A DNA stretch of 64,000 nt, taken from assembly GCA_018829445.1 (NCBI GenBank), contig JAHJTV010000006.1, forward strand, positions 1 to 64,000. The letters are read 5' to 3'. Source of the stretch: a bacterium (GTDB lineage: Bacteria; SAR324; XYD2-FULL-50-16). The translations under genes were made by a program, and so were the position numbers. A model generated the notes under the pieces. The model ran no database searches. It saw only the letters and a list, made by a program, of their open reading frames with translations, and had not been told where the DNA came from. This document shows positions 1-64,000 of this stretch, piece after piece (positions within the stretch are counted from its first letter, which is position 1; each line of letters starts with the position of its first letter).

Positions 1-33
1 ACTTTAACTTTAGCTATTATTTGTTTAGAAAAA

Positions 34-98
34 GTAGGATGGGCTACTCGTTGCCCATCAATAGAAAGCAATGTTGGGCAACAAGTAGCCCAACCTAC
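34..98. repeat. REP-like inverted repeat
   Basis: Two 24-base arms (34-57 and 75-98) are reverse complements at 22 of 24 positions, separated by a 17-base loop. The arms begin with GTAGG and contain TGGGCTACT and GTTGCCCA. The size and structure resemble REP/RAYT-type palindromes that occur in many copies per genome. Only this copy is seen in the window. In the leftward transcript predicted from 167-182 it would form a stable hairpin in the leader. Confidence 0.7.
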
Positions 99-166
99 GA
101 GCTACGAGCAGATGCAAATTTCTAACCGGACAATGCTGATGTGTATTAAGGTTTAAGCAAGCTTTT

Positions 167-182
167 TGCAACTTGCATACCT
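167..182 (-). promoter_or_regulatory. Putative sigma-54 promoter, leftward
   Basis: On the minus strand the sequence reads AGGTATGCAAGTTGCA, with GG and GC separated by ten bases as in the -24/-12 consensus. It is nearly the same as the site at 35316-35331. The activator-like element at 269-286 lies about 90 bp upstream. The gene it would transcribe is beyond the left edge. Confidence 0.6.
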
Positions 183-268
183 ATAATAAATAGCTGTGGT
201 AAGTGCTATAATTTACTATTATTATTAATTTTTTAAGTTTCGACCGGTGAGATTCTAAGAAGTCAGTC

Positions 269-286
269 TGTCAGCTTTTTTTACAC
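269..286 (+). promoter_or_regulatory. Putative enhancer element A of the TGTCRG/TTTACA family
   Basis: The sequence TGTCAGCTTTTTTTACAC is identical, in opposite orientation, to the element near 27811-27829. It lacks the second TGTAAA half seen in other copies. It lies about 90 bp upstream of the leftward sigma-54-like promoter at 167-182, a normal distance for an enhancer-binding-protein site. Confidence 0.55.
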
Positions 287-503
287 CCAGGAAATTTTGC
301 AAGAACAGAAGTTCTACGTTATCTCTTCAAAATCTTTAAACCATTTCACAAAAAAATCCTGAATAAGGTAATACCCCCCCCAATAAAATTTATTGGAAAG
401 AAAATTTCCTTATTTTTGTTACAATACTATTTTAGGAGGCACAGGATGCTTTGATCCAAATTCTGAAATCATCTTGCTTGTTATTCCTGCAAAATTTATG
501 TTT

Positions 504-1190
504 TTAAAGCAAGTCTTCAATAACTTGGGGGATAAATGATGACAGGTGTGAATTGGAGATGTCCGGATAAAAAGCAAAATCGGACGATATTTTTCTCTTG
601 AATACCATCAGGGATTTGGATAGCAGGGGAATCTCCTCCAGGTTGTGTGTGACAAGCAAAATTGTCATTTCGGGATAAACTTCAACAATGTGCCTGATAA
701 TGGCAGTTTTAGAAACAATATCAATCGATTTAAACGGTTCATCCATCATCACAAAATCCGGAAAATCAAGCAGCCCCCGAACTAGCGCCACTTTTTGCTT
801 ACTCCCACCGGAGAGCTGATAAGGATATTGTTCCAGCTTATCACTGATTTCACAAACCTCCATCCAATGATCCAAACGCTGTTGAAAGTCAGTTGTTAGC
901 CTTTTTCCTTTTACTTGAAGGGGGAAAAGAATATTTTCTTTAACAGTCATATGGGCAAACAGCCTCGGTTCCTGAAAAATCGTGACAAGAGATTTTGCTG
1001 ATAGAGAATACTGCCCCTGGTAATCGGCATCAAAACCATTAAGTATAGCAATCAAAGTTGTTTTTCCTGACCCGGAGGGTGCAAAAAACGTAACGCGATC
1101 GCCTTTACCGATTGAGAATGAAAGATCATTGATAATCAATCGTTGTTCGTAATATTTTGTCAGGTGACTTACCGTAAGAATAGTATTCAT
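504..1190 (-). CDS. ABC transporter ATP-binding protein, NitT/TauT (SsuB/TauB-like) type
   Basis: This 228-residue ATPase should energise import of a small anion or organic substrate through the neighbouring permease. The Walker A motif APSGSGKTT lies at about 38-45, the Q-loop near Q73, the signature LSGGSKQK near 126-133, Walker B FVMMDE near 147-152 and the switch histidine near H182. The usual signature ending in QR is replaced by KQK. The gene is last in a minus-strand operon, 12 bases after the permease. The family handles nitrate, sulfonates, taurine, bicarbonate or thiamine precursors, and the substrate cannot be read from sequence. Confidence 0.88.
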   Translation of the reverse strand: MNTILTVSHLTKYYEQRLIINDLSFSIGKGDRVTFFAPSGSGKTTLIAILNGFDADYQGQYSLSAKSLVTIFQEPRLFAHMTVKENILFPLQVKGKRLTTDFQQRLDHWMEVCEISDKLEQYPYQLSGGSKQKVALVRGLLDFPDFVMMDEPFKSIDIVSKTAIIRHIVEVYPEMTILLVTHNLEEIPLLSKSLMVFKRKISSDFAFYPDISNSHLSSFIPQVIEDLL

Positions 1191-1202
1191 GACTATCCAG
1201 GA

Positions 1203-1964
1203 CTAATTCGGGTAAAAGTATTTTTTGCCGAGGACTGAAAACAGGAAGCTTTGTGTGATCTGAAAACAGATCATTATTGCAATGATAACAGAAAGATGGA
1301 AAAAAACCTCATCCATCCGAAAATAAATTTTTGATACATTCAACAAATATCCAATTCCACTTTGGGATCCAATAAATTCACCCAGTATTACGACTTTCAG
1401 GGAAATCCCGAAACCGATTGTCAGATTGCTCTGAAAAGCTGGTATTAAAAGAGGCAGAAAAACATGATGGTAAAGATCTCGCCGTCTTCCTCCAATTGAA
1501 ACCAGATACTGTTCCATTTTTTCGTTTCTGTTTGCCAGGCTGTTTGAAGTATTGATTGCAATAAGCGGAAGAACCAATACGACGACCAGTGCAATCGGCA
1601 CACAGTTTCCAACTCCAAAAACAAGCAGAAAAATAATGCCGAGAATTGTTCCCGGAATGACCTGAATCAGGGCCATAAAAGCATTTAAGTAGAGTGATTT
1701 GTTTATGAGTATTGATAAAACTCCTGTTATCGTTCCTATCAAAAAAGCACAAAAAAAACCGATGAGCACACGAAATATTGTGATGGTTAGATGTGAAAAG
1801 ATACCTTGTCTTAAAAAATGAGGAGTCTTTCCGAGTACGGCGAAAGGAGAAGGAACAATATAAACTGGGAAGAAAAGCGACAACAGCGCCCAAAGCATTA
1901 TAAATAATACAAGTGATAAAACACTATTTCGAATAGAGATAAAAAAAGGCGTTATATGTTTCAT
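1203..1964 (-). CDS. ABC transporter permease, NitT/TauT type
   Basis: This 253-residue inner-membrane protein has about six hydrophobic segments, starting near residues 13-33, and fits the BPD_transp_1 family (SsuC/TauC-like). The cytoplasmic coupling (EAA-like) loop lies near residues 155-175 (VSIGGRRRDLYHHVFLP). The start codon overlaps the 3' end of the substrate-binding-protein gene by about 41 bases, which indicates translational coupling in one operon with that gene upstream and the ATPase downstream. Confidence 0.88.
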   Translation of the reverse strand: MKHITPFFISIRNSVLSLVLFIMLWALLSLFFPVYIVPSPFAVLGKTPHFLRQGIFSHLTITIFRVLIGFFCAFLIGTITGVLSILINKSLYLNAFMALIQVIPGTILGIIFLLVFGVGNCVPIALVVVLVLPLIAINTSNSLANRNEKMEQYLVSIGGRRRDLYHHVFLPLLIPAFQSNLTIGFGISLKVVILGEFIGSQSGIGYLLNVSKIYFRMDEVFFHLSVIIAIMICFQITQSFLFSVLGKKYFYPN

Positions 1965-2871
1965 CGAGTGGTTTTCCTATCATTTGATAATAATCTTCCA
2001 CATACTCTTTTAATTCCCAGGACGTTTTTAGCAGGAAATCCGTTCTATCCAGAGAGGTTGAAATAACTTTCTCAGATAGATTAAAGTGTGTTTTGTATAA
2101 TGCAATGGCCTGTTTTCGGTCATCCGCTATGAATCGAATAGCCCTGGCGATTTCTTGATTAAATTGTTTAATAAATCCCTCATTTTGCTCTCCCCACTTG
2201 CGAAAAACAAAAACCCCAACCTGGGGATAGCCTTCGCTGGAATTAGTTAACATGTCCCATCTTTTTTTAAATTTCAAAGAGAGATGGGTTTTTTCAAACT
2301 GCTCAGCAACTGTTGACATTGGTTCTGGCAGGATTGCAGCCTGTATTTTTCCCAACTTCAAGTATTCAAGGGTTGCCTCGAATGGCAGGTACTCAATCCT
2401 AAAATCATCCGGCCAGTTTAACCCCTCCCTCTCAATAAAAAACGTTGTCACATCTTCTATCGGAGATCCTGCGAAAGGAAAACAAAGAGTTTTGCCTTTC
2501 AACTGGGAAAAAGTCTCGATGCTGTTATCTGATGTGACAAGATATGTCATTCCGCTGATAAAAGAGCTGACAATTTGTACAGGAACAGATCCATCGAAAA
2601 ACTGGCGCCCAACTGAGAGGCCTGTTACCAAAAGTTGAATATCTGCTCTTAAAAACAGGGTGTGAGCTTGGGAGTGACTGTGAAAAACAGTTACCCTGAC
2701 ATTACTGGTATTATTACCAGCTATTATTATCGGCAACACTGACGGTGTTGGAGGGACGGCTATAACAACTGATTTCTGCTCAACTGCCAATACACAAAAT
2801 CCATAAAAAAGAAAAAAAGCAAAAACAGAAATTCTGCACCACATCTGCCCAGCTTTTAGATCCGGTGTCAT
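1924..2871 (-). CDS. ABC transporter substrate-binding protein, NitT/TauT (NMT1/THI5-like) type
   Basis: This periplasmic solute-binding protein is about 315 residues from the ATG at 2871. An upstream TTG at 2892 is possible but less likely. A hydrophobic signal segment follows the N-terminus (WCRISVFAFFLFYGFCVLA) and the mature part begins around EQKSVV. The fold matches the NMT1/SsuA-like family that pairs with this permease class. It is first of the three transporter genes, about 90 bases downstream of the cyclic-nucleotide-binding gene. A sigma-54-like promoter precedes both. The ligand is unknown. Confidence 0.82.
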   Translation of the reverse strand: MTPDLKAGQMWCRISVFAFFLFYGFCVLAVEQKSVVIAVPPTPSVLPIIIAGNNTSNVRVTVFHSHSQAHTLFLRADIQLLVTGLSVGRQFFDGSVPVQIVSSFISGMTYLVTSDNSIETFSQLKGKTLCFPFAGSPIEDVTTFFIEREGLNWPDDFRIEYLPFEATLEYLKLGKIQAAILPEPMSTVAEQFEKTHLSLKFKKRWDMLTNSSEGYPQVGVFVFRKWGEQNEGFIKQFNQEIARAIRFIADDRKQAIALYKTHFNLSEKVISTSLDRTDFLLKTSWELKEYVEDYYQMIGKPLDETYNAFFYLYSK

Positions 2872-2961
2872 CTTGTGATCCCAGTAGAACAACTTAATTA
2901 AAATAGACGATGGGGCCCAAACGATTCTCTTATTGGGCCATACCTGTCCAAATACTACATG

Positions 2962-3417
2962 TTATTTATATATATCAATATATTGAATGTTTTTAATTGA
3001 TAATCGTCGCTTCAGAATTTTTGCGATTCTTTTCATGAAAGTAAATCCAATCTTTGGATTTGTTTCGAATAGTTTTTCCAGATCCTCTGCCCTCCATACA
3101 AGTGTTTTGGTCGGTGCCAACACATGAGCGCTAAACAGATGTTTTTTCTCATCGTCATCAACCAGAGAAGAAATACCGGTTGTATTACCTTGGCATAAAT
3201 CTTCCACACGATATGTGCTTGAACTGCTTTTTTGAACTTCAATACCGACTTTGCCTTCTATAATTGAAAACAATTTTACAGCAGGATCCCCTTCCTTATA
3301 TAAAAAATCACCTTTTTGAAAACTTTCCACGGAGGCGATATCTGAAATCTTTTCCAATATTGAATGGTCAAAAGGTTTCAGAATGTTTATCGCTTTTAGG
3401 TAATTAATATCTTGCAT
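2962..3417 (-). CDS. Stand-alone cyclic-nucleotide-binding domain protein
   Basis: This 151-residue protein is essentially one cNMP-binding (Crp-type) beta-barrel. It has the opening LKPFDHSILEKISDIA, the barrel turn FLYKEGDPAVKLFSIIEGKVGI and a closing helix FMKRIAKILKRRL. There is no helix-turn-helix, so it is not a complete CRP/FNR regulator. The canonical phosphate-binding-cassette arginine is not obvious, so ligand binding is uncertain. The start has a good AGGAG ribosome site. It heads the ABC-transporter operon and may sense a ligand or act on a partner. Confidence 0.78.
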   Translation of the reverse strand: MQDINYLKAINILKPFDHSILEKISDIASVESFQKGDFLYKEGDPAVKLFSIIEGKVGIEVQKSSSSTYRVEDLCQGNTTGISSLVDDDEKKHLFSAHVLAPTKTLVWRAEDLEKLFETNPKIGFTFMKRIAKILKRRLSIKNIQYIDIYK

Positions 3418-3470
3418 GGGTTTTCTCCTTTTTCCAAAAGTGTACAGTAGACATCCGGTATCATCGAATC

Positions 3471-3486
3471 AGCATAGAATATGCCA
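3471..3486 (-). promoter_or_regulatory. Putative sigma-54 promoter of the cNMP-binding/ABC transporter operon
   Basis: The minus strand reads TGGCATATTCTATGCT, matching TGGCAC-N5-TTGCW with exact GG-N10-GC spacing. The predicted transcription start lies about 43 bases before the ATG at 3417. An enhancer-like element sits about 150 bp upstream at 3636-3661. Confidence 0.6.
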
Positions 3487-3635
3487 GGAGTTATTAGAAT
3501 CGGTTCTTAAAACCTTAACATGGAGATAAAGCGGCATTGCAGGTTAGAGGGAATAATAAAATGATGATAGTGAATCAAGTTGTTTACTCAATCGGGTATT
3601 CTGCAATCCCCCCCCCTTGAAAAATGAAAATTTCT

Positions 3636-3661
3636 TTTACAATTTGGAAAGAAAACTGACA
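3636..3661 (-). promoter_or_regulatory. Putative enhancer element G (degenerate copy)
   Basis: On the minus strand this begins TGTCAGTTTTCTTT and ends ATTGTAAA. It aligns with element E (39411-39438), but the left TTTACA half is changed to TTTCCA. It lies between two divergent sigma-54-like promoters and could serve both. Confidence 0.45.
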
Positions 3662-3948
3662 TTTAAAATTAACTTGCCATCAATCTCCTGAGGTTAAAAA
3701 CAGAATCAACGTTAATTCATTAATTTATAGCATCATCAAATTCTTAAGACTCCGTCTTGCGCAGGCTTCAGTTACGGAGATCCTTTGATCAAATCATCGC
3801 ATAATATGAACAAGCTCAAAACAGATGATCACTGAAAGCAGAAATCTTCGCCCTAAATGTCTAATTGCTATGCAAATAATCATAAGGGCTGAGGGGGGTT
3901 CCGTTCAGACACTAATTACATCTAATTTAATCAGTTTTTATTAAATTA

Positions 3949-3964
3949 AGGTATGACCATTGCT
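3949..3964 (+). promoter_or_regulatory. Putative sigma-54 promoter of the CoA-transferase operon
   Basis: The sequence AGGTATGACCATTGCT has GG and GC exactly ten bases apart and a TTGCT -12 box. The start would lie near 3976, leaving a leader of about 165 bases before the first CoA-transferase gene. Element G lies about 300 bp upstream. Confidence 0.6.
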
Positions 3965-4142
3965 GTAACTTTTAAGGAGTGTGGACACGATGCAGAACCA
4001 TGAGAGAAAAGTTAAATAAAAGTCCGCAATCAATTGTCAGTATAATTGTTTGATATAAAAGAATATCATCTGTTGCCGCCAGTATCTCATCTAATAATTC
4101 AGATACCGGGAGTATTTCCGGATAATAATCAGGAAAGCAGCC

Positions 4143-5135
4143 ATGGAAATTATTGAACAGGGAAATGGGGAGCTATTTACAGATCCCGATCCGGACAAAG
4201 CCAGAAAATTCTTTCATGAGAAAAACCGCAAAATGGTAAAAAAGGTCATGAGCCTCAAGGATGCTATTGCAACCTATGTTCAGGATGGCTTCTACCTGGG
4301 GATTGGCGGTTTTGGAGCCAACCGAACACCGATTGCCGCCTGTCATGAAATCGTACGGCAAGGGAAAAAACATCTGGGATTCTGCGGTCATACTTCTACT
4401 CATGACATGCAGATTTTAAGCGCCGGGGAAGTATATGACAGAATAGATGCTGCGTATGTGGTGGGTTTGGAAGCTCGTGGACTTTCTACTTGTTCGAGAC
4501 GTTATCTGGAAAGTGGCAAGGTTCGTGTTACAGAATGGACAAACTATGCTCTGGCTTTAAGAATGAAAGCTGCAGCCATGGGTATACCTTACATTCCGGC
4601 CAGGAATATGATGGGTACCGACACATTTAAACGAAGTGCAGCCCGAATTGCCAAGTGTCCTTTCACAAAAATGAAGTCAATCCTTCTCCCTGCATTATAT
4701 CTGGATGTAGCTGTTATTCATGTCCATGAAGCAGATATTTATGGCAATGCGAGATATAAGGGGATAGCCGTTGCGGATCTTGACCTGGCGTCCTCTTCAA
4801 AAAGGTTGATTATTACAACGGAGAAATTGATCACGAATAGAGAAATCAGATCGGATCCTTCTTCAACCTGTATTCCCTATTACCAGGTGGATGCGGTTTG
4901 CGAAGTTCAGTACGGAGGCTATCCGGGAAGTATGCCTTATGAGTACTTCTCTGACGAAGAGCATTTAAAAGAATGGTTGACAGTGGAAAAGGACCCTCAA
5001 AAATTCAAGGAATTTCTCAAACGTAATATTTATGACTGCTCAAATCATGACGATTACATTCATAGAAATGGCGGTATTGAAAAAATGCAGATGCTCAGGG
5101 CCACGGAATTGATGTTGTACAAAGAGAAGAGGTGA
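4143..5135 (+). CDS. Class I CoA-transferase, alpha subunit (glutaconate CoA-transferase-like)
   Basis: This 330-residue protein matches the alpha subunit of family I CoA-transferases of the GctA type, which move CoA between acyl-CoA and a free carboxylic acid. The glycine-rich segment YLGIGGFGANRTPIAACHE lies near residues 51-70, and the long alpha-subunit region including GYPGSMPYEYF near 260-270 is characteristic. An AGGA ribosome site precedes the ATG. The stop overlaps the start region of the beta-subunit gene, so the two are coupled. The acyl substrate is not identifiable; glutaconate, 3-oxoacids or aromatic-degradation intermediates are possible. Confidence 0.82.
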   Translation: MEIIEQGNGELFTDPDPDKARKFFHEKNRKMVKKVMSLKDAIATYVQDGFYLGIGGFGANRTPIAACHEIVRQGKKHLGFCGHTSTHDMQILSAGEVYDRIDAAYVVGLEARGLSTCSRRYLESGKVRVTEWTNYALALRMKAAAMGIPYIPARNMMGTDTFKRSAARIAKCPFTKMKSILLPALYLDVAVIHVHEADIYGNARYKGIAVADLDLASSSKRLIITTEKLITNREIRSDPSSTCIPYYQVDAVCEVQYGGYPGSMPYEYFSDEEHLKEWLTVEKDPQKFKEFLKRNIYDCSNHDDYIHRNGGIEKMQMLRATELMLYKEKR

Positions 5136-5137
5136 AT

Positions 5138-5905
5138 ATGGTTGATTATAATGAAATGGAAATGATGATAGCAGTCGCTTCCAGGGAGCTGGAAGACGGC
5201 TCATCCGTAGGTGTTGGTACGGGGGCTCCTTGTGCTGCAGCTATGCTGGCACAAAAAACAGCATCGCCTAATTTAATGATTATTTTCGAAGCGGGAGGCA
5301 TGTGTCCGATACTTCCTGAAATGCCGATTTCAGTTGGTGATTCTCGCACTTTTCATCAGGCGGCAATGGCCGGTTCCATGGGAGATGCAATGGAGGCTTG
5401 TGCCAGGGGGTTTGTGGATTATACTTTCCTCGGTGGAGCACAAATTGATTGTTACGGAAATCTTAATTCAACGATTATCGGGGATTATGAAAGGCCTATT
5501 GTCAGGTTTCCCGGAAGCGGTGGGGCAAACGATTTTGCTTCGTATTGTTGGCGGACGATGGTAATGACCATCCAGAATTCCAAGAGATTTGTTGAAAAAC
5601 TGGATTTTTTGACCACACCGGGCTGGTTGGAAGGAGGGAACAGCAGAGATAAGTCAGGATTACCATTAGGAACCGGCCCTTATAAGATTATCACCAATAT
5701 GGCAGTTATGGATTTTGAACCGGAATCAAAACGGATGAGGGTGATATCCATTAATCCGGAGTATTCATTTAATGAGGTTCAGGATAACTGCGGTTTCAAA
5801 TTGCTAAAGTGTAAAAAAATAAAGAAAACACAGCCGCCGACTGAGCAAGAGTTAGCCATTCTTCGTGAAGAGGTTGATCCCTACCGGTATGTAATCGGAA
5901 GATAA
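5138..5905 (+). CDS. Class I CoA-transferase, beta subunit (glutaconate CoA-transferase-like)
   Basis: This 255-residue partner of the preceding subunit has the beta-subunit motif IIFEAGGMCPIL, whose glutamate (about residue 51 from this ATG) fits the catalytic Glu that forms the glutamyl-CoA thioester in GctB-type enzymes. SVGVGTGAPCAAAMLA and FPGSGGANDFASY are further family blocks. The ATG at 5138 is preferred over the GTG at 5132 because it is spaced correctly from the AGAGG site. A decayed GNAT acetyltransferase fragment follows immediately. Confidence 0.82.
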   Translation: MVDYNEMEMMIAVASRELEDGSSVGVGTGAPCAAAMLAQKTASPNLMIIFEAGGMCPILPEMPISVGDSRTFHQAAMAGSMGDAMEACARGFVDYTFLGGAQIDCYGNLNSTIIGDYERPIVRFPGSGGANDFASYCWRTMVMTIQNSKRFVEKLDFLTTPGWLEGGNSRDKSGLPLGTGPYKIITNMAVMDFEPESKRMRVISINPEYSFNEVQDNCGFKLLKCKKIKKTQPPTEQELAILREEVDPYRYVIGR

Positions 5906-5913
5906 ACCATTAA

Positions 5914-6018
5914 ACTGGAGACCATCCATTTGGCAACTTGGGAGCCAGCCTTACAGAAATTGCTGTATTGGTTCGTGACTCTTGGCAGGGAAAAGGAGTG
6001 GAGGCAAAGCTATCGAAT
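5914..6018 (+). pseudogene. Remnant of a GNAT-family acetyltransferase
   Basis: An open stretch directly after the beta-subunit gene, without a start codon, encodes TEIAVLVRDSWQGKGVEAKL. This is the acetyl-CoA-binding motif A of GNAT enzymes, usually AEIAVxVRDDWQGKGIGxxL. Only about 30 codons are recognisable; the reading then passes into sequence antisense to the next gene. I infer a GNAT gene, possibly a protein acetyltransferase once linked to the CoA-transferase operon, that was deleted on both sides. Confidence 0.6.
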
Positions 6019-6030
6019 ATTTACTACTTT

Positions 6031-7209
6031 TCATACGTTGGCGATGGGCAGCTTTACGGTAAATACGCTACCTCTGTCCGGTTGGCTATTAACATTCACA
6101 CTTCCCCTGTAAAGTTCAGCGATTCTTTTGATGATGGCCAGCCCAAGGCCGCTTCCGAGGATATTCTGAGTCTTTTCGTTCCTGGCGCGGTAAAAGTCTT
6201 CAAAGACAAGGTCAGTTTCCTTTTTGGTCATCCCTATTCCGGTGTCGGAAACCGTTATAACAACGTTTTCTTTTTTTTGTTCCAGTGCTACTTCAACTTT
6301 TCCATGGGGATAATTGTACTTAATGGCATTGGATATCAGGTTATCCAAAATGATCTCAATTTCTTTTTTTTCAGCTGTCATTTTCAACGGTTTTATGCCC
6401 TTGGTCTCAATCGAAATACTGAGTTCTTCAGCCAGGGGCAGGTTGTTCTCGATCACACAATCAAGGATATTCCAAAGATCTACTTCCACCAGTTCTCTTT
6501 TCATTTGGCCCGACTCGATTCGAGTCAGGTCCAGCAGATCGACGATCAGTTTGCGCATTCCCTGCATGCGTGCCAGACAACGTTCAATTATGTTGTCATA
6601 CTGCTCCAATTTAGAGCCTATCCTTCGCTCGTGAATAATATTCAAATAACTTTCAACAGCTGACAATGGTGCTTTGAGTTCGTGGGATACTATTGAAATC
6701 ATTTCAAATCTAAGTTTGCGTTTTTCTTCTGTTGTCCTTTCTGCCTGGCGCTGCAGCATGATGTGTTTAGCAGCTTTATAAACGGCAGATTTTAATTCAT
6801 CCGGTGTAAAGGGTTTTGCCAGAAAATCATAAGCTCCAAGTTTGACAGAAGTTACAGCCGTTTCGAACGATGCATAAGCTGTTATCATCACCGTCAGGAT
6901 ATGGTGATTGGATTTTGCTAAACAACCAAGAATATCCAGACCGGAAAGCCCTGGAAGTTTATGATCCAGCAGAAGTATATCCGGAGTTGATGTCTCAATC
7001 ATCTCCATTGCCTGCTCGCCGGTCGCTGCCTGAAAAACCTTAAAACCAACTTTTTCCTGGATGTAAGGAAATCTGACTTGATAGTCGGTAAGAGCACGTT
7101 CTATGGCCAATCTCATGCCGGTTTCATCATCAACAACCAAAATATTTAATGTTTCTATCTTGTTCAGAATAATTGTTTTCGGATTCTCGATCATCTCTAA
7201 GGTGTCCAT
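6031..7209 (-). CDS. Hybrid receiver-histidine kinase (REC-HisKA-HATPase_c), soluble
   Basis: This 392-residue protein starts with a receiver domain (NILVVDDETG near 23-32, phospho-acceptor aspartate in LLLDHKLPG near 78-86, K in LAKPFTP). It is followed by a HisKA box (SIVSHELKAPLSAVE) and an HATPase_c domain with the N-box DNLISNAIKYNYPHG and G-boxes DTGIGMTKKE and GSGLGLAIIKRI. No membrane segment is present, so it is cytoplasmic. It is the last gene of the minus-strand hydrogenase/sensor cluster and likely works in a phosphorelay with the H2-sensor-like kinase upstream. Confidence 0.88.
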   Translation of the reverse strand: MDTLEMIENPKTIILNKIETLNILVVDDETGMRLAIERALTDYQVRFPYIQEKVGFKVFQAATGEQAMEMIETSTPDILLLDHKLPGLSGLDILGCLAKSNHHILTVMITAYASFETAVTSVKLGAYDFLAKPFTPDELKSAVYKAAKHIMLQRQAERTTEEKRKLRFEMISIVSHELKAPLSAVESYLNIIHERRIGSKLEQYDNIIERCLARMQGMRKLIVDLLDLTRIESGQMKRELVEVDLWNILDCVIENNLPLAEELSISIETKGIKPLKMTAEKKEIEIILDNLISNAIKYNYPHGKVEVALEQKKENVVITVSDTGIGMTKKETDLVFEDFYRARNEKTQNILGSGLGLAIIKRIAELYRGSVNVNSQPDRGSVFTVKLPIANV

Positions 7210-7323
7210 TTCAACTTACAACAGATTATTTTCATGATTAACAGAATTTGGTAGAATGATTTTATGATGCTCAAAGTGTTGCATGATCTTACAGAACATA
7301 CAGTATTAATGTACAAACGGTAT

Positions 7324-9351
7324 TCAAATCGGAGGCAAATGTTGTGGCAGGTTAACAGTGAAAATAGTCCCACAAGTACCTTTGGCCGGGTCATTGTTGG
7401 ATTCAAAGTGAATGTCACCGCCATGCATTTTTATGATTCCATATGCCACAGACATGCCAAGTCCTGTGCCTTTTCCCAACTGCTTTGTGGTAAAAAACGG
7501 TTCGAAAATCCTTGGATAATTATCCGGTGCTATCCCAACTCCCGTATCTTTAAAGATAAAATAAAACCCTTGCTCATTTTCGGTTACAGTGATCGTCAGG
7601 ATTCCACCATCCGGCATTGCCTCACATGCATTAACAATCAGATTAATAAAAACTTGAGCCATTTGACTTGAATCCAGTTCAATAATCAGATCACGATTTT
7701 TTTGGTTGATTACAATTTTGACGTCCTGGGGAATAAGGGCAGTTCTAAGACTTAGTTCAATCAATTCTGCGATGTTTGTAGGCTGTCGACTAACCTTGTT
7801 TTGTCGTGCAAAATTCAGTAACCCGGAAACAATTGTTTTACAGCGATCCGTCTGCTCAACTATCATTTCCAGGTCTTTCTTTAACCTGATGTTTTCCTCA
7901 CATTCCTCAAGTAACAAATGAGCATACATCAAGACAATACCTAAGGGATTATTTATCTCATGAGCAATTCCAGCAGCCAGTTGCCCCATACTGGCAAGTC
8001 TTTCAGAATGCATCAATGCTTCCTGAACATTTGCCAACTCCTTATTCGAGATAGAAAGCTCCTGAAGGGTCTTTTTTAACTGATCTATGGAATAGGGCAG
8101 GCACATTTCGCTTTCAGCTAAACCTTTATATATGGCAATGGCATGATCACGACAGGAATCGTAACCGCAGGCACCACAATTGAGTTCATCTTTGGTTGAA
8201 AATTTACCCATTCTATTCAAGATTGAAACAATATTATTCTCAGGTGGTTCCGGGAAACATCGATTATTAGCAAGATAGCCACGGGATAAATCAAGATCGG
8301 CGAGTTTATCAATATAGGATTTCCATTTTTTTAAATTCCGACCAGCCTTGTGAGACTTCACGTAATTGATTACATGGGATCGTCGTCGAAAAAGAGGCAG
8401 ATCATTTTTTATTCCCGGTCCCATAATACATCCCTTACAACAAAGTACTTCCAACAGGTTGACATTTAAATCTCCTGTTTCATATTCTTTTATAGCTTCA
8501 ATAAAATCTCTTTTTCCATCTGCTGCAATCACTTTACCTTGTATAACGTCGTCGCTAATCCGAGCTGCCTGTAACATGCCGCGACTTATCGGAAAGAGAG
8601 AGCCAATATGGCCGTGGGGGTCATCAAAATCACTTGTGCTGGTATTCTCCGGAGTAATTCCCTTCTCTTCAAACATCTGACGAAGCTCGATAAAGGTGAT
8701 AACTGCATCGATTTCATAATACGGCCTGGTGGGATCCCTTTCCTTTTTTTTAGCTAAACACGGACCGATGAACACAACTTTAAGATCTTCCCCCAAAAGA
8801 TTTCTGATGGCACGAGCTGTTCCCAACATAGGTGAGACAATAGGTGCCAGGGATTTTACAAGATTCGGATGGTAACGGCAAATGTACTCAACAATGGCTG
8901 GGCAGTTGGCAGAAATATATTGCTGATTCCTGTTGGCATTAATCAATTCGTTGTATTTTTGTGCAACAAGGTCGGCACCAACCGCCACTTCGTGAACATA
9001 ATCAAAACCAAGCGCTCTGATCATTCCAATCAATTTCCCATAATTGATATCAGGAAATTCAGCCGGAAAGCTGGGAGCGACACATGCGCTGACTTTTTCA
9101 TTAGAGTTCAAAAGATCATTAACTTTATCGATACAAAGCAGCACATGTTTCGCTTGTTGACTGCAGACATTAACACAATTACCACACCCAATGCATCTGT
9201 CAGATATCACTTCAGCCTGCCCCTCGAAAATGCGTATTGCCTTTGCCGGACATTCCCTGACGCAAGTGTAACAAACGCGACATCGTTCCTTAATAGTCGT
9301 TATCAGAGGATCCTTTTCGGTGACCGACGTAAGTTTTACTATTTTCCTCAT
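7324..9351 (-). CDS. [FeFe]-hydrogenase-like sensor fused to a histidine kinase
   Basis: The 675-residue protein joins two [4Fe-4S] motifs (C24/27/30/34 and C53/56/59/63), a hydrogenase large-subunit-type H-domain, a further [4Fe-4S] domain (C392/395/400/417) and a HisKA-HATPase_c kinase (GIAHEINNPLG, His464). The H-cluster loops are SANCP (C150), IGPCLAKKKE (C198) and EVLCCKGC (C304/305, C308). Four cluster-ligand cysteines are available, but the loops differ from the catalytic TSC, MPC and ACPGGC forms. It lacks the HydA small-subunit tail. This matches the putative sensory group C/D [FeFe]-hydrogenases. It lies downstream of hydCBA on the same strand, so an H2 or redox signal controlling the hydrogenase is a natural inference. 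Confidence 0.85.
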   Translation of the reverse strand: MRKIVKLTSVTEKDPLITTIKERCRVCYTCVRECPAKAIRIFEGQAEVISDRCIGCGNCVNVCSQQAKHVLLCIDKVNDLLNSNEKVSACVAPSFPAEFPDINYGKLIGMIRALGFDYVHEVAVGADLVAQKYNELINANRNQQYISANCPAIVEYICRYHPNLVKSLAPIVSPMLGTARAIRNLLGEDLKVVFIGPCLAKKKERDPTRPYYEIDAVITFIELRQMFEEKGITPENTSTSDFDDPHGHIGSLFPISRGMLQAARISDDVIQGKVIAADGKRDFIEAIKEYETGDLNVNLLEVLCCKGCIMGPGIKNDLPLFRRRSHVINYVKSHKAGRNLKKWKSYIDKLADLDLSRGYLANNRCFPEPPENNIVSILNRMGKFSTKDELNCGACGYDSCRDHAIAIYKGLAESEMCLPYSIDQLKKTLQELSISNKELANVQEALMHSERLASMGQLAAGIAHEINNPLGIVLMYAHLLLEECEENIRLKKDLEMIVEQTDRCKTIVSGLLNFARQNKVSRQPTNIAELIELSLRTALIPQDVKIVINQKNRDLIIELDSSQMAQVFINLIVNACEAMPDGGILTITVTENEQGFYFIFKDTGVGIAPDNYPRIFEPFFTTKQLGKGTGLGMSVAYGIIKMHGGDIHFESNNDPAKGTCGTIFTVNLPQHLPPI

Positions 9352-9641
9352 ATTGTCTTCTTTGATTGAGTTTCAACCAAGTTGAACATCAAATTAGTTG
9401 AGCAAAACTGATTCAAAAAATCGATGAAAGATATTGAAAGGAGCTTCAGACAGAAATAGATTTTTCTTCACCACTTTCTGCTCATTCGCTGTTTAAAGCC
9501 AGTCTCATGGTGATGGCTGTTATAGATTAAGCGACAGCATAGGATGCAAGGAATTCCGCAAGATCGGCGGATTTAGGGAAAAGTACCTGAATAGTTTGGT
9601 TTTTTTAAAAAAACCTGTCAGAAAAATGAGGGATCTGTTTT
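9352..9641. other. Intergenic gap within the hydrogenase/sensor cluster
   Basis: This 290-base gap holds no credible gene and no clear sigma-54 site. It contains a perfect 18-base palindrome of two G, seven T, seven A and two C at 9598-9615, followed by TGTCAG. Without a loop it cannot form a normal hairpin terminator and may instead be a protein-binding or curved-DNA site. The sensor-kinase gene to the left may have its own promoter here. Confidence 0.4.
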
Positions 9642-11540
9642 TCATGACTGTGTTATTGGAAGATGAACTATGACCAGCGTCCCTAACCCAAACTCGCTTT
9701 CTATATGAATATCACCACCATGTTGTTCAATTATTTCTTTTACAATACTCAATCCTAAACCGGTACCGAGTTCCTCGATTTTACGAGCGTTATTAGCTCT
9801 AAAAAACTCATTAAAAACACTTGGCAGATCTTCCTTTGAAATTCCTATACCATTATCGCAAATTTGAATCCGGATTGTTTTTCCTGCAGAAACAGATACT
9901 TCAACAGTTACTTTGCCCCCTGTCGGTGTATATTTGATCGAATTTGATATCAGGTTTTCCAGCATCTGCTCTATCATTTCCGAATCTCCATTAACTCCGG
10001 GAAGACTATCCGGAGATTCAATTTTAAATATCAGATTTTTCTGTTTTGCTTCTTCCTTAAAAGTTCGTTCCAGGCGACCGAATATATAATTAAGATCGAT
10101 AAAACTGAATTTGGTCTGTCGCCTTTTCTTTTTTTCAGCCAAGGACAACAATTCACTGATCATTGAGATCATAGACCCGGCCCGCCTGTCAATTCGGCGC
10201 AAGTATTCTTTTTGCTGATCGTTCATCAATCCCAGATAATCCCCACGCATAGCCGCAAGCATACTTATAATTGCAGAAAGAGGTGCCTTGAGATTATGCG
10301 CTACCCGCATCATAAACCAGGAACGTTCTTTATTCATCGATTCCACTTTTTCGTAGGCAATTGCACTGTCGATGGCGACCGCCACTACACCCGCTGCCAA
10401 GCGGAAAAAGTCAACCTCTTGTTTTGAAAACCTTTCCGGGATATTGCAGTAAGCTCCAAGAATACCAATGACTTTATTTTCAACAATCAATGGTACAAAT
10501 AAAACGGATTCAATTAGAGATGCCGCAAGATCTTCACCAAATTGAAAACTCTCTCCCGGTGTGACATGACCGGTTATAAATGGTTTCCCTTGAATAATCT
10601 GTGCATTCAACAGACTTTTTCCCACGTCGATAACATGATTTTTAATCAGTCTATCATCAAGACCATGTGAGGCAACATAATTAAGAAATCTGCCGTCTTC
10701 ACTTAAAAGTTTGACTGAAATGCCTTGGACTTTCATCACTTCAACCAGTTCGGTTGTTACGGAATCCAAAACCTTATTCAGATGCCTTACTGACCCAATG
10801 GTTGTTATCATGGAAAAAAGCACATTCAATCTGTCATTAAGATGGTTAACCATTGAAGAGAGATCGACCAGAAGAGTTATTCTCTTTTTTACGATCGTCA
10901 TAATAGACGTGGTTGAAAAAGCCGTAATGAAAACAGATGTCGCGAAGAAAACCAACTCAAGTGTAAAATGATACGGTTGTTTTGCGAGATCGATGGATTT
11001 GTCTTTGAATGATAAAGTATAATTTGGTATCCATCCCAGATACTCACTTAGAGCGATTGCAATCATGCCCATAACAACCAACATGGCAAAAAGGTAGCTT
11101 GAGCATGGCTGCATTAGTATTGAAGCGAAAATAATGTGAAAAATGAAAAAGAAAACAAGTGGACTGGCGACGCCTCCCGTAAAATGGATTAAAAGAAACA
11201 TGCTGACATAGTCAAAACCTACCTGCCACCAGGTAAAGCTTTGAAGCCGTCTCCTGTTTTCTTCCACCCCGTTTTTAATGGGTTTTCTGCTTATAAAAAA
11301 AAATATTCCGTTATAAAGAAGGATAAAGAAGGCAACGAAATAAATATATGTGGTGCTTTTTAGTTCAAACCCAACCCGTTGACCCAGGAGGGTGCCTGCA
11401 ACAATACTGAAGGGCACAAACCAACGCAATTTGATAAACCAAAGGGTACGGTTTCTTAATTCATCGAAGACAATTTGTGATTTTTGCTCCAAAATTTTCT
11501 GTATGTTTTCGCTTTGGTGTTTTTCCGACAGCGTTGGCAT
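9642..11540 (-). CDS. Membrane histidine kinase with GAF domain
   Basis: The protein has 632 residues when started at the ATG at 11540, which has a GGAGAT ribosome site. The longer frame from 11579 would overlap the regulator gene. About five or six hydrophobic segments occupy the first 220 residues. A GAF domain follows (roughly 240-400), then HisKA (FMMRVAHNLKAPLSAI) and HATPase_c (ENLISNSIKYTPTGG, DNGIGISKED, GTGLGLSIVKEI). The membrane part resembles MASE-type sensor regions, so an intramembrane or electron-transport signal is possible. It lies 16 bases after a response-regulator gene and probably pairs with it. Confidence 0.88.
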   Translation of the reverse strand: MPTLSEKHQSENIQKILEQKSQIVFDELRNRTLWFIKLRWFVPFSIVAGTLLGQRVGFELKSTTYIYFVAFFILLYNGIFFFISRKPIKNGVEENRRRLQSFTWWQVGFDYVSMFLLIHFTGGVASPLVFFFIFHIIFASILMQPCSSYLFAMLVVMGMIAIALSEYLGWIPNYTLSFKDKSIDLAKQPYHFTLELVFFATSVFITAFSTTSIMTIVKKRITLLVDLSSMVNHLNDRLNVLFSMITTIGSVRHLNKVLDSVTTELVEVMKVQGISVKLLSEDGRFLNYVASHGLDDRLIKNHVIDVGKSLLNAQIIQGKPFITGHVTPGESFQFGEDLAASLIESVLFVPLIVENKVIGILGAYCNIPERFSKQEVDFFRLAAGVVAVAIDSAIAYEKVESMNKERSWFMMRVAHNLKAPLSAIISMLAAMRGDYLGLMNDQQKEYLRRIDRRAGSMISMISELLSLAEKKKRRQTKFSFIDLNYIFGRLERTFKEEAKQKNLIFKIESPDSLPGVNGDSEMIEQMLENLISNSIKYTPTGGKVTVEVSVSAGKTIRIQICDNGIGISKEDLPSVFNEFFRANNARKIEELGTGLGLSIVKEIIEQHGGDIHIESEFGLGTLVIVHLPITQS

Positions 11541-11556
11541 GTTATATCTCCGTTCT

Positions 11557-11970
11557 TCAAGAAATATTGGTCTCATCAAGTATTGCCTCTATTTTTGCCA
11601 ATAGTTTATCTGTCTCGACCGGTTTTTCAAAGAGCCATTTGGCAGGCCATTCTTCACCTAGAATATGCTGAAAAGCTTCAGGGCCTGATTCGCGTACTTT
11701 GTCTAAAAAGCTGCTCATAATGATGACAGGCAGGTTTTCGAATTCCGGTTTATTCTTTAACTCATAGGCAAGATCAAATCCCTCTGTCTCCGTCGTCATC
11801 ATAATATCAAGAATCATCAAATCGGGCTTTTTCGTTATCAACGATTTTAATGCTTCTTGTCCATTAATCGCAGTTTGGACAGAATAGCCATTGCTTTTCA
11901 AGATGATTGATAAGGAATCCAAAATATCAAGATCGTCATCTACCAGAAGAATTTCTTTTTTAATTTTCAT
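11557..11970 (-). CDS. Single-domain response regulator
   Basis: This receiver-only protein is about 137 residues from the ATG at 11970, which follows a GGAGGAG ribosome site; the upstream TTG is less likely. The acidic pocket is LLVDDDLDILD, the phospho-acceptor lies in LMILDIMMTTE, and the conserved lysine lies in LFEKPVETDK. No output domain is present, so it must pass signal by phosphotransfer or protein contact. It is the first gene after the stem-loop behind hydA and directly precedes the GAF kinase. Confidence 0.88.
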   Translation of the reverse strand: MKIKKEILLVDDDLDILDSLSIILKSNGYSVQTAINGQEALKSLITKKPDLMILDIMMTTETEGFDLAYELKNKPEFENLPVIIMSSFLDKVRESGPEAFQHILGEEWPAKWLFEKPVETDKLLAKIEAILDETNIS

Positions 11971-12068
11971 GTGTTTCTCCTCCAAATTTTAAATATCTCC
12001 CGGTCAAATCGGGCAGGTGATCTTTGCCAAAAAAATAACCATTGAACAATCAAAAAAATACCTTCTGT

Positions 12069-12106
12069 CAATTGACTTGAAGAGTAAAAACTCTTCAAGT
12101 CAATTG
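12069..12106 (-). terminator. Strong stem-loop after hydA
   Basis: A perfect 16-base inverted repeat (12069-12084 and 12091-12106) with a six-base loop begins directly after the hydA stop codon. On the minus strand a run of seven T residues appears only about nine bases later. It may end most hydCBA transcripts, or protect the 3' end while allowing some read-through to the regulator genes. Confidence 0.75.
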
Positions 12107-13831
12107 CTATTGACGTCCTTTGTATTCGGTGTGTAGAAGTTTGTGTGATTTCTCTCCCAAAGGTTGTTTAAGGTATGTATCATATAGCAGTTTTACTGCC
12201 GGGTTCTCATGAGATTGCCTGAATTCCTGTATGTCACTATCATCATGATAAAGGGCTTTTGCTCTCAACCTGCGTTTTTCATTATCTACCGGTAGACTCT
12301 GTCCTCCACCTCCGACGCATCCTCCCGGACAAGCCATTAATTCAATAAAGTGAAAATCAGCCGCTCCGTTAACAACCATTTCCAGGAGTTTGCGTGCGTT
12401 TCCCAAACCATGCGCAACTGCCACTCGAACTTCACCTAACTCTCCGACTTCAATAGCCGCAGTTTTGACGCCTTCGAGTCCACGAACCGGTAGAATTTCA
12501 AGGTTGGGCATCGGTTTTCCGGTAACAATAGCATAGACAGACCTTAAAGCGGCTTCCATTACACCGCCTGTGGCTCCAAAAATGGTGCCGGCTCCCGTAT
12601 ATTGTCCCATAGGAGCATCAAAATTCTGAGGTTCGAGTTTGTCAAAATCAATCCCGGCTTGCCGAATCATCCGCCCCAATTCTCTGGTTGTTAATACTAC
12701 GTCCACATCTCGGAATCCGGAATCTTTCATTTCAGGACGGCTGGCTTCAAATTTTTTGGCGGTGCAGGGCATAATTGAAACCACATAAATGTTTTCAGGA
12801 GAAATCTCAGATGATTCTGCATAATATGTCTTGGCCAAAGCCCCAAACATTTGTTGTGGCGATTTACAACTGCTGATATGTGGGAGAAGGTTCGGATAAA
12901 AATGTTCCGCAAATTTAATCCAACCCGGGCTACAGGAGGTTATCATTGGCAATGTACCTCCATTTTTGACTCTTTGCAGAAGCTCGTTTCCTTCCTCCAC
13001 AATCGTTAAGTCAGCAGTAAAGTTGGTGTCGAATACTTTATCGAATCCTAAACATCGCAAAGCGGCAATCATTTTCCCTGTGACCAGCTCGCCGGGCGGA
13101 AGACCAAACTCTTCACCCAGAGTTCCTCTGATAGCAGGAGCCTCCTGCACAATAACGTGTTTGGTCGGATCATTCAAAGCAGCCCAAACCTTGTGGGTTT
13201 CATCCTTCTCGACGATAGCTCCGGTAGGGCAAACCACAGCACATTGACCGCAATACGTACAAGCAGAATCCTGAAGATCCTTTCCCAATGCCGGTACGAC
13301 TTTGGAATCAAATCCTCGTCCTTCCGGAGTCAAAAGATGAACTCCCTGGATTTCCGCACAAACCGCAACACAACGGAGGCAGTTGACACATTTTGAAGAA
13401 TCTCTGACAAGTGATGGTGACGAATCATCAACGTGATAATCAGTGAAGTTGGTACAAGGAACTCGAATCTCTCTCACTCCAATAAGCTGTGCCAAAGATT
13501 GTAACTCACAAGATCCATTTTTTTGGCAAATATTGCAGTCTTGAGGATGATCGGACAACAAAAACTCTACAATATCACGACGGGCTTTAATCACCCGGGT
13601 TGAATTCGTTTTAACTTTCATTCCGGCAGCTACCGGGTAAACGCATGATGCAACCAGCGTGCGGCTTCGATCAACTTCTACAACACATACACGGCATGCC
13701 CCCGGAGCATGGTGGATTTCCGGCAAAGTACACAAGGTTGGAATCGAAATACCGACGGTTTTTGCAGCCTCAAGCAGGGTCGTTCCCTCAGGAACCTGAA
13801 CCTCTTTATTGTCAATTGTTAGTGTTACCAT
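12107..13831 (-). CDS. hydA: [FeFe]-hydrogenase catalytic subunit, NAD(P)-linked type
   Basis: This catalytic subunit reduces protons or oxidises H2 at an H-cluster. It is about 574 residues from the ATG at 13831. Domains in order: 2Fe-2S (C34, C46, C49, C63), a His/Cys [4Fe-4S] site (H95, C99, C102, C108), two ferredoxin [4Fe-4S] motifs (C148-C158 and C191-C201), the H-domain with TSCSPGW, MPCTAKKFE and ELMACPGGCVGGGGQ, and a C-terminal small-subunit tail. All H-cluster ligands are present. With hydB and hydC it should form a cytoplasmic complex exchanging electrons with pyridine nucleotides and probably ferredoxin. Maturation genes (hydE/F/G) are not in this window. Confidence 0.93.
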   Translation of the reverse strand: MVTLTIDNKEVQVPEGTTLLEAAKTVGISIPTLCTLPEIHHAPGACRVCVVEVDRSRTLVASCVYPVAAGMKVKTNSTRVIKARRDIVEFLLSDHPQDCNICQKNGSCELQSLAQLIGVREIRVPCTNFTDYHVDDSSPSLVRDSSKCVNCLRCVAVCAEIQGVHLLTPEGRGFDSKVVPALGKDLQDSACTYCGQCAVVCPTGAIVEKDETHKVWAALNDPTKHVIVQEAPAIRGTLGEEFGLPPGELVTGKMIAALRCLGFDKVFDTNFTADLTIVEEGNELLQRVKNGGTLPMITSCSPGWIKFAEHFYPNLLPHISSCKSPQQMFGALAKTYYAESSEISPENIYVVSIMPCTAKKFEASRPEMKDSGFRDVDVVLTTRELGRMIRQAGIDFDKLEPQNFDAPMGQYTGAGTIFGATGGVMEAALRSVYAIVTGKPMPNLEILPVRGLEGVKTAAIEVGELGEVRVAVAHGLGNARKLLEMVVNGAADFHFIELMACPGGCVGGGGQSLPVDNEKRRLRAKALYHDDSDIQEFRQSHENPAVKLLYDTYLKQPLGEKSHKLLHTEYKGRQ

Positions 13832-13962
13832 AATGACATCCCTCATTGTTTTTATTCAGTTTATGTCATTTTAAAATTCCACCCATTCTTTTTTTGGAAT
13901 TTTAATGTGTTGTTTTGATTGACTGGTGAAGAGTCCATGTGATTTTGCGCCAAAATTTATAT

Positions 13963-16900
13963 CTATTCTTTTCCTCCATCACATCGCAAACATCGTTTTG
14001 CTTCTGATATTGCCATCTCCAATGAATATCCCAATTCGACTTCGCTGAAATTACCCACTCTATTGGAAATCTCCAGTTCCGGCATCGCTTTTTGTGCCTG
14101 CATTTCCGGATCTTCATCCAATTGAAATGGGATGTGTATTTTTTCCATCTGCGGAGGAATCCAGGGCTGTTCTCCATTCACTGTTCTAATCTCTTTATCA
14201 ATTTTCGATGCTGCATTCTGCCCTGCTTTGATAGCATCAATAACCATAGCTGGACCTGTTGTAACATCTCCCCCGGCAAAAACTTTTGGAACAGATGTTC
14301 TAAAATCGGCATTTACTTCGATTCTGTTGCCGGAAGGATCGATGCCTTTTCCCTGTAAAAAATCCAAATCTGCTTGTTGGCCAATTGCTGCGATAACCAT
14401 ATCAGCATCAATCGTAAATTCCGAACCCTCGATAGGTACGGGCTTTTTTCGTCCACTGCGATCAAATTCGGACAAGGTCATTCGTACCAGTTTTAATTTA
14501 TTGCTTTTCCCACTTTTTGATTCAATACCCAATGGACCAACTAAGTACTCAATACGAACCCCTTCGTTTATTGCCGCCTGGATTTCTTCTTCAAGAGCTG
14601 GCATATCTTTGCGTTCGCGGCGATAATAGATGGTTACTGAATTTACCTTTTTTCTGATTGCCGTTCGCGCTGCATCTACTGCAGAATTTCCCCCTCCAAT
14701 AACAGCAATATTTTTGCCAAACGCAACCTTTTTCCCCAGTTTGAAATCTCGCAACAATTCAACAGCTCCGACCACACCACCAGTAACTTCACCTGGAATA
14801 CCCAGCGGACTGCTCTTTTGAGCGCCAATCGCTATATAGACATAATCAAAATCCTCCTGCAACTTCTCAAAAGGAATATCTTTTCCAACAATGGTGTTGG
14901 TTTGAATCTCAATACCGGTATCCAGAATATCCTGAATTTCATGAATAACAATTTCCTTTGGCAGACGATAATCCGGAATACCCCAGCGAAGCATCCCGCC
15001 CGCTTCAGGTAATGCTTCAAACACTGTAACCGCATATCCTCTTTTCTTTAATTCAAGCGCCGCGGTTAGACCGGAGGGCCCGGCTCCTACAATAGCAATT
15101 TTCTCATTTCTGGTTACCGGCTCTACTGAAACTTTGGTTCGCGTCGTATTATCTGTGATGAATCGCTTAATATTCTTTATGGCCAATGGTTCATCAAGTT
15201 GAGATCTACGACATTTACTTTGACAGGGATGTCCGCAAACCCTGCCACAGATACCGGGGAAAGGATTGGTTTGTTTTAGTACCTGATAGGCACCGGTTAA
15301 ATCGCCATCTCTCACCAATGCGATATAAGCAGGTATGTCCATGCCAACCGGACAGGCATGCTGACAAGGGCTTTTGAACAAACCACTGCAAACAGCGGCT
15401 AAACATTGTTTTTCCCGGATATGCGCATCATACTCATCCCTAAAATAGCGAAGGGTACTTAGCACTGGATTCGGAGCAGTCTGACCCAGTCCACACAAGG
15501 CTGAATCTTTTATGGTCTGAGCAATATCCTCCAATAATTCAATATCTCCCTCCCTGCCTTCTCCCTGACAAATTCTTTCGAGAATTTGCAGCATCCGCCT
15601 TGTTCCGATTCGGCATGGTGTGCATTTACCACACGATTCATCCTGACAGAAATCCATAAAAAACCTGGCCATATCAACCATGCAGGTGTTTTCATCCATA
15701 ACAATCATCCCGCCTGATCCCATGATTGCACCTGCTTTGACAATTGCATCATATTCAATTGGCAAATTTAATTGCTCAGAAGGAAGACATCCTCCCGAAG
15801 GACCGCCTAATTGGATGGCCTTAAATTTTCTATTGCCAATGATACCTCCACCGATATCAAATACCACCTTGCCAATAGAGGTTCCCATGGGAACTTCTAC
15901 CAAACCGAAATTGTTTACAGTTCCCGATAGAGAGAAAATCTTAGTTCCCTTGGCTGCTTCCGTTCCGATTTTTGCGTATTCTTCACCTCCTTTGGTAATG
16001 ATTTGGGGAATGTTGGCGTATGTTTCAACATTGTTTAATACCGTTGGCTTTTTCCATAAACCGGAAACAGCAGGAAAAGGAGGACGAGGTCTCGGCGTAC
16101 CTCGGAGTCCTTCAATGGAAGTCATCAAAGCAGTCTCTTCACCACAGACAAAAGCACCAGCTCCCTTATAAACTTCCAATTCAAAATCAAACCCGGTATT
16201 AAAGATATTTTTCCCCAAGAGTCCATAGGCCTTTGCCTGTTCAATGGCGATGTTTAGTCTTTTTAACGCCAAGGGGTATTCAGCACGACAATATACATAT
16301 CCTGAATGCGCATTAATCGCTTTGGCTGCGATTAACATTCCTTCCAGGACAGCATGTGGATCCGACTCGAGAACACTTCGATCCATAAAAGCGCCCGGAT
16401 CGCCTTCATCCGCATTGCATAGAACATATTTTACATCTCCTTTTGTGTTGGCACAAAATTCCCATTTTAATCCAGTGGGGAAACCGCCGCCGCCTCGTCC
16501 GCGTAGCCCTGAGGCTTTAACTTCCTGAATAACCTTCGCCGGGCTTATTTCAGTAAAGGCTTTATATGCAGCCTTATATCCATCACGCCAAATATAATCT
16601 TCAACAGATTCAGGATTGATCAAACCGCCATTGTGCAACACAATCATTGTCTGCATCGAAATAAAGGGAATGTCTTTCAGTAGAGGGATGATCTTTCCTG
16701 TCGTGGGATCACTAAACATCAGGCGTTGTACCGGGTTGCCCTTGGAGAAATGTTCGGTAGTTAATTCACTGATATCTTGAGGCAAAAGTTTTTGATAGAA
16801 ATACCCACCCGGATAAATCGTCATTACGGGTCCGACTGCACAAAACCCCATACAACCACTTTCAATAACCTGTACTTTTTTTGTAAGCTTCTGTTGTGAC

Positions 16901-17064
16901 AATTCTTCAATCAGTGCTTCTTTTAAAGAGATGCTTTCTGAAGCCTGACAAGGAGTTCCACTGCAAACCATGGCCCTAAATTCATATGAGCTCCTTTCCC
17001 TTTCCACCTTGTTTGCGATAGACCTTAGCTCATTCAGAGTGGATATTTTATTAATCTCTGCCAT
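13963..17064 (-). CDS. hydB: HydB/NuoF-like flavoprotein subunit fused to a GltD-type FAD/NAD(P)H module
   Basis: This protein is about 1033 residues from the ATG at 17064, which has an AGGAGG site. An N-terminal thioredoxin-like 2Fe-2S domain comes first (VCSGTPC and ESGCMGFC). Next is the NuoF core, with an FMN/NAD-binding region (GLRGRGGGGFPTGLKW, CNADEGDPGAF), an SLBB part and the [4Fe-4S] site ESCGKCTPCRIGT. In place of the usual HydB C-terminal ferredoxin domain there is a GltD/NfnB-like unit with an N-terminal Cys-rich domain (CQHACPVGMDIPAYI, CGRVCGHPCQSKC), an FAD motif (VGAGPSGLTAALEL) and an NAD(P) motif (VIGGGNSAVDAART). The second nucleotide site suggests coupling of NAD(H), NADP(H) and H2 or ferredoxin pools. 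Confidence 0.9.
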   Translation of the reverse strand: MAEINKISTLNELRSIANKVERERSSYEFRAMVCSGTPCQASESISLKEALIEELSQQKLTKKVQVIESGCMGFCAVGPVMTIYPGGYFYQKLLPQDISELTTEHFSKGNPVQRLMFSDPTTGKIIPLLKDIPFISMQTMIVLHNGGLINPESVEDYIWRDGYKAAYKAFTEISPAKVIQEVKASGLRGRGGGGFPTGLKWEFCANTKGDVKYVLCNADEGDPGAFMDRSVLESDPHAVLEGMLIAAKAINAHSGYVYCRAEYPLALKRLNIAIEQAKAYGLLGKNIFNTGFDFELEVYKGAGAFVCGEETALMTSIEGLRGTPRPRPPFPAVSGLWKKPTVLNNVETYANIPQIITKGGEEYAKIGTEAAKGTKIFSLSGTVNNFGLVEVPMGTSIGKVVFDIGGGIIGNRKFKAIQLGGPSGGCLPSEQLNLPIEYDAIVKAGAIMGSGGMIVMDENTCMVDMARFFMDFCQDESCGKCTPCRIGTRRMLQILERICQGEGREGDIELLEDIAQTIKDSALCGLGQTAPNPVLSTLRYFRDEYDAHIREKQCLAAVCSGLFKSPCQHACPVGMDIPAYIALVRDGDLTGAYQVLKQTNPFPGICGRVCGHPCQSKCRRSQLDEPLAIKNIKRFITDNTTRTKVSVEPVTRNEKIAIVGAGPSGLTAALELKKRGYAVTVFEALPEAGGMLRWGIPDYRLPKEIVIHEIQDILDTGIEIQTNTIVGKDIPFEKLQEDFDYVYIAIGAQKSSPLGIPGEVTGGVVGAVELLRDFKLGKKVAFGKNIAVIGGGNSAVDAARTAIRKKVNSVTIYYRRERKDMPALEEEIQAAINEGVRIEYLVGPLGIESKSGKSNKLKLVRMTLSEFDRSGRKKPVPIEGSEFTIDADMVIAAIGQQADLDFLQGKGIDPSGNRIEVNADFRTSVPKVFAGGDVTTGPAMVIDAIKAGQNAASKIDKEIRTVNGEQPWIPPQMEKIHIPFQLDEDPEMQAQKAMPELEISNRVGNFSEVELGYSLEMAISEAKRCLRCDGGKE

Positions 17065-17093
17065 TATCTTATGCCTCCTATGCTGACCAGCCT

Positions 17094-17600
17094 TTAGCAA
17101 TATGGATTTAAGGTTTGACTGAGTTTAGCCGCCTTAACCTGTTTATATACTTTTTCATTGACAACCATAACCGGCGCTACACCGCACGCTCCCAGGCAGC
17201 GAACGATATCCAAACTGAAAATGCGATCATTTGTGCATTCTCCCGGACAAAGTCCCATTTTATTTTTGATCTCTTCGACTATCCTTTGTCCGCCCCGTAC
17301 ATGACAAGCCGTTCCCAGACATACTCGAATTTGGTGTTTTCCCCGGGGAACCATCGTAAAAAATGAATAGAAGGTGACAACTCCATAGACTTGGCTTAAT
17401 GGAATGTTGAGACCTACAGCAACCCGACGTTGAACCGATTCCGGCAAATATCCGGATATTTCTTGAACTTCTTCCAATACCGGTATTAAGGAACCCGGTT
17501 TATTTCCCATTCTTTTTAAAACCTCATCTATTTTATTCCAAATAGTATCTGAAAACTCATCATCTTTATGGGATGCCTCAGGACAATGTTTGTCACTCAT
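17094..17600 (-). CDS. hydC: HydC/NuoE-like 2Fe-2S subunit
   Basis: This thioredoxin-fold [2Fe-2S] subunit is about 168 residues from the ATG at 17600, which follows GAGAGGAG. Cluster ligands are in CLGTACHVRGG and CLGACGVAP. The N-terminal helical NuoE domain contains LIPVLEEVQEISGYLPE. It is the first gene of hydC-hydB-hydA and lies 29 bases before hydB. It should dock on the NuoF-like part of HydB. No convincing sigma-54 site lies upstream, unlike many other operons in the window. Confidence 0.92.
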   Translation of the reverse strand: MSDKHCPEASHKDDEFSDTIWNKIDEVLKRMGNKPGSLIPVLEEVQEISGYLPESVQRRVAVGLNIPLSQVYGVVTFYSFFTMVPRGKHQIRVCLGTACHVRGGQRIVEEIKNKMGLCPGECTNDRIFSLDIVRCLGACGVAPVMVVNEKVYKQVKAAKLSQTLNPYC

Positions 17601-18260
17601 ATCATTCTCCTCTCTCAGTTTTTTAAATGGGCACATTCTATATGGCTATTTGCCTTTTATCCTGACTCAATAAATATGCCAAACACCTTTAAAAATGGAA
17701 GGCCTGTCTATAGCCATATTGTTAGTGGTTTGATTTGAAAATGGCACAACATCTGTCTGGTTTGAAAACCTGATTTTAATTTTGTTGTGTCAGTTTCTTT
17801 TACAAATTAAATTGAGTTAGACACATTGGGACGTTCTGCTTCCTTGTTATTAAATTTGCTCAGATATCATCAGTGTTTAATTTTTCTAGGTAGATTGGTG
17901 AACTGGAGCCCAATGAATCAGGAAAGGCACATTTGGCGGGGACTTTTATAGGGGAAGAACAAATATTCTTAAATGCGATTGAATTGAAAGACCCGATAAA
18001 ATGCTGTTATACGACAATTGGATGCTATCTGCATTACATAATTACTAATCGAATGTATTAAGACTCTTTAGTTTTTATAATTACTTGTGTTCCATGGAAA
18101 TGGCAGCAGGTTCATTGGTTTTGATTTCTCAAATGGTTGCGCTGGTATGGTTTCAAAAATTCAGAAAGAACCTATAAATGGTATTCGAAGGGATTTATAT
18201 TCAGAAGATCTCACCGCTTATTTACTAAACAGGAACATATTTTTTACGTTGGATATCCAA
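17601..18260. other. Intergenic region upstream of hydC, with possible gene debris
   Basis: No complete gene is supported. A stop-free stretch near 17898-18060 (plus) reads as protein-like sequence including ESGKAHLAGTFIGEEQIF but has no start codon. Short frames at 18087-18337 could belong to the same decayed gene, broken by a frameshift. I could not assign a family. A distant nine-base inverted repeat (TATGGCTAT/ATAGCCATA) occurs at 17641 and 17710. The promoter of the hydrogenase operon must lie here but was not recognised. Confidence 0.35.
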
Positions 18261-18593
18261 TCACATTGTTTTTGATTGATTCTTCAGGAAACAATAAATT
18301 GCCTGTTTTGGATTATCAGGGTGAAAACCTGAGATAACTTTTATTCCCCTTTTCATGCAAAGTTCGTTTATAATGGGGTTGATACCGCAATATAATAGCA
18401 TGTGTACACACCTTTCCGAAAGCCATAACACACGATCACATATGGAAGGAGGGGGTGCATCTAGTATGCAAACGTTAACAATTTGATTATTTGCACGATC
18501 GATTTCATACCGAACAAACATATTACAATGCTCCACATCGTATGATACCTTTCTCTTTTCTATCGGGACTGCAATGTTAAGACTCTTTTCCAT
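18261..18593 (-). CDS. NifX/NifB-type (dinitrogenase FeMo-cofactor domain) protein
   Basis: This 110-residue protein matches the small RNase H-like domain shared by NifX, NafY and the NifB C-terminus. It opens with IAVPIEKRKVSYDVEHCNMF and has the typical central segment LLYCGINPIINELCMKRGIKVI. Cysteines are present but not in a ferredoxin pattern. No nitrogenase genes lie nearby, and such orphan proteins are common in anaerobes as putative metal-cluster carriers. It lies upstream of hydCBA on the same strand. A role in iron-sulfur cofactor handling is only suggested by context. Confidence 0.72.
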   Translation of the reverse strand: MEKSLNIAVPIEKRKVSYDVEHCNMFVRYEIDRANNQIVNVCILDAPPPSICDRVLWLSERCVHMLLYCGINPIINELCMKRGIKVISGFHPDNPKQAIYCFLKNQSKTM

Positions 18594-18698
18594 TTTTCTG
18601 CTTTTAATTAACAGAATTCTTCTCCTCTGAAGGTTTTTCCTGGGGAAATCTTAGGAGGAGAAGAACGATTATGACAGACGGTTTACATCAAAAGCGAA

Positions 18699-19376
18699 TT
18701 AGTGTATTTCCTTCCTTTTCCCTAAAAAATCTATGAGATAAAGTAGTTTTACTTTTCTCATCAGCTGTTCTTTCAAAGGTCCGATGCGTTTCGAATCGAT
18801 CTGACAAACCCTGATATAGACATTCCTGAATCCTGCAGGAGCCTGTTCATAAGATATTAGGATACTGGCTATCCTTCCATCATAAGTCCTGATAAGATCA
18901 GTAATTTCTTTGATGGATCCGGGTTCATCGGGAACTTCAAATCCAAAATCTACTCCTCGTCTATCCATACCAGTTAGAGAAATCAGAACTTTAAGGATAT
19001 CAGTGCGGGTCAAAATTCCAAAAACTTTTTTGTTTTCATCCATAACAGGCACACTGGAAATCTCATTTTTCAACAGAATTTCCGCTACTTCGTCAATAGT
19101 GAGTGTCGGAGATACAGTCACAACTTTTTTTGTCATAATATCGCGGACTTTGATTTTGTCAATCAGGTATGCCAACTCATGAATGCCAAGCGAAGTAGTT
19201 TCAGAGGCTGATGATCTTTTAATATCTCCGTCGGAAATGATGCCAACTAAATTCCCCTTTTCCAAAACAGGCAACGATCTGATATTATATTGCTTCATCA
19301 TCTCGTATGCCATTTTCATTGATTCTTCTGCATCGATGGTAATGACGTTTCTTGTCATCCAATTTTTTGCTAACAC
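18699..19376 (-). CDS. CBS-CBS-ACT domain protein (AcuB-like)
   Basis: This 225-residue cytoplasmic protein has two CBS domains (WMTRNVITIDAEESMKMA at about 6-23 and IMTKKVVTVSPTLTIDEVA at about 79-97) and a C-terminal ACT domain (VPDEPGSIKEITDLIRTYDGRIASI). CBS pairs bind adenine nucleotides and ACT domains bind small metabolites, so a nucleotide- or metabolite-responsive regulator is likely. A close paralogue lies at 46404-47081. A sigma-54-like promoter at 19603-19618 and a perfect palindromic enhancer element at 19825-19857 precede it. Confidence 0.88.
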   Translation of the reverse strand: MLAKNWMTRNVITIDAEESMKMAYEMMKQYNIRSLPVLEKGNLVGIISDGDIKRSSASETTSLGIHELAYLIDKIKVRDIMTKKVVTVSPTLTIDEVAEILLKNEISSVPVMDENKKVFGILTRTDILKVLISLTGMDRRGVDFGFEVPDEPGSIKEITDLIRTYDGRIASILISYEQAPAGFRNVYIRVCQIDSKRIGPLKEQLMRKVKLLYLIDFLGKRKEIH

Positions 19377-19602
19377 AGCTATTCTCCTAAAATTGAAGTT
19401 CTGGGGGATGAATCTTTGCCCTCATAATCTGCATTTGCATTCCACTATCAAGGTGATTACTTAATCGAACTTTTTATATTATCCATACTGCTCTGTGAAA
19501 AATAACATATCTGGATTTGATATACTCTTGGATTGAATGCCTGTGGGGAATATCCAAAAACTCGCCAATCCCTTTATTAACTTCATGGCTTCACTCTACC
19601 TC

Positions 19603-19618
19603 AGCAAAAGATGTACCT
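19603..19618 (-). promoter_or_regulatory. Putative sigma-54 promoter of the CBS-ACT gene
   Basis: The minus strand reads AGGTACATCTTTTGCT, a very good -24/-12 match with GG-N10-GC spacing. It predicts a leader of about 215 bases before the ATG at 19376. Element B lies about 210 bp upstream. Confidence 0.65.
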
Positions 19619-19824
19619 GGATCGGAGAAGAATATGTTTTCTCTCGGTTTTAACTATTATGCTGATTAGAGAAGAGAATTAGCACATTCCTTTTAGTTGG
19701 TATTTCGATTAAAACAGGCAACAAGTACAACAAGGCTGAATTTCAACCCCTTTCTCCCGAAATCCTCATTGTTGTTGTTAGAGTTTTGTACTTCTCTTGA
19801 AGAAGGCCGAATACTTTTAAAAAT

Positions 19825-19857
19825 CAACTTTTTTTACAGACTGTAAAAAAAGTTGAC
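19825..19857. promoter_or_regulatory. Putative enhancer element B, perfect 16-base inverted repeat
   Basis: Two arms, TCAACTTTTTTTACAG and its exact complement, flank a single A. On the minus strand it reads TGTCAACTTTTTTTACAG, matching the element family. The core TTTACAG-A-CTGTAAA is shared with element E. It lies midway between two divergent sigma-54-like promoters and is symmetric, as expected for a dimeric activator serving both directions. Confidence 0.65.
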
Positions 19858-20053
19858 AGGCTAATCATTGATAACTGGTTATGACGCAAGAAATCTATTT
19901 CTACAAATGGGTTCGTATTTTGATCTTATAAAGCAGCAAAAGAGAGAAATATTTCAGCTGTATTTTGGTTGGATTAATTCTCAATCTTTATCTGCCCCTT
20001 TTTTGATCATCCGACCCCGTTAGATTGGTGCAGCCTGATCTCCTGCAACTGGT

Positions 20054-20069
20054 TGGTATGTAATATGCA
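20054..20069 (+). promoter_or_regulatory. Putative sigma-54 promoter of the NuoEF-like operon
   Basis: The sequence TGGTATGTAATATGCA has GG-N10-GC spacing. It is slightly weaker at the -12 box than the other sites and would give a long leader of about 455 bases. Element B lies about 200 bp upstream. Confidence 0.45.
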
Positions 20070-20537
20070 GCGGGTGAATTATAAAAATGTAAAAACAGGC
20101 GGTAACAAAGAATAATTTTAAGGGGTGTAAACCAGAGCCACAATCCGTTTCGCTCAACCTAAACCCACTGCATTGGTTGCCTGGTTAAGCAATCGGGGAT
20201 TATTAAAACCGAACATCCCGCGATTTCAAGTTAAAATGCCCCACAGCAAAAGCAATAACCTTGGAATCTCAATAAGCTGTATTTTTCAGCCCGGCTATGT
20301 CCATCTCCTATCCACCAACATAGCTACCTGGTCCAGTGAACACTTTGATGTTCAAACTTAACAAAAACGGGAAATGAAATCACCAGTTGATAACCAATTA
20401 AAATCAGTCTATACTTTACCAACCTGTTTTTTCGAAAACTGTGAGTCTTGAAACAATATGTGCAATCAGTTTACTTAAACTTTAAGAGCTTTTTTAATCA
20501 TTCTGAAAAAAAGGATCAAACTTGGCTATAGAATTTT

Positions 20538-21386
20538 ATGGAATCAGAAACAGTCCGTAACATTATCTCAAAACACAGCAGTCAACCGGGCGGATTGCTG
20601 GCCATGTTGAGTGAGATTCACACAAGCTATGGCTATCTGTCGGAAAAGGCATTAAGGCAGATAGCCGACGTAACCGGATGTTCATTGGTTGATATTTACG
20701 GAGTTGTTACCTTTTACAGATCGTTCAGCCTGAAACCGCGTGGAAAACATATTTGTTCTGTCTGCACAGGTACGGCCTGCCATGTACGAAACGCCCCGGG
20801 AATAACAGAGGAGTTCGAGCGACAGCTCAAAATCAAAGCGGGACAAACAACCCGTGATAAAACATTTACTCTGGAGACCGTCAACTGTCTTGGCACTTGT
20901 GCCCTTGGCCCGATTGTGGTTGTAGATGGTCAATACCATGCCGATGTCAGTATCCCCGAGGTGAAAAAGATTATCAATCGCACGCGAAGGAACAGCAGCA
21001 GTTCCAGGATTAAGCCTGACAACCGGATATTTCCGGTTACCGTTAGTTGTTCCCATTGCAATCACAGTCTGATGGATAAAACACTACTGGTGGACGACTA
21101 TCCATCCATAAAAGTAACGGCTTCTTTTGGACGCAAACATGGCTGGTTAAGACTTTCAAGTTTGTACGGCAGTTATCATGTCGAATCAGAATTCGAAGTC
21201 CCCGAGCGTGAAGTTGTTCATTTTTTCTGCCCTCATTGCCATACGGAAATGGCTGGTGCCGTTCCTTGCCCGGATTGCGAGGCGCCTATGGTGACCTTGC
21301 TGGTGAGAGATGGAGGAGTTGTCCAGATCTGTTCGCGGCGGGGATGCAAGTACCATATGCTTGATATTAATGGAGCGATACTCTAA
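20538..21386 (+). CDS. NuoE/HydC-like 2Fe-2S protein with extra C-terminal zinc-ribbon-like domain
   Basis: The first ~155 residues of this 282-residue protein are a NuoE-type [2Fe-2S] subunit (LAMLSEIHTSYGYLSEKAL; ligands in CTGTACHVRNAPG and CLGTCALGP). The remaining ~125 residues are an added domain with several CxxC pairs (VSCSHCNH, FFCPHCHTEM, PCPDCEAPM) typical of zinc or iron-sulfur ribbons. This tail is absent from normal HydC/NuoE and from the hydC of this window. It is the first gene of a four-gene plus-strand operon. No strong ribosome site precedes the ATG. Confidence 0.85.
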   Translation: MESETVRNIISKHSSQPGGLLAMLSEIHTSYGYLSEKALRQIADVTGCSLVDIYGVVTFYRSFSLKPRGKHICSVCTGTACHVRNAPGITEEFERQLKIKAGQTTRDKTFTLETVNCLGTCALGPIVVVDGQYHADVSIPEVKKIINRTRRNSSSSRIKPDNRIFPVTVSCSHCNHSLMDKTLLVDDYPSIKVTASFGRKHGWLRLSSLYGSYHVESEFEVPEREVVHFFCPHCHTEMAGAVPCPDCEAPMVTLLVRDGGVVQICSRRGCKYHMLDINGAIL

Positions 21387-21447
21387 AAACAGGGATTTAT
21401 TGAAGTGATCCGGGAGGTTCAAAATCTGAAATTGAGAGGATATCTTG

Positions 21448-23298
21448 ATGAAGAAAATAGAATCAATTACCGACTTTTACCTGCTCCGGGATCATATTAT
21501 CTCAGACCGTCCTGAAGGACTCTCAACTTTGATTATTCCAGCAGGAACATGCGGTCAGGCCAGCGGAGCCAACGATCTGATCCGGGTGGCAAAAAAGGTA
21601 ATACTGGAAAAAAAACTGATAGACCACATTCGTTTGCGAATTACAGGATGCCACGGTTTTTGTCAGATGGAACCCTCCATTCTGATCGAGCCACGGAATA
21701 CCTTTTATCCCAAGGTCGATCTTGGTCAGGTTCCATTGATTATTGAGGCAGCGATCAATAACGAAATCATCCCCCAACTGCTCTGGACAGATTCGGAGAC
21801 AGGAGAAAAAATTGAGCGGCAACAGGATATCCCGTTCTTCCGCCACCAATCCCGCACCTTGCTGGCAAGCAATGAAAAGGTTGATCCCATCCGCATCCAT
21901 AACTACATCGAAAATGGAGGCTATCAGACTCTGGCCGGCCTGCTGGAAAAGGGGAAGCCGGATGCCGTAATTAAGGAGATTAAGTCATCAGGCTTGCGGG
22001 GAAGAGGCGGAGCCGGATTTCCAGCCGGTCTTAAATGGGAATTGATGGCGAAAAAACCCAAAGGAAACGGTAAATTCCTGATTTGTAATGCGGATGAAGG
22101 AGATCCGGGAGCCTATATGGACCGGAGTTTATTGGAAGGGAATCCGCACAGCATTGTTGAGGGAATGCTCATCGGTGCATTTGCGACAGGGGCTGATAAG
22201 GGAATAATCTATGTTCGCAGTGAATATCCGCTGGCGATCAAGCACCTGATGATCGCCTTGCGACAGGCCAGAGATTTGGGCATTCTGGGCCAACGGGTTC
22301 TGGGAACCGGGTTTTCTTTCGACATCAGCCTGGTTAAGGGAGCCGGCGCTTTTGTCTGCGGTGAAGAAACCGCATTGATTAAATCGGTCGAAGGAAAACC
22401 GGGAGAACCGGAGCAACGCCCTCCGTTTCCCATCGACAAGGGTATAAATGGAAATCCTACCCTGATCAACAATGTGGAAACCTGGGCCAATGTCCCGGTT
22501 ATTTTGGCTAAGGGGGCCAAGGCCTTTACCCGAATCGGCACACCCAACAACACCGGCACCAAAATCTTCAGTCTGGTGGGAAAAATCAAGTATACAGGCC
22601 TGGTTGAAATCCCCATGGGAATGACTCTGCGTCAAATCCTGTTCGACATTGGCGGGGGACAGATTGACAATCGTGAGATCAAGGCTGTACAGACCGGTGG
22701 CCCTTCCGGCGGTTGTATTCCCGAAAAGCTGTTTGATCTTCCCATGGACTACGACAGTCTGGCAGAAGTCGGTTCGATCATGGGATCAGGAGGCATGATC
22801 GTCATGGATGACCACAGCTGCATGGTGGACGTCGCCAAATACTTCATGAACTTCCTTAAGGATGAATCATGTGGCAAGTGCTTTAGCTGTCGCAAAGGAA
22901 CTCAGCGGATGTATGAGCTTCTTGACGATATTTCCAGGGGGGAGGGAACCGTGGAAAAGCTGAAATTGCTGGAGGAGCTGGCCCTGGTTGTTAAGGACAC
23001 AACTCTGTGTGGCTTGGGGCAGACAGCAGCCAATCCCGTTCTGTCAACCCTGCGGTATTTTCGAGATGAATACCTGGAGCATATCGAAGCCCGAAAGTGC
23101 AGAGGAAAGGTTTGCAAGGATTTGATTACTTACCGGATTACCGAAAATTGTACAGGGTGCCTGTTATGCATTAAGGCATGCCCTGAAAAAGCAATCTCAG
23201 GTAAGAAGAAAGAGTTGCATCAGCTGGATGAATCAAAATGCATCAAATGTGGAGCCTGTCTAAGTGTCTGTAAGGACAATGCCGTCATAATTATATGA
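21448..23298 (+). CDS. NuoF/HydB-like FMN- and NAD(H)-binding subunit with C-terminal ferredoxin domain
   Basis: About 616 residues from the ATG at 21448, after a GAGAGGA site. Domains in order: thioredoxin-like 2Fe-2S region (PAGTCGQASG, TGCHGFCQ), NuoF FMN/NAD core (GLRGRGGAGFPAGLKW, CNADEGDPGAY), SLBB, the [4Fe-4S] site ESCGKCFSCRKGT, and two ferredoxin [4Fe-4S] motifs (CTGCLLCIKACPEKAI and CIKCGACLSVCKDNAV). This is the standard HydB layout, unlike the GltD-fused HydB at 13963-17064. It should be the NAD(P)H-oxidising and possibly bifurcating subunit. The next gene overlaps or nearly abuts its stop. Confidence 0.9.
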   Translation: MKKIESITDFYLLRDHIISDRPEGLSTLIIPAGTCGQASGANDLIRVAKKVILEKKLIDHIRLRITGCHGFCQMEPSILIEPRNTFYPKVDLGQVPLIIEAAINNEIIPQLLWTDSETGEKIERQQDIPFFRHQSRTLLASNEKVDPIRIHNYIENGGYQTLAGLLEKGKPDAVIKEIKSSGLRGRGGAGFPAGLKWELMAKKPKGNGKFLICNADEGDPGAYMDRSLLEGNPHSIVEGMLIGAFATGADKGIIYVRSEYPLAIKHLMIALRQARDLGILGQRVLGTGFSFDISLVKGAGAFVCGEETALIKSVEGKPGEPEQRPPFPIDKGINGNPTLINNVETWANVPVILAKGAKAFTRIGTPNNTGTKIFSLVGKIKYTGLVEIPMGMTLRQILFDIGGGQIDNREIKAVQTGGPSGGCIPEKLFDLPMDYDSLAEVGSIMGSGGMIVMDDHSCMVDVAKYFMNFLKDESCGKCFSCRKGTQRMYELLDDISRGEGTVEKLKLLEELALVVKDTTLCGLGQTAANPVLSTLRYFRDEYLEHIEARKCRGKVCKDLITYRITENCTGCLLCIKACPEKAISGKKKELHQLDESKCIKCGACLSVCKDNAVIII

Positions 23299-23324
23299 AA
23301 ACCACCTATTCCTTGGAGCAAACC

Positions 23325-24002
23325 ATGATCAGATTCAGCCTGAATGGATTGGAGGTGAAGGCCGCAACAGGGTCTACCATCCTGGAGGTCTCAAAAAATA
23401 TGGGATTTCCAATTCCAACCTTGTGCAACCTGGAAGGCCTTTCTTCCATGGGTGCCTGCCGGTTGTGTGTTGTGGAAATCGAAAATTATAATCAAACGCG
23501 ACTGGTTACAGCTTGTACTTATCCTGTAACCGAGGGACTGACCGTACGCACCGCATCAACCAGGGTGATACGAGCACGGCGTATGATAATAGAGCTACTG
23601 CTGGCGTCTGCTCCTCAATCGAAGAGAATCCAGGATCTGGCGGCTGCTTATAACGTTCGTCAACAGCGATTTCGGCAGGAGTACGAGAATTGTATCCTTT
23701 GTGGTCTTTGTGTGCGTATGTGCAAGGAGCAGATGGCAGCCGGCGCCATAGGGTTTCAAGGTCGGGGCCAGACGCGCAGCATTGGTGTTCCCTTTAACCG
23801 GAAATCAGAACAGTGTCGACTCTGTGGCGGTTGTCTATATGTCTGTCCGATCTGTGAATTGCGCTGCACTTACACCGAACCTGAAAAAGCGGTTTGTGGC
23901 GGTTGTGCCAATATCAGTCCGCCTTGCCTGGAAAATCTAGGATTTGACGATATGATGTGTTATATGGAGCCTTGCGTCGCCTGTGAGATTAAAAAGGAGT
24001 AA
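23325..24002 (+). CDS. NuoG/HydA N-terminal-like iron-sulfur protein without catalytic domain
   Basis: About 225 residues from the ATG at 23325, which has a GGAG site; an ATG at 23295 overlapping the previous stop is also possible. It carries the 2Fe-2S domain (CNLEGLSSMGACRLCVVEIE) and two Cys-rich [4Fe-4S] motifs (CILCGLCVRMC and CRLCGGCLYVCPICELRC), with more cysteines near the C-terminus (CGGCANISPPC). This corresponds to the N-terminal third of NuoG or HydA, but the His-ligated cluster motif and the H-cluster domain are missing. It should be an electron-transfer subunit bridging the NuoF-like protein to another partner. Confidence 0.86.
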   Translation: MIRFSLNGLEVKAATGSTILEVSKNMGFPIPTLCNLEGLSSMGACRLCVVEIENYNQTRLVTACTYPVTEGLTVRTASTRVIRARRMIIELLLASAPQSKRIQDLAAAYNVRQQRFRQEYENCILCGLCVRMCKEQMAAGAIGFQGRGQTRSIGVPFNRKSEQCRLCGGCLYVCPICELRCTYTEPEKAVCGGCANISPPCLENLGFDDMMCYMEPCVACEIKKE

Positions 24003-24031
24003 TCCTGAACCCAAATTGAAAGGAGAAGCAT

Positions 24032-25621
24032 ATGTACCAGACATTCTCATCGGTTAACCGGTCTGCGGCAACCCTGACCAAAAACAGAACCGATAGCTCG
24101 ATTACACCTATTTCCGGGATGTGCGTGACCTGTGTGGATGGCTGCATCGGCATGTGTGAAATCGGAAAATCCGCTTACCGGGGCCATGAAGTGATCTATC
24201 CGCAGCCCTTCGGTGTGATTACCACTGCGTCCGAGAAGAACTATCCGGTGGATTATTCCCATTTTAATATCATGGGGACGGTGGTTGGAGCCCAGGGGAT
24301 AGAAGCCGACAGCGATAAAGCCATTTTTCCCAATGTCAACCTGGAGGTCAGGATCGGGCATGATCTCGGGCTCAAGTTCCGTTATCCCTGGATTATTCCG
24401 GGTATCGGTTCAACCGACATTGCCAAGAACAACTGGGATGGTCTGGCGATCGGCTCCGCTCTTGCGGGAACCGGTTTAACCATCGGAGAGAATGTGGTGG
24501 GAATGGATCCCCGGGCTGTGATCAAAAAGGGACGGGTAGTTGATACCGACGATTTGAAACGGCGGGTAAAAATCTACCAGGAGCACCAGATCGACAGTTG
24601 GGGCGCCATCATTGTTCAGGCTAACGTCGAAGACACCAGGCTTGGAGTTCAGGAATATGCCATCAACGAACTGGGTGTGCAAACAGTGGAGCTGAAATGG
24701 GGGCAGGGAGCAAAAAATATCGGCGGGGAGGTTAAGATAAAAAGCCTGGAAAAGGCCCAATTGCTCCACAAACGAGGATACGTAGTACTGCCTGATCCCA
24801 CTGATCCTCGTGTTATCAAGTCGTTTGAACGGGGATCGTTCAAGGAATTTGAGCGACACTCCCGTGTGGGAATGGTCACAGAAGAGGGATTTGCCGCTAG
24901 GGTTGAAGAGCTGAGAAAAGCAGGTGCCAGATATATATTTCTGAAAACGGGGGCCTATCGGCCGGCAGACCTGGCCAGGGCCATTGTCTTTTCCTCCAGG
25001 TATGGTATTGACCTGCTGACGGTAGACTGCGCCGGAGGAGGCACCGGCATGAGCCCCTGGCGCATGATGAATGAGTGGGGAGTTCCCGGTGTTGAACTGC
25101 ATTCTTTGCTTTATCGATATGCATCAAAGCTGGCAGAGAGAGGGGAGAGAATTCCCGCTCTTGCTCTGGCTGGAGGGTTTACATTGGAGGATCAGATTTT
25201 TAAAGGTCTCGCCATCGGCGCACCGTTTGTCAAGCTGATCGGTATGGCCAGAAGTCCGATTGCAGCTGCCATGGTCGGCAAGACAATCGGCATGGCCATC
25301 AAGAAGATGGAATTGCCCATATATGTTGAACGTTTCGGTTGTACGCTGGACGAGATCTTTGTGACGGCCGGGGAATTAAGGGCAAAACTGGGTGATAAAG
25401 ATTTCGATAAACTTCCACCCGGAGCCATAGGGCTTTACACCTACTATGAACGACTGGCACAGGGATTAAAACAACTGATGTGTGGCAGCAGGAAGTTTTC
25501 TCTGAATTATATCACACGCGATGACATTGCGGCATTGACCAACGAAGCAGCAGCTATCAGCGGAATACCCTATATTCTTGATGTCGATGCGGAACAGGTT
25601 GAGCAGATACTCAAGTATTGA
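24032..25621 (+). CDS. FMN-binding glutamate-synthase-like protein with N-terminal iron-sulfur motif
   Basis: This 529-residue protein matches the FMN-binding (alpha/beta-barrel) domain of glutamate synthase, with blocks such as LLTVDCAGGGTGMSPWRMM and IPALALAGGFTLEDQI. It has no glutamine amidotransferase domain. The N-terminus carries a four-cysteine motif GMCVTCVDGCIGMCEIG, a probable [4Fe-4S] site. It lies 29 bases after the NuoG-like gene and is the last of the operon. Its placement suggests an electron-accepting or -donating subunit of a NuoEF-type complex rather than true glutamate synthesis. The substrate is unknown. Confidence 0.85.
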   Translation: MYQTFSSVNRSAATLTKNRTDSSITPISGMCVTCVDGCIGMCEIGKSAYRGHEVIYPQPFGVITTASEKNYPVDYSHFNIMGTVVGAQGIEADSDKAIFPNVNLEVRIGHDLGLKFRYPWIIPGIGSTDIAKNNWDGLAIGSALAGTGLTIGENVVGMDPRAVIKKGRVVDTDDLKRRVKIYQEHQIDSWGAIIVQANVEDTRLGVQEYAINELGVQTVELKWGQGAKNIGGEVKIKSLEKAQLLHKRGYVVLPDPTDPRVIKSFERGSFKEFERHSRVGMVTEEGFAARVEELRKAGARYIFLKTGAYRPADLARAIVFSSRYGIDLLTVDCAGGGTGMSPWRMMNEWGVPGVELHSLLYRYASKLAERGERIPALALAGGFTLEDQIFKGLAIGAPFVKLIGMARSPIAAAMVGKTIGMAIKKMELPIYVERFGCTLDEIFVTAGELRAKLGDKDFDKLPPGAIGLYTYYERLAQGLKQLMCGSRKFSLNYITRDDIAALTNEAAAISGIPYILDVDAEQVEQILKY

Positions 25622-25759
25622 ATCAACCTCAGTGAAGGCACAAGGCTGTAATACTGCTCAGAATAGACCGTCTGACGTCACTCACCAAAATGAGATATCT
25701 TTATAGCTTTTTAGTGTGGGTGGAAACATGGATTTTTCCAACTGGTAACTTTTTATAGA

Positions 25760-25890
25760 ATGGTGCAGGCATACAATGGATGCCTGCAAGCAGGGCTCAA
25801 ACCGGAGGGTATCAATTGATTGGAAATTGTAACTTCACAATGAAGATGATTTCCAATCTTGATATGTTAAAGAGAAGTTTTGGATAATCA
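25760..25890. repeat. Diverged repeat R1: GDPD gene tail plus downstream hairpin
   Basis: This stretch aligns over nearly its whole length with 52412-52545, including an eight-base stem hairpin (GCAGGCAT/ATGCCTGC, 25765-25787). In the other copy the right part is the 3' end of the glycerophosphodiesterase gene. Here the minus strand still reads DYPKLLF, but a one-base deletion breaks the frame and nothing of the rest of the gene remains. I read it as the stub of a lost GDPD paralogue. Confidence 0.75.
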
Positions 25891-25910
25891 TCTGGATGAG
25901 ACAACGTGTC

Positions 25911-26441
25911 CTAAAGGATTATGTTTGCCATCTCAAAAAAGAGCTCCTGCTCCCTGACAATACCGACTACTTCACCCTCATTGTCTACTACCACAACTCT
26001 CCTGGTATTGTGAGATGCCATTACTTTTGCAACCTCCGTCAGTTTTGTTGTTTCATGAACCCTTGCAACAAACCGCTGCATTATTTCTCCAACTTTCCGT
26101 TTTGCCAGGGTTTTTGAACGATTCCAAAAATCATGATTAATGTCCGTTTCCAAATCCTTTTCAGGGGTTAATGCCTGTATCATATTTCTTACACTCAAAA
26201 TGCCTGCAAATTCACCCTGAGCATCAAGTACCAGCATCGAGCGGTGAACGGTATAAATCAATCTTTTGTTGCTAATATAGCCATCATAAGAATTCATAAG
26301 ATCGGAAATGGCTTCTTTGATAGTGGCATTCACATAGATTACGGGATATTGCTTAGTCAGTATCATAATATCACTGGCCAGTTTATCACGGGAATCGATG
26401 TCTGCTCTTGAATCTTGGGATTCAAGGTTTTCCTGTTTCAT
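25911..26441 (-). CDS. CBS-pair protein
   Basis: This 176-residue soluble protein is made of two CBS domains (DIMILTKQYPVIYVNATIKE near 24-43; GEIMQRFVARVHETTKLTEV near 118-137). A longer insert lies between them. It ends with VVGIVREQELFFEMANIIL. The CBS part of the receiver-CBS protein at 43145-44059 is closely similar, including the ending IGIIREQDLFFEMVKI, so the two share ancestry. A GGAGC ribosome site precedes the ATG. Adenine-nucleotide sensing is the family role; its target is unknown. Confidence 0.82.
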   Translation of the reverse strand: MKQENLESQDSRADIDSRDKLASDIMILTKQYPVIYVNATIKEAISDLMNSYDGYISNKRLIYTVHRSMLVLDAQGEFAGILSVRNMIQALTPEKDLETDINHDFWNRSKTLAKRKVGEIMQRFVARVHETTKLTEVAKVMASHNTRRVVVVDNEGEVVGIVREQELFFEMANIIL

Positions 26442-26489
26442 TTAAGTGCTCCTGTTTAGAGGGTTACCATGTTCATTATCGTAGCTTTG

Positions 26490-26528
26490 CCCTTGTCAAA
26501 ATTAGATTTTCAAATTGACAAACAAGGG
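26490..26528 (-). terminator. Possible stem-loop between UspA and CBS genes
   Basis: CCCTTGT (26490-26496) and ACAAGGG (26522-26528) can pair around a long AT-rich loop that itself holds TTGTCAA/TTGACAA halves. It lies just after the UspA stop on the minus strand. There is no clean T-run, so it may be a weak terminator or a processing site. Confidence 0.4.
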
Positions 26529-26544
26529 GCTATTAAAACTCTCA

Positions 26545-27018
26545 TCAAACGTGATCAACTGAAGATTGCTTTACTCTATGCGGGTTGATAACCATCACAG
26601 GAGTGGAAGATGTCTTTACTACCTGTTCCGCTACCGAGCCAAAGATCACTTTCTCCAATCCTCTCCTGCCATGTGTTCCCATAATGATGAGGCTTATGTC
26701 GTTTTTAACCGCATAATTCAGGATCTCTTCGGGGGCATACCCTGATTTTATAAATGTAACGAGATTGGGATAGTTTTTAAAATACCGATCCCTGAATTGG
26801 ATCATGCTTCGTTGAGAGCCCTCCAGAATAGCTTCCTCCACTGAAGACACTGTAGCATCGGAAACAGATACGACACTCAGATATGACAAGCTTCGCGCAA
26901 CGTACAACAAATGTACTTCAGCTTTATAAACATCCCCCAACTCCTGCACATAAGGGACAATTTTTGAAGACGATTCCGAAAAATCAACAGGAAACAGGAT
27001 TCTTTTAATCAGTTGCAT
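26545..27018 (-). CDS. Universal stress protein (UspA family)
   Basis: About 157 residues from the ATG at 27018, which has a GGAGGTG site. It starts with KRILFPVDFSESS and carries the ATP-binding signature IIMGTHGRRGLEKVIFGSVAEQVV, so it is of the nucleotide-binding class (G-x2-G-x9-G-S/T). It acts in the cytoplasm in stress or energy-state responses. The gene follows the ABM-domain gene by about 35 bases and probably shares its sigma-54-like promoter. Confidence 0.9.
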   Translation of the reverse strand: MQLIKRILFPVDFSESSSKIVPYVQELGDVYKAEVHLLYVARSLSYLSVVSVSDATVSSVEEAILEGSQRSMIQFRDRYFKNYPNLVTFIKSGYAPEEILNYAVKNDISLIIMGTHGRRGLEKVIFGSVAEQVVKTSSTPVMVINPHRVKQSSVDHV

Positions 27019-27053
27019 TTTGCACCTCCATATTTGGCATTCAAAGCAGAACA

Positions 27054-27338
27054 TCAGGTTTGATAAACTCTTCGAAGTGTCAGTTCACCAATGACAGAAT
27101 CTATTTTGTTTCTAATCTCATTCACCACCATACAATTACAATATTTTTCCCAATCTTCCATGGACTTCCAGGTGCTGATAATGAGGTGTTCTTCGGGATC
27201 GTTAACACAGATAAGGGTTTCCCCTGAAATATAACCTCCATGCCGAGTAACCTGTTGATACAGATCGCTTAAAAACGGGATTATCGTTGCCTCCAGTTCC
27301 TTCGGATATTTTCTCGTTACAATTACTTTGACAGTCAT
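27054..27338 (-). CDS. ABM (antibiotic biosynthesis monooxygenase-like) domain protein
   Basis: About 94 residues from the ATG at 27338, with an AGAGGG site. The dimeric ferredoxin-like fold of the ABM family is suggested by VIVTRKYPKELEATIIPFL, GYISGETLICVNDPEEHLIIST and WKSMEDWEKYCN. Members include quinol monooxygenases and heme-degrading enzymes, but many have no known reaction. It is first of a two-gene unit with uspA, downstream of a predicted sigma-54 promoter. Confidence 0.72.
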   Translation of the reverse strand: MTVKVIVTRKYPKELEATIIPFLSDLYQQVTRHGGYISGETLICVNDPEEHLIISTWKSMEDWEKYCNCMVVNEIRNKIDSVIGELTLRRVYQT

Positions 27339-27472
27339 GATCCCTCTATTCATTAGCACCTGTTTTCACGCTCAAAGATAAGAGCATTCTGCAAAACTCC
27401 CCGGATTTAGGATGATTCATTTCTAATCTATCTTCAGAGATGAATCTGGCGGTTAGCATTTACAGATCTAAT

Positions 27473-27488
27473 AGCAACATGCATACCC
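27473..27488 (-). promoter_or_regulatory. Putative sigma-54 promoter of ABM-uspA
   Basis: The minus strand reads GGGTATGCATGTTGCT, with exact GG-N10-GC spacing and a TTGCT -12 box. The predicted leader is about 125 bases. Element C lies about 325 bp upstream. Confidence 0.6.
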
Positions 27489-27810
27489 AATAGAGCGGCA
27501 GGATCAAAACAGAGATATAATACTGAAATGGAAGCTTATTTTATTCTAACAAAAAATGAGACATGTGGTAAGCTGCCGGTATTGTGTTAGAATTCTTTAC
27601 TATCTGGAAACTAACTCGGCAGTTATCAGATTGCTTTAAATTAAATGCCGCAGCAGTGAAAAATGTCCTTTGCATAGTCATAATTCATTTTTAAGATTGG
27701 AAATAAATCTTATCACAACCCTTGATTTTAAGGTATCTGACTCCTCGGAACCATAGCAAAACAAGCAGCTCGAAGATTACGACAACACACAATCCTCTTC
27801 CATTGGCACA

Positions 27811-27829
27811 GTGTAAAAAAAGCTGACAG
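27811..27829 (-). promoter_or_regulatory. Putative enhancer element C
   Basis: On the plus strand it reads GTGTAAAAAAAGCTGACAG. This is an exact 19-base reverse-complement match to the sequence at 268-286, and it differs at two positions from the right arm of element B with its flank. It lies about 110 bp upstream of the rightward sigma-54-like promoter of fhs. Confidence 0.6.
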
Positions 27830-27938
27830 TCCTCTTATAACTGTCTCTGCAGGTTTCAACATTGGTTCTGAAAACACTTCAGATGTTTTCATTTTAAATA
27901 CAGTACGATACATTTCTGCATTCCATTCCTGTCGATTC

Positions 27939-27954
27939 AGGTACGGTCTTTGCT
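27939..27954 (+). promoter_or_regulatory. Putative sigma-54 promoter of fhs
   Basis: The sequence AGGTACGGTCTTTGCT matches the -24/-12 consensus closely (GG, ten bases, GC; TTTGCT at -12). The start would be near 27966, leaving about 125 bases before the preferred fhs ATG. Confidence 0.62.
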
Positions 27955-28092
27955 GAATCCGTCATTACGGTATTTGAAACTCCAATATGAAAAAATTGTT
28001 TTGCTTTGAATTCAAAAAAGCTTTTTTTGAACAAAAAATCTAAAACCTGCCCTGAAATGAAATCAACATTGTCACTACCAGCAGACAGCATA

Positions 28093-29787
28093 ATGCCAAA
28101 CGATTTGGAAATCTCGCGATCTGCCAAAGTCAGGCCAATTACAGAAATTGCCGAGAAATACGGGATTTGGGAAAATGAGCTTGAACTCTATGGAAAAACA
28201 AAGGCCAAGGTTCAACTTTCGATTCTTGATCGATTAAAAAATCAACCCTGTGGAAAATATATTGATGTCACAGCCATTACCCCGACTCCACTGGGAGAAG
28301 GGAAAACAGTAACAGCTATTGGGCTTTCCATGGCCCTAAATCGAATTGGTAAGTCCAGTTTGTGCACGATCAGGCAACCCTCATTGGGGCCTATGTTCGG
28401 AATTAAGGGAGGTGCGGCGGGTGGCGGATACTCCCAGGTTGTGCCAATGGAAGATTTTAATCTGCATTTTACAGGGGATGTTCATGCAGTCGGTGTCGCT
28501 CACAATCTACTGGCTGCATTCATCGACAATTCAATTCATCATGGAAATCCCCTTGATATTGATCCCTATTCAATTACCTGGCCCAGGGTTGTGGATATAA
28601 GCGACCGGGAACTTCGCCATACAATTATAGGGTTGGGAGGCAAGAGCAACGGCTACCCTCGTGAAGCAAGCTGGGATATAACCGTTGCCAGCGAAGTTAT
28701 GGCTATTCTGGGATTGACAACAGGACTGAAAGACCTTCGTCGCCGTCTGGGGCAAATCGTGATTGGTTTTTCAAGAAACAACACACCAATTACGGCAGAA
28801 GACCTGAAATGCGCCGGAGTTATGGCAGTGTTGCTGAAAGATGCAATCAAACCCAATCTGGTTCAAACCATAGAAAACACCCCGGTACTGGTTCATGCCG
28901 GCCCCTTCGCCAATATTGCGCATGGCAACAGCTCAATCATTGCGGATCGCATTGGTTTGAAACTTACCGATTATGTTGTCACAGAAAGTGGTTTTGGAGC
29001 GGATATCGGAGCCGAAAAACTATTTAATATTAAATGTCGGCATATGAATGTGAAACCTTCCGTCGCAGTGTTAGTATGCACCGTAAGAGCACTTAAAATG
29101 CACAGTGGTAAGTTTGAAGTAGTAGCGGGAAAACCTTTGGATCCTGAGCTTCTGAAACCTGATCCCAAGTCTGTGGAAAAGGGGTGCTGCAATTTAATAA
29201 AAATGATCGAAAACCTCCATCTACAAGGACTTCCTGTTATTGTGGCTATCAATCGTTTCGAATCGGATCATCCGGAAGAACTTGAGGTCATTAGAACAAT
29301 CGCTAACATCGCCGGAGCTGCACAAACAGTCGATAGTCATCTTTGGGCAAAAGGTAGTGAAGGAGGGGAAGACCTGGCCCGTGCTGTCGTTGAAGAGGCA
29401 AACGGGAATCAGGAATTTGAATTCCTTTACCCACTTGAGTGGCCCATCGATAAGAAGATTGAAACTATCTGCACTAAAATATATGGTGCAGATGCTGTGG
29501 AATACAGTTCCAAAGCTAAAAAGCAGATCATACAATACACTGACCTGGGATGGTCTGGTCTCCCTGTCTGTATTGCAAAAACGCATCTGTCTCTTTCACA
29601 TGATCCCAAGCTGAAAGGTCGTCCAACAGGATTTACCGCAAATGTCAGGGAGATCAGAGCTTCCATCGGGGCCGGTTTTCTGAACCCCCTTTTGGGTGAA
29701 ATGACAACCATGCCCGGTCTTCCAACACATCCAGCCGGAGAGTATATCGATATAGATGAAAAGGGGGAAATTATTGGATTATCATAG
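28093..29787 (+). CDS. fhs: Formate-tetrahydrofolate ligase (formyl-THF synthetase)
   Basis: This enzyme makes 10-formyl-tetrahydrofolate from formate, tetrahydrofolate and ATP. It serves the methyl branch of the Wood-Ljungdahl pathway or one-carbon assimilation. From the ATG at 28093 it is 564 residues, close to the family's usual length, and begins MPNDLEISRSAKVRPI as family members do. The P-loop-like ATP motif TPTPLGEGKTVTAIGLSMAL lies near 66-85. No clear ribosome site precedes this ATG; an in-frame ATG at 28057 and a TTG at 28006 are alternatives. CaiB/BaiF CoA-transferase genes follow. Confidence 0.95.
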   Translation: MPNDLEISRSAKVRPITEIAEKYGIWENELELYGKTKAKVQLSILDRLKNQPCGKYIDVTAITPTPLGEGKTVTAIGLSMALNRIGKSSLCTIRQPSLGPMFGIKGGAAGGGYSQVVPMEDFNLHFTGDVHAVGVAHNLLAAFIDNSIHHGNPLDIDPYSITWPRVVDISDRELRHTIIGLGGKSNGYPREASWDITVASEVMAILGLTTGLKDLRRRLGQIVIGFSRNNTPITAEDLKCAGVMAVLLKDAIKPNLVQTIENTPVLVHAGPFANIAHGNSSIIADRIGLKLTDYVVTESGFGADIGAEKLFNIKCRHMNVKPSVAVLVCTVRALKMHSGKFEVVAGKPLDPELLKPDPKSVEKGCCNLIKMIENLHLQGLPVIVAINRFESDHPEELEVIRTIANIAGAAQTVDSHLWAKGSEGGEDLARAVVEEANGNQEFEFLYPLEWPIDKKIETICTKIYGADAVEYSSKAKKQIIQYTDLGWSGLPVCIAKTHLSLSHDPKLKGRPTGFTANVREIRASIGAGFLNPLLGEMTTMPGLPTHPAGEYIDIDEKGEIIGLS

Positions 29788-29905
29788 GGCAGTGACGTTT
29801 GTTCAGAATCTTCAAAATGATCCTTAGTCGTTCTTTATGGGATACAAGTAAGATCCGTATCCTGGCAATAGTGATGTATGGGGCTTCCCGCATCATAACT
29901 GGTTT

Positions 29906-29942
29906 CATCCCTTTGTTTTAAAGATTGTTGAAACAAGGGATG
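29906..29942 (+). terminator. Stem-loop after fhs
   Basis: CATCCCTTTGTTT and AAACAAGGGATG can pair over 12 bases with one bulge around a 12-base loop. It lies about 120 bases after the fhs stop and 50 bases before the next gene. There is no strong T-run, so termination efficiency is uncertain. Confidence 0.5.
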
Positions 29943-29992
29943 CCTGATTTCTAGATAAAGGGCATAAGCAAGCCAAAACAAAAGGAGAAAAA

Positions 29993-31195
29993 ATGGCGGA
30001 TCAACCTCTATCAGGAATAAAAGTATTGGATTTGACCAACCATATAACAGGTGCTTTTTGCGCCAAACAATTTGCAGATTATGGTGCTGATGTCATAAAA
30101 ATTGAAAAAATTGGAAGAGGTTGTCATACACGCCATATGCCTCCATTTATTGATGACAAGCCTGATCTTGATTCAAGCCTTTATTTTCAATATCTTAATA
30201 CCAACAAAAAGAGTATTACCTTAAACCTAAAAACGAAGACCGGGAAGATCATCTTTAAAAACCTGATCAGTAAGGCGGATATTCTTATTGAAAGCTTTAG
30301 TCCGGGAGTTATGCTGAAACTTGAACTTAATTATGAGATTCTTGAGAAAATCAATCCCAGGTTGGTAATGGCCTCGATTACAAATTTCGGCCAAACTGGC
30401 CCCTACAGGGATTATAAAGCTTCAGATCTTGTAGAATTCGCGATGGGAGGAGCGATGTCTTCTACCGGTCTTCCACAGTTAAATCCTATCAATAAGGCAA
30501 GGGATGCCTGCCTGTTTGAAAGCGGACTGCAATCATGGTATGCGATCATGGGAGTCTATATGGGAACTCTCAGAGACAACATTGGTGACTATATTGATCT
30601 CTCTATCATGGAAACGCAATTGGCAGGTTGTGAGAGAAGAACATCACACCTTCTGACATATCAATACACAGGTGACATCAGTCTTCGTGTTGATCCATTT
30701 ACAAAGATCGGTATCGCCCCCCGAATGCAAAGGACAAAAGACGGTTTTATAAACCTGGTTATTGGTCCCAGTAGATTCGCCAAGTTTATGGAGCTTATCG
30801 GCCAAAAGGATCTTCTGGACGACCCATCCTGGAATATTTTTAATATGGAAAAACAAGCAGAGGCACAAAAGCTTTTTGATATTTGTTTCTCCCAAAAAAC
30901 AAGAAAAGAGTGGGCATCCCTGTTCCAGAATGAGGGTATGATTTGTACTCCTCTCAATAAGCCGGAAGACATTTGTAATGATGAACACTGGAATGATAGA
31001 GAGTTTTTCAGGGAGGTAAATCATCCGCATTTCGGTACTATAAAACTTCCCAGAGGTGCTGTTCGTGTTTCTCCTGATTGGTGGCAGGTTCATAGATCAG
31101 CTCCAACCCTGGGACAAGATAACACGGAAGTCTATGGATCCATTGGATACTCGATACCAGATCAGTCACTTTTAAAAGCAAATGCCGTTATTTAG
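29993..31195 (+). CDS. CaiB/BaiF family (class III) CoA-transferase
   Basis: This 400-residue protein starts MADQPLSGIKVLDLTNHITGAFCAKQFADYGADVIKIEK, the standard opening of family III CoA-transferases. It keeps the RLVMASITNFGQTGPYRDYKA block. The aspartate in NKARDACLFESG near residue 170 fits the catalytic position. These enzymes exchange CoA between acyl groups by a ping-pong aspartyl-CoA mechanism. An AGGAG site precedes the ATG. A second family member follows after 34 bases, so the two may form a heteromeric enzyme or two steps of one pathway. The substrate is not identifiable. Confidence 0.88.
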   Translation: MADQPLSGIKVLDLTNHITGAFCAKQFADYGADVIKIEKIGRGCHTRHMPPFIDDKPDLDSSLYFQYLNTNKKSITLNLKTKTGKIIFKNLISKADILIESFSPGVMLKLELNYEILEKINPRLVMASITNFGQTGPYRDYKASDLVEFAMGGAMSSTGLPQLNPINKARDACLFESGLQSWYAIMGVYMGTLRDNIGDYIDLSIMETQLAGCERRTSHLLTYQYTGDISLRVDPFTKIGIAPRMQRTKDGFINLVIGPSRFAKFMELIGQKDLLDDPSWNIFNMEKQAEAQKLFDICFSQKTRKEWASLFQNEGMICTPLNKPEDICNDEHWNDREFFREVNHPHFGTIKLPRGAVRVSPDWWQVHRSAPTLGQDNTEVYGSIGYSIPDQSLLKANAVI

Positions 31196-31229
31196 CCGTG
31201 AAAGAAGTTAACCGAAAAGGAGAAAAACC

Positions 31230-32591
31230 ATGATTACAAATACCAGAAAGAAAAAGCTGCCTCTTGAAGGAGTTAGGGTCTTGGGATTTACCCAATCATG
31301 GACCGGCCCATTTGCCGGAATGTTATTGGGCGATCTGGGAGCAGAGCATTTAAGACTGGAACAGATTCAGTATGCCGGAGGGATGACACGGGGATTAACC
31401 TCTTTTCCACTGAGAGACATGTGGATAAACAAAAAGTTCGGTCGGACCATGCAATATCCCGATCATGAGCCCACAGGCCCCAATGGTGAATATCACATGA
31501 ACCGCTTCAGTTTTGGAAATTGCCATTTGCAGAACACATATGGTTTTACACTCGATTTTACCCGTCCCATTGGCATGGATCTTTTAAAAAGAATAATTGC
31601 AATCAGCGATATTTTTCTGGAGAATAACACTCCTTCAACTGCACCAAAACTGGGATTAACTCCTGAATATCTGCATGAAATCAACCCGAAAATGATTATA
31701 ATAAGAGCACCCGGATATGGTCTTTCCGGACCGTACACAAACTGGAAGGGATTTGGGGCCAATATTGAATCATCAATAGGGCATGTATTTGCCTTACGTT
31801 ATTCTGATAATCCCGAACATGCCGTCAGTAACCTTGAGACTTATTCGATGGATAACTGTGGGGCTCACTCACTTGCTGCAGCAGCTATGATGGGATTGTT
31901 ACAAAGAGAAAAATCCGGTAAGGGAATGTTGATTGAGATTGCCCAGGCAGAAGGAGTGATGGGAGTTCTTCCAATCTTCTGGATGGACTACTTCGCCAAT
32001 GGTCGTACCCAACCTGCATACGCTAACCGCCATCCTACTGCCATTCAGGGATGTTACCCGACAAAAGGCGAAAAGGAGGGATACGACTGGGTGGTCATTA
32101 CAATCCACAATGATGAGGAATGGAATAACTTCTGCCAGGCATTGGAATATCCGCACTGGTCAAAAAAGCAAAAGTTTGTGGATTGTGTCAGTCGACACAA
32201 TAACCAGGATGAACTTGATGAGCATATTTCCAGCTGGAGTCGACAGCACAACAACTATGCTATCATGCATCTTCTCCAAAAACATGGCGTACCAGCCGGT
32301 CCAGTATTAACTGAAGAGATGGTTTTCAGGGATGAACATCTTCTTGAACATGATTTTTTTATAGAAGAAACCCAAAAATGGTGTGGTACTCATAAGTATT
32401 CAGGATACACCGGTCAGTTTAAAAAAACTCCCCGTCGCAACCGGGCGGATATGCCAGCGACCGGTATCGGGGAATATAATGAATATGTTTTCAAAGGTCT
32501 TCTTGGATTGTCGAATGAGGACTATCTAGCGCTGGAAAAAGAACACTATATCGGCACGGAAATGCTGCCGGATGCCAAATCAAGCATTTGA
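31230..32591 (+). CDS. CaiB/BaiF family (class III) CoA-transferase, second subunit or paralogue
   Basis: This 453-residue protein opens with LPLEGVRVLGFTQSWTGPFAGMLLGDLGAEHLRLEQ and contains PKMIIIRAPGYGLSGPYTNWKG, both class III CoA-transferase blocks. The aspartate in YSMDNCGAHSLAAAAMMGLL fits the catalytic region. It is longer than its neighbour, with an insert around residues 50-90. A good AGGAG site precedes it. Paired unequal CaiB-like genes occur for CoA-transferases of aromatic and alkyl-succinate degradation, but that role is only a possibility here. Confidence 0.87.
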   Translation: MITNTRKKKLPLEGVRVLGFTQSWTGPFAGMLLGDLGAEHLRLEQIQYAGGMTRGLTSFPLRDMWINKKFGRTMQYPDHEPTGPNGEYHMNRFSFGNCHLQNTYGFTLDFTRPIGMDLLKRIIAISDIFLENNTPSTAPKLGLTPEYLHEINPKMIIIRAPGYGLSGPYTNWKGFGANIESSIGHVFALRYSDNPEHAVSNLETYSMDNCGAHSLAAAAMMGLLQREKSGKGMLIEIAQAEGVMGVLPIFWMDYFANGRTQPAYANRHPTAIQGCYPTKGEKEGYDWVVITIHNDEEWNNFCQALEYPHWSKKQKFVDCVSRHNNQDELDEHISSWSRQHNNYAIMHLLQKHGVPAGPVLTEEMVFRDEHLLEHDFFIEETQKWCGTHKYSGYTGQFKKTPRRNRADMPATGIGEYNEYVFKGLLGLSNEDYLALEKEHYIGTEMLPDAKSSI

Positions 32592-32635
32592 GTTCTTAAA
32601 TTAACCGGTACTCCACTATTTGGGATATTGATTCC

Positions 32636-32669
32636 AACCAAAGAGCCAGATTAACCTGGCTCTTTGGTT
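32636..32669. terminator. Bidirectional terminator between CoA-transferase and pckA genes
   Basis: A perfect 14-base stem (AACCAAAGAGCCAG with its complement at 32656-32669) closes a six-base loop. It is followed on the plus strand by TATTTT. The right arm overlaps the pckA stop codon. It separates two convergent operons. Confidence 0.85.
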
Positions 32670-34383
32670 ATTTTCCGGGACACTGACAGCGTACTTCTCG
32701 TGAAATACCACTGTTACCATAGGACTTATCGAAGTGTTTGCTGAATTCCATCGCTAATTGCAGGGCCCTGCGCTCATAAGCCTTTTTATCTGTCCAGGAA
32801 CCATTGGGGTTCAGAAAAGCGGCAGGAATTCCGGGACAATTTTTCGGGATCTGCAGGTGAAACAGAGTGTCAACTGTTACGGGAATGTGTTCCAGATCTC
32901 CATTCAGAGCGGCATAAAGGAGGTGTTTGGTTAAATTGATATCCATTCTTTTGCCGATACCATACGGACCGCCAGCCCAACCTGTGTTTAACAGGAAAAT
33001 CGATGTTGGATGTTGATCCAGCTTGTCTCCCAACAACCTGGCATAGTAATGCGGGAGCAAGGGCATGAAGGGTTCACCAAAAAATCGTGAAAAAATACTA
33101 ACAGGGTCGATAATTCCGGTTTCTGTACCGGCCAGTTTGCTCGTGTACCCCATGAGGAACCAGAGCATCGCCTGGTATTTATCAAGTTTGGAGATCGGTG
33201 GCAATACACTGTTGGCATCTGCTGTCAGAAAAATTATTGTCTTGGGATGATGACCCCGTGATGACTCCTTGATATTGCGAAGAAAGGAAAGCGGAAAGCT
33301 GGCCCGACTGTTGGGAGTTAATCGATCATCAGAAAGATCGAAGGTACCATCGGGAAAGATCATTGCGTTTTCAACAATAGCCCCATGTTTAAGACAGTGA
33401 TCCTTATGAAAAACTGCTCTGAAGATTTCCGGCTCCTTGGACGGATTTAAGTTAATTAATTTGGCATAACAACCGTTTTCAAAATTGGCTATGCCCGTTT
33501 CACTCCATCCGTGCTCATCATCCCCAAGCAATGACCGTTTTGGATCTGCTGACAGGGAGGTTTTTCCGGTGCCGGACAACCCCAAAAACAGAGCAGTCTC
33601 TCCTTTCTCATTTTCACTGGCCGAACAATGGAAGGGTAAAACATTGATAAAAGGAAGGTAATAATTCATTACGGTGAACATCAGTTTTTTTACACTTCCA
33701 CCATACGCAGATCCGTATACAAGGCCCAAACGGTTTTCAAAATCCATTGCAATTGCCATATCAGATGTTTTTCCACTGGGCAATAGTCGTAATCGACCCT
33801 GGTATTTTGATGACTCAATTTTATGATGGGGCAATACCAACAGTAAAAACTGTTTTCCTGCCAGCGCATTTTGCCCAAAATCTGTGGAGACAGGACGGAA
33901 CATGTTCAATGTAAAAAGTGATGTCAACGCGGAATCTGACACGATTCTGACCGACAAGGCGTAAGTGGGATCTGCTCCGATAGCCCTATCCGTTATGAAT
34001 AGTTTTTCCTGCCTGCTTAGACAATTCAATGCATCATTCCATAATCGCTGAAAAGTCTCCTTTTCAAGTGCATGATTATTGGGAGAAGACCAATCTACAT
34101 TTTTTTCAGTCGCAGAATCCCGTACAATGTAGGTATCACGAGGAGACCTGCCGGAAGACTCGGTAGGGGTAGTAGTGTATAGATAACCTTGCTTTCCGAG
34201 AATGGCCTCCCGACGTCGAATGACTTGCCGAATAATGAATTCTCTATCAGGATTAATGATACTTCGTGGATGTTTATTAATGGTTCGGCAAGCATCTTCT
34301 CGTTCGGGTACTTTTTTTTCACCCTGCTTCCAATGGAGGGTAGTTGAGCTTTCTTGCTCGATCACTATGGATTCTCCAGTCAT
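32668..34383 (-). CDS. pckA: Phosphoenolpyruvate carboxykinase (ATP)
   Basis: This enzyme converts oxaloacetate and ATP to PEP, CO2 and ADP, linking C4 acids to gluconeogenesis, or runs in reverse. The 571-residue protein has the kinase-1 motif GLSGTGKTSLSADPKR and the kinase-2/metal motif LLGDDEHGW, plus YGSAYGGSVKK and NTGWAGGPYGIGKRM typical of the ATP-dependent class. The first ~40 residues are unusual compared with the family. An AGGAG site precedes the ATG. It follows a cytidylate-kinase-like gene by 28 bases and probably shares its sigma-54-like promoter. Confidence 0.94.
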   Translation of the reverse strand: MTGESIVIEQESSTTLHWKQGEKKVPEREDACRTINKHPRSIINPDREFIIRQVIRRREAILGKQGYLYTTTPTESSGRSPRDTYIVRDSATEKNVDWSSPNNHALEKETFQRLWNDALNCLSRQEKLFITDRAIGADPTYALSVRIVSDSALTSLFTLNMFRPVSTDFGQNALAGKQFLLLVLPHHKIESSKYQGRLRLLPSGKTSDMAIAMDFENRLGLVYGSAYGGSVKKLMFTVMNYYLPFINVLPFHCSASENEKGETALFLGLSGTGKTSLSADPKRSLLGDDEHGWSETGIANFENGCYAKLINLNPSKEPEIFRAVFHKDHCLKHGAIVENAMIFPDGTFDLSDDRLTPNSRASFPLSFLRNIKESSRGHHPKTIIFLTADANSVLPPISKLDKYQAMLWFLMGYTSKLAGTETGIIDPVSIFSRFFGEPFMPLLPHYYARLLGDKLDQHPTSIFLLNTGWAGGPYGIGKRMDINLTKHLLYAALNGDLEHIPVTVDTLFHLQIPKNCPGIPAAFLNPNGSWTDKKAYERRALQLAMEFSKHFDKSYGNSGISREVRCQCPGK

Positions 34384-34411
34384 GATAGCTCCTTTTTAAA
34401 CAATCAAGAGA

Positions 34412-35113
34412 TCAACTCCGAATCAAAACATCTCTCAGACTGTACATGATGGTTTTAGCGATATTTTCAACGGTCATCCGACTATTGTTAAAAATCATAT
34501 TGAATTCATTGTTGCTGAATGAGCTATTGTAAATGTCTTGCATAGTACTGTTCCGATTGGAATCACTCTCCTGGACTATCTTTTCTGCCTCGTTTATTGT
34601 AACCCCGGCAAGACTGGCGTAGGTTTTAACCCTGAATTCCAGGGGAGCTATCAATCTATAATGATAGCAGTTCTTCAGCCCCTGAGTAACGGCAAAAGCA
34701 CCATGGCCAACAAAAATTGCATTCCCCTGTTTAGCGATGGAAAAGATAGTTTTGGTCATTAACTCATATGCTTCTTCTTCACCTTTCCATCCGGGCATCA
34801 GAGAGGAAATGACATAATCAAGATATCTGGACCTTTCTCCAAGATTTTCCAGCAAGTGTCTTGAGATCTGGTTATCTTCCGAAATCTTATTGATCAATGC
34901 TTTATCAAATACAGTCCAGCCGGTAACGGTTCGCATTTCCAATTCCGTTTTCAGTTCAGCTGCCAAAGGATAACCCTGGCATCCAAACTCCCGTGAAATG
35001 GTAATACTGATCTGGTTTTCTTCTGATTCATAATGTCTGGCGTTTCTTTCCTGAATTTCCAACCAGGCGGAAAGCCTCTTTTCGACCTTTGGAATAATAT
35101 AATTTTTCGACAT
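34412..35113 (-). CDS. Cytidylate-kinase-like family protein
   Basis: About 234 residues from the ATG at 35113, spaced from a GGAGC site. It matches the AAK/cytidylate-kinase-like family: ISITISREFGCQGYPLAAEL stands where a P-loop kinase would have GxxGxGKS, and the lid-like segment includes IAPLEFRVKTYASLAGVT. The family commonly sits near stress and metabolism genes in anaerobes and its substrate is unknown. Here it is co-transcribed with pckA, which suggests a role in the same metabolic response. Confidence 0.75.
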   Translation of the reverse strand: MSKNYIIPKVEKRLSAWLEIQERNARHYESEENQISITISREFGCQGYPLAAELKTELEMRTVTGWTVFDKALINKISEDNQISRHLLENLGERSRYLDYVISSLMPGWKGEEEAYELMTKTIFSIAKQGNAIFVGHGAFAVTQGLKNCYHYRLIAPLEFRVKTYASLAGVTINEAEKIVQESDSNRNSTMQDIYNSSFSNNEFNMIFNNSRMTVENIAKTIMYSLRDVLIRS

Positions 35114-35315
35114 AACATGCTCCATTATGATTTGTCAGACTATCACAAGTAAACAATAGACTACCCGTTAGCCAAACATATAATTCTTCCTTGTACTTAC
35201 TTTTCCTCTTGCGAATTAACACTTCTCATCGAGTATGTTAACCATTTAAAAGAATTATGATGGAACTAATCCCGAGAAATATAGTTAAAACGTGTGGGAT
35301 TGTTTATTAAACATC

Positions 35316-35331
35316 AGCAACTAACATACCT
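35316..35331 (-). promoter_or_regulatory. Putative sigma-54 promoter of the kinase-like/pckA operon
   Basis: The minus strand reads AGGTATGTTAGTTGCT, nearly identical to the site at 167-182. GG-N10-GC spacing is exact. The predicted leader is about 190 bases. Element D lies about 100 bp upstream. Confidence 0.65.
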
Positions 35332-35430
35332 TTTGACTGCAACACCGCAAATTTAGTGTAAGCGACTATTATAATAGTCTATAACTGCCTTATTGAGAGA
35401 ACAACCCTATCCTGTGTTTTAGGGGAGTGA

Positions 35431-35461
35431 TGTCGGGATTTTTTACAGATTGCAAATTGTA
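35431..35461 (+). promoter_or_regulatory. Putative enhancer element D
   Basis: It begins TGTCGGGATTTTTTACAG and has a displaced second half ATTGTAA about ten bases later. It matches the TGTCRG-TTTTTTACA family and sits at typical enhancer distance from the promoter at 35316-35331. Confidence 0.55.
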
Positions 35462-35701
35462 AGCAGACATGAACCAGGTGCAGGTTTTCAGTTCATTTAG
35501 AACAATTCTCAGGATAGGAGTACCGGAGAACCTGCACAATATCCTTCTTTAATCAGGCTGATTATAGAAGGATACAAAAAAGTTGTTTTTCCCCAGGTTC
35601 TGCAAGGCGCTTATAAGTGTTATCACAAAACTCAGCGGCGAAAAATCTCCTGTTTTTGTTTCCTGATCTGATGTCAGAGGAGTTAGAAAACTCCCCATCG
35701 A

Positions 35702-36889
35702 TTAGAGATTGATCTTCTTCCATCGAATCAGATTATCGATAAGGATACCGATGAGAAATGCAATTCCCATATTGGTTAAGCCAAAACCGACTCCGGCTGT
35801 CAATAGAGTGACAAAAAGGCTTTTTTTATCGTTTAAATCACGAATCAACATGGCCAATTCCAGGCCGGCAAACAATAATAATGTGCCTAACACACCGTTG
35901 GGGATTGACATCAAAACTGCTAGCCCTAAAGTGGAGAACAAAAGAGCTATGGTTACAAATATCAATCCTATCATTAGATTTGAACCTCCGGTTCTGGCAC
36001 CAAATCGATGGTGAGCTGCCAAACCACCTGCTCCATGACACATAGGCATGGCAGAAAGAATTCCGGAAGCGATATTAGCTAAGCCCATACTGATTGCAAG
36101 GGAACGGTAAGACATTCTTGCGGTAACACTGTTTTTCCCAAACAAGGTTACACAGGTATCGGAGGTACCAATAACGGCATTCCCGATAGTTAAGGGAATC
36201 TGGGGGATGACCAGCAGGAGGGTTGCGTTTAGGAAATCAGTGAGAGACAATTTGATGAAATCGATCTTCATTGGTCCCAAAGCAAATTCAACTTCTCTGA
36301 GCGACCCACAAAGGATTCCTGCTATAATACCAAGAAATACAACAACAAGGGCAGCCGGAAATCTTTTGTTTGTAATCAACAACAAGGTGATAAGGCCGGC
36401 AGCGATCCCAATGACCGGATTCAAGGAAACACCGTTTGAAGCGAAAACAGAACCGGCTTGTTCCAACAGGACTTCCTTTTTTAGGATAAAATCCAAGCCT
36501 TTCTTAATAAGAATCAATCCCAATCCAAGCTGGATTCCTCTGATCACAGGTTTTGTAAAGAGAGTTGCCAGTTTGTCGATTAAACCCGTTATCACCAATA
36601 GTAAAAGAACAAACCCGAACACAATCCCCGAAGCTGCGATGACACTCGGCGTAATCGTCAATGGAGAGGCAATGGCCACCGCTGCAACCACCTTTAAAGG
36701 CTGAACGGGAACCGGAAGTCGATAATAGAGCCCGGTGCCAATATAGAAAAGTCCGACCATTAAAAAAACAGCTGTAATGCTCAACCCATTAAAAATAATT
36801 AGCGCAACTGACAGAGGTATTAATGTTCCAAAATCTCCAAGAGATCCTGCAAACTCAAGCCTGTTAAATTTCAAACCCTTTAAAAGCAT
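35702..36889 (-). CDS. Putative sulfate/molybdate transporter (MOT1-like)
   Basis: About 395 residues from the ATG at 36889, spaced from a GGGAG site. It is a polytopic membrane protein with roughly ten hydrophobic segments. EFAGSLGDFGTLIPLSVALI at the start and MCHGAGGLAAHHRFGARTGG near residue 280 are hallmark blocks of the MOT1/SulP-related family for molybdate or sulfate. No molybdenum-cofactor genes and no recognisable Moco riboswitch are adjacent. It is followed on the same strand by the kinase-like/pckA operon but is separated from it by about 590 bases. Confidence 0.85.
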   Translation of the reverse strand: MLLKGLKFNRLEFAGSLGDFGTLIPLSVALIIFNGLSITAVFLMVGLFYIGTGLYYRLPVPVQPLKVVAAVAIASPLTITPSVIAASGIVFGFVLLLLVITGLIDKLATLFTKPVIRGIQLGLGLILIKKGLDFILKKEVLLEQAGSVFASNGVSLNPVIGIAAGLITLLLITNKRFPAALVVVFLGIIAGILCGSLREVEFALGPMKIDFIKLSLTDFLNATLLLVIPQIPLTIGNAVIGTSDTCVTLFGKNSVTARMSYRSLAISMGLANIASGILSAMPMCHGAGGLAAHHRFGARTGGSNLMIGLIFVTIALLFSTLGLAVLMSIPNGVLGTLLLFAGLELAMLIRDLNDKKSLFVTLLTAGVGFGLTNMGIAFLIGILIDNLIRWKKINL

Positions 36890-37153
36890 GTTCATCTCCC
36901 TTGATTCACCTTCACATGATTGCCAGCATCGAATGGAAAAAAAGAATCACCAGAATAAATCCCATCAACACCATTACTGATGGGTAGTACCATTTAAATC
37001 GACTGACAAAAGCTACACCGGTGCAAACCAAGCACTATTTCCAAGATACTTCCAGTTTTGGGAAAGGGCATTCAGGAGTCAGAGTTGTTACATCGGATGC
37101 TTGGGCAAAGATGCCAAATGATTGTCAAAAACTATTTCAACCCAGTTTTTAAT

Positions 37154-37558
37154 TCATCTAAAAAAAAATTCCTTCTTTTCTTTCATTTGTTGGTGAATAT
37201 AATAGGCGTTCTCGATTTTCTTTATTAGTTCTTCGATACTTATCGGTTTCATAATATAATCAAAAGCTCCCAGGTTCAATCCTTCGATAGCCGCTTCAGA
37301 AGTAGCATGACCTGTGAGTATGATAACTTGTATGAACGGATAGAACTGTTTTACTGTTTTTAAGGCTTCAAGTCCATCCATCCCAGGCATCTTGCCATCT
37401 AAAATCATGACTTCCACCGGATGTCGTTTTAGAAGACCAATAGCTTCAATCGCACTGGTGGCTTGAATGACCTTAAAACCGTTTTTCTCCAACAGTTTTG
37501 CAGTAGTGAACAGAAGTAGTTCTTCATCGTCCACGATCATTACTTTAATTCGAGCCAA
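37154..37558 (-). CDS. Single-domain response regulator (CheY-like)
   Basis: This 134-residue receiver starts at a TTG with a strong AGGAG site. It has IMVDDEELLLFTTAKLL, the phospho-acceptor region VMILDGKMPGMDGLEAL and the lysine motif YIMKPISIEELI. The C-terminal tail is short and charged, and there is no DNA-binding domain. It follows the Cache-domain kinase gene by about 60 bases and is its likely partner. Confidence 0.9.
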   Translation of the reverse strand: MARIKVMIVDDEELLLFTTAKLLEKNGFKVIQATSAIEAIGLLKRHPVEVMILDGKMPGMDGLEALKTVKQFYPFIQVIILTGHATSEAAIEGLNLGAFDYIMKPISIEELIKKIENAYYIHQQMKEKKEFFFR

Positions 37559-37618
37559 GGTTTTTCTCCTTTGGAAAGAGACTGTTATGTGATTAGATTT
37601 CCGGCAATTCTGCTAAAC

Positions 37619-39307
37619 CTAATTAACTTTATCATTTGGGAGTAACACATTGAAGGTCGTTCCTTCATTCGGATTGCTGGTCACTTCCATTCGTCCCCCC
37701 ATTTTCTGGATGATGCCAAAACAAACCGATAGTCCCAGACCTGTTCCCTTACCCACCGGTTTGGTTGTGAAAAACGGAGTAAATACTTTATCGATGTTTT
37801 CCTGTGTGATCCCAATACCGTTATCGGTGACAACAAAGCTTATGTTTCCCTTTCCATCCGGACGAATAAAAAACTCTATTTTACCGCCGGTAGCGCTATG
37901 TTTTTCGATAACCGCATCGATGGCATTGTTCAACAGGTTTAAAATTACCTGCTGAAGCTGGGAGGGATCTCCCTTGATTGTTTGAATTCCCCTGGACAAT
38001 TGATAATAAAATTCAATGCCATGAACAGCGGCTTTTTTTTCGATCATGACTGTTATTTGGGGAATAAACTCCTTTAAACTAATTGTTTTAATCTCTGCTT
38101 CACTCTTTCGTCCAAATTTGAGGATTGCTTGCGTAATCCGCGCACAGCGGTCAATCTGAATCCCTATCTGATTCAAGGAATCTTCCAGCTCAGCAACCAC
38201 CTCGGAATTATTCACCTGGCCTTCTTCATATAATTCGGACAGGTTCATTCGGATCAAAGTTTGCTCATTTTTAATAATCTGCAGCGGGTTATTGATCTCG
38301 TGAGCAAAGCCGGTGGCCATCTCGCCTAATTCTGCTAATCCACCAGCTCGGATCAACTGGTACTGTAGCTGATCCTTTTCCGCATTAACTTCTCCCATGC
38401 GTCGAATGATGCTTGTAGAGAGAAAAAAAGAAACAACGATAATAATCAGAATTCCAACAATGGAAAGAAGTATTATAATATAACTGGCTGAGTGAAGGGA
38501 TTGAAAAGCATCCTGTTTGTCCTGACGAACCACCAGCATCCATGATCTGTTATTCAGCCAGGTGGTGGCAGTTAAAAACTCCTCTTTGTTTATACCCGAT
38601 TGCATGAACACCTTTATCCCCTCATGATACTTAGGCATTCCTCCGTTCATTTCATCTACTTCCATAAGTGCTCCTCCGGATCGGCGTTGGGTCTGGAGCA
38701 TTCCCTTTGCATTTACTATATAAGCTTCTCCGGTTTTTCCGATACTGATGTGTTCAACCAGTGTATTGAATAAATAGGTATCAATGGTAGCCCGAATCAC
38801 CCACCTTTTTTCGCTGTTCATGACCACTGCAATTACGAAATGGGGTACCTTTCTGAAACCTAAAAATACATCACTGATATAGTAACCTTGTTCAATTACT
38901 TCCCTGAACCAGCCTTCTTTTTTGTATTGTCGTCCCGTTAAATCGTAAGGTCCCTGATAAGCTACGTGGAGACCATTGTTATCAAAGATTCCCAAGTCAA
39001 TAAAGGCCGGAGACTTTTTCTGAAGTTGTTTTAATATTTGTGCCAGAATCTGGTTATTAGTAAGTTCATCATATGTATACGTATCCTGCAGAAACGTTAG
39101 ATCCCCTTTTCTCTCTTCCAGGAAAGATTCGATCATTTGTCGATGATCTTTTATAACCCGTTCCATGATGGACTCAGTGCTGCTTTCCAAAGAGTTGGCA
39201 AAATATATATACCCAATGGCAAGAGCTCCAACGTAAATCATTACCGGTGCTAAAACCATGCTCAATATGATGTATTTATGAAGTCTTTTATATCCGTTGT
39301 TCTTCAT
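37619..39307 (-). CDS. Membrane sensor histidine kinase with periplasmic Cache domain
   Basis: This 562-residue protein has TM1 near 12-36, a double-Cache-type periplasmic sensor (about 37-270, with YKKEGWFREVIEQGYYISDVFLGFRKVPHFVIAV), TM2 near 277-297, then HisKA (MATGFAHEINNPLQII) and HATPase_c (LNLLNNAIDAV, DNGIGITQEN, GTGLGLSVCFGI). It belongs to the NtrB-like/HPK4 class. A paralogue with the same Cache pattern is at 47124-48896. Cache domains bind small ligands such as carboxylates or amino acids, which fits nearby DASS-type carboxylate/sulfate transporters. Confidence 0.9.
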   Translation of the reverse strand: MKNNGYKRLHKYIILSMVLAPVMIYVGALAIGYIYFANSLESSTESIMERVIKDHRQMIESFLEERKGDLTFLQDTYTYDELTNNQILAQILKQLQKKSPAFIDLGIFDNNGLHVAYQGPYDLTGRQYKKEGWFREVIEQGYYISDVFLGFRKVPHFVIAVVMNSEKRWVIRATIDTYLFNTLVEHISIGKTGEAYIVNAKGMLQTQRRSGGALMEVDEMNGGMPKYHEGIKVFMQSGINKEEFLTATTWLNNRSWMLVVRQDKQDAFQSLHSASYIIILLSIVGILIIIVVSFFLSTSIIRRMGEVNAEKDQLQYQLIRAGGLAELGEMATGFAHEINNPLQIIKNEQTLIRMNLSELYEEGQVNNSEVVAELEDSLNQIGIQIDRCARITQAILKFGRKSEAEIKTISLKEFIPQITVMIEKKAAVHGIEFYYQLSRGIQTIKGDPSQLQQVILNLLNNAIDAVIEKHSATGGKIEFFIRPDGKGNISFVVTDNGIGITQENIDKVFTPFFTTKPVGKGTGLGLSVCFGIIQKMGGRMEVTSNPNEGTTFNVLLPNDKVN

Positions 39308-39410
39308 TCTTTAACCTGTTTTAGTTAATAGTTTCACCTGGGATCTTGTCATAACTAAACTCACAAAGAGTCTGGATTTGAAGTGCTTTTATTTCTCACA
39401 TTATCTAATC

Positions 39411-39438
39411 TGTCGGTTTTCTTTACAGACTGTAAAAC
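39411..39438 (+). promoter_or_regulatory. Putative enhancer element E
   Basis: It opens with TGTCGG, continues with TTTTC and contains the perfect palindrome TTTACAGACTGTAAA at 39422-39436, the same core as element B. It lies about 345 bp upstream of the rightward sigma-54-like promoter and about 105 bp upstream of the leftward Cache-kinase gene. Confidence 0.58.
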
Positions 39439-39781
39439 TTTACCACTTTTATGGATGCAAATTTGATTCACTGATAACACGTCAAAACAAAGAGTTTATG
39501 AGTCCACCCTTTATCGTGGATGGCAAGTATGGCTTATCAACATTGAGTAATCTTTTTAAGTGCCATGGTATACCGCAAGTATGGTGCCACAACCCGGGTG
39601 CGAGGAGCAGTGATATAATCAGCTGATTTAATAAATTTTAAAACTGTTCCTTACCTGAATAAGAAAATGAAGATCAAAAAGGTGAAAAAAATATTTTTAC
39701 ACTCCATAAAAAAAACTGGTTGTTGGAGAAATCTAATAAACGCAGAAGCATTAATACCTGGATACCTGTTACCAGATTTTC

Positions 39782-39797
39782 TGGCATGAAATCTGCT
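39782..39797 (+). promoter_or_regulatory. Putative sigma-54 promoter of the receiver-kinase hybrid
   Basis: The sequence TGGCATGAAATCTGCT has the full TGGCA -24 box and GG-N10-GC spacing. It predicts a leader of about 86 bases before the ATG at 39895. Confidence 0.6.
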
Positions 39798-39894
39798 GCC
39801 AAAGCCCGTTATGAACACATCAATTAATTCTGGCCTTTTTGTCAAAAGGTGATTGGCAGACCGACTAACAACCCTTTTTGCAGGGAGCTGAGCA

Positions 39895-41283
39895 ATGAAT
39901 AGAAATATATTACTGGTGGATGACGAGGAGCGGTTTCTTGCGACCACAAAAACATTATTGGAGAAACGGGGCTATCAGGTCGAAACAGCTCTGAATGGAA
40001 TGGATGCTTTGGAAAAAATAGGGAAATTAAGCATCCATCTGGTAATATTAGATGTAAAGATGCCTATTATGGACGGTCTAACCACCTTAAAAAAGATTAA
40101 GCACGATTTTCCCTTGATTGAAGTTATCATGCTAACCGGACATGCCACTATCGAAAACGCTGTTGAAGGGGTGCGTTTAGGAGCTGCAGACTATTTAACC
40201 AAACCGGTGGATGTGGATGATATTGCAGAAAAAATTGAGACCTGTTTAGACAAAAGGCAGAGTATCGATGCGCAGTCTGTCAGACGAACAGATAGATTTA
40301 AAAAAATAAGGTTACAGCTTTTTTTGAGCATCTCCGGCATACTGCTACTATTCTATGCGTTATTTTTTCAGGTCGGTTATTCCTGGCTGAGTGAAACGTG
40401 TCAGGTACTCATGACCAGCCGGTCTTTGACACCAATATATAGTTATGTGTGTCGACACAATCAAAAGCTGGTGGTACTGTTGGCGGCTGTTATGTTTTTG
40501 ATCCCGATTGGTACCTGGGCTGTTGTAGGTCTTCTGGTAAACCGGATCCAAACCATAACCCAAAAACGTGATGAGTTGCAGTTCCAACTCTTTCATGCAT
40601 CAAAGCTGGCTTCCATAGGCGAATTGGCAGCAGGGGTTGCTCATGAAATAAACAATCCCCTGGCCATTATCGTTGCAAGGTGTGGAATAATTGAGGATTT
40701 CCTTAATCCAAGTTTTAACAAGACACCGGAGCCCGAAAAGATACTGGATGAGATTAAAACAATTAGCCAGGCAGCATTCAGAGCTCAGCGCATTACCAGG
40801 CAACTCATCGATTTTGGTCAAAAGAAAAAACCGGATTTGGTACCTTATAACGTTAATCAGATTCTCGACGAAATTATAGATGAATTGAAAGCTCATGATT
40901 TCAAGCAAGGCAATATAGAGATTATTCGAGACTATGCCGCCAATATCCCAACAATTCCACTGGATCTCAATCAGATCAAGCAAGTTTTCCTAAACCTTCT
41001 TAACAACGCAAATGAAGCCATTTCCGAATCAGGAACCATCACCATCTCGACCAGGGAAAAAAACGACTACCTAAATATCGCGATCGAGGATACCGGTTCC
41101 GGAATGACTCCCGGCCAGATGAAAAGGATCTTCAAACCCTTTTACACAACTAAAAAAGTTGGAACGGCAACCGGGTTGAGTTTGAGTGTTTCTTTGAGCA
41201 TTGTTGAATCTTTGGGGGGAACAATTGATGTTCAGTCCATGGAGGGTGTTGGCAGTACATTTACCGTATCTTTGCCGCTTTAA
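39895..41283 (+). CDS. Receiver domain fused to a membrane histidine kinase
   Basis: This 462-residue protein has an N-terminal receiver (LLVDDEERFLATT, Asp53 in VILDVKMPIMDG, TKPVDVDDI). Two membrane segments follow near 142-165 and 196-220 with only a short periplasmic loop, then HisKA (AAGVAHEINNPLAIIVA) and HATPase_c (LNLLNNANEAI, DTGSGMTPGQM). The last G-box reads GTATGLSLSVSLSIV instead of GTGLGLS, which may lower activity. Lacking a periplasmic sensor, it is probably driven by phosphorylation of its own receiver. A good Shine-Dalgarno (GGGAG) precedes the ATG. Confidence 0.88.
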   Translation: MNRNILLVDDEERFLATTKTLLEKRGYQVETALNGMDALEKIGKLSIHLVILDVKMPIMDGLTTLKKIKHDFPLIEVIMLTGHATIENAVEGVRLGAADYLTKPVDVDDIAEKIETCLDKRQSIDAQSVRRTDRFKKIRLQLFLSISGILLLFYALFFQVGYSWLSETCQVLMTSRSLTPIYSYVCRHNQKLVVLLAAVMFLIPIGTWAVVGLLVNRIQTITQKRDELQFQLFHASKLASIGELAAGVAHEINNPLAIIVARCGIIEDFLNPSFNKTPEPEKILDEIKTISQAAFRAQRITRQLIDFGQKKKPDLVPYNVNQILDEIIDELKAHDFKQGNIEIIRDYAANIPTIPLDLNQIKQVFLNLLNNANEAISESGTITISTREKNDYLNIAIEDTGSGMTPGQMKRIFKPFYTTKKVGTATGLSLSVSLSIVESLGGTIDVQSMEGVGSTFTVSLPL

Positions 41284-41612
41284 ACCTTTTATATCGGATC
41301 ATTGATATTGGGTTAAAACCTTTAACAATAAACACATGGGAGGATCTGCGAGAATCTTAATCTACTTACGACCGCCTATTTGATCTTCATTTAGCTGGAA
41401 AATCATCCTTCCTGCCTTTCATGCCCGCCCGGATTCATCGCCTGATGAGTACAAAGTCGGTTGAAACCTTTTTAATCTGGCTGGATTGAGAGGCTTACCC
41501 TCATAAAATGCATAATTCTAGTTCTATCGTGGGATTATTCCAGGTAAGAGGCCGCCACCTGATTCAGGGGACAGCCTCCGGTAATCTCTAAATGATTGAC
41601 AATGTAATGTGA
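41284..41612. other. Convergent intergenic region
   Basis: No gene is seen here. A nested hairpin lies at 41548-41578, with GAGGC/GCCTC outer arms and a CCTGATTCAGG inner palindrome, just beyond the stop of the DASS transporter gene. It could terminate that operon, though no T-run follows. Confidence 0.45.
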
Positions 41613-43106
41613 TCAGGGAACAACCACAAGTTCATATCCTGTCGGGGTCAGTTTGGCCGGCGTCTTCATATTGTTAATATTGCCAGGCATACCAACCAAT
41701 GGATACCACAGAGCCATTATCAATGACAGCATAATGATACCCAGAAATGATCTGAACAACAGCACTTTGAATGCTTCCCATTGGGTGAAATAACCGAAGC
41801 CATAGGCAATCAGCGTCGGAGGACATCCAATGACCAGCAGAACGAAGGTAGTGGCCAAAGGTACTGACATCGCAATCGGTACTACGGGTGTGCCTGCCAT
41901 GTTCGCCATTGGAACTATGACAGGAACTAAAAGGGCCGTAGCTGCCGCATTAGCCATAAAGCTGGTAATGACTGCGCTAAGCCAGGAAGCACCAGCGGCA
42001 ACCACGGGCCAGGGCGAGTTGACAAAAATCGGGAAAATCTGAGTTGCAATCCATTTACCTGCGCCCGTATCCAACATGGCAACTCCCAGGGAAAAACCAG
42101 CCCCAAACACCATGATCGGGTTCCAGGGATATTCATCCAAACATCGTTTCCAATCGACGACCCTGAATATCATACAAACAACAATGAAAAGACCGCCAAT
42201 GGCCGAAACATGGATTTTAGTCAGGTCGGTCATGAACCAGAGTATAAACGTTACCCCCAATACCAGCGAAAGAATCTTTTCGTTGCGGGTCATCGAAGGC
42301 ATTTTCTCGATTGCCAGTTCCGCGGGCAGCTGTTTGATCTTTGGCGGATAGATGATCCAGACAGCCAACCAGGTTGATAATCCCAGGAGCATCGAAGGTA
42401 CGAATTGATACAGGGCATATTCCATGAACCCGATATGGTAGCCGGTGATCTGACCGAGCAGTTCTGCCGATGCCGGAGACCGACCGCTGCCAAGAAAAGT
42501 CGCACCACCTCCACAGGCCGACCCAAGTGGAATTACAAACATAAAGTGTTTGGTGAAGCTGTTGGAGTTATCCGCCTTCAGACCCATTTTCAGGAACATG
42601 GGCATGATGGCATAAATGAGAATAATAGTAATGGTTGCATCATGCGTCCATGCAGCCATAAATGTAGCTCCCATACAAAGTGTGAAACTGAGTCGCATTA
42701 CATTGGTGCCGCCTAATTTTAGTATAAAGCCCATAATTCGATTTGGCAGCGAGGTCTGACCCAGCATTACTCCGAGCATGATGATGAAAAAAACAAATAT
42801 GACAGTCCGGTTGGCAAAGGGCTCCCATGCCGCCTTGGATGACTGAATATTGAACAGAATCAAGCCGCATCCAGCGAGAATCGAAGTAACCCCAATCGGG
42901 ATGGCCTCGGATGTCCATAGCAGAACAATTACTGCCAGCAGGGCAAGAAAGGCATGGCCGCGAGTACCCAGATCCACGGGAGTAGGCAACACCCAGATCA
43001 ACAATCCTACAACAATTGAGATGGCAACCCACATAAGCGCACGTTTCTGGCTCTTCTCAGCAGCGCTCTTTTCCTCAGTTTTAGCGACGTTAACAACTGA
43101 ACTCAT
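41613..43106 (-). CDS. SLC13/DASS family anion symporter
   Basis: This 497-residue protein has about 11-12 hydrophobic segments and fits the divalent anion:sodium symporter family (dicarboxylates, sulfate, tartrate and similar). Typical blocks are VLLWTSEAIPIGVTSILAG near the N-terminus, NRTVIFVFFIIMLGVML and SFMANAAATALLVPVIVPMA. An AGGAGG site precedes the ATG. It lies 38 bases after the receiver-CBS gene and is last in the long signalling operon. A second DASS protein in the same operon carries a receiver domain. Confidence 0.88.
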   Translation of the reverse strand: MSSVVNVAKTEEKSAAEKSQKRALMWVAISIVVGLLIWVLPTPVDLGTRGHAFLALLAVIVLLWTSEAIPIGVTSILAGCGLILFNIQSSKAAWEPFANRTVIFVFFIIMLGVMLGQTSLPNRIMGFILKLGGTNVMRLSFTLCMGATFMAAWTHDATITIILIYAIMPMFLKMGLKADNSNSFTKHFMFVIPLGSACGGGATFLGSGRSPASAELLGQITGYHIGFMEYALYQFVPSMLLGLSTWLAVWIIYPPKIKQLPAELAIEKMPSMTRNEKILSLVLGVTFILWFMTDLTKIHVSAIGGLFIVVCMIFRVVDWKRCLDEYPWNPIMVFGAGFSLGVAMLDTGAGKWIATQIFPIFVNSPWPVVAAGASWLSAVITSFMANAAATALLVPVIVPMANMAGTPVVPIAMSVPLATTFVLLVIGCPPTLIAYGFGYFTQWEAFKVLLFRSFLGIIMLSLIMALWYPLVGMPGNINNMKTPAKLTPTGYELVVVP

Positions 43107-43144
43107 TTTGAACCTCCTTTAATTCGGTCAAAGTATTATAGGAT

Positions 43145-44059
43145 TTATTGCTGGCTGATTTTAACCATTTCAAAAAACAGGTCTTGTTCACGGATAATAC
43201 CGATCACCTTGTTATCTGCAGTGACAATGACACGCCGTTTTTTCTTCTTGAAAATCATATCGGCTACCTGCATCAGATTGGCGTTCCCATCGATCATGGG
43301 TGGCGGCTCGGACATGAGTTCCCCGACTTTTTTATCGGCCAGGGCTTTCATCTGGATGGAAAAAAGACCATCCCATCCACCCCAGAACATCGGAGAAAAG
43401 CGGATACTTTCGAGATAGTCGGATCGTGAGGCAGAAATATAGGTCGGGAGTACTCCCTTGATCAGATCCATGATACTCAATATCCCTACCAAATCTTGTC
43501 TGGTATCTAAAACCAGCAAGGAGCGATGGCCGGTTTCCATGATCAGATTGCTGGAAATCAGGGATCTAAAGGAAGACATCAACTTGTCGAGTGCTTCCCG
43601 CACCGTTGCATCCACTGATATGGTGGAGTAATCGGCAATGCTGATCATGATATCCCGTGCCTTTTTTTCGCTTTGGCTTGCTCCGCTGGTTTTAAGAGCG
43701 TGTGCCTCCTTGATTTTTATGGCCAGAATATCAATATCACAGGGTTTGGTTAGGTAATCGAATGCGGCATGATCAAGTGAATTCTGGGCTGAATCCGGAC
43801 TGCCATGACCGGTTAGCATGATCACCTGGGTTTGGGGGGCGATTTTCTTGATCTCCGCCAGGGCTGCATGGCCATCCATGCCCTTCATTTTGACATCCAG
43901 AATTACCACATCCTGAGGTTGCTTTTTAATCAGGCTGATGGCTTCTTCGCCGCTGGCTGCGATTGTGGTCTCAAATCCTCTTCTGTTCAACAATTTGGAT
44001 GTGGTGTCACGAAACTTGGCTTCGTCGTCCACCATCATCACTTTGATCTTTTCGGTCAT
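43145..44059 (-). CDS. Response regulator with C-terminal CBS pair
   Basis: This 304-residue protein begins with a receiver (VMMVDDEAKFRDTTSKLL, phospho-acceptor in VVILDVKMKGMDG, LTKPCDIDIL). It continues as two CBS domains (about 135-300), ending with IGIIREQDLFFEMVKISQQ. The CBS half is homologous to the stand-alone CBS protein at 25911-26441, so it probably arose by fusion. It joins phosphorylation input with adenine-nucleotide sensing and could gate the transporter encoded 38 bases downstream. An AGGAG site precedes the ATG. Confidence 0.88.
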   Translation of the reverse strand: MTEKIKVMMVDDEAKFRDTTSKLLNRRGFETTIAASGEEAISLIKKQPQDVVILDVKMKGMDGHAALAEIKKIAPQTQVIMLTGHGSPDSAQNSLDHAAFDYLTKPCDIDILAIKIKEAHALKTSGASQSEKKARDIMISIADYSTISVDATVREALDKLMSSFRSLISSNLIMETGHRSLLVLDTRQDLVGILSIMDLIKGVLPTYISASRSDYLESIRFSPMFWGGWDGLFSIQMKALADKKVGELMSEPPPMIDGNANLMQVADMIFKKKKRRVIVTADNKVIGIIREQDLFFEMVKISQQ

Positions 44060-44319
44060 TTTTGTTTTCTCCTTTGGTAGAAGGGGGTTATCCCGTTTTA
44101 TACAACACTGAATGGAATACCTTGCTAAGATCGTAAATTGAATTTGTCGTTTTCTGCTTTTATTCCATATTCCGTTCTCCTTAAAATTTGTATTATTTCT
44201 TTTAAATGACTGGGTTGTTCAGCTTCATAAATTTGATAAGATATGAAAGCCAAAGCACACATGAATTGTTGCTTTGTCCTGCCATTCATAAAGTCAAACC
44301 GGAAGACAATGTATAACTT
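44060..44319. other. Short intergenic gap inside the signalling operon
   Basis: This 260-base gap separates the receiver-DASS fusion from the receiver-CBS gene. I see no gene, no -24/-12 site and no strong hairpin in it. Confidence 0.4.
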
Positions 44320-46371
44320 TCAGATCCAATTCCAGTATCCCAAGAATACCCAAATCCAGAGAACTGCCAGGCTCAGGATAAAAACCATAAATCCATGGAT
44401 GAAAAAATCCCTCAGGGTTATTAACTGTTCCCCTGTTTCCGGATCTTTGGCCAAACTGTAAACAATCGCATTATTGGGTGTCCCAATAATCAACATATGG
44501 GCGAATGAAGAGGAAAATGCCGTTGCCAATCCTACCAGTATAGGAGAAGTCCCTGAAAGAGTGGCCATAGGGATGGTTATAGGACCCACGGCTGCAACAG
44601 TAGCCCCGTCACTCATAAAGTTGGTAAGAATTCCGGTTGCAAAGCTGGTAGAAACTAAAAGACCGGTTCCACTTTTAAAGATATCAGGCAGGACAGATAT
44701 AAAACTGTTGGCTAACCACAATGCTCCACCTGATGCGGCAAGACCATATCCCATGGCGCTGGCCGCTGCATATAAAGCAACAATATCCCAATGAATGCTA
44801 TTGATATCCTTCCAGCGAAGAACGCCAAGTATATTCAAAAGTACCAGACATAAGATGATGGGGCCTCCCATTCCAAACCTGCTCGACAGGGTGGTCCATA
44901 ATACTATTACGAGCAGCAGCACGGCGGCAGCCTTATATTCATCAGGCGTCATTTTTCCGATCTTTTCCGCTTCCTTTTTAACTTCTTCGGCAATATTGAG
45001 AGATTGAACCTTGATTGATTTTTTAAATACCACCAGAAAATAGATGGCAATTACAATAGCCATAACCGGAACAAAAGGAAGTCCCATTTTCACCCATTCA
45101 CCAAAAGAAAAACTGATGCCGTAATCGGAAAAAATGCCAAGCATGACCGCATTACGTCCACCGGCTGCAGGCGAACCCGGACCGCCAACATTTGCACAAA
45201 AAGTCAGCATCAACAGGAGCATTACAGCCAGACTTTTGTCTTTTTTGATGCCGGCACTTTTGATAGCTCCCATATATACCAGCATCAATATTGGGGCAAT
45301 AAAGGCCACCAAAGCATGCTCCGAAAGAAAAGAAGCGGTTATTGCCAACAATGGTGCAAAAAAGAGTGCGAACTTACGGATGGAGGTACTTGTGCCCAAC
45401 AGCAGCAACCCAATTCGGCGATCAAGCCCGGTTTTTCCAATGGCGACAGCCATTGCCAGTACACCGAAAATAAAAACAACGGAATCCTTTGCATACGCTT
45501 TGGCCACTTGATCCGGCGGTAAAACGCCGAAAAAATACATGAGCGCCCCAACCAATAAAGCTGTCACGCCAATGGGAATGGCACCTGTTGCCCAAAAAAG
45601 GGCTGCGATCACGAGAACACCTATCATAACTTTTGCCCTGAAAGCCACCTTTTCAATATTAGACGCTCGATTTACAATCTCTTCGCTTTCGGTTTTGGAC
45701 GTTTTTATTAGTTGGGCTTTGGTTCCGTAGTAGTCGACAATGGTTTCACCAATCTTCATCTTGCGATAATCGGAGTAACCCGCAACGCTTTCCCCCATTT
45801 TCCCTGTTTTCTGGCTGGTTAAAAAAGCTTCAAGCTGCCGGGGAACAGGCATAAATGCTATAAGAACAAACAGAAGAATTCCAAGCAGGATAATACCGGG
45901 ACGAGCATTTGGCACGCCGATCATCCATTCCTTAATACTGTTTCTTTTGATTTCAGGAATCTCATGCCTGGCTAATGCACGTTTCCTTTCGTCAGCGGCC
46001 TCATTGATAACAGAGATCATGGTTTCGAGATCGCATGGCTTTTCAACATAAGCAAAGACATCATGTTTGCCTGTGAGCCTTGCCGACTCTATACTGCCAT
46101 GCCCCGTATGCATAATTACCTGAACCTCGGGACGGATTTTTTTCAACTCCTGCAGGGTCTGTATTCCATCCATTCCCGGCATTTTCTGATCAAGAATAAC
46201 AACTTCAGGATTAAAGTGGCGGACAATTTTTATGGCATCCTCCCCATTATCCACATCCTTGATAGAAAATCCCCGATGAATGAGTTGCTGTGCCAGAGCC
46301 TGACGAAATCGATCCTCATCATCAATCAACACTATCTTTGGCTTATATTCCGAGGCTAAAATTTTTTCCAT
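44320..46371 (-). CDS. Response-regulator receiver domain fused to an SLC13/DASS transporter
   Basis: Residues 1-125 of this 683-residue protein are a receiver (IVLIDDEDRFRQALAQQL, Asp61 in VVILDQKMPGMDG, VEKPCDLETMI). A linker and a first membrane segment near 152-170 lead into a full SLC13/DASS carrier of about 11-12 segments. Carrier blocks include ATGAIPIGVTALLVGALMYF, GGPGSPAAGGRNAVML and LIIGTPNNAIVYSLAK. The receiver appears complete, so phosphorylation could control transport directly. It follows a CBS-ACT gene by 32 bases and has a GGGAG site. One continuous frame excludes a simple assembly join. Confidence 0.9.
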   Translation of the reverse strand: MEKILASEYKPKIVLIDDEDRFRQALAQQLIHRGFSIKDVDNGEDAIKIVRHFNPEVVILDQKMPGMDGIQTLQELKKIRPEVQVIMHTGHGSIESARLTGKHDVFAYVEKPCDLETMISVINEAADERKRALARHEIPEIKRNSIKEWMIGVPNARPGIILLGILLFVLIAFMPVPRQLEAFLTSQKTGKMGESVAGYSDYRKMKIGETIVDYYGTKAQLIKTSKTESEEIVNRASNIEKVAFRAKVMIGVLVIAALFWATGAIPIGVTALLVGALMYFFGVLPPDQVAKAYAKDSVVFIFGVLAMAVAIGKTGLDRRIGLLLLGTSTSIRKFALFFAPLLAITASFLSEHALVAFIAPILMLVYMGAIKSAGIKKDKSLAVMLLLMLTFCANVGGPGSPAAGGRNAVMLGIFSDYGISFSFGEWVKMGLPFVPVMAIVIAIYFLVVFKKSIKVQSLNIAEEVKKEAEKIGKMTPDEYKAAAVLLLVIVLWTTLSSRFGMGGPIILCLVLLNILGVLRWKDINSIHWDIVALYAAASAMGYGLAASGGALWLANSFISVLPDIFKSGTGLLVSTSFATGILTNFMSDGATVAAVGPITIPMATLSGTSPILVGLATAFSSSFAHMLIIGTPNNAIVYSLAKDPETGEQLITLRDFFIHGFMVFILSLAVLWIWVFLGYWNWI

Positions 46372-46403
46372 ATCTGAACTCCCTATTATTTAGCGTGATC
46401 CAT

Positions 46404-47081
46404 CTAAAAAAGCTCCCTTGTTTGTCCAAAGGGATCAATGATGTAGTGTAATTTTGTTTTCTTCAATATTTTTGACCTGATTTGAATCAGGTTGCTGCGA
46501 TCGATGTTGTAAACTCTGATATAGACGTTTCTGTGACCGATTGAAGCTCGTTCATACGATGCAAGAATGCTGGCGATACGACCATCGTGCAAACGAATAA
46601 TATCAGTAATCTCTTTGATGGACCCCGGGCGGTCTTCTACCTGAAAACCGATGTCGATTCCCTTTTTATCCATGCTGGTCAAAGAGGTTAAAGCATTAAA
46701 AATATCAGTTTTTGTAATAATACCGACCATCTCCCCCTTTTCATCAACAACAGGAACTCCCAAGATTCTGTGTTTCAGAAAGATATTGATCGTTTCACTA
46801 ATGGTGTTAAGCAATGAGACAGTCTTCACATTTTTTGTCATAACCTCACTCACCAAGAGGGAGGAGGTTGATTTGAGAAACCTGTTAATTGAAAAGGTAT
46901 TGGAAGCCGAGATTATAGCTCTCTTAATGTCTCCACCGGTCACAATGCCTGTTAGGCTGCCCTGGTGCAACACGGGTAATGAATGAATGTTATAAGCCAG
47001 CAGCATTTTCTCAGCGGTTTTAACCGATTCATCCGTTTCTGTTGTTATAACGTTTTTGCTCATCCATTCTTTCACCAGCAT
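46404..47081 (-). CDS. CBS-CBS-ACT domain protein, paralogue of the one at 18699-19376
   Basis: This 225-residue protein has the same length and domain order as its paralogue: CBS (WMSKNVITTETDESVKTAEK), CBS (VMTKNVKTVSLLNTISET) and ACT (VEDRPGSIKEITDIIRLHDGRIASI). Shared blocks such as RNVYIRV show recent common ancestry. It lies 42 bases after a Cache kinase and directly before the receiver-DASS fusion, so it may be a nucleotide/metabolite sensor tied to transport control. Confidence 0.88.
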   Translation of the reverse strand: MLVKEWMSKNVITTETDESVKTAEKMLLAYNIHSLPVLHQGSLTGIVTGGDIKRAIISASNTFSINRFLKSTSSLLVSEVMTKNVKTVSLLNTISETINIFLKHRILGVPVVDEKGEMVGIITKTDIFNALTSLTSMDKKGIDIGFQVEDRPGSIKEITDIIRLHDGRIASILASYERASIGHRNVYIRVYNIDRSNLIQIRSKILKKTKLHYIIDPFGQTRELF

Positions 47082-47123
47082 GAATACCTCAAATTTATTT
47101 TGGAAAATGTTTTCATGATTTTT

Positions 47124-48896
47124 TTAAGCCCTGTTTGCATTTTCTGGAATTCGAATCGGCAACGACACCATAAAAGAGCTCCCTTCACCCTCCATACTCT
47201 GGACATCAATGGTTCCGCCCATGGATTCAATGATATTCAAAGATATTCCGAGACCCAGACCGGTACCCTTTCCCACCTCCTTTGTTGTATAAAAAGGATT
47301 AAATATCTGCTTAAGCTGATCGATGGACATCCCTTTTCCGGTATCAGTGATGATAATTTTAACCGTTTCATCCTCAAATTTTGTAGTGATGGTGATGGTA
47401 CCAGGTCCTTCAATAGCATCACCGGCATTATTAACCAGATTCAGAAATACCTGACTGATTTGATCCGGGTCGATCAGAATTTTAGGAATATCAAGGTCAT
47501 ATTTTCGCACAAAATTAATATCAACCACCTTGAATTCACGTTCAATCAGTCCGTTAATCACATCATTCAGAATGTGATTGATATCGCTGTAAATCAGACG
47601 AGGTTCATTCTTTCTTCCGAATTCCAGCAGTTTGCTGGTGATCCCCTTAGCCCTCAGAACAGCTGAGTTGAGCACATCAAGTTCCGCGCGGATATCATCG
47701 GCAGTCCATTCAAGCTTAAATTCGGGATTAAAAAAATCCCTGATAACCCCACTGGTTGCCAGGATGATGGCAAGGGGATTATTAATCTCATGGGCAATCC
47801 CCGCCGACATTTCGCCTATCGATGCCAGCTTGGTGGCATGTACAAGCTGCAGCCGCATCTCATCTTTCTTTTCCGAGGCGTCCTGGGCATAACTGATAAG
47901 CCTGTTTGTTGTTATAAAGATCACTCCCGCAAAAACGATCAGAACAATGACCAGTACAAACGTTATAATCCTCCTGGTAGTATGCATCTTCGCGTAAGCT
48001 ATACCCAGGGGTTGTCTGACCAGCAAAACCCAATTTGCTTCTTCCAACCAGGAATGAGCGATCAGTATGGAGTCCCCATTATTCTTGACCTCTTTAACAT
48101 CCGAAGGTTCTGCTATATCAGGTGTATACATGCTTTTTTGAAATGGTTTTCCAATATTTGGCCCCACAACCTGATAGATCCCCTGGGCATTAATAAGCAC
48201 CGATTCGACTCCCTGTGCTCGGTTAATGGTCTGTAGAAACCGGTAAAACTGGTCAGGGTCAAGAGTTGACCGAATAACAAATGGCTGTTGATTGATCACC
48301 TGTTTGACAGCAATTGTAAAATGGGGATTGTTTCTAAACCCAAGATAAATATCAGTGATGTGATATTCTTTTTTCCCTTCCATTAAGGCTTTAAACCAGC
48401 TTTCGTTGCTGTAATCCTTGTCTTGAAGACTGGAATAGGGGCCTGCGTAACCAAATTGTATTCCTTTTACGTTTAGGAATCCGAGATCAACAAAGGTATT
48501 GTTGGCCTGTTTCAAGTTCATTAACAGGTACTTCATTTCCGAGTTGTCAAGGGTTGGCTTGAAATCCGGATTGTGGAACAGACTGAAGAGGTTAATCACT
48601 CTCTCCTGCAGGAAAAGATCAACTGTGTTTCTCTGGCTTTCGGACAACGACACCAGATGAAGTTTTCCGGTTTCATTGAGGACGTTATTGAACTGATAAT
48701 TAAAAAATATTGTCAGTGCGCCATAGGGAAATGTAAAAGCGATTAAGAGGGCGATAGAAAGCTTATATCGAAGCCGTTTAAAAAACTGGTCGATGCTTTC
48801 CTTGTTTTCATACTTATCAATATACTGCACAGGGTGCGAGTTTTTTGAGCCTATCTGATCGTTCATACTCCCGTTTATCCTGTTAAATACGTTCAC
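47124..48896 (-). CDS. Membrane sensor histidine kinase with periplasmic Cache domain
   Basis: This 590-residue protein starts at a GTG overlapping the preceding receiver gene; an ATG at 48866 is the alternative. TM1 lies near 48-70, the Cache sensor at about 75-310 (DKDYSNESWFKALMEGKKEYHITDIYLGFRNNPHFTIAV), and TM2 near 315-337. These are followed by HisKA (SAGIAHEINNPLAIIL) and HATPase_c (LNLVNNAGDAIEG, DTGKGMSIDQL, GTGLGLGISLNI). It resembles the kinase at 37619-39307. It pairs with the receiver gene just upstream and heads a signalling/transport operon behind a sigma-54-like promoter. Confidence 0.9.
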   Translation of the reverse strand: MNVFNRINGSMNDQIGSKNSHPVQYIDKYENKESIDQFFKRLRYKLSIALLIAFTFPYGALTIFFNYQFNNVLNETGKLHLVSLSESQRNTVDLFLQERVINLFSLFHNPDFKPTLDNSEMKYLLMNLKQANNTFVDLGFLNVKGIQFGYAGPYSSLQDKDYSNESWFKALMEGKKEYHITDIYLGFRNNPHFTIAVKQVINQQPFVIRSTLDPDQFYRFLQTINRAQGVESVLINAQGIYQVVGPNIGKPFQKSMYTPDIAEPSDVKEVKNNGDSILIAHSWLEEANWVLLVRQPLGIAYAKMHTTRRIITFVLVIVLIVFAGVIFITTNRLISYAQDASEKKDEMRLQLVHATKLASIGEMSAGIAHEINNPLAIILATSGVIRDFFNPEFKLEWTADDIRAELDVLNSAVLRAKGITSKLLEFGRKNEPRLIYSDINHILNDVINGLIEREFKVVDINFVRKYDLDIPKILIDPDQISQVFLNLVNNAGDAIEGPGTITITTKFEDETVKIIITDTGKGMSIDQLKQIFNPFYTTKEVGKGTGLGLGISLNIIESMGGTIDVQSMEGEGSSFMVSLPIRIPENANRA

Positions 48897-49269
48897 TTTT
48901 TATAACCTTGCCCTTATATGCCAGATCGATTTTTTCAACGAGTTCATCAATATCAACCGGCTTAATAACATAATCGTTGATCCCGTTTTTAAGCCCATCA
49001 ATGGCCAAATCAAGTTTGGCATGTCCCGTATGCATGATCACCTGTACCGATGGATCAATTTTCTTGATCTCCTGAAAAGTCTCTATGCCATCTTTTCCTG
49101 GCATTAGCACATCAAGGATAATCACATCAAAACTGCTTTTCTCAACTGCCTTAATTGCTTCATCCCCATTATAAACGGCAGTAACATCATAGTTCCTGAC
49201 TACCAGTTGCTTGAATAATGAACTGATATAATCCTTTTCATCATCCACCAGTAACACCCTGATCTTCAT
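48883..49269 (-). CDS. Single-domain response regulator
   Basis: This 128-residue receiver has VLLVDDEKDYISSLFKQL, phospho-acceptor DVIILDVLMPGKDG and lysine motif YVIKPVDIDELV. No output domain is present. A GGGGAG ribosome site precedes the ATG. It is the first gene of the operon extending to 41613, and its 3' end overlaps the kinase gene, which supports a cognate pair. Confidence 0.9.
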   Translation of the reverse strand: MKIRVLLVDDEKDYISSLFKQLVVRNYDVTAVYNGDEAIKAVEKSSFDVIILDVLMPGKDGIETFQEIKKIDPSVQVIMHTGHAKLDLAIDGLKNGINDYVIKPVDIDELVEKIDLAYKGKVIKSERI

Positions 49270-49519
49270 TATTTCTCCCCATTCAATTATATTATTGGTT
49301 TATGCAGCTCAACGATTCTCTTTTGAAGATTGAAGTACTCCCCACCTGCCTCTGACGAATTTACAACTGTTTAATAAGCCCGACAATGGTCAGCAGAACA
49401 GGCAAAAAGTGCGATGCAATCCTGGCACTGTCACGATCTGTTTTTTATTTTTCTGCTATTGGCAAGAGGTTTTCTCACAAGAGCACCCGCGAAATTAGTC
49501 TTAATTGTGAGAGATAGAC

Positions 49520-49535
49520 GGCAATTATGATGCCA
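49520..49535 (-). promoter_or_regulatory. Putative sigma-54 promoter of the signalling/DASS operon
   Basis: The minus strand reads TGGCATCATAATTGCC, with a full TGGCA -24 box, TTGC -12 box and GG-N10-GC spacing. The predicted leader is about 240 bases. Element F lies about 100-120 bp upstream. Confidence 0.65.
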
Positions 49536-49631
49536 AGGAGAAAACAAGGGGAAACTAACGTCAAAATTCTGAATTAATAGAATTTTATAATTGGACTGAA
49601 ATTTTTATGTCAATTTGGAGTGATAAGGAGG

Positions 49632-49657
49632 TGTCAGTGTTTTTTACACTCTGTAAA
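49632..49657 (+). promoter_or_regulatory. Putative enhancer element F
   Basis: It begins TGTCAGTGTTTTTTACAC and continues to the complementary half TGTAAA, so TTTACA-CTC-TGTAAA forms a palindrome at 49643-49657. Spacing to the promoter at 49520-49535 is typical of an enhancer site. Confidence 0.6.
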
Positions 49658-49810
49658 GGAAGGTCGATATCCCGGTCCCGGTTTATTGTCGGTTATCAGG
49701 TTGAGTATCGGGGAGTCATAACAACTCCCCGGAATTGACAACAGGGTGCCCTGCCGTTCTTGTGATTGCAGATGGAAAACCTTAAATCAATCGGATTCAT
49801 GATCGAAATA

Positions 49811-49830
49811 AAAAATGTCTCTGAAGAGAC
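49811..49830 (-). terminator. Rho-independent terminator after the iorB remnant
   Basis: On the minus strand GTCTC-TTCA-GAGAC is followed by ATTTTTT. The stem is short but the loop and T-run are classical. It lies about 20 bases after the stop of the truncated iorB frame and would end the FrhB-like transcript. Confidence 0.65.
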
Positions 49831-49848
49831 CGTCTCACAAAATGAATA

Positions 49849-50136
49849 TTAGCTGACCATGGTAATGCCCTGGTCGTAAGCCGTCAGGTTCAGGATCACA
49901 TTATTGGGTGTCATCGATTGGGAAATAACGGATTTAAACCCCTCACGGTTGAGAGGAAGCTGATCGGTTCCGGATAAAGCTCCCAGCAGCATGATGTTAC
50001 CAAAAATGGGATTGTTCATCCGGGTCATGGCTTCTTCCATGGCATTGATAAACCATGACTCACCGGAGAGATCAGTCACCCTTCGTTTGATATCCTCCAA
50101 GGTCGGGTTGCTCTGCTCTACGGCTTGTATAAAGCT
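49849..50136 (-). pseudogene. Truncated indolepyruvate oxidoreductase beta-type (2-oxoacid:ferredoxin oxidoreductase gamma) fragment
   Basis: About 95 codons are open from an in-frame stop at 50137-50139, with no proper start (a TTG at 50100 exists). The sequence includes NPIFGNIMLLGALSGTDQLP and ends in TAYDQGI, resembling the C-terminal half of IorB-type subunits, which are normally about 190-200 residues. The N-terminal half, and any iorA, are missing. It lies 22 bases after the FrhB-like gene on the same strand, so a deletion probably fused the two. Confidence 0.65.
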
Positions 50137-50158
50137 TTATATAAGGCAGATGATACTG

Positions 50159-51202
50159 TCATTTTGCCTCCTTTTGGGCTTTTTCCCCTGCCCGCTTTTT
50201 CTTGTTGCCAGCACCCAAGGTGAGGTGGTTAAGACTGGAGGACGGAAAATCGTCCAGTACCAGGTATCCTTCTTTCACAGCCTGATCGACCAGCTGCTCC
50301 CCTTTTTCTGTTCTGATAATCAGGGTGTTCCAGTCCGGCCTGCCCTCGAACGCCCCGACGGAAACATCAGCCCATTCAGCTGTCATGTCCGGACAGACAG
50401 AACAGCCATTGAGAATCAGGGAGCGAATCTCACTCAGTGGGATTTCAATGGTGGTTTCGTCAGTTTTGATGATAAACTTCTCAGCTGGCGGAGGGGGGAC
50501 ATCCATGCTGATAATGGTGTCAATGGCAACCTTTTCTGAGAGATAATTCAGAAACTTCCGCGTATCAAGAGACCAGGTGCAGAATAACCCAATGGCAAGT
50601 GAAACCGGGTCCTCAAAATCCTCCTTGGCCAGGGGATTGGTTCTCATCTGTGCCACACCTGTCAGCTGACAGGCAGTTCCAACGATACCCAGGTTACGGT
50701 GTCCATCCACGGAAGCCTGGTTTAGGCAGGAGACTGTCGGAGCAGCCATATATTTTGTTTGGGAACACAAAAAAACCTCTTCAGCGGTTGTCACCAGCCT
50801 CGGTTCAGGCACGATGCCATCGCTCCCGGTTAGTATCGCAGCTTCGATCAATCCGCTTTCCAGTGCCAGTTTCATCAGGGCAGAAACAGTACCGCCATTT
50901 TGAAATACGGCGGATCCCACCTTCTCACCAGCTTTTGATGCATTAATGCGGCGATAAATACCCAGTGCGTTGCCATTATGGGGTTGACCAAAATAGGTTT
51001 GAGCCAGCAGGCTAAAATCGGTTTCAGTCTTGGGGCAATGCGCAAAGCAGCGTCCCTGTTCAAGATCACAATCAAATATCTTGGCAATCTTTCCCTTATA
51101 CACTTTGAAATACGGACACAGTGCCACACAGGCCCCACATACGGTACACAAGTCTTGGTTAAGAACCTGCTCCACCAGTTCCTTTGATCCTGCATTTTGC
51201 AT
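50159..51202 (-). CDS. FrhB-like (coenzyme F420 hydrogenase/dehydrogenase beta-subunit family) iron-sulfur protein
   Basis: This 347-residue protein has an N-terminal [4Fe-4S] motif CTVCGACVALCPYFKV and additional cysteines (CDLEQGRCFAHCPKTE). The FrhB N- and C-terminal domains follow, with GIVGTACQLTGVAQMR, LFCTWSLDTRKFLNYL and NGCSVCPDMTAEWADVSVG. In Desulfobacterota such proteins act as flavin/iron-sulfur electron adaptors beside Hdr, Ior or dehydrogenase genes and need not use F420. The C-terminal ~20 residues are a charged Lys-rich tail. AGGAGG precedes the ATG. Its probable Ior partner downstream is truncated. Confidence 0.85.
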   Translation of the reverse strand: MQNAGSKELVEQVLNQDLCTVCGACVALCPYFKVYKGKIAKIFDCDLEQGRCFAHCPKTETDFSLLAQTYFGQPHNGNALGIYRRINASKAGEKVGSAVFQNGGTVSALMKLALESGLIEAAILTGSDGIVPEPRLVTTAEEVFLCSQTKYMAAPTVSCLNQASVDGHRNLGIVGTACQLTGVAQMRTNPLAKEDFEDPVSLAIGLFCTWSLDTRKFLNYLSEKVAIDTIISMDVPPPPAEKFIIKTDETTIEIPLSEIRSLILNGCSVCPDMTAEWADVSVGAFEGRPDWNTLIIRTEKGEQLVDQAVKEGYLVLDDFPSSSLNHLTLGAGNKKKRAGEKAQKEAK

Positions 51203-51229
51203 TTAAATACCTCCTGAGATTTTCAATCC

Positions 51230-51275
51230 TTTAGCTGTTAGCAATTAGCGGTTTGCGGATAGCGATTAGCTTATT
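51230..51275. repeat. Degenerate TTAGC microrepeat
   Basis: Four to five imperfect units related to GTTAGCAATTAGCGG follow one another, all variants of a seven- to eight-base TTAGC/ATAGCGA word. This looks like slippage-derived sequence beside the mobile-element-like repeat. Confidence 0.4.
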
Positions 51276-51292
51276 AGATAAAACAAATATCT

Positions 51293-51489
51293 GAGTTCAC
51301 TCCGAAAAGTATTCAAATATTCAAAATGGTAACTAAACATTGAATATCTGATTTTTGCAATAAAATTTTCGAAGGCTGTCATCCCGGACTTGATCCGGGT
51401 TCCAGGCGGTTTGACCTAAATGCACATTATCCTGGATTCCGGCTCGAAGGCCGGAATGACAAGAAAAAATGACTTTTCGGAGCGGACTC
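51293..51489. repeat. MITE-like element with internal REP-type hairpins
   Basis: An 18-base terminal inverted repeat pair (GAGTTCACTCCGAAAAGT at 51293-51310 and its near-complement at 51472-51489, two mismatches) bounds about 197 bases. Inside, a second inverted pair runs from TGTCATCCCGG (51377) to GGAATGACA (51462), each side with its own small hairpin. No coding frame is present. The structure is that of a non-autonomous miniature element; this is the only copy I see in the window. Confidence 0.65.
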
Positions 51490-51502
51490 ATATCTGGTTT
51501 AT

Positions 51503-52288
51503 TCAATCCGGTTTAATATGAAACGGTAATGTCTCGGGTCGGTAACCCATTCGCCTTGATACTTCAATGCCGGTACGGATCAATTGTGACGCGAGATCGG
51601 GATGCAGTTTTTCCAATAGGATATCGGGTGTTCCGGACAAACTAATGGCTCCAACAGCCTTTCCGCTAAGATCATATACGGGAACAGCAACACTACCCAT
51701 TCCCGATAAAAATTCTCCCTTCTCTGTTGCATACCCGCATTCCTTTATTTCTTTAAGGCTTTGTATCAGCTGTTCCCGGTCCGTAATCGTCTCCTGAGTA
51801 AAACAAAACAGGGGGGTCTGCTGTAGATACTCATCCATTTCGGTTTCGGTGAGCGTGGAAAGTACGGCTTTGCCAATCCCGGTGCAATAAGCAGGTACCC
51901 GTGGACCAATCTGCTGGAATTGGGGAAATTCAACAGCAGGAAACAGATTCAGGGTGATGAGCATGGTGTTGTTATTCCAGATCGCTATCCTGGCATTTTG
52001 CTGGGTGTTCAAAGCAAGTCGTTGGACCAGCTCCGATGCGATCTGGTTGATTTTTAAATTTCCGGCCAAAAGAGCACCCAGTTCTACAACCTTCAACCCA
52101 ATGGAATATTTGCGAGTCTCCGCATCCTGATTGAGCAAGCCTTCCTGATGAAGTGTCTGCACTAACCCGTGAACCGTTGGTTTTGGCAGCTGCATCATTC
52201 GGCTTATTTCTGCAATTCCAAGGGCTGGTTGCGAAAATGAAAACAGCGAAAGAATATCTATCGCTCGTTTTACTGATTGAATTGTCAT
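51503..52288 (-). CDS. IclR-family transcriptional regulator
   Basis: This 261-residue protein has an N-terminal winged helix (RAIDILSLFSFSQPALGIAEISRMMQ) and a C-terminal effector-binding IclR domain (VPAYCTGIGKAVLSTLTE, GAISLSGTPDIL). IclR proteins usually bind small carboxylic or aromatic metabolites and control catabolic genes nearby. Its target is unclear: the neighbours are a GDPD lipoprotein and the FrhB-like gene. A MITE-like element ends 14 bases from its stop codon. Confidence 0.9.
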   Translation of the reverse strand: MTIQSVKRAIDILSLFSFSQPALGIAEISRMMQLPKPTVHGLVQTLHQEGLLNQDAETRKYSIGLKVVELGALLAGNLKINQIASELVQRLALNTQQNARIAIWNNNTMLITLNLFPAVEFPQFQQIGPRVPAYCTGIGKAVLSTLTETEMDEYLQQTPLFCFTQETITDREQLIQSLKEIKECGYATEKGEFLSGMGSVAVPVYDLSGKAVGAISLSGTPDILLEKLHPDLASQLIRTGIEVSRRMGYRPETLPFHIKPD

Positions 52289-52411
52289 GGTCAGATAAAA
52301 ATGGCTGGTTACTGTTCGACATTATCGAATGATGTTCGGCAATGCTATCTTTTTTAATCAGATCAATATAATCTGTCAAGATATTCTTGGGGAGTGTGCG
52401 TAAACGAGCGG

Positions 52412-52545
52412 ATGGTGCAGGCATACAATAGATGCCTGCGAGGAGAGTTCCGGCTGGAAGAGATCAACTGATTGGAAAATGTAATCGTTACAATGATGAT
52501 GATTTCCAGTCTTGATAGGTTTCAAAGAGTAGTTTTGGGTAATCC
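52412..52545. repeat. Diverged repeat R2: intact GDPD gene tail plus downstream hairpin
   Basis: This is the partner of the stretch at 25760-25890. It covers the hairpin GCAGGCAT/ATGCCTGC (52417-52439), the region beyond the stop, and the last ~19 codons of the GDPD gene, which are intact here. The hairpin could serve as the gene's terminator on the minus strand. Confidence 0.75.
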
Positions 52546-53474
52546 GTGATGATACCGTCGACATTCAGGTTCATCATTTTAGTCATTTTATCCGCATCGT
52601 TGACCACCCAGGGTAGCACTTCCAGGTTGGCAGCGTGGGAGGCTTTTACAAAATCGGGTTTGATATACAGGTAATAGGGAGAGATGACGTTTGCCCCTGC
52701 CTTGATGGCTTTTTGCAGGATTTCATCGCTATTGGCCTTAAATCCGATCATAAGTCTGATTCCCTGGGGAATAGTGGGTTGAAACAAGGCAGACAGTTTG
52801 AGGTTGGGATTCAGCTTTCTGACCGCAGGCAGCATCTCCATGACAAAACACTGTACCGTGACGTATTCGGTGAGGTCAGCGTCTTCAATCGCTTTTACCA
52901 TTAACCTTGCGGCCTCATCCACCTCCTGTTGGGAATGGTTTTCTGCGAATTTCAGCTCAATGTTATATAGAAATCTTGGTTTTATATTGTGCTGATTTTC
53001 AAAATTCTTTGCCAGTTTAAAAACTTCATTCAATGTGCTCAGTCGGGTTCCCGGAACTGTTTTCATATCGGGGAAATCCTCGTTTACCAGGCTTCCGCAG
53101 TCATAGGTCTTAAGCTCTTCAACGCTAAGGTTCTTAATAGGGATAGATTCTGCGGGATTTCCATTCGCATCCAGACAGAGTTTGCCGTTAAGATTGGTGT
53201 CATGGTAAACAATAAGCTGCTTATCCCTGGTCACAACGGTGTCCAGTTCAAGGGTTGTCATCTTTTGCTCCATGCAGTACAAAAAAGCGGGCAGTGTATT
53301 TTCGGGCCTGTCTCCTCTGGCGCCGCGATGTCCCTGCAGGTCAACTGCCCTGTTGCGGTCGACGGTTGATTCCTGTTGATCACAGGCAGTCAGGAGCAGG
53401 GAGATCGCAAACAGAAAAAAGGGAACTCTCTTCAAAAGAAAAAAACGGCTGGACGCAAAAGATTGAATTGTCAT
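52488..53474 (-). CDS. Glycerophosphodiester phosphodiesterase family lipoprotein
   Basis: The 328-residue precursor has a lipoprotein signal peptide with lipobox LLTAC (Cys31). The GDPD barrel follows, with the catalytic motif DLQGHRGARGDRPENTLPAF, LELDTVVTRDKQLIVYHD and the ending VDGIITDYPKLL. Members hydrolyse glycerophosphodiesters to glycerol-3-phosphate and an alcohol; this one should be anchored in the envelope. The catalytic His-Arg and Glu-Asp residues are all visible. A GGGAG site precedes the ATG. A remnant of a paralogue's tail lies at 25.8 kb. Confidence 0.9.
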   Translation of the reverse strand: MTIQSFASSRFFLLKRVPFFLFAISLLLTACDQQESTVDRNRAVDLQGHRGARGDRPENTLPAFLYCMEQKMTTLELDTVVTRDKQLIVYHDTNLNGKLCLDANGNPAESIPIKNLSVEELKTYDCGSLVNEDFPDMKTVPGTRLSTLNEVFKLAKNFENQHNIKPRFLYNIELKFAENHSQQEVDEAARLMVKAIEDADLTEYVTVQCFVMEMLPAVRKLNPNLKLSALFQPTIPQGIRLMIGFKANSDEILQKAIKAGANVISPYYLYIKPDFVKASHAANLEVLPWVVNDADKMTKMMNLNVDGIITDYPKLLFETYQDWKSSSL

Positions 53475-53509
53475 GCTAACTCTCCCATGTTTAGGTGTGA
53501 TGTTACAGT

Positions 53510-53854
53510 TCAGTTTAATGACAGATGAATTAACAGTGCTTCGTCTATTTTTTTCATTTCCATATTTTCCAACGTACCAATATGTTTTATGATTCTCTTT
53601 TTATCAAGTGTACGGATCTGGTCGGCTTTTACTTTGGAATTTTTGGGAAGATTTCCGATTCCTTTTGCCAAAAAAACCTCGAAGGGATAGATTTTTTTCA
53701 AATTTGTGGAGATGATCGGCAGGACAGAGACAGTTCCTGACAATCGATTGTTAATATTGTTCGATACAACAATTACGGGTCTGGTTTTTGATATTTCATG
53801 ACCAATGGTTGGATCAAGATTGGCCACATATATTCCATTTCTTTCAATATTCAT
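53510..53854 (-). CDS. MazF/PemK-type toxin (endoribonuclease)
   Basis: From the ATG at 53854 this is a 114-residue protein beginning MNIERNGIYVANLDPTIGHEISKTRPVIVVS, the typical opening of MazF/PemK ribonucleases. VKADQIRTLDKKRIIKHIGTL is the second family block. It overlaps the antitoxin gene by 11 bases. An upstream extension of the same frame lies within the antitoxin gene and is not part of the protein. Toxin activity is inferred from the family. Confidence 0.88.
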   Translation of the reverse strand: MNIERNGIYVANLDPTIGHEISKTRPVIVVSNNINNRLSGTVSVLPIISTNLKKIYPFEVFLAKGIGNLPKNSKVKADQIRTLDKKRIIKHIGTLENMEMKKIDEALLIHLSLN

Positions 53855-54092
53855 CCCAGTTCTCCAGATCAACTCCTTCAAAATCATCCAATATTGAAAG
53901 GCTTTCATTCGATCTTGCCTTATATCCTTCTTCCAACAACAAGTGGATTTTCTCCTTTTTTTCCTGTTCGATTCTATACCTGATTGCTTCATTAATAAAG
54001 GCACTGCGTTTTCTGGGGCTTGTGAGTTTTTTCAACTCCATTGCCAGATCTTTTTCAATCGTAATATTCAGTCTTTCAGTTTCTGCTGTCAT
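53844..54092 (-). CDS. Antitoxin with ribbon-helix-helix-type N-terminus
   Basis: About 82 residues from the ATG at 54092, with a GGAG site. The first ~45 residues (ERLNITIEKDLAMELKKLTSPRKRSAFINEAIRYRI) fit a ribbon-helix-helix DNA-binding fold. The acidic C-terminus (DDFEGVDLENWDEY) is the expected toxin-neutralising tail. It precedes and overlaps the MazF-like gene, the standard order. Autoregulation of the pair is likely. Confidence 0.85.
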   Translation of the reverse strand: MTAETERLNITIEKDLAMELKKLTSPRKRSAFINEAIRYRIEQEKKEKIHLLLEEGYKARSNESLSILDDFEGVDLENWDEY

Positions 54093-54279
54093 GGTATTCT
54101 CCAGCAACTTTTGTTAATATGTGGCTTAATAGTAGCATTACATCACGCAATATTCAATACATTATAACGCACACATTATGCATCTTATAGTGCTGAAGCA
54201 GATTTTCTAAAGGCTTTGCCCTCAGCAATCATGGCAAATGAAAAGAGCTTAAATCGAGAAAATCGTATTTTGCTTGAAA

Positions 54280-55617
54280 TCACTTCAAACTCAAAGTATA
54301 GGCAATATCTCTCAGTTTCTTTTTTACAGCTTTATCGTAAGTAAACCTGAGCGAACTGAGGGTGATACGAATAATTTTTTCTTCCTTTTGGGTGGTTAAA
54401 ATCAGGATGATCATCTGGTTGGCTTTGTCAGGTAACTGTACTTCTATCTCGCCCTCAATGGCCGGGGTTCCGTCCTTTAAGGAAGCTTGGATTTCGGAGA
54501 TCACCCTGGTTTCCATGCCGAGGGTGTTGGAAATGAACCGGGACGCATCCTTGATTGATTCTTGCAAACCACCCGGAGAGGCATCAACAACCCTGACTAT
54601 GATATTCGGGTACCCTGTCTCACTGATCGCCATGAAGTCAAAGCTCATCACCGGTGTCGGGTTTTGCACCACCCAATCACCGGGATAGGTTACTGAGAAT
54701 CCCAGGTTTGGGTGAGTATAGATTTGAGGTCTTTTTTTTCCGGAGCCGACTCCCTGGGATTGCATCGTTGCTCTCAGACTTAAGGCATCATGGTTAATGG
54801 ATCGTTTTCTCACATCCAAAAACTGTATGAACTCGGGATTGGTAATGATATACAGCCTGTCCTCCTTGATGGAATTGATCACCATCCGGGCAACGATATC
54901 GGGGTCCATGCCCTCTTTAATACGCCGAACGAAGTTTTCCATGGCCGGCTCCCATATTTTTGCTATTTCTTCGGGTACTTCATATAGCCCCTCCTTTGTT
55001 CCTGCCAGCTTTTGTGAATTTTCCACAATATCTGTTCTGATAAAACCGGGACAAAGAACAGAGACGCCCACCCTGGTTTGTTGAAATTGCTGTTGCTGGT
55101 GCAGGGCTTCACTTAAGGCAACAACTCCGAACTTGGTTACGCTGTAAAGGGCATTTTCACCGCTTGACAGCAATCCGGCAATGGAAGCTGTATTAACGAT
55201 GTGGCACTCTTCGCCGCTTTCAATCATTCGTTTCAAAAAAAAGGAAATTCCATGAATAACCCCATAGAGGTTGACCCCGATTATCCAGTCCCAGTTTTCT
55301 AGATGAACTTCGGAGAGTAATCCTCCGGTACCGATACCGGCGTTGTTACAGAGTACATTGGCCTTACCGAATCGTTCATACGTTTCATTTGCCAGTTGGG
55401 ACATCTGCTCCCGATTACTGACATCCATCACCTTACTCATTACTTCAACCCCGATCTTCTCTATTTCGCGGTGAACTTTCATCAGGGATTCCTGATTGAC
55501 ATCCACAATTACAATCTTCATCTCTTCATGTGCAAACGCGAGCGCCAGCGACCGTCCGATTCCACTACCCGCTCCGGTTACAATCGCGACTTTACCTTTA
55601 AAATCTTTGATCATCAT
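54280..55617 (-). CDS. Short-chain dehydrogenase/reductase with extra C-terminal domain
   Basis: Residues 1-275 of this 445-residue protein are a classical SDR: NAD(P) motif VTGAGSGIGR near 14-23, NNAG near 90-93 and the YxxxK pair in YSVTKFGVVALSEALH. The last ~160 residues form an additional domain (HPNLGFSVTYPGDWVVQNPTP onward) resembling PsbP/Mog1-like folds found in lipoproteins and uncharacterised proteins. AGGAG precedes the start. The fusion is unusual; the substrate is unknown. Confidence 0.82.
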   Translation of the reverse strand: MMIKDFKGKVAIVTGAGSGIGRSLALAFAHEEMKIVIVDVNQESLMKVHREIEKIGVEVMSKVMDVSNREQMSQLANETYERFGKANVLCNNAGIGTGGLLSEVHLENWDWIIGVNLYGVIHGISFFLKRMIESGEECHIVNTASIAGLLSSGENALYSVTKFGVVALSEALHQQQQFQQTRVGVSVLCPGFIRTDIVENSQKLAGTKEGLYEVPEEIAKIWEPAMENFVRRIKEGMDPDIVARMVINSIKEDRLYIITNPEFIQFLDVRKRSINHDALSLRATMQSQGVGSGKKRPQIYTHPNLGFSVTYPGDWVVQNPTPVMSFDFMAISETGYPNIIVRVVDASPGGLQESIKDASRFISNTLGMETRVISEIQASLKDGTPAIEGEIEVQLPDKANQMIILILTTQKEEKIIRITLSSLRFTYDKAVKKKLRDIAYTLSLK

Positions 55618-56077
55618 GTCTCCTTGATAGTTTAGGGTCTGTGAAGTTTAGTCGAATAAGTCTCGCACTTCACAACCCGGCATTTCTCACATTCTTTTGA
55701 TATATTCCGGGTTGAAAAAAGCACTCGTTTGAAGAGAATCAGGTTGAGAAGTGAAGTCTGGATAAAGAATTAATGATTCTCTCACCAATTAACCTTATGA
55801 ATTTATGCTACAATCGGCCTATCACAGTCAAAGCTATTTGTCGAGAGATTCTGATAAAAGTTTGACGGGGTTTAAAGTGCGTGATTCCTCCAACTCAAAG
55901 AGTTGATCGCAAAACGGCAAGGGAACCCGTATAATCAATAATTCGTTAGAGTACAAACTGGTTGAAGGGCTTTTAAAAATAAAGAGAAAAGCATTTTTGG
56001 GACTTATCTTAATATTAATTGCTGAGCGGACAATAATAGCGTAGAATAATGACAAAAACAGAAATAAGGGAGGAATC
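55618..56077. other. Divergent intergenic region without recognised features
   Basis: About 460 bases separate the SDR gene (minus) from the CheV-like gene (plus). A minus-strand frame of 83 codons (55834-56085) overlaps the CheV start and has no homology signal. An extended -10-like TGCTACAAT lies at 55806-55814, but no matching -35 box is evident. I see no sigma-54 site of the type found elsewhere. Confidence 0.4.
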
Positions 56078-57034
56078 ATGGCCACACAGGAAATTTTGCT
56101 CGAAACAGGGACGAATGAATTCGAAATGCTGGAGTTCTATATTGATTCAACATCAACAGAGGATGGAGTCTGTAATAACTACTTTGGAATGAACGTCGCC
56201 AAAGTGATGGAGGTCATTGAATCACCCGGTCTTGAATCCAAGAATTATGCTGTTAACCCCTGCTTCCTGGGTACCATCCCACTTCGTAATCTGGTATTAC
56301 CGGTGATTGATCTGAGTATCTGGTTGGGGATGGATAGAAAAAAACGGCAACATGAAAATATCATCGTGTCTCAATTTAGTAATTCAATCCAGGGATTCCT
56401 GGTTTCAGGAGTAGTGGAGATCCATCGGCTCAACTGGCAGCAATTGATTCCACCCGGAAAATATATCAGACAACTGAAGACCAAGTCCATTATCGGCATG
56501 GTGGATAAGGGAGAATATTTTATTCAGTTGCTGGATCTGGAGCATATTGTAACCGCACTCAACCCTAAATCAAGCGAAGACTTATGGAAGACAACAGCTC
56601 ATGCTGCTGAAGAATACCATGTGCTGGTGGCGGACGACTCTCCCACTATTAGAAAAATTCTGGAAAAAAATCTAACGAATGCCAATTTCAGGGTCGATTT
56701 GGTAAATAATGGTGAAGAGGCCTGGAATTATCTTAAAGGGATTAAAAACCAGGCGAATGAAGAAAATATTCCGGTCAATCAGTTGCTTGACATTATCATC
56801 TGCGACATTGAAATGCCCCTGCTGGATGGTTTTACCTTGACCAAAAACGTCAAGTCCGATTCAGAGCTGGAGAGTATTCCGGTGATTCTCTATTCATCCA
56901 TTATCACTGATGAACTCAGGCATAAAGGGGAGTCTGTCAAAGCTGATTACCAGGTTTCAAAACCGGATTTGCATCAGATGGCGGAGAAAGCCATTCAATT
57001 GATCTCCGAAAGACAGACTGTGAGAGTGAGTTAG
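56078..57034 (+). CDS. CheV-like chemotaxis adaptor (CheW domain plus receiver)
   Basis: The 318-residue protein has an N-terminal CheW domain (about 1-170; VMEVIESPGLESKN, IPLRNLVLPVIDLSIWLGM). A receiver follows (about 185-315; VLVADDSPTIRKILEKNL, phospho-acceptor in IIICDIEMPLLDGF, VSKPDLHQM). This is the CheV arrangement. AGGAGG precedes the ATG. It is the first gene of a three-gene set with an Hpt protein and a CheA-like kinase. No methyl-accepting protein lies nearby, so the system may control something other than swimming. Confidence 0.88.
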   Translation: MATQEILLETGTNEFEMLEFYIDSTSTEDGVCNNYFGMNVAKVMEVIESPGLESKNYAVNPCFLGTIPLRNLVLPVIDLSIWLGMDRKKRQHENIIVSQFSNSIQGFLVSGVVEIHRLNWQQLIPPGKYIRQLKTKSIIGMVDKGEYFIQLLDLEHIVTALNPKSSEDLWKTTAHAAEEYHVLVADDSPTIRKILEKNLTNANFRVDLVNNGEEAWNYLKGIKNQANEENIPVNQLLDIIICDIEMPLLDGFTLTKNVKSDSELESIPVILYSSIITDELRHKGESVKADYQVSKPDLHQMAEKAIQLISERQTVRVS

Positions 57035-57092
57035 AGTGAAGCATAATATAAGGATGAAAAATTAATTGAATATCAACTCTGTTGGTTTTTGT

Positions 57093-57479
57093 ATGAAGTA
57101 TCAGGATGATAAGGAAATTTTAGATACGTTTCTACTTGAAACCAGAGATCATTTGGAAGTGATCGAACTGGGAATTTTGAAGTTGGAAAACGAAATTGAC
57201 CACACCAGCGATCAACTGATCAACGGACTGTTTCGCGCAGCACATTCCATTAAAGCCGGGGCTAATCTACTGGAATATAGAAAAATAGAAGAGGTTGCCC
57301 ATGCGATGGAAGATGTCCTGCACCTCCTGCGGCAGGGGACACTTAAGTTAAACAGTAATATGGTAACTGCTATTCTTCAGGGAATTGATCTGCTGGATGA
57401 GATGATCAACAATATCAAGAATAGTGAATTAATGAAAATCGATACAATTGTAAAAGAACTAGAAACTCTTACCAAGTGA
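57093..57479 (+). CDS. Histidine phosphotransfer (Hpt) domain protein
   Basis: About 128 residues from the ATG at 57093; an upstream TTG at 57066 is less likely. It is a single Hpt helical bundle with the phospho-histidine motif LFRAAHSIKAGANLL near 46-60. It resembles the P1 domain of CheA. It lies between the CheV-like and CheA-like genes and its stop overlaps the start region of the latter. It probably shuttles phosphate between the CheA-like kinase and receivers. Confidence 0.88.
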   Translation: MKYQDDKEILDTFLLETRDHLEVIELGILKLENEIDHTSDQLINGLFRAAHSIKAGANLLEYRKIEEVAHAMEDVLHLLRQGTLKLNSNMVTAILQGIDLLDEMINNIKNSELMKIDTIVKELETLTK

Positions 57480-57484
57480 GACCT

Positions 57485-60295
57485 ATGAACCAGTTAGAGA
57501 AAGTTTTGATCGTTGATGATGATAAACAAAATCTGGAAATTATATCGTATATGCTAAATGATCAGTATTCGATGAAAACCGCGTTAAACGGTGAAGAGGC
57601 TCTGAAAATAGCCAAAGAATTTCATCCCGGAATCGTACTCCTTGATATCATGATGCCCGGAATCGACGGCTATGAAGTCTGTAAAAGGATGAGGGAATAT
57701 AAAGGATTAACCGGAACAAAAATCCTCCTGGTTTCAGCCAAGGTACTGGTTGAAGACAGGTTAAAAGGATATGAAGTCGGGGCTGATGATTATATTCAAA
57801 AGCCGTTTAATGAAGAGGAACTCTTTTCCAAGGTTAAAGTATTTACCCGCTTAAACGCAGAAGAGAAAAAAAGCAGACAATTGAACCGACTTCTTCTCAG
57901 CAGGCAGCAGGATATCCCCAACATGCTATGGGAATGTGATACCGATCTCTGCTTTGTATTTGTCGATGATAGTGTCCGAAATATGCTGGGATACTCGCCG
58001 GAAGAGATGCTTGGGAAACCGATCGTGGAATTCCTGGCAAACGGGAAAAAGGAATTTGAATTTAAATTTCAAAAGCAGATCAGCCAGCAGAAACCTCAAA
58101 TTCACGGTATCTATTTTACATTCAGGAAAAAGAGTGGAGATCCGATCACTCTTCAGGTTTATGCTGATGGTGTTTATGATGATAACCTGACCTTGTCAGG
58201 TATGGGTGGTATTTTCAGAGATATGTATGCATTTTCGAATCTGATATCTTACGAATCCTCTGACAATGAGGAGATGACCATTCGTTTGGATGAAAATTAC
58301 AGGTTGATTTACATGGCCGAATCCGTCGAAAATCTTGTGGACATTGCCGCGATAAGAAAAACGGAAGACGCTGATTTGACACATTGGTTATGTGACCCGG
58401 ATTCAAAAAACCTGATCTCTTTTGCCTTTACACAACAGGAAGATGTTCCGTTTCCCATTGAATTTGAACTGCCAGATCTCAATAACAGCACAAAGCGCTA
58501 TTCGGTAGATCTACACTATATTATTAACGGTCCATATATAGAGGGAAAACTGGTGCCCGTCAGTGCTGACGGGCAACTGGGACTGGCTTCCAATCGAATG
58601 AAAAACCAGCAGGAGAAAATCAGGGAGCAGGAAGAAACCCTGAAGAATGCTGTTATTATAGATGTAGATACTCAAAACAGTATTGTGAAGGATGCAGGAA
58701 ACCTGGCTGCTGAAATACTGGTGCTCATAAAAGCACTGGAGACCTTCGCTTATCCTGATGATAATGATCTGTTTAACCTGGAAGCATACACTCAGTTCGT
58801 TCATAATCGGAACCTCCAGGTTTATAGCGAAAACCTGAGACTGATGGGAAATAAGATTCATGGCCTCAAGGGAAACTGCGGATTCTTAATTCCTGAAGCC
58901 AAGCAGCTTTGCCATAAAATGGAAGATCTTGTTCGTCCCGTATCCGAACTGAAACTTGTTCTGACCCGTTCGATCACAAAACAGTTGAAAGGGTTTGTAT
59001 TTAAAATAGAAGATATGCTTGAGCAGTTCCAGCAGGGAAATTTGATGGAGTTTGATATAGCTGACTGGCTGGAAAACATCGATACTGTGCTGGCGGACAG
59101 CCTGTTTTTTATCGGCAATAAAGCCCATGAGTTCTCACAGTTTGTAGCCCAGAGAAACACTGACAAAGGTGATGTTCGGAAAAACAGGGGTGACGAATAT
59201 CTTTCGGTCACCCTGGACGGTTATGAATCATTGGCAGAGAAAGTTAAGGATCTATATTTCATGTTTTCCAGTGCACTGGGCGAAGAACAAAGGGTGCAGG
59301 CAGGAAACCTGTTTAACCAGTTTTTAAGCACTCATCAACAGATCAAAAAAGTACCTCTCAATCTAACCCGTTATGAAAGGCTGGTACCGAAACTGGCTAA
59401 AGATTATGACAAGGAGGCGGACTTTCAACTTAATGATCATCAGGTTAAAGCCGATCGGGAGTTTTGGGATGCTGTCCATGAGATTCTCAATCATATGATA
59501 AAAAACGCAGTGATTCATGGGTTGGAGACTCCCGAAGAACGAAAAAAACAGGGAAAGGAACCCGTTGGCAAGATTGTCGTTGATCTCAAAGAGGATGCCA
59601 TTCATATCAGGCTCTCCATTTCAGATGACGGTCGTGGCATTAATACTCAAAAGATTGCGGACAAAGCTGTTGAAAGAGGGATTGTAACCAGGGATCAATT
59701 ATCTGCGATGTCTGAAAAGGAGATCCTGGATATGTTGTTCGTGCAGGGTGTTTCCACCGCAGACAGTCTGGATGACAATGCAGGACGCGGTGTTGGCATG
59801 AATGCGGTTATCGAAGCCATTCACCAGTTTCAGGGGGAATATGAAATAGATAACAGGCCAGGAGAAGGGTGCAGCTGGAATCTGTCTTTTATGAAGAATA
59901 ATGTTTCATTGGCCTGCATCATTGTCGCCATTGGAGACTTCAGTCTGGCAATCCCCGAGGACTTTATCGAGACCTTTCTTGACTTTAATGAACAGAAGGT
60001 ATTAACAATCAAGCAGTCACCGGCATATCCTTATAATGGAAAACCGGTCCCATTAATTGATTCCGAAACCTTGTTCAATAGCCGAATAACCGGTGCAGGA
60101 AAAAAACAACGCAGCCTGGTTATTCTGAACGATAAAAAGGAGCAGCGAGGCATTGTGATCAGCCAGATTCTTCATCATGCCATTCAGCCAATTTTACCCT
60201 TGCCGAAAATATTCCGTGATATCCCCATCTACCAGGGCATCACTTTCTTTAAAAACCAACCGGTGCAGGTGGTCAATGTAGCAAACCTGTTTTGA
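57485..60295 (+). CDS. CheA-like hybrid kinase (REC-PAS-Hpt-HATPase-CheW)
   Basis: About 936 residues from the ATG at 57485; a GTG at 57476 overlaps the previous stop. Domains in order: receiver (LIVDDDKQNLEII, phospho-acceptor in IVLLDIMMPGIDGYEV), PAS (about 145-250), a divergent region, an Hpt-like helix with NKIHGLKGNCGF, and a CheA-type HATPase (LNHMIKNAVIHGLETPEE, SDDGRGINTQKI, GRGVGMNAVIEAI). The C-terminal part is CheW-like (ending VQVVNVANLF). An N-terminal receiver plus PAS on a CheA core is unusual. It likely senses an internal signal through PAS and uses the CheV-like and Hpt partners encoded just upstream. Confidence 0.85.
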   Translation: MNQLEKVLIVDDDKQNLEIISYMLNDQYSMKTALNGEEALKIAKEFHPGIVLLDIMMPGIDGYEVCKRMREYKGLTGTKILLVSAKVLVEDRLKGYEVGADDYIQKPFNEEELFSKVKVFTRLNAEEKKSRQLNRLLLSRQQDIPNMLWECDTDLCFVFVDDSVRNMLGYSPEEMLGKPIVEFLANGKKEFEFKFQKQISQQKPQIHGIYFTFRKKSGDPITLQVYADGVYDDNLTLSGMGGIFRDMYAFSNLISYESSDNEEMTIRLDENYRLIYMAESVENLVDIAAIRKTEDADLTHWLCDPDSKNLISFAFTQQEDVPFPIEFELPDLNNSTKRYSVDLHYIINGPYIEGKLVPVSADGQLGLASNRMKNQQEKIREQEETLKNAVIIDVDTQNSIVKDAGNLAAEILVLIKALETFAYPDDNDLFNLEAYTQFVHNRNLQVYSENLRLMGNKIHGLKGNCGFLIPEAKQLCHKMEDLVRPVSELKLVLTRSITKQLKGFVFKIEDMLEQFQQGNLMEFDIADWLENIDTVLADSLFFIGNKAHEFSQFVAQRNTDKGDVRKNRGDEYLSVTLDGYESLAEKVKDLYFMFSSALGEEQRVQAGNLFNQFLSTHQQIKKVPLNLTRYERLVPKLAKDYDKEADFQLNDHQVKADREFWDAVHEILNHMIKNAVIHGLETPEERKKQGKEPVGKIVVDLKEDAIHIRLSISDDGRGINTQKIADKAVERGIVTRDQLSAMSEKEILDMLFVQGVSTADSLDDNAGRGVGMNAVIEAIHQFQGEYEIDNRPGEGCSWNLSFMKNNVSLACIIVAIGDFSLAIPEDFIETFLDFNEQKVLTIKQSPAYPYNGKPVPLIDSETLFNSRITGAGKKQRSLVILNDKKEQRGIVISQILHHAIQPILPLPKIFRDIPIYQGITFFKNQPVQVVNVANLF

Positions 60296-60304
60296 AACGG
60301 ATGT

Positions 60305-60334
60305 CGTTATGCTTTTGCACCTGAAAGCATGACG
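60305..60334 (+). terminator. Stem-loop after the CheA-like gene
   Basis: CGTTATGCTTT and AAAGCATGACG can pair with one mismatch around an eight-base loop, ten bases after the stop codon. It separates this operon from acs, although the T-run is missing. Confidence 0.5.
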
Positions 60335-60527
60335 CTTCAAAAAAATGATTCGGTCAGTTGCCGAAACCTCAAAATTCATAAACGATTCCAATGCCAAGAA
60401 AGGTTACGGGTTGAATGGAATCCAAACCAGTTCCCTCAATTTAAGCCTTTTTTCGTCAGTAGTTTTATGGTATAGAGATACCTATGTTCTTAAATGGAGA
60501 ACCCAACCTTTACTATTAGGAGAAACC

Positions 60528-62498
60528 ATGAACGAATTCATTTATCATGCTGCGGATGCAGATCGACAAAATGGCTGGATAAAATCCATGGACGAGTATA
60601 AGGAGTTATACCACCGATCTATCGATGATCCGGACGGATTCTGGGCTGAAATGGCGGATAAGTTCCACTGGAATAAAAAATGGGATAAAGTTAGGGAATT
60701 TAACTATTCGGTTTCTAAGGGCCCTATCGATATTAAATGGTTCAAAGGAGCACAGACTAACATTGTATACAACTGCCTGGATAGACACCTTGAATCCAGA
60801 GGCGAGCAGACGGCGATTATCTGGGAAGGGAACGAGCCGGGAGAGCAAAGAACCTTCACTTACAAAGAATTGCATTCCCGAGTTTGCCAGTTTGCCAACG
60901 TACTCAAAGCCAACGGAGTTGAAAAAGGAGATCGAGTAGCTATTTATATGCCGATGATACCGGAATTGGCGATTGCCATGATGGCTGTAGCCAGAATTGG
61001 TGCTATTCATAGTATCGTCTTTGGTGGGTTCTCTTCTGAAGCATTGGCTGATAGGATCTCCGACAGCAAGTGCAAGATTCTGATTACCTCCGACGGCGTT
61101 ATGAGAGGATCAAAAGCTGTTCCCCTGAAAGGCAATGCCGACAAAGCGATGGAAATCTGTTTGAAGAACAACCACACGGTTGAGCACTGTTTTGTGGTCA
61201 AACGCACTGACAGTGACGTCACCATAACAACTCCACGGGATGTCTGGTGGCACGAAGCGATGGAATCCGCTTCAACCGAATGCCCGGTAGCCTGGATGGA
61301 TGCGGAAGATCCACTGTTTATTCTCTATACTTCCGGATCGACAGGAAAACCGAAAGGAGTTCAGCACAATGTGGGGGGGTATATGGTGTTTACCGGCACC
61401 ACTTTCAAATATATTTTTGATTATCATGATGGGGATATCTTCTGGTGTACGGCGGATATCGGCTGGGTGACAGGCCATAGCTACATCGTATACGGTCCCC
61501 TTTCCCAGGGAGCTACTACCATGATGTTTGAGGGAGTGCCCAATTATCCGGACCCGGGTCGATTCTGGGATGTTGTTGATAAATGGAAAGTCAACCAGTT
61601 TTATACCGCTCCCACTGCAATCAGGGCTTTAATGGCCCAAGGTGAAAAGTGGGTTGCAGATAAGGATCTTTCCAGCTTGAGGATTTTGGGAACTGTAGGA
61701 GAACCTATTAATCCGGAAGCCTGGATGTGGTATTTCAGAAATATCGGTAAAGAAAGATGCCCGGTTGTCGACACCTGGTGGCAAACAGAAACCGGTGGTG
61801 TTTTGATAACCCCCCTTCCCTACGCTATCGATCAGAAACCCGGTTCGGCTTCCCTGCCTTTCTTTGGTGTGAAGCCCGCCATAATCAACGAAAAGGGAGA
61901 GATCCAGGAGGGAGCCAGCAGTGGATTTCTGGTTATGACAGAACCCTGGCCGGGACAGATGAGAACAGTATTTGGCAATCACAAGCGGTTTGAAGAAACT
62001 TATTTTTTAATGTATGACGGATTTTATTTTTCCGGAGATGGCTGTAGACGCGATGAAGACGGTTACTATTGGATTACCGGGCGGGTTGATGATGTCATTA
62101 ATGTGTCCGGTCACAGGTTGGGAACCGCCGAAGTGGAAAGTGCGTTGGTCAGCCATTTTGTCGTCGCCGAAGCTGCAGTTATCGGCTATCCGCATGACAT
62201 TAAAGGTGAAGGTATTTATGCTTATGTTACGCTTAATGTCGGAATCGAAGAGAGTGAGGAATTAAAAAAGGAACTGATCGACCACGTCCGCAAGCAGATC
62301 GGGCCCATCGCCACACCGGACATCATCAATTTTTCACCCTCGTTGCCCAAGACCAGGTCTGGAAAGATCATGCGCCGAATTCTGAGGAAGATTGCAGCCA
62401 ATGAATTCAACAATATTGGTGATACATCAACTCTGGCAGATCCCTCGGTTGTGGAATCCATTATTGCTAGACATAATAGTCTTTCCAGTAAGAATTAA
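60528..62498 (+). CDS. acs: Acetyl-CoA synthetase (AMP-forming)
   Basis: This enzyme activates acetate to acetyl-CoA via acetyl-AMP. From the ATG at 60528, with an AGGAGA site, it is 656 residues, the normal Acs length; the frame extends upstream but without support. Motifs include [15 protein letters not shown] (phosphate-binding loop), [10 protein letters not shown], and the C-terminal [16 protein letters not shown] with the lysine that is acetylated in other Acs proteins. Propionyl-CoA synthetase is possible but the overall sequence reads as Acs. It fits an acetate- or one-carbon-based metabolism together with fhs. Confidence 0.94.
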
Positions 62499-62512
62499 AA
62501 TCCTGTTTTGAT

Positions 62513-62538
62513 CCCGGAAAACAGTCTTGTTTTCCGGG
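62513..62538 (+). terminator. Stem-loop after acs
   Basis: A perfect 11-base stem (CCCGGAAAACA/TGTTTTCCGGG) with a GTCT loop starts 15 bases after the acs stop. No T-run follows, but the stem is strong and well placed for termination or 3' protection. Confidence 0.7.
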
Positions 62539-62561
62539 CCTGACCAGTCGAATATTTTGCC

Positions 62562-63059
62562 ATGCCAGATCCGATCACTCACCTAAGCATTGGTTATATT
62601 GTCGCAAGACATTGCTACAAGGATAACAAAACCCTGTTCCTTTGCTCTACCATCATCCCTGATATTGATGGCCTCACCGGACTGGTCTACATCTTTCTCG
62701 TTCTCCCGTCAGGGTCTTCGCCGGATGAGATGGCAAGGGTATTTCAGTTGTTTCATCCCTCCTTGACAGCATCCCTGTTTTTTCTCCCGGTTTTTGCCTA
62801 TATTATACTTTTAGCTTTTCGCCTGGTTAATAGAAAACTGGTGCCACAAGCGACAGCCAAAGCCTATAGGTTAATTCTGGTAGCGATTCTGATTCACCTG
62901 GGATTGGATATGTTAATGACCGGAAACCGTCCATTCTGGCCATTGGCTTTTGAAGCCGGTTTGCCTGTCATTCCCTACTCAATCTGGGGAACAATTGTTC
63001 CCATGATAGTTGCCTTAACTTTGCTGGCCGGTGATCTGCTTTTTCTTCGCAGCGACTGA
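62562..63059 (+). CDS. YdjM-like membrane-bound metal-dependent hydrolase family protein
   Basis: This 165-residue protein has about four hydrophobic segments. It opens with MPDPITHLSIGYIVARH and carries IIPDIDGL, FHPSLTASLFFL and IHLGLDMLMTGNRPFWPL. This is the His/Asp pattern of the YdjM/YbcI family of membrane-bound putative metal-dependent hydrolases. The reaction is not known. It follows acs by about 60 bases beyond a stem-loop. Confidence 0.72.
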   Translation: MPDPITHLSIGYIVARHCYKDNKTLFLCSTIIPDIDGLTGLVYIFLVLPSGSSPDEMARVFQLFHPSLTASLFFLPVFAYIILLAFRLVNRKLVPQATAKAYRLILVAILIHLGLDMLMTGNRPFWPLAFEAGLPVIPYSIWGTIVPMIVALTLLAGDLLFLRSD

Positions 63060-63111
63060 TCGGTAAACACTCTCTCTTCACCCGACTCGACATGGAAGAA
63101 AAAATAATACC

Positions 63112-64000
63112 ATGGATCAATCCTTAACCCAATTCAACAAGGCTTTCACCGGCGAAACACTAAAAAGCGAAAGACTGAGAACGCTGATTCTGGCAGTCAT
63201 TTTTGCATTGGCTGCCTTGCTGTTGTGTGTTGTACCGCGCCTTTTCACTTTCTTTTTTATTGATGCCTTTTTCAAATCAGTCAAAGGGTTGCCCCTGCAT
63301 CTATGGATAGGACTCCTGCTATTTGCCTTTTGTGCATATGAGTGTCTGGTCTATATACGTTATCGGCTGTTCACCAGTGAGTCCGGCAGATGGGTTACGG
63401 TTTTTCAGTACCTGAATACCACTGTTGAAACCAGTTTTCCAGGTATTGTCTTGCTGATTATTTCTCCCCTGGTATCAACACCTGCTATTATCCTGTCTCC
63501 GGTTGTCTATCTCTATTTTTTCTTTATCGCCCTGTCAACTCTGAGACTTAGTTTCAAGTTGAGTATTTTTACCGGTGCCATCGCTGCGGTTGAATATTTT
63601 TTAATATACTGGTTTTATTTCAAACCTCTCGGCAGCCCCTCCGTTGACCCGTTTATTTTGGCTCCGGGACAACACTTGGTTAAATCACTGCTATTTTTAA
63701 TTATTGGAATTGCCATCGGTTTTGTTACCTTGGAAATCCGAAAACGGGTGTTTGTTTCAATCAGGTTTGTAGAGGAGAAAAACAAGTTTTTAAAGGATTA
63801 CGCCATTGTGCTGGAGAAACAAGTGAGGGAAAGAACAGAAGACCTGAACAGAACCCTACTGGAGGTGGAAGCTGCCAATAACAAACTGACTGCCAGCATT
63901 AAATATGCTCAACGAATTCAATACTCATTGCTTCCCTCAAAAGAGGCCATCAGCCGACAGTTCCCGGACAATTTCGTCATCTGGAATCCCCGCGATATTG
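63112..64000 (+). CDS. Membrane protein with start of a SpoIIE/PP2C-type phosphatase domain (partial)
   Basis: The frame is open from the ATG at 63112 to the window end (about 296 residues) and is cut off. Six or so hydrophobic segments fill residues 20-215. A coiled-coil linker follows (EEKNKFLKDYAIVLEKQV, ERTEDLNRTLLEVE), then KYAQRIQYSLLPSKEAI, the usual entry of SpoIIE/RsbU-type serine phosphatase domains. It is probably a membrane-bound stress- or partner-switching phosphatase. Confidence 0.75.
   Translation, partial: MDQSLTQFNKAFTGETLKSERLRTLILAVIFALAALLLCVVPRLFTFFFIDAFFKSVKGLPLHLWIGLLLFAFCAYECLVYIRYRLFTSESGRWVTVFQYLNTTVETSFPGIVLLIISPLVSTPAIILSPVVYLYFFFIALSTLRLSFKLSIFTGAIAAVEYFLIYWFYFKPLGSPSVDPFILAPGQHLVKSLLFLIIGIAIGFVTLEIRKRVFVSIRFVEEKNKFLKDYAIVLEKQVRERTEDLNRTLLEVEAANNKLTASIKYAQRIQYSLLPSKEAISRQFPDNFVIWNPRDI

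Follow-up and report, generated by a model that had tools for sequence, protein, structure and literature searches.

Described systems related to the fusion

Dissimilatory sulfate reduction begins with the import of sulfate, a step that is costly in energy. In Desulfobacteraceae, a cluster of genes for DASS (SLC13) carriers (Dvar_38230/Dvar_38430) that also includes Cache kinases and CBS proteins has been assigned to sulfate uptake on genomic and proteomic grounds, and the main text of that report offers a model of transcriptional control by ‘WalR type’ regulators (PMC11887813). A further study defined a DASS group, Cii (HRM2_38230, HRM2_38300, TOL2_19410 and Dole_1359; 474-691 aa), in sulfate reducers, and found that in Desulfobacterium autotrophicum the group Cii genes are responsive to the concentration of sulfate, with a text that is inconsistent on the direction of the response for HRM2_38300 (PMC5840216). 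No receiver is reported there for these proteins, and the main text of PMC11887813 likewise makes no mention of a carrier joined to one.

Receivers that act on membrane proteins, and carriers that are joined to two-component domains, have been described in other settings. In the EpsW-EpsZ system of Myxococcus, a receiver has a post-translational effect on a protein of the inner membrane, and the same report notes receiver fusions to membrane enzymes (receiver-fused small monoPGTs); the target there is a phosphoglycosyl transferase rather than a transporter (PMC12802240). The SLC5-STAC kinases CbrA, CrbS and RpuS also fuse a secondary-carrier module to two-component domains and have sensing roles (PMC9100948, PMC7096432). 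In those proteins the carrier serves as input to a kinase, whereas in the protein described below the carrier is joined to a receiver. We found no receiver-transporter fusion in the literature searched, a scope outside which lie most subscription journals and two standard surveys of response-regulator outputs. The cluster context is thus already published; the fusion itself seems to be undescribed in the literature searched.

The fused gene and its protein

The window, by which we mean the whole 64,000-nucleotide stretch of DNA analysed, carries a receiver-DASS (REC-DASS) gene on its minus strand (44320..46371). A preliminary description made from the DNA alone had placed a receiver and an anion carrier in one frame, and this is borne out by an uninterrupted ORF of 683 aa, with an ATG start codon and a GGAG element 7 nt upstream, whose two halves each match a Pfam family: Response_reg (PF00072) at residues 13-122 (E 1.9e-24) and Na_sulph_symp (PF00939) at residues 245-682 (E 9.6e-39). 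The receiver domain (aa 11-126; 45994..46341), which adopts a receiver fold in our AlphaFold2 model, is followed by a junction (aa 127-159; 45895..45993) and by the first transmembrane helix, TM1 (aa 160-176; 45844..45894), a hydrophobic stretch that the model renders as a helix at residues 158-172. A variable extramembrane loop (aa 177-243; 45643..45843), probably periplasmic given that TM1 is rich in K/R at its N-terminal flank, then leads to the DASS/SLC13 carrier core (aa 244-683; 44323..45642), which was assigned from PF00939, Foldseek and a motif alignment to VcINDY. The model has a mean pLDDT of 80 and a pTM of 0.70; part of the linker is of low confidence (pLDDT below 50 at residues 136-144), and the receiver-carrier interface could not be read from it.

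Conservation was assessed in an alignment of 40 sequences, comprising 29 full-length fused orthologues and 11 receiver-less relatives. The earlier proposal of a complete receiver with an acidic pocket, Asp61 and a conserved lysine holds throughout this set: D17, D18, D61 (codon 46189-46191), T89, K111 (codon 46039-46041) and P112 are invariant in 29 of 29 fused proteins. Mean pairwise identity among the fused proteins reaches 0.74 in the carrier and 0.69 in the receiver, with lower values in the linker (0.62) and in the loop that follows TM1 (0.42). The dN/dS values of the four closest pairs, which are rough because synonymous sites are near saturation, range from 0.05 to 0.09 for the receiver, 0.05 to 0.08 for the carrier, 0.02 to 0.16 for the linker and 0.19 to 0.38 for the loop. 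Purifying selection on the receiver therefore appears to be about as strong as that on the carrier. Within the junction, a motif comprising E137, W149, G152 and R157-P158-G159 is present in all 29 fused proteins and is specific to them, in that only P158 recurs among the receiver-less relatives (6/11), all 11 of which have lysine at position 157. The two junction blocks (residues 134-139 and 149-159) have a mean pairwise identity of 0.78. Conservation of this kind, located right at TM1, would be expected of a junction that passes the state of the receiver to the carrier, but not of a loose tether.

Foldseek searches with the REC-DASS model recovered known members of the carrier family, namely NaCT (SLC13A5; 8uvb, TMt 0.81), VcINDY (6okz, 0.79) and NaS1 (SLC13A1; 8w6n, 0.75), with TM-scores of 0.73-0.81 across the best models. 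These proteins share the carrier fold but lack a receiver. The two SNT motifs for substrate and Na+ of characterised DASS carriers, intact in VcINDY and NaCT, are both replaced in REC-DASS, where the VcINDY motifs align to S350-E351-H352 and S587-D588-G589. S350, S587 and D588 hardly vary across the 40 aligned relatives, and T631-P632 and a GSPAAGGRN segment of the carrier core are kept. The protein scores 170.3 bits against the NCBI model TIGR00785 (‘dass’), below its cut-off of 198.6. Family membership would predict Na+-coupled anion transport; because the SNT motifs are replaced, the substrate may differ from what homology suggests, and the protein is a putative rather than a proven transporter.

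The cluster context favours sulfate, which is probably the substrate. The gene dsrA is present in 17 of the 21 host genomes of the species-representative set described below. Within the order of Desulfobacula it occurs in 17/20 genomes with the fusion and in 209/243 genomes overall, and with dsrA so nearly universal, the co-occurrence of the fusion with sulfate reduction is uninformative at that level, and the count of 17 in 21 is a weak argument for sulfate.

Distribution, origin and gene neighbourhood

REC-DASS proteins were collected from 31 loci besides the window; they are 48-79% identical, most come from sulfate reducers of the Desulfobacterales, and in two loci a contig end breaks the gene. 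The architecture is therefore shared by other assemblies. In species-representative genomes, a scan located the fused protein at 22 loci (59-79% identity). The order of Desulfobacula, in which 243 genomes were searched, gave results that overlap partly with that set: the full fusion occurs in 20 genomes at 21 loci (48-77%). Most of the other 34 genomes with matches in the order search held carrier-only matches (41-48%), and one more match was a fragment at 79%. The fused length of 688-692 aa fits the upper length of 691 aa given for group Cii, to which we liken these proteins by length and organisms. A chimeric assembly or a frameshift as the source of the gene is ruled out by the occurrence of the same protein in the 31 other loci. 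Apparent fusions to other N-terminal regions, seen as frames of 700-730 aa that match residues 236-682 only, proved to contain real ORFs of 537-544 aa without the extension.

The fused proteins cluster together on a carrier tree (SH-aLRT 94), apart from their receiver-less relatives, and a receiver tree likewise unites the fused receivers (support 100) and separates them from other receivers of the same clusters. One fusion event would be the simplest history. Fused proteins were also present in bins labelled Thermoanaerobaculales, Pirellulales, Nealsonbacteria and unclassified (L025, L023, L024 and L026), with GC contents of 0.56-0.70; these may reflect either transfer or mislabelled bins.

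Among 52 genomes of its phylum, the genome that contains the window is the only one with the fusion, and its REC-DASS sequence is placed among those of Desulfobacterales on the carrier tree. Horizontal gain from Desulfobacterales is therefore likely. A mis-binned contig is unsupported, given that genes at 30-34 kb of the window are syntenic with those of a same-family genome (70-72% DNA identity), that dsrA is present elsewhere in the window’s own genome, and that the GC content is fairly uniform. Two other genes of the window encode multidomain proteins. At 7324-9351 (minus strand), a 675-aa protein combines an iron-only hydrogenase large-subunit domain and Fe-S motifs with HisKA and HATPase domains, making it a candidate hydrogen- or redox-sensing histidine kinase; an operon for an NADH-dependent [FeFe] hydrogenase lies nearby at 12107-17100. 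At 54280-55617 (minus strand), a short-chain dehydrogenase domain precedes a C-terminal PsbP-like domain, a combination that is odd in an anaerobe.

The REC-DASS gene of the window lies among other signalling and transport genes. Upstream are a CBS-CBS-(ACT) protein (46404..47081, minus strand; the ACT match is below the Pfam cut-off, and homologues occur in three of the other clusters), a dCache-HisKA-HATPase sensor kinase (47124..48896, minus strand), which is the putative phosphodonor, and a stand-alone receiver (48883..49269, minus strand) whose gene overlaps that of the kinase by 14 nt. Downstream are a REC-CBS-CBS protein (43145..44059, minus strand) that is conserved in homologous clusters, a second DASS carrier of 497 aa without a receiver (41613..43106, minus strand) and, on the opposite strand, a REC-TM-histidine kinase (39895..41283, plus strand). 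The preliminary description had called this neighbourhood an operon. The neighbours named there are as described and all lie on the minus strand, but a single transcript is unproved, since a gap of 260 nt separates the REC-DASS and REC-CBS genes, and promoter and terminator scans around this neighbourhood gave signals at chance level only.

Co-occurrence with Cache kinases, suggested at the outset as a check, is pronounced. An orthologue of the dCache kinase lies directly upstream of REC-DASS on the same strand in 29 of the 30 loci that have upstream sequence, and in many the coding regions overlap; the sole exception has the kinase divergent from REC-DASS. In the window, the CBS-ACT gene sits between the two. 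The phospho-accepting H369 of the kinase is present in 31/31 sequences, and the Cache sensor is conserved nearly as well as the kinase core (mean consensus frequency 0.70 vs 0.71), which suggests that the linked kinases sense a common ligand. Some loci, including L010, L011, L028 and L070, encode an upstream kinase with an N-terminal receiver of its own (REC-dCache-HK, 681-735 aa) where the window has the lone receiver gene that overlaps the kinase gene. On the receiver tree, the nearest relatives of this lone receiver are receivers beside receiver-less DASS genes. The receiver of the REC-TM-histidine kinase groups with those that the upstream kinases of L010 and L028 carry, and this protein probably belongs to the same signalling cluster. 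Ten of the clusters contain a further, conserved DASS carrier of ~616 aa, whose N-terminal region of well over 100 aa lacks a Pfam domain (checked in L028).

By gene set, which includes DASS carriers, Cache kinases, receivers and CBS proteins, the REC-DASS loci are very probably the same kind of cluster as that assigned to sulfate uptake in Desulfobacteraceae. Within ~9 kb of REC-DASS we counted 77 other receiver proteins, of which nine are REC-Cache-kinases, eight are REC-CBS proteins, six are sigma-54 activators and the rest are single-domain receivers. DNA-binding output is thus found in only 6/77, and none has a winged-helix or LuxR output, whereas winged-helix regulators of the WalR type figure in the model in the main text of PMC11887813. 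The loci here point to protein-level control at least as strongly as to transcriptional control. In addition, the five most distant receiver-less relatives (5/5) all have a lone receiver encoded within 100 nt of the gene for the carrier, and the pairing of a lone receiver with a receiver-less carrier in some genomes and their fusion in others is a Rosetta-stone pattern.

Proposed control of the carrier by its receiver

The REC-DASS architecture is real, conserved and, judging from the comparisons above, evidently functional, and conservation of the fusion together with its intact active site suggests an anion importer that is switched directly by phosphorylation. On these grounds, direct gating of transport has the best support of the mechanisms considered. 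Specifically, we propose, with a probability of roughly 0.55, that a kinase controls post-translational gating of a DASS anion carrier, most likely a sulfate importer, via D61. The receiver built into the cytoplasmic N-terminus of the carrier would be the input switch. The upstream Cache kinase would sense an external ligand, possibly sulfate, and would phosphorylate Asp61 of the fused receiver, although adjacency leaves the identity of the phosphodonor unproved because the cluster holds several kinases. The phosphorylated receiver would then act by way of the conserved linker, whose end lies at TM1 in the scaffold of the carrier, and a shift in dimer arrangement or in the elevator equilibrium would set transport activity without new gene expression. 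The direction of regulation is a presumed part of this proposal.

The same architecture could also be used in reverse, with the DASS module serving as a sensor (a transceptor) in which anion binding or transport alters receiver phosphorylation or kinase contact and so reports uptake to the signalling system. CbrA, in which an SLC5 module is the input, and likewise CrbS and RpuS, provide precedents (PMC9100948, PMC7096432); the substrate motifs of REC-DASS diverge from those of known DASS carriers, and other DASS carriers in the cluster could perform bulk transport. This arrangement is nevertheless unlikely: the module fused here is a receiver, an output-side element, rather than a kinase; a conserved Cache sensor is already present in the adjacent kinase; and the carrier retains other core residues, among them T631-P632 and the GSPAAGGRN segment. 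Lone receivers are known to serve as phosphate sinks. If the fused receiver were only a membrane-tethered sink of this kind, or a localisation tag for the kinase, carrier kinetics would be unaffected; such a role would by itself conserve the receiver active site, and many stand-alone receivers occur in the same cluster. It would leave unexplained both the persistence of the fusion across diverged genomes and a junction at TM1 that is conserved like the carrier core and differs from that of receiver-less relatives, and we regard it as less probable again.

The receiver would be irrelevant in the window’s strain if only, or mainly, a receiver-less carrier were made from an internal start, a refutation that the preliminary description had itself raised. 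The window’s copy does have an in-frame ATG at codon 150, 4 nt after an AAGGA element and just before TM1, so that a carrier-only side product is possible in this strain. Across the family the idea finds no support: Met150 is found in 1/29 orthologues, that of the window, and no conserved internal start was found among the 29. Given also the strong purifying selection on the receiver and the ribosome-binding site of the annotated start, production of the carrier alone is very improbable even here.

Direct gating, if it applies, might extend well beyond this strain. The broader proposition, that a widespread family of secondary carriers is gated allosterically by phosphorylation of a built-in receiver, allowing sulfate reducers to adjust anion (sulfate) uptake quickly and without recourse to transcription, is advanced tentatively, at a little under even odds. 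If this is true, a secondary transporter would stand out among the outputs of response regulators as an unusual one. With a receiver wired directly into a carrier of the sulfate cluster, the prediction is that the histidine kinase itself sets transport activity, and this prediction is testable.
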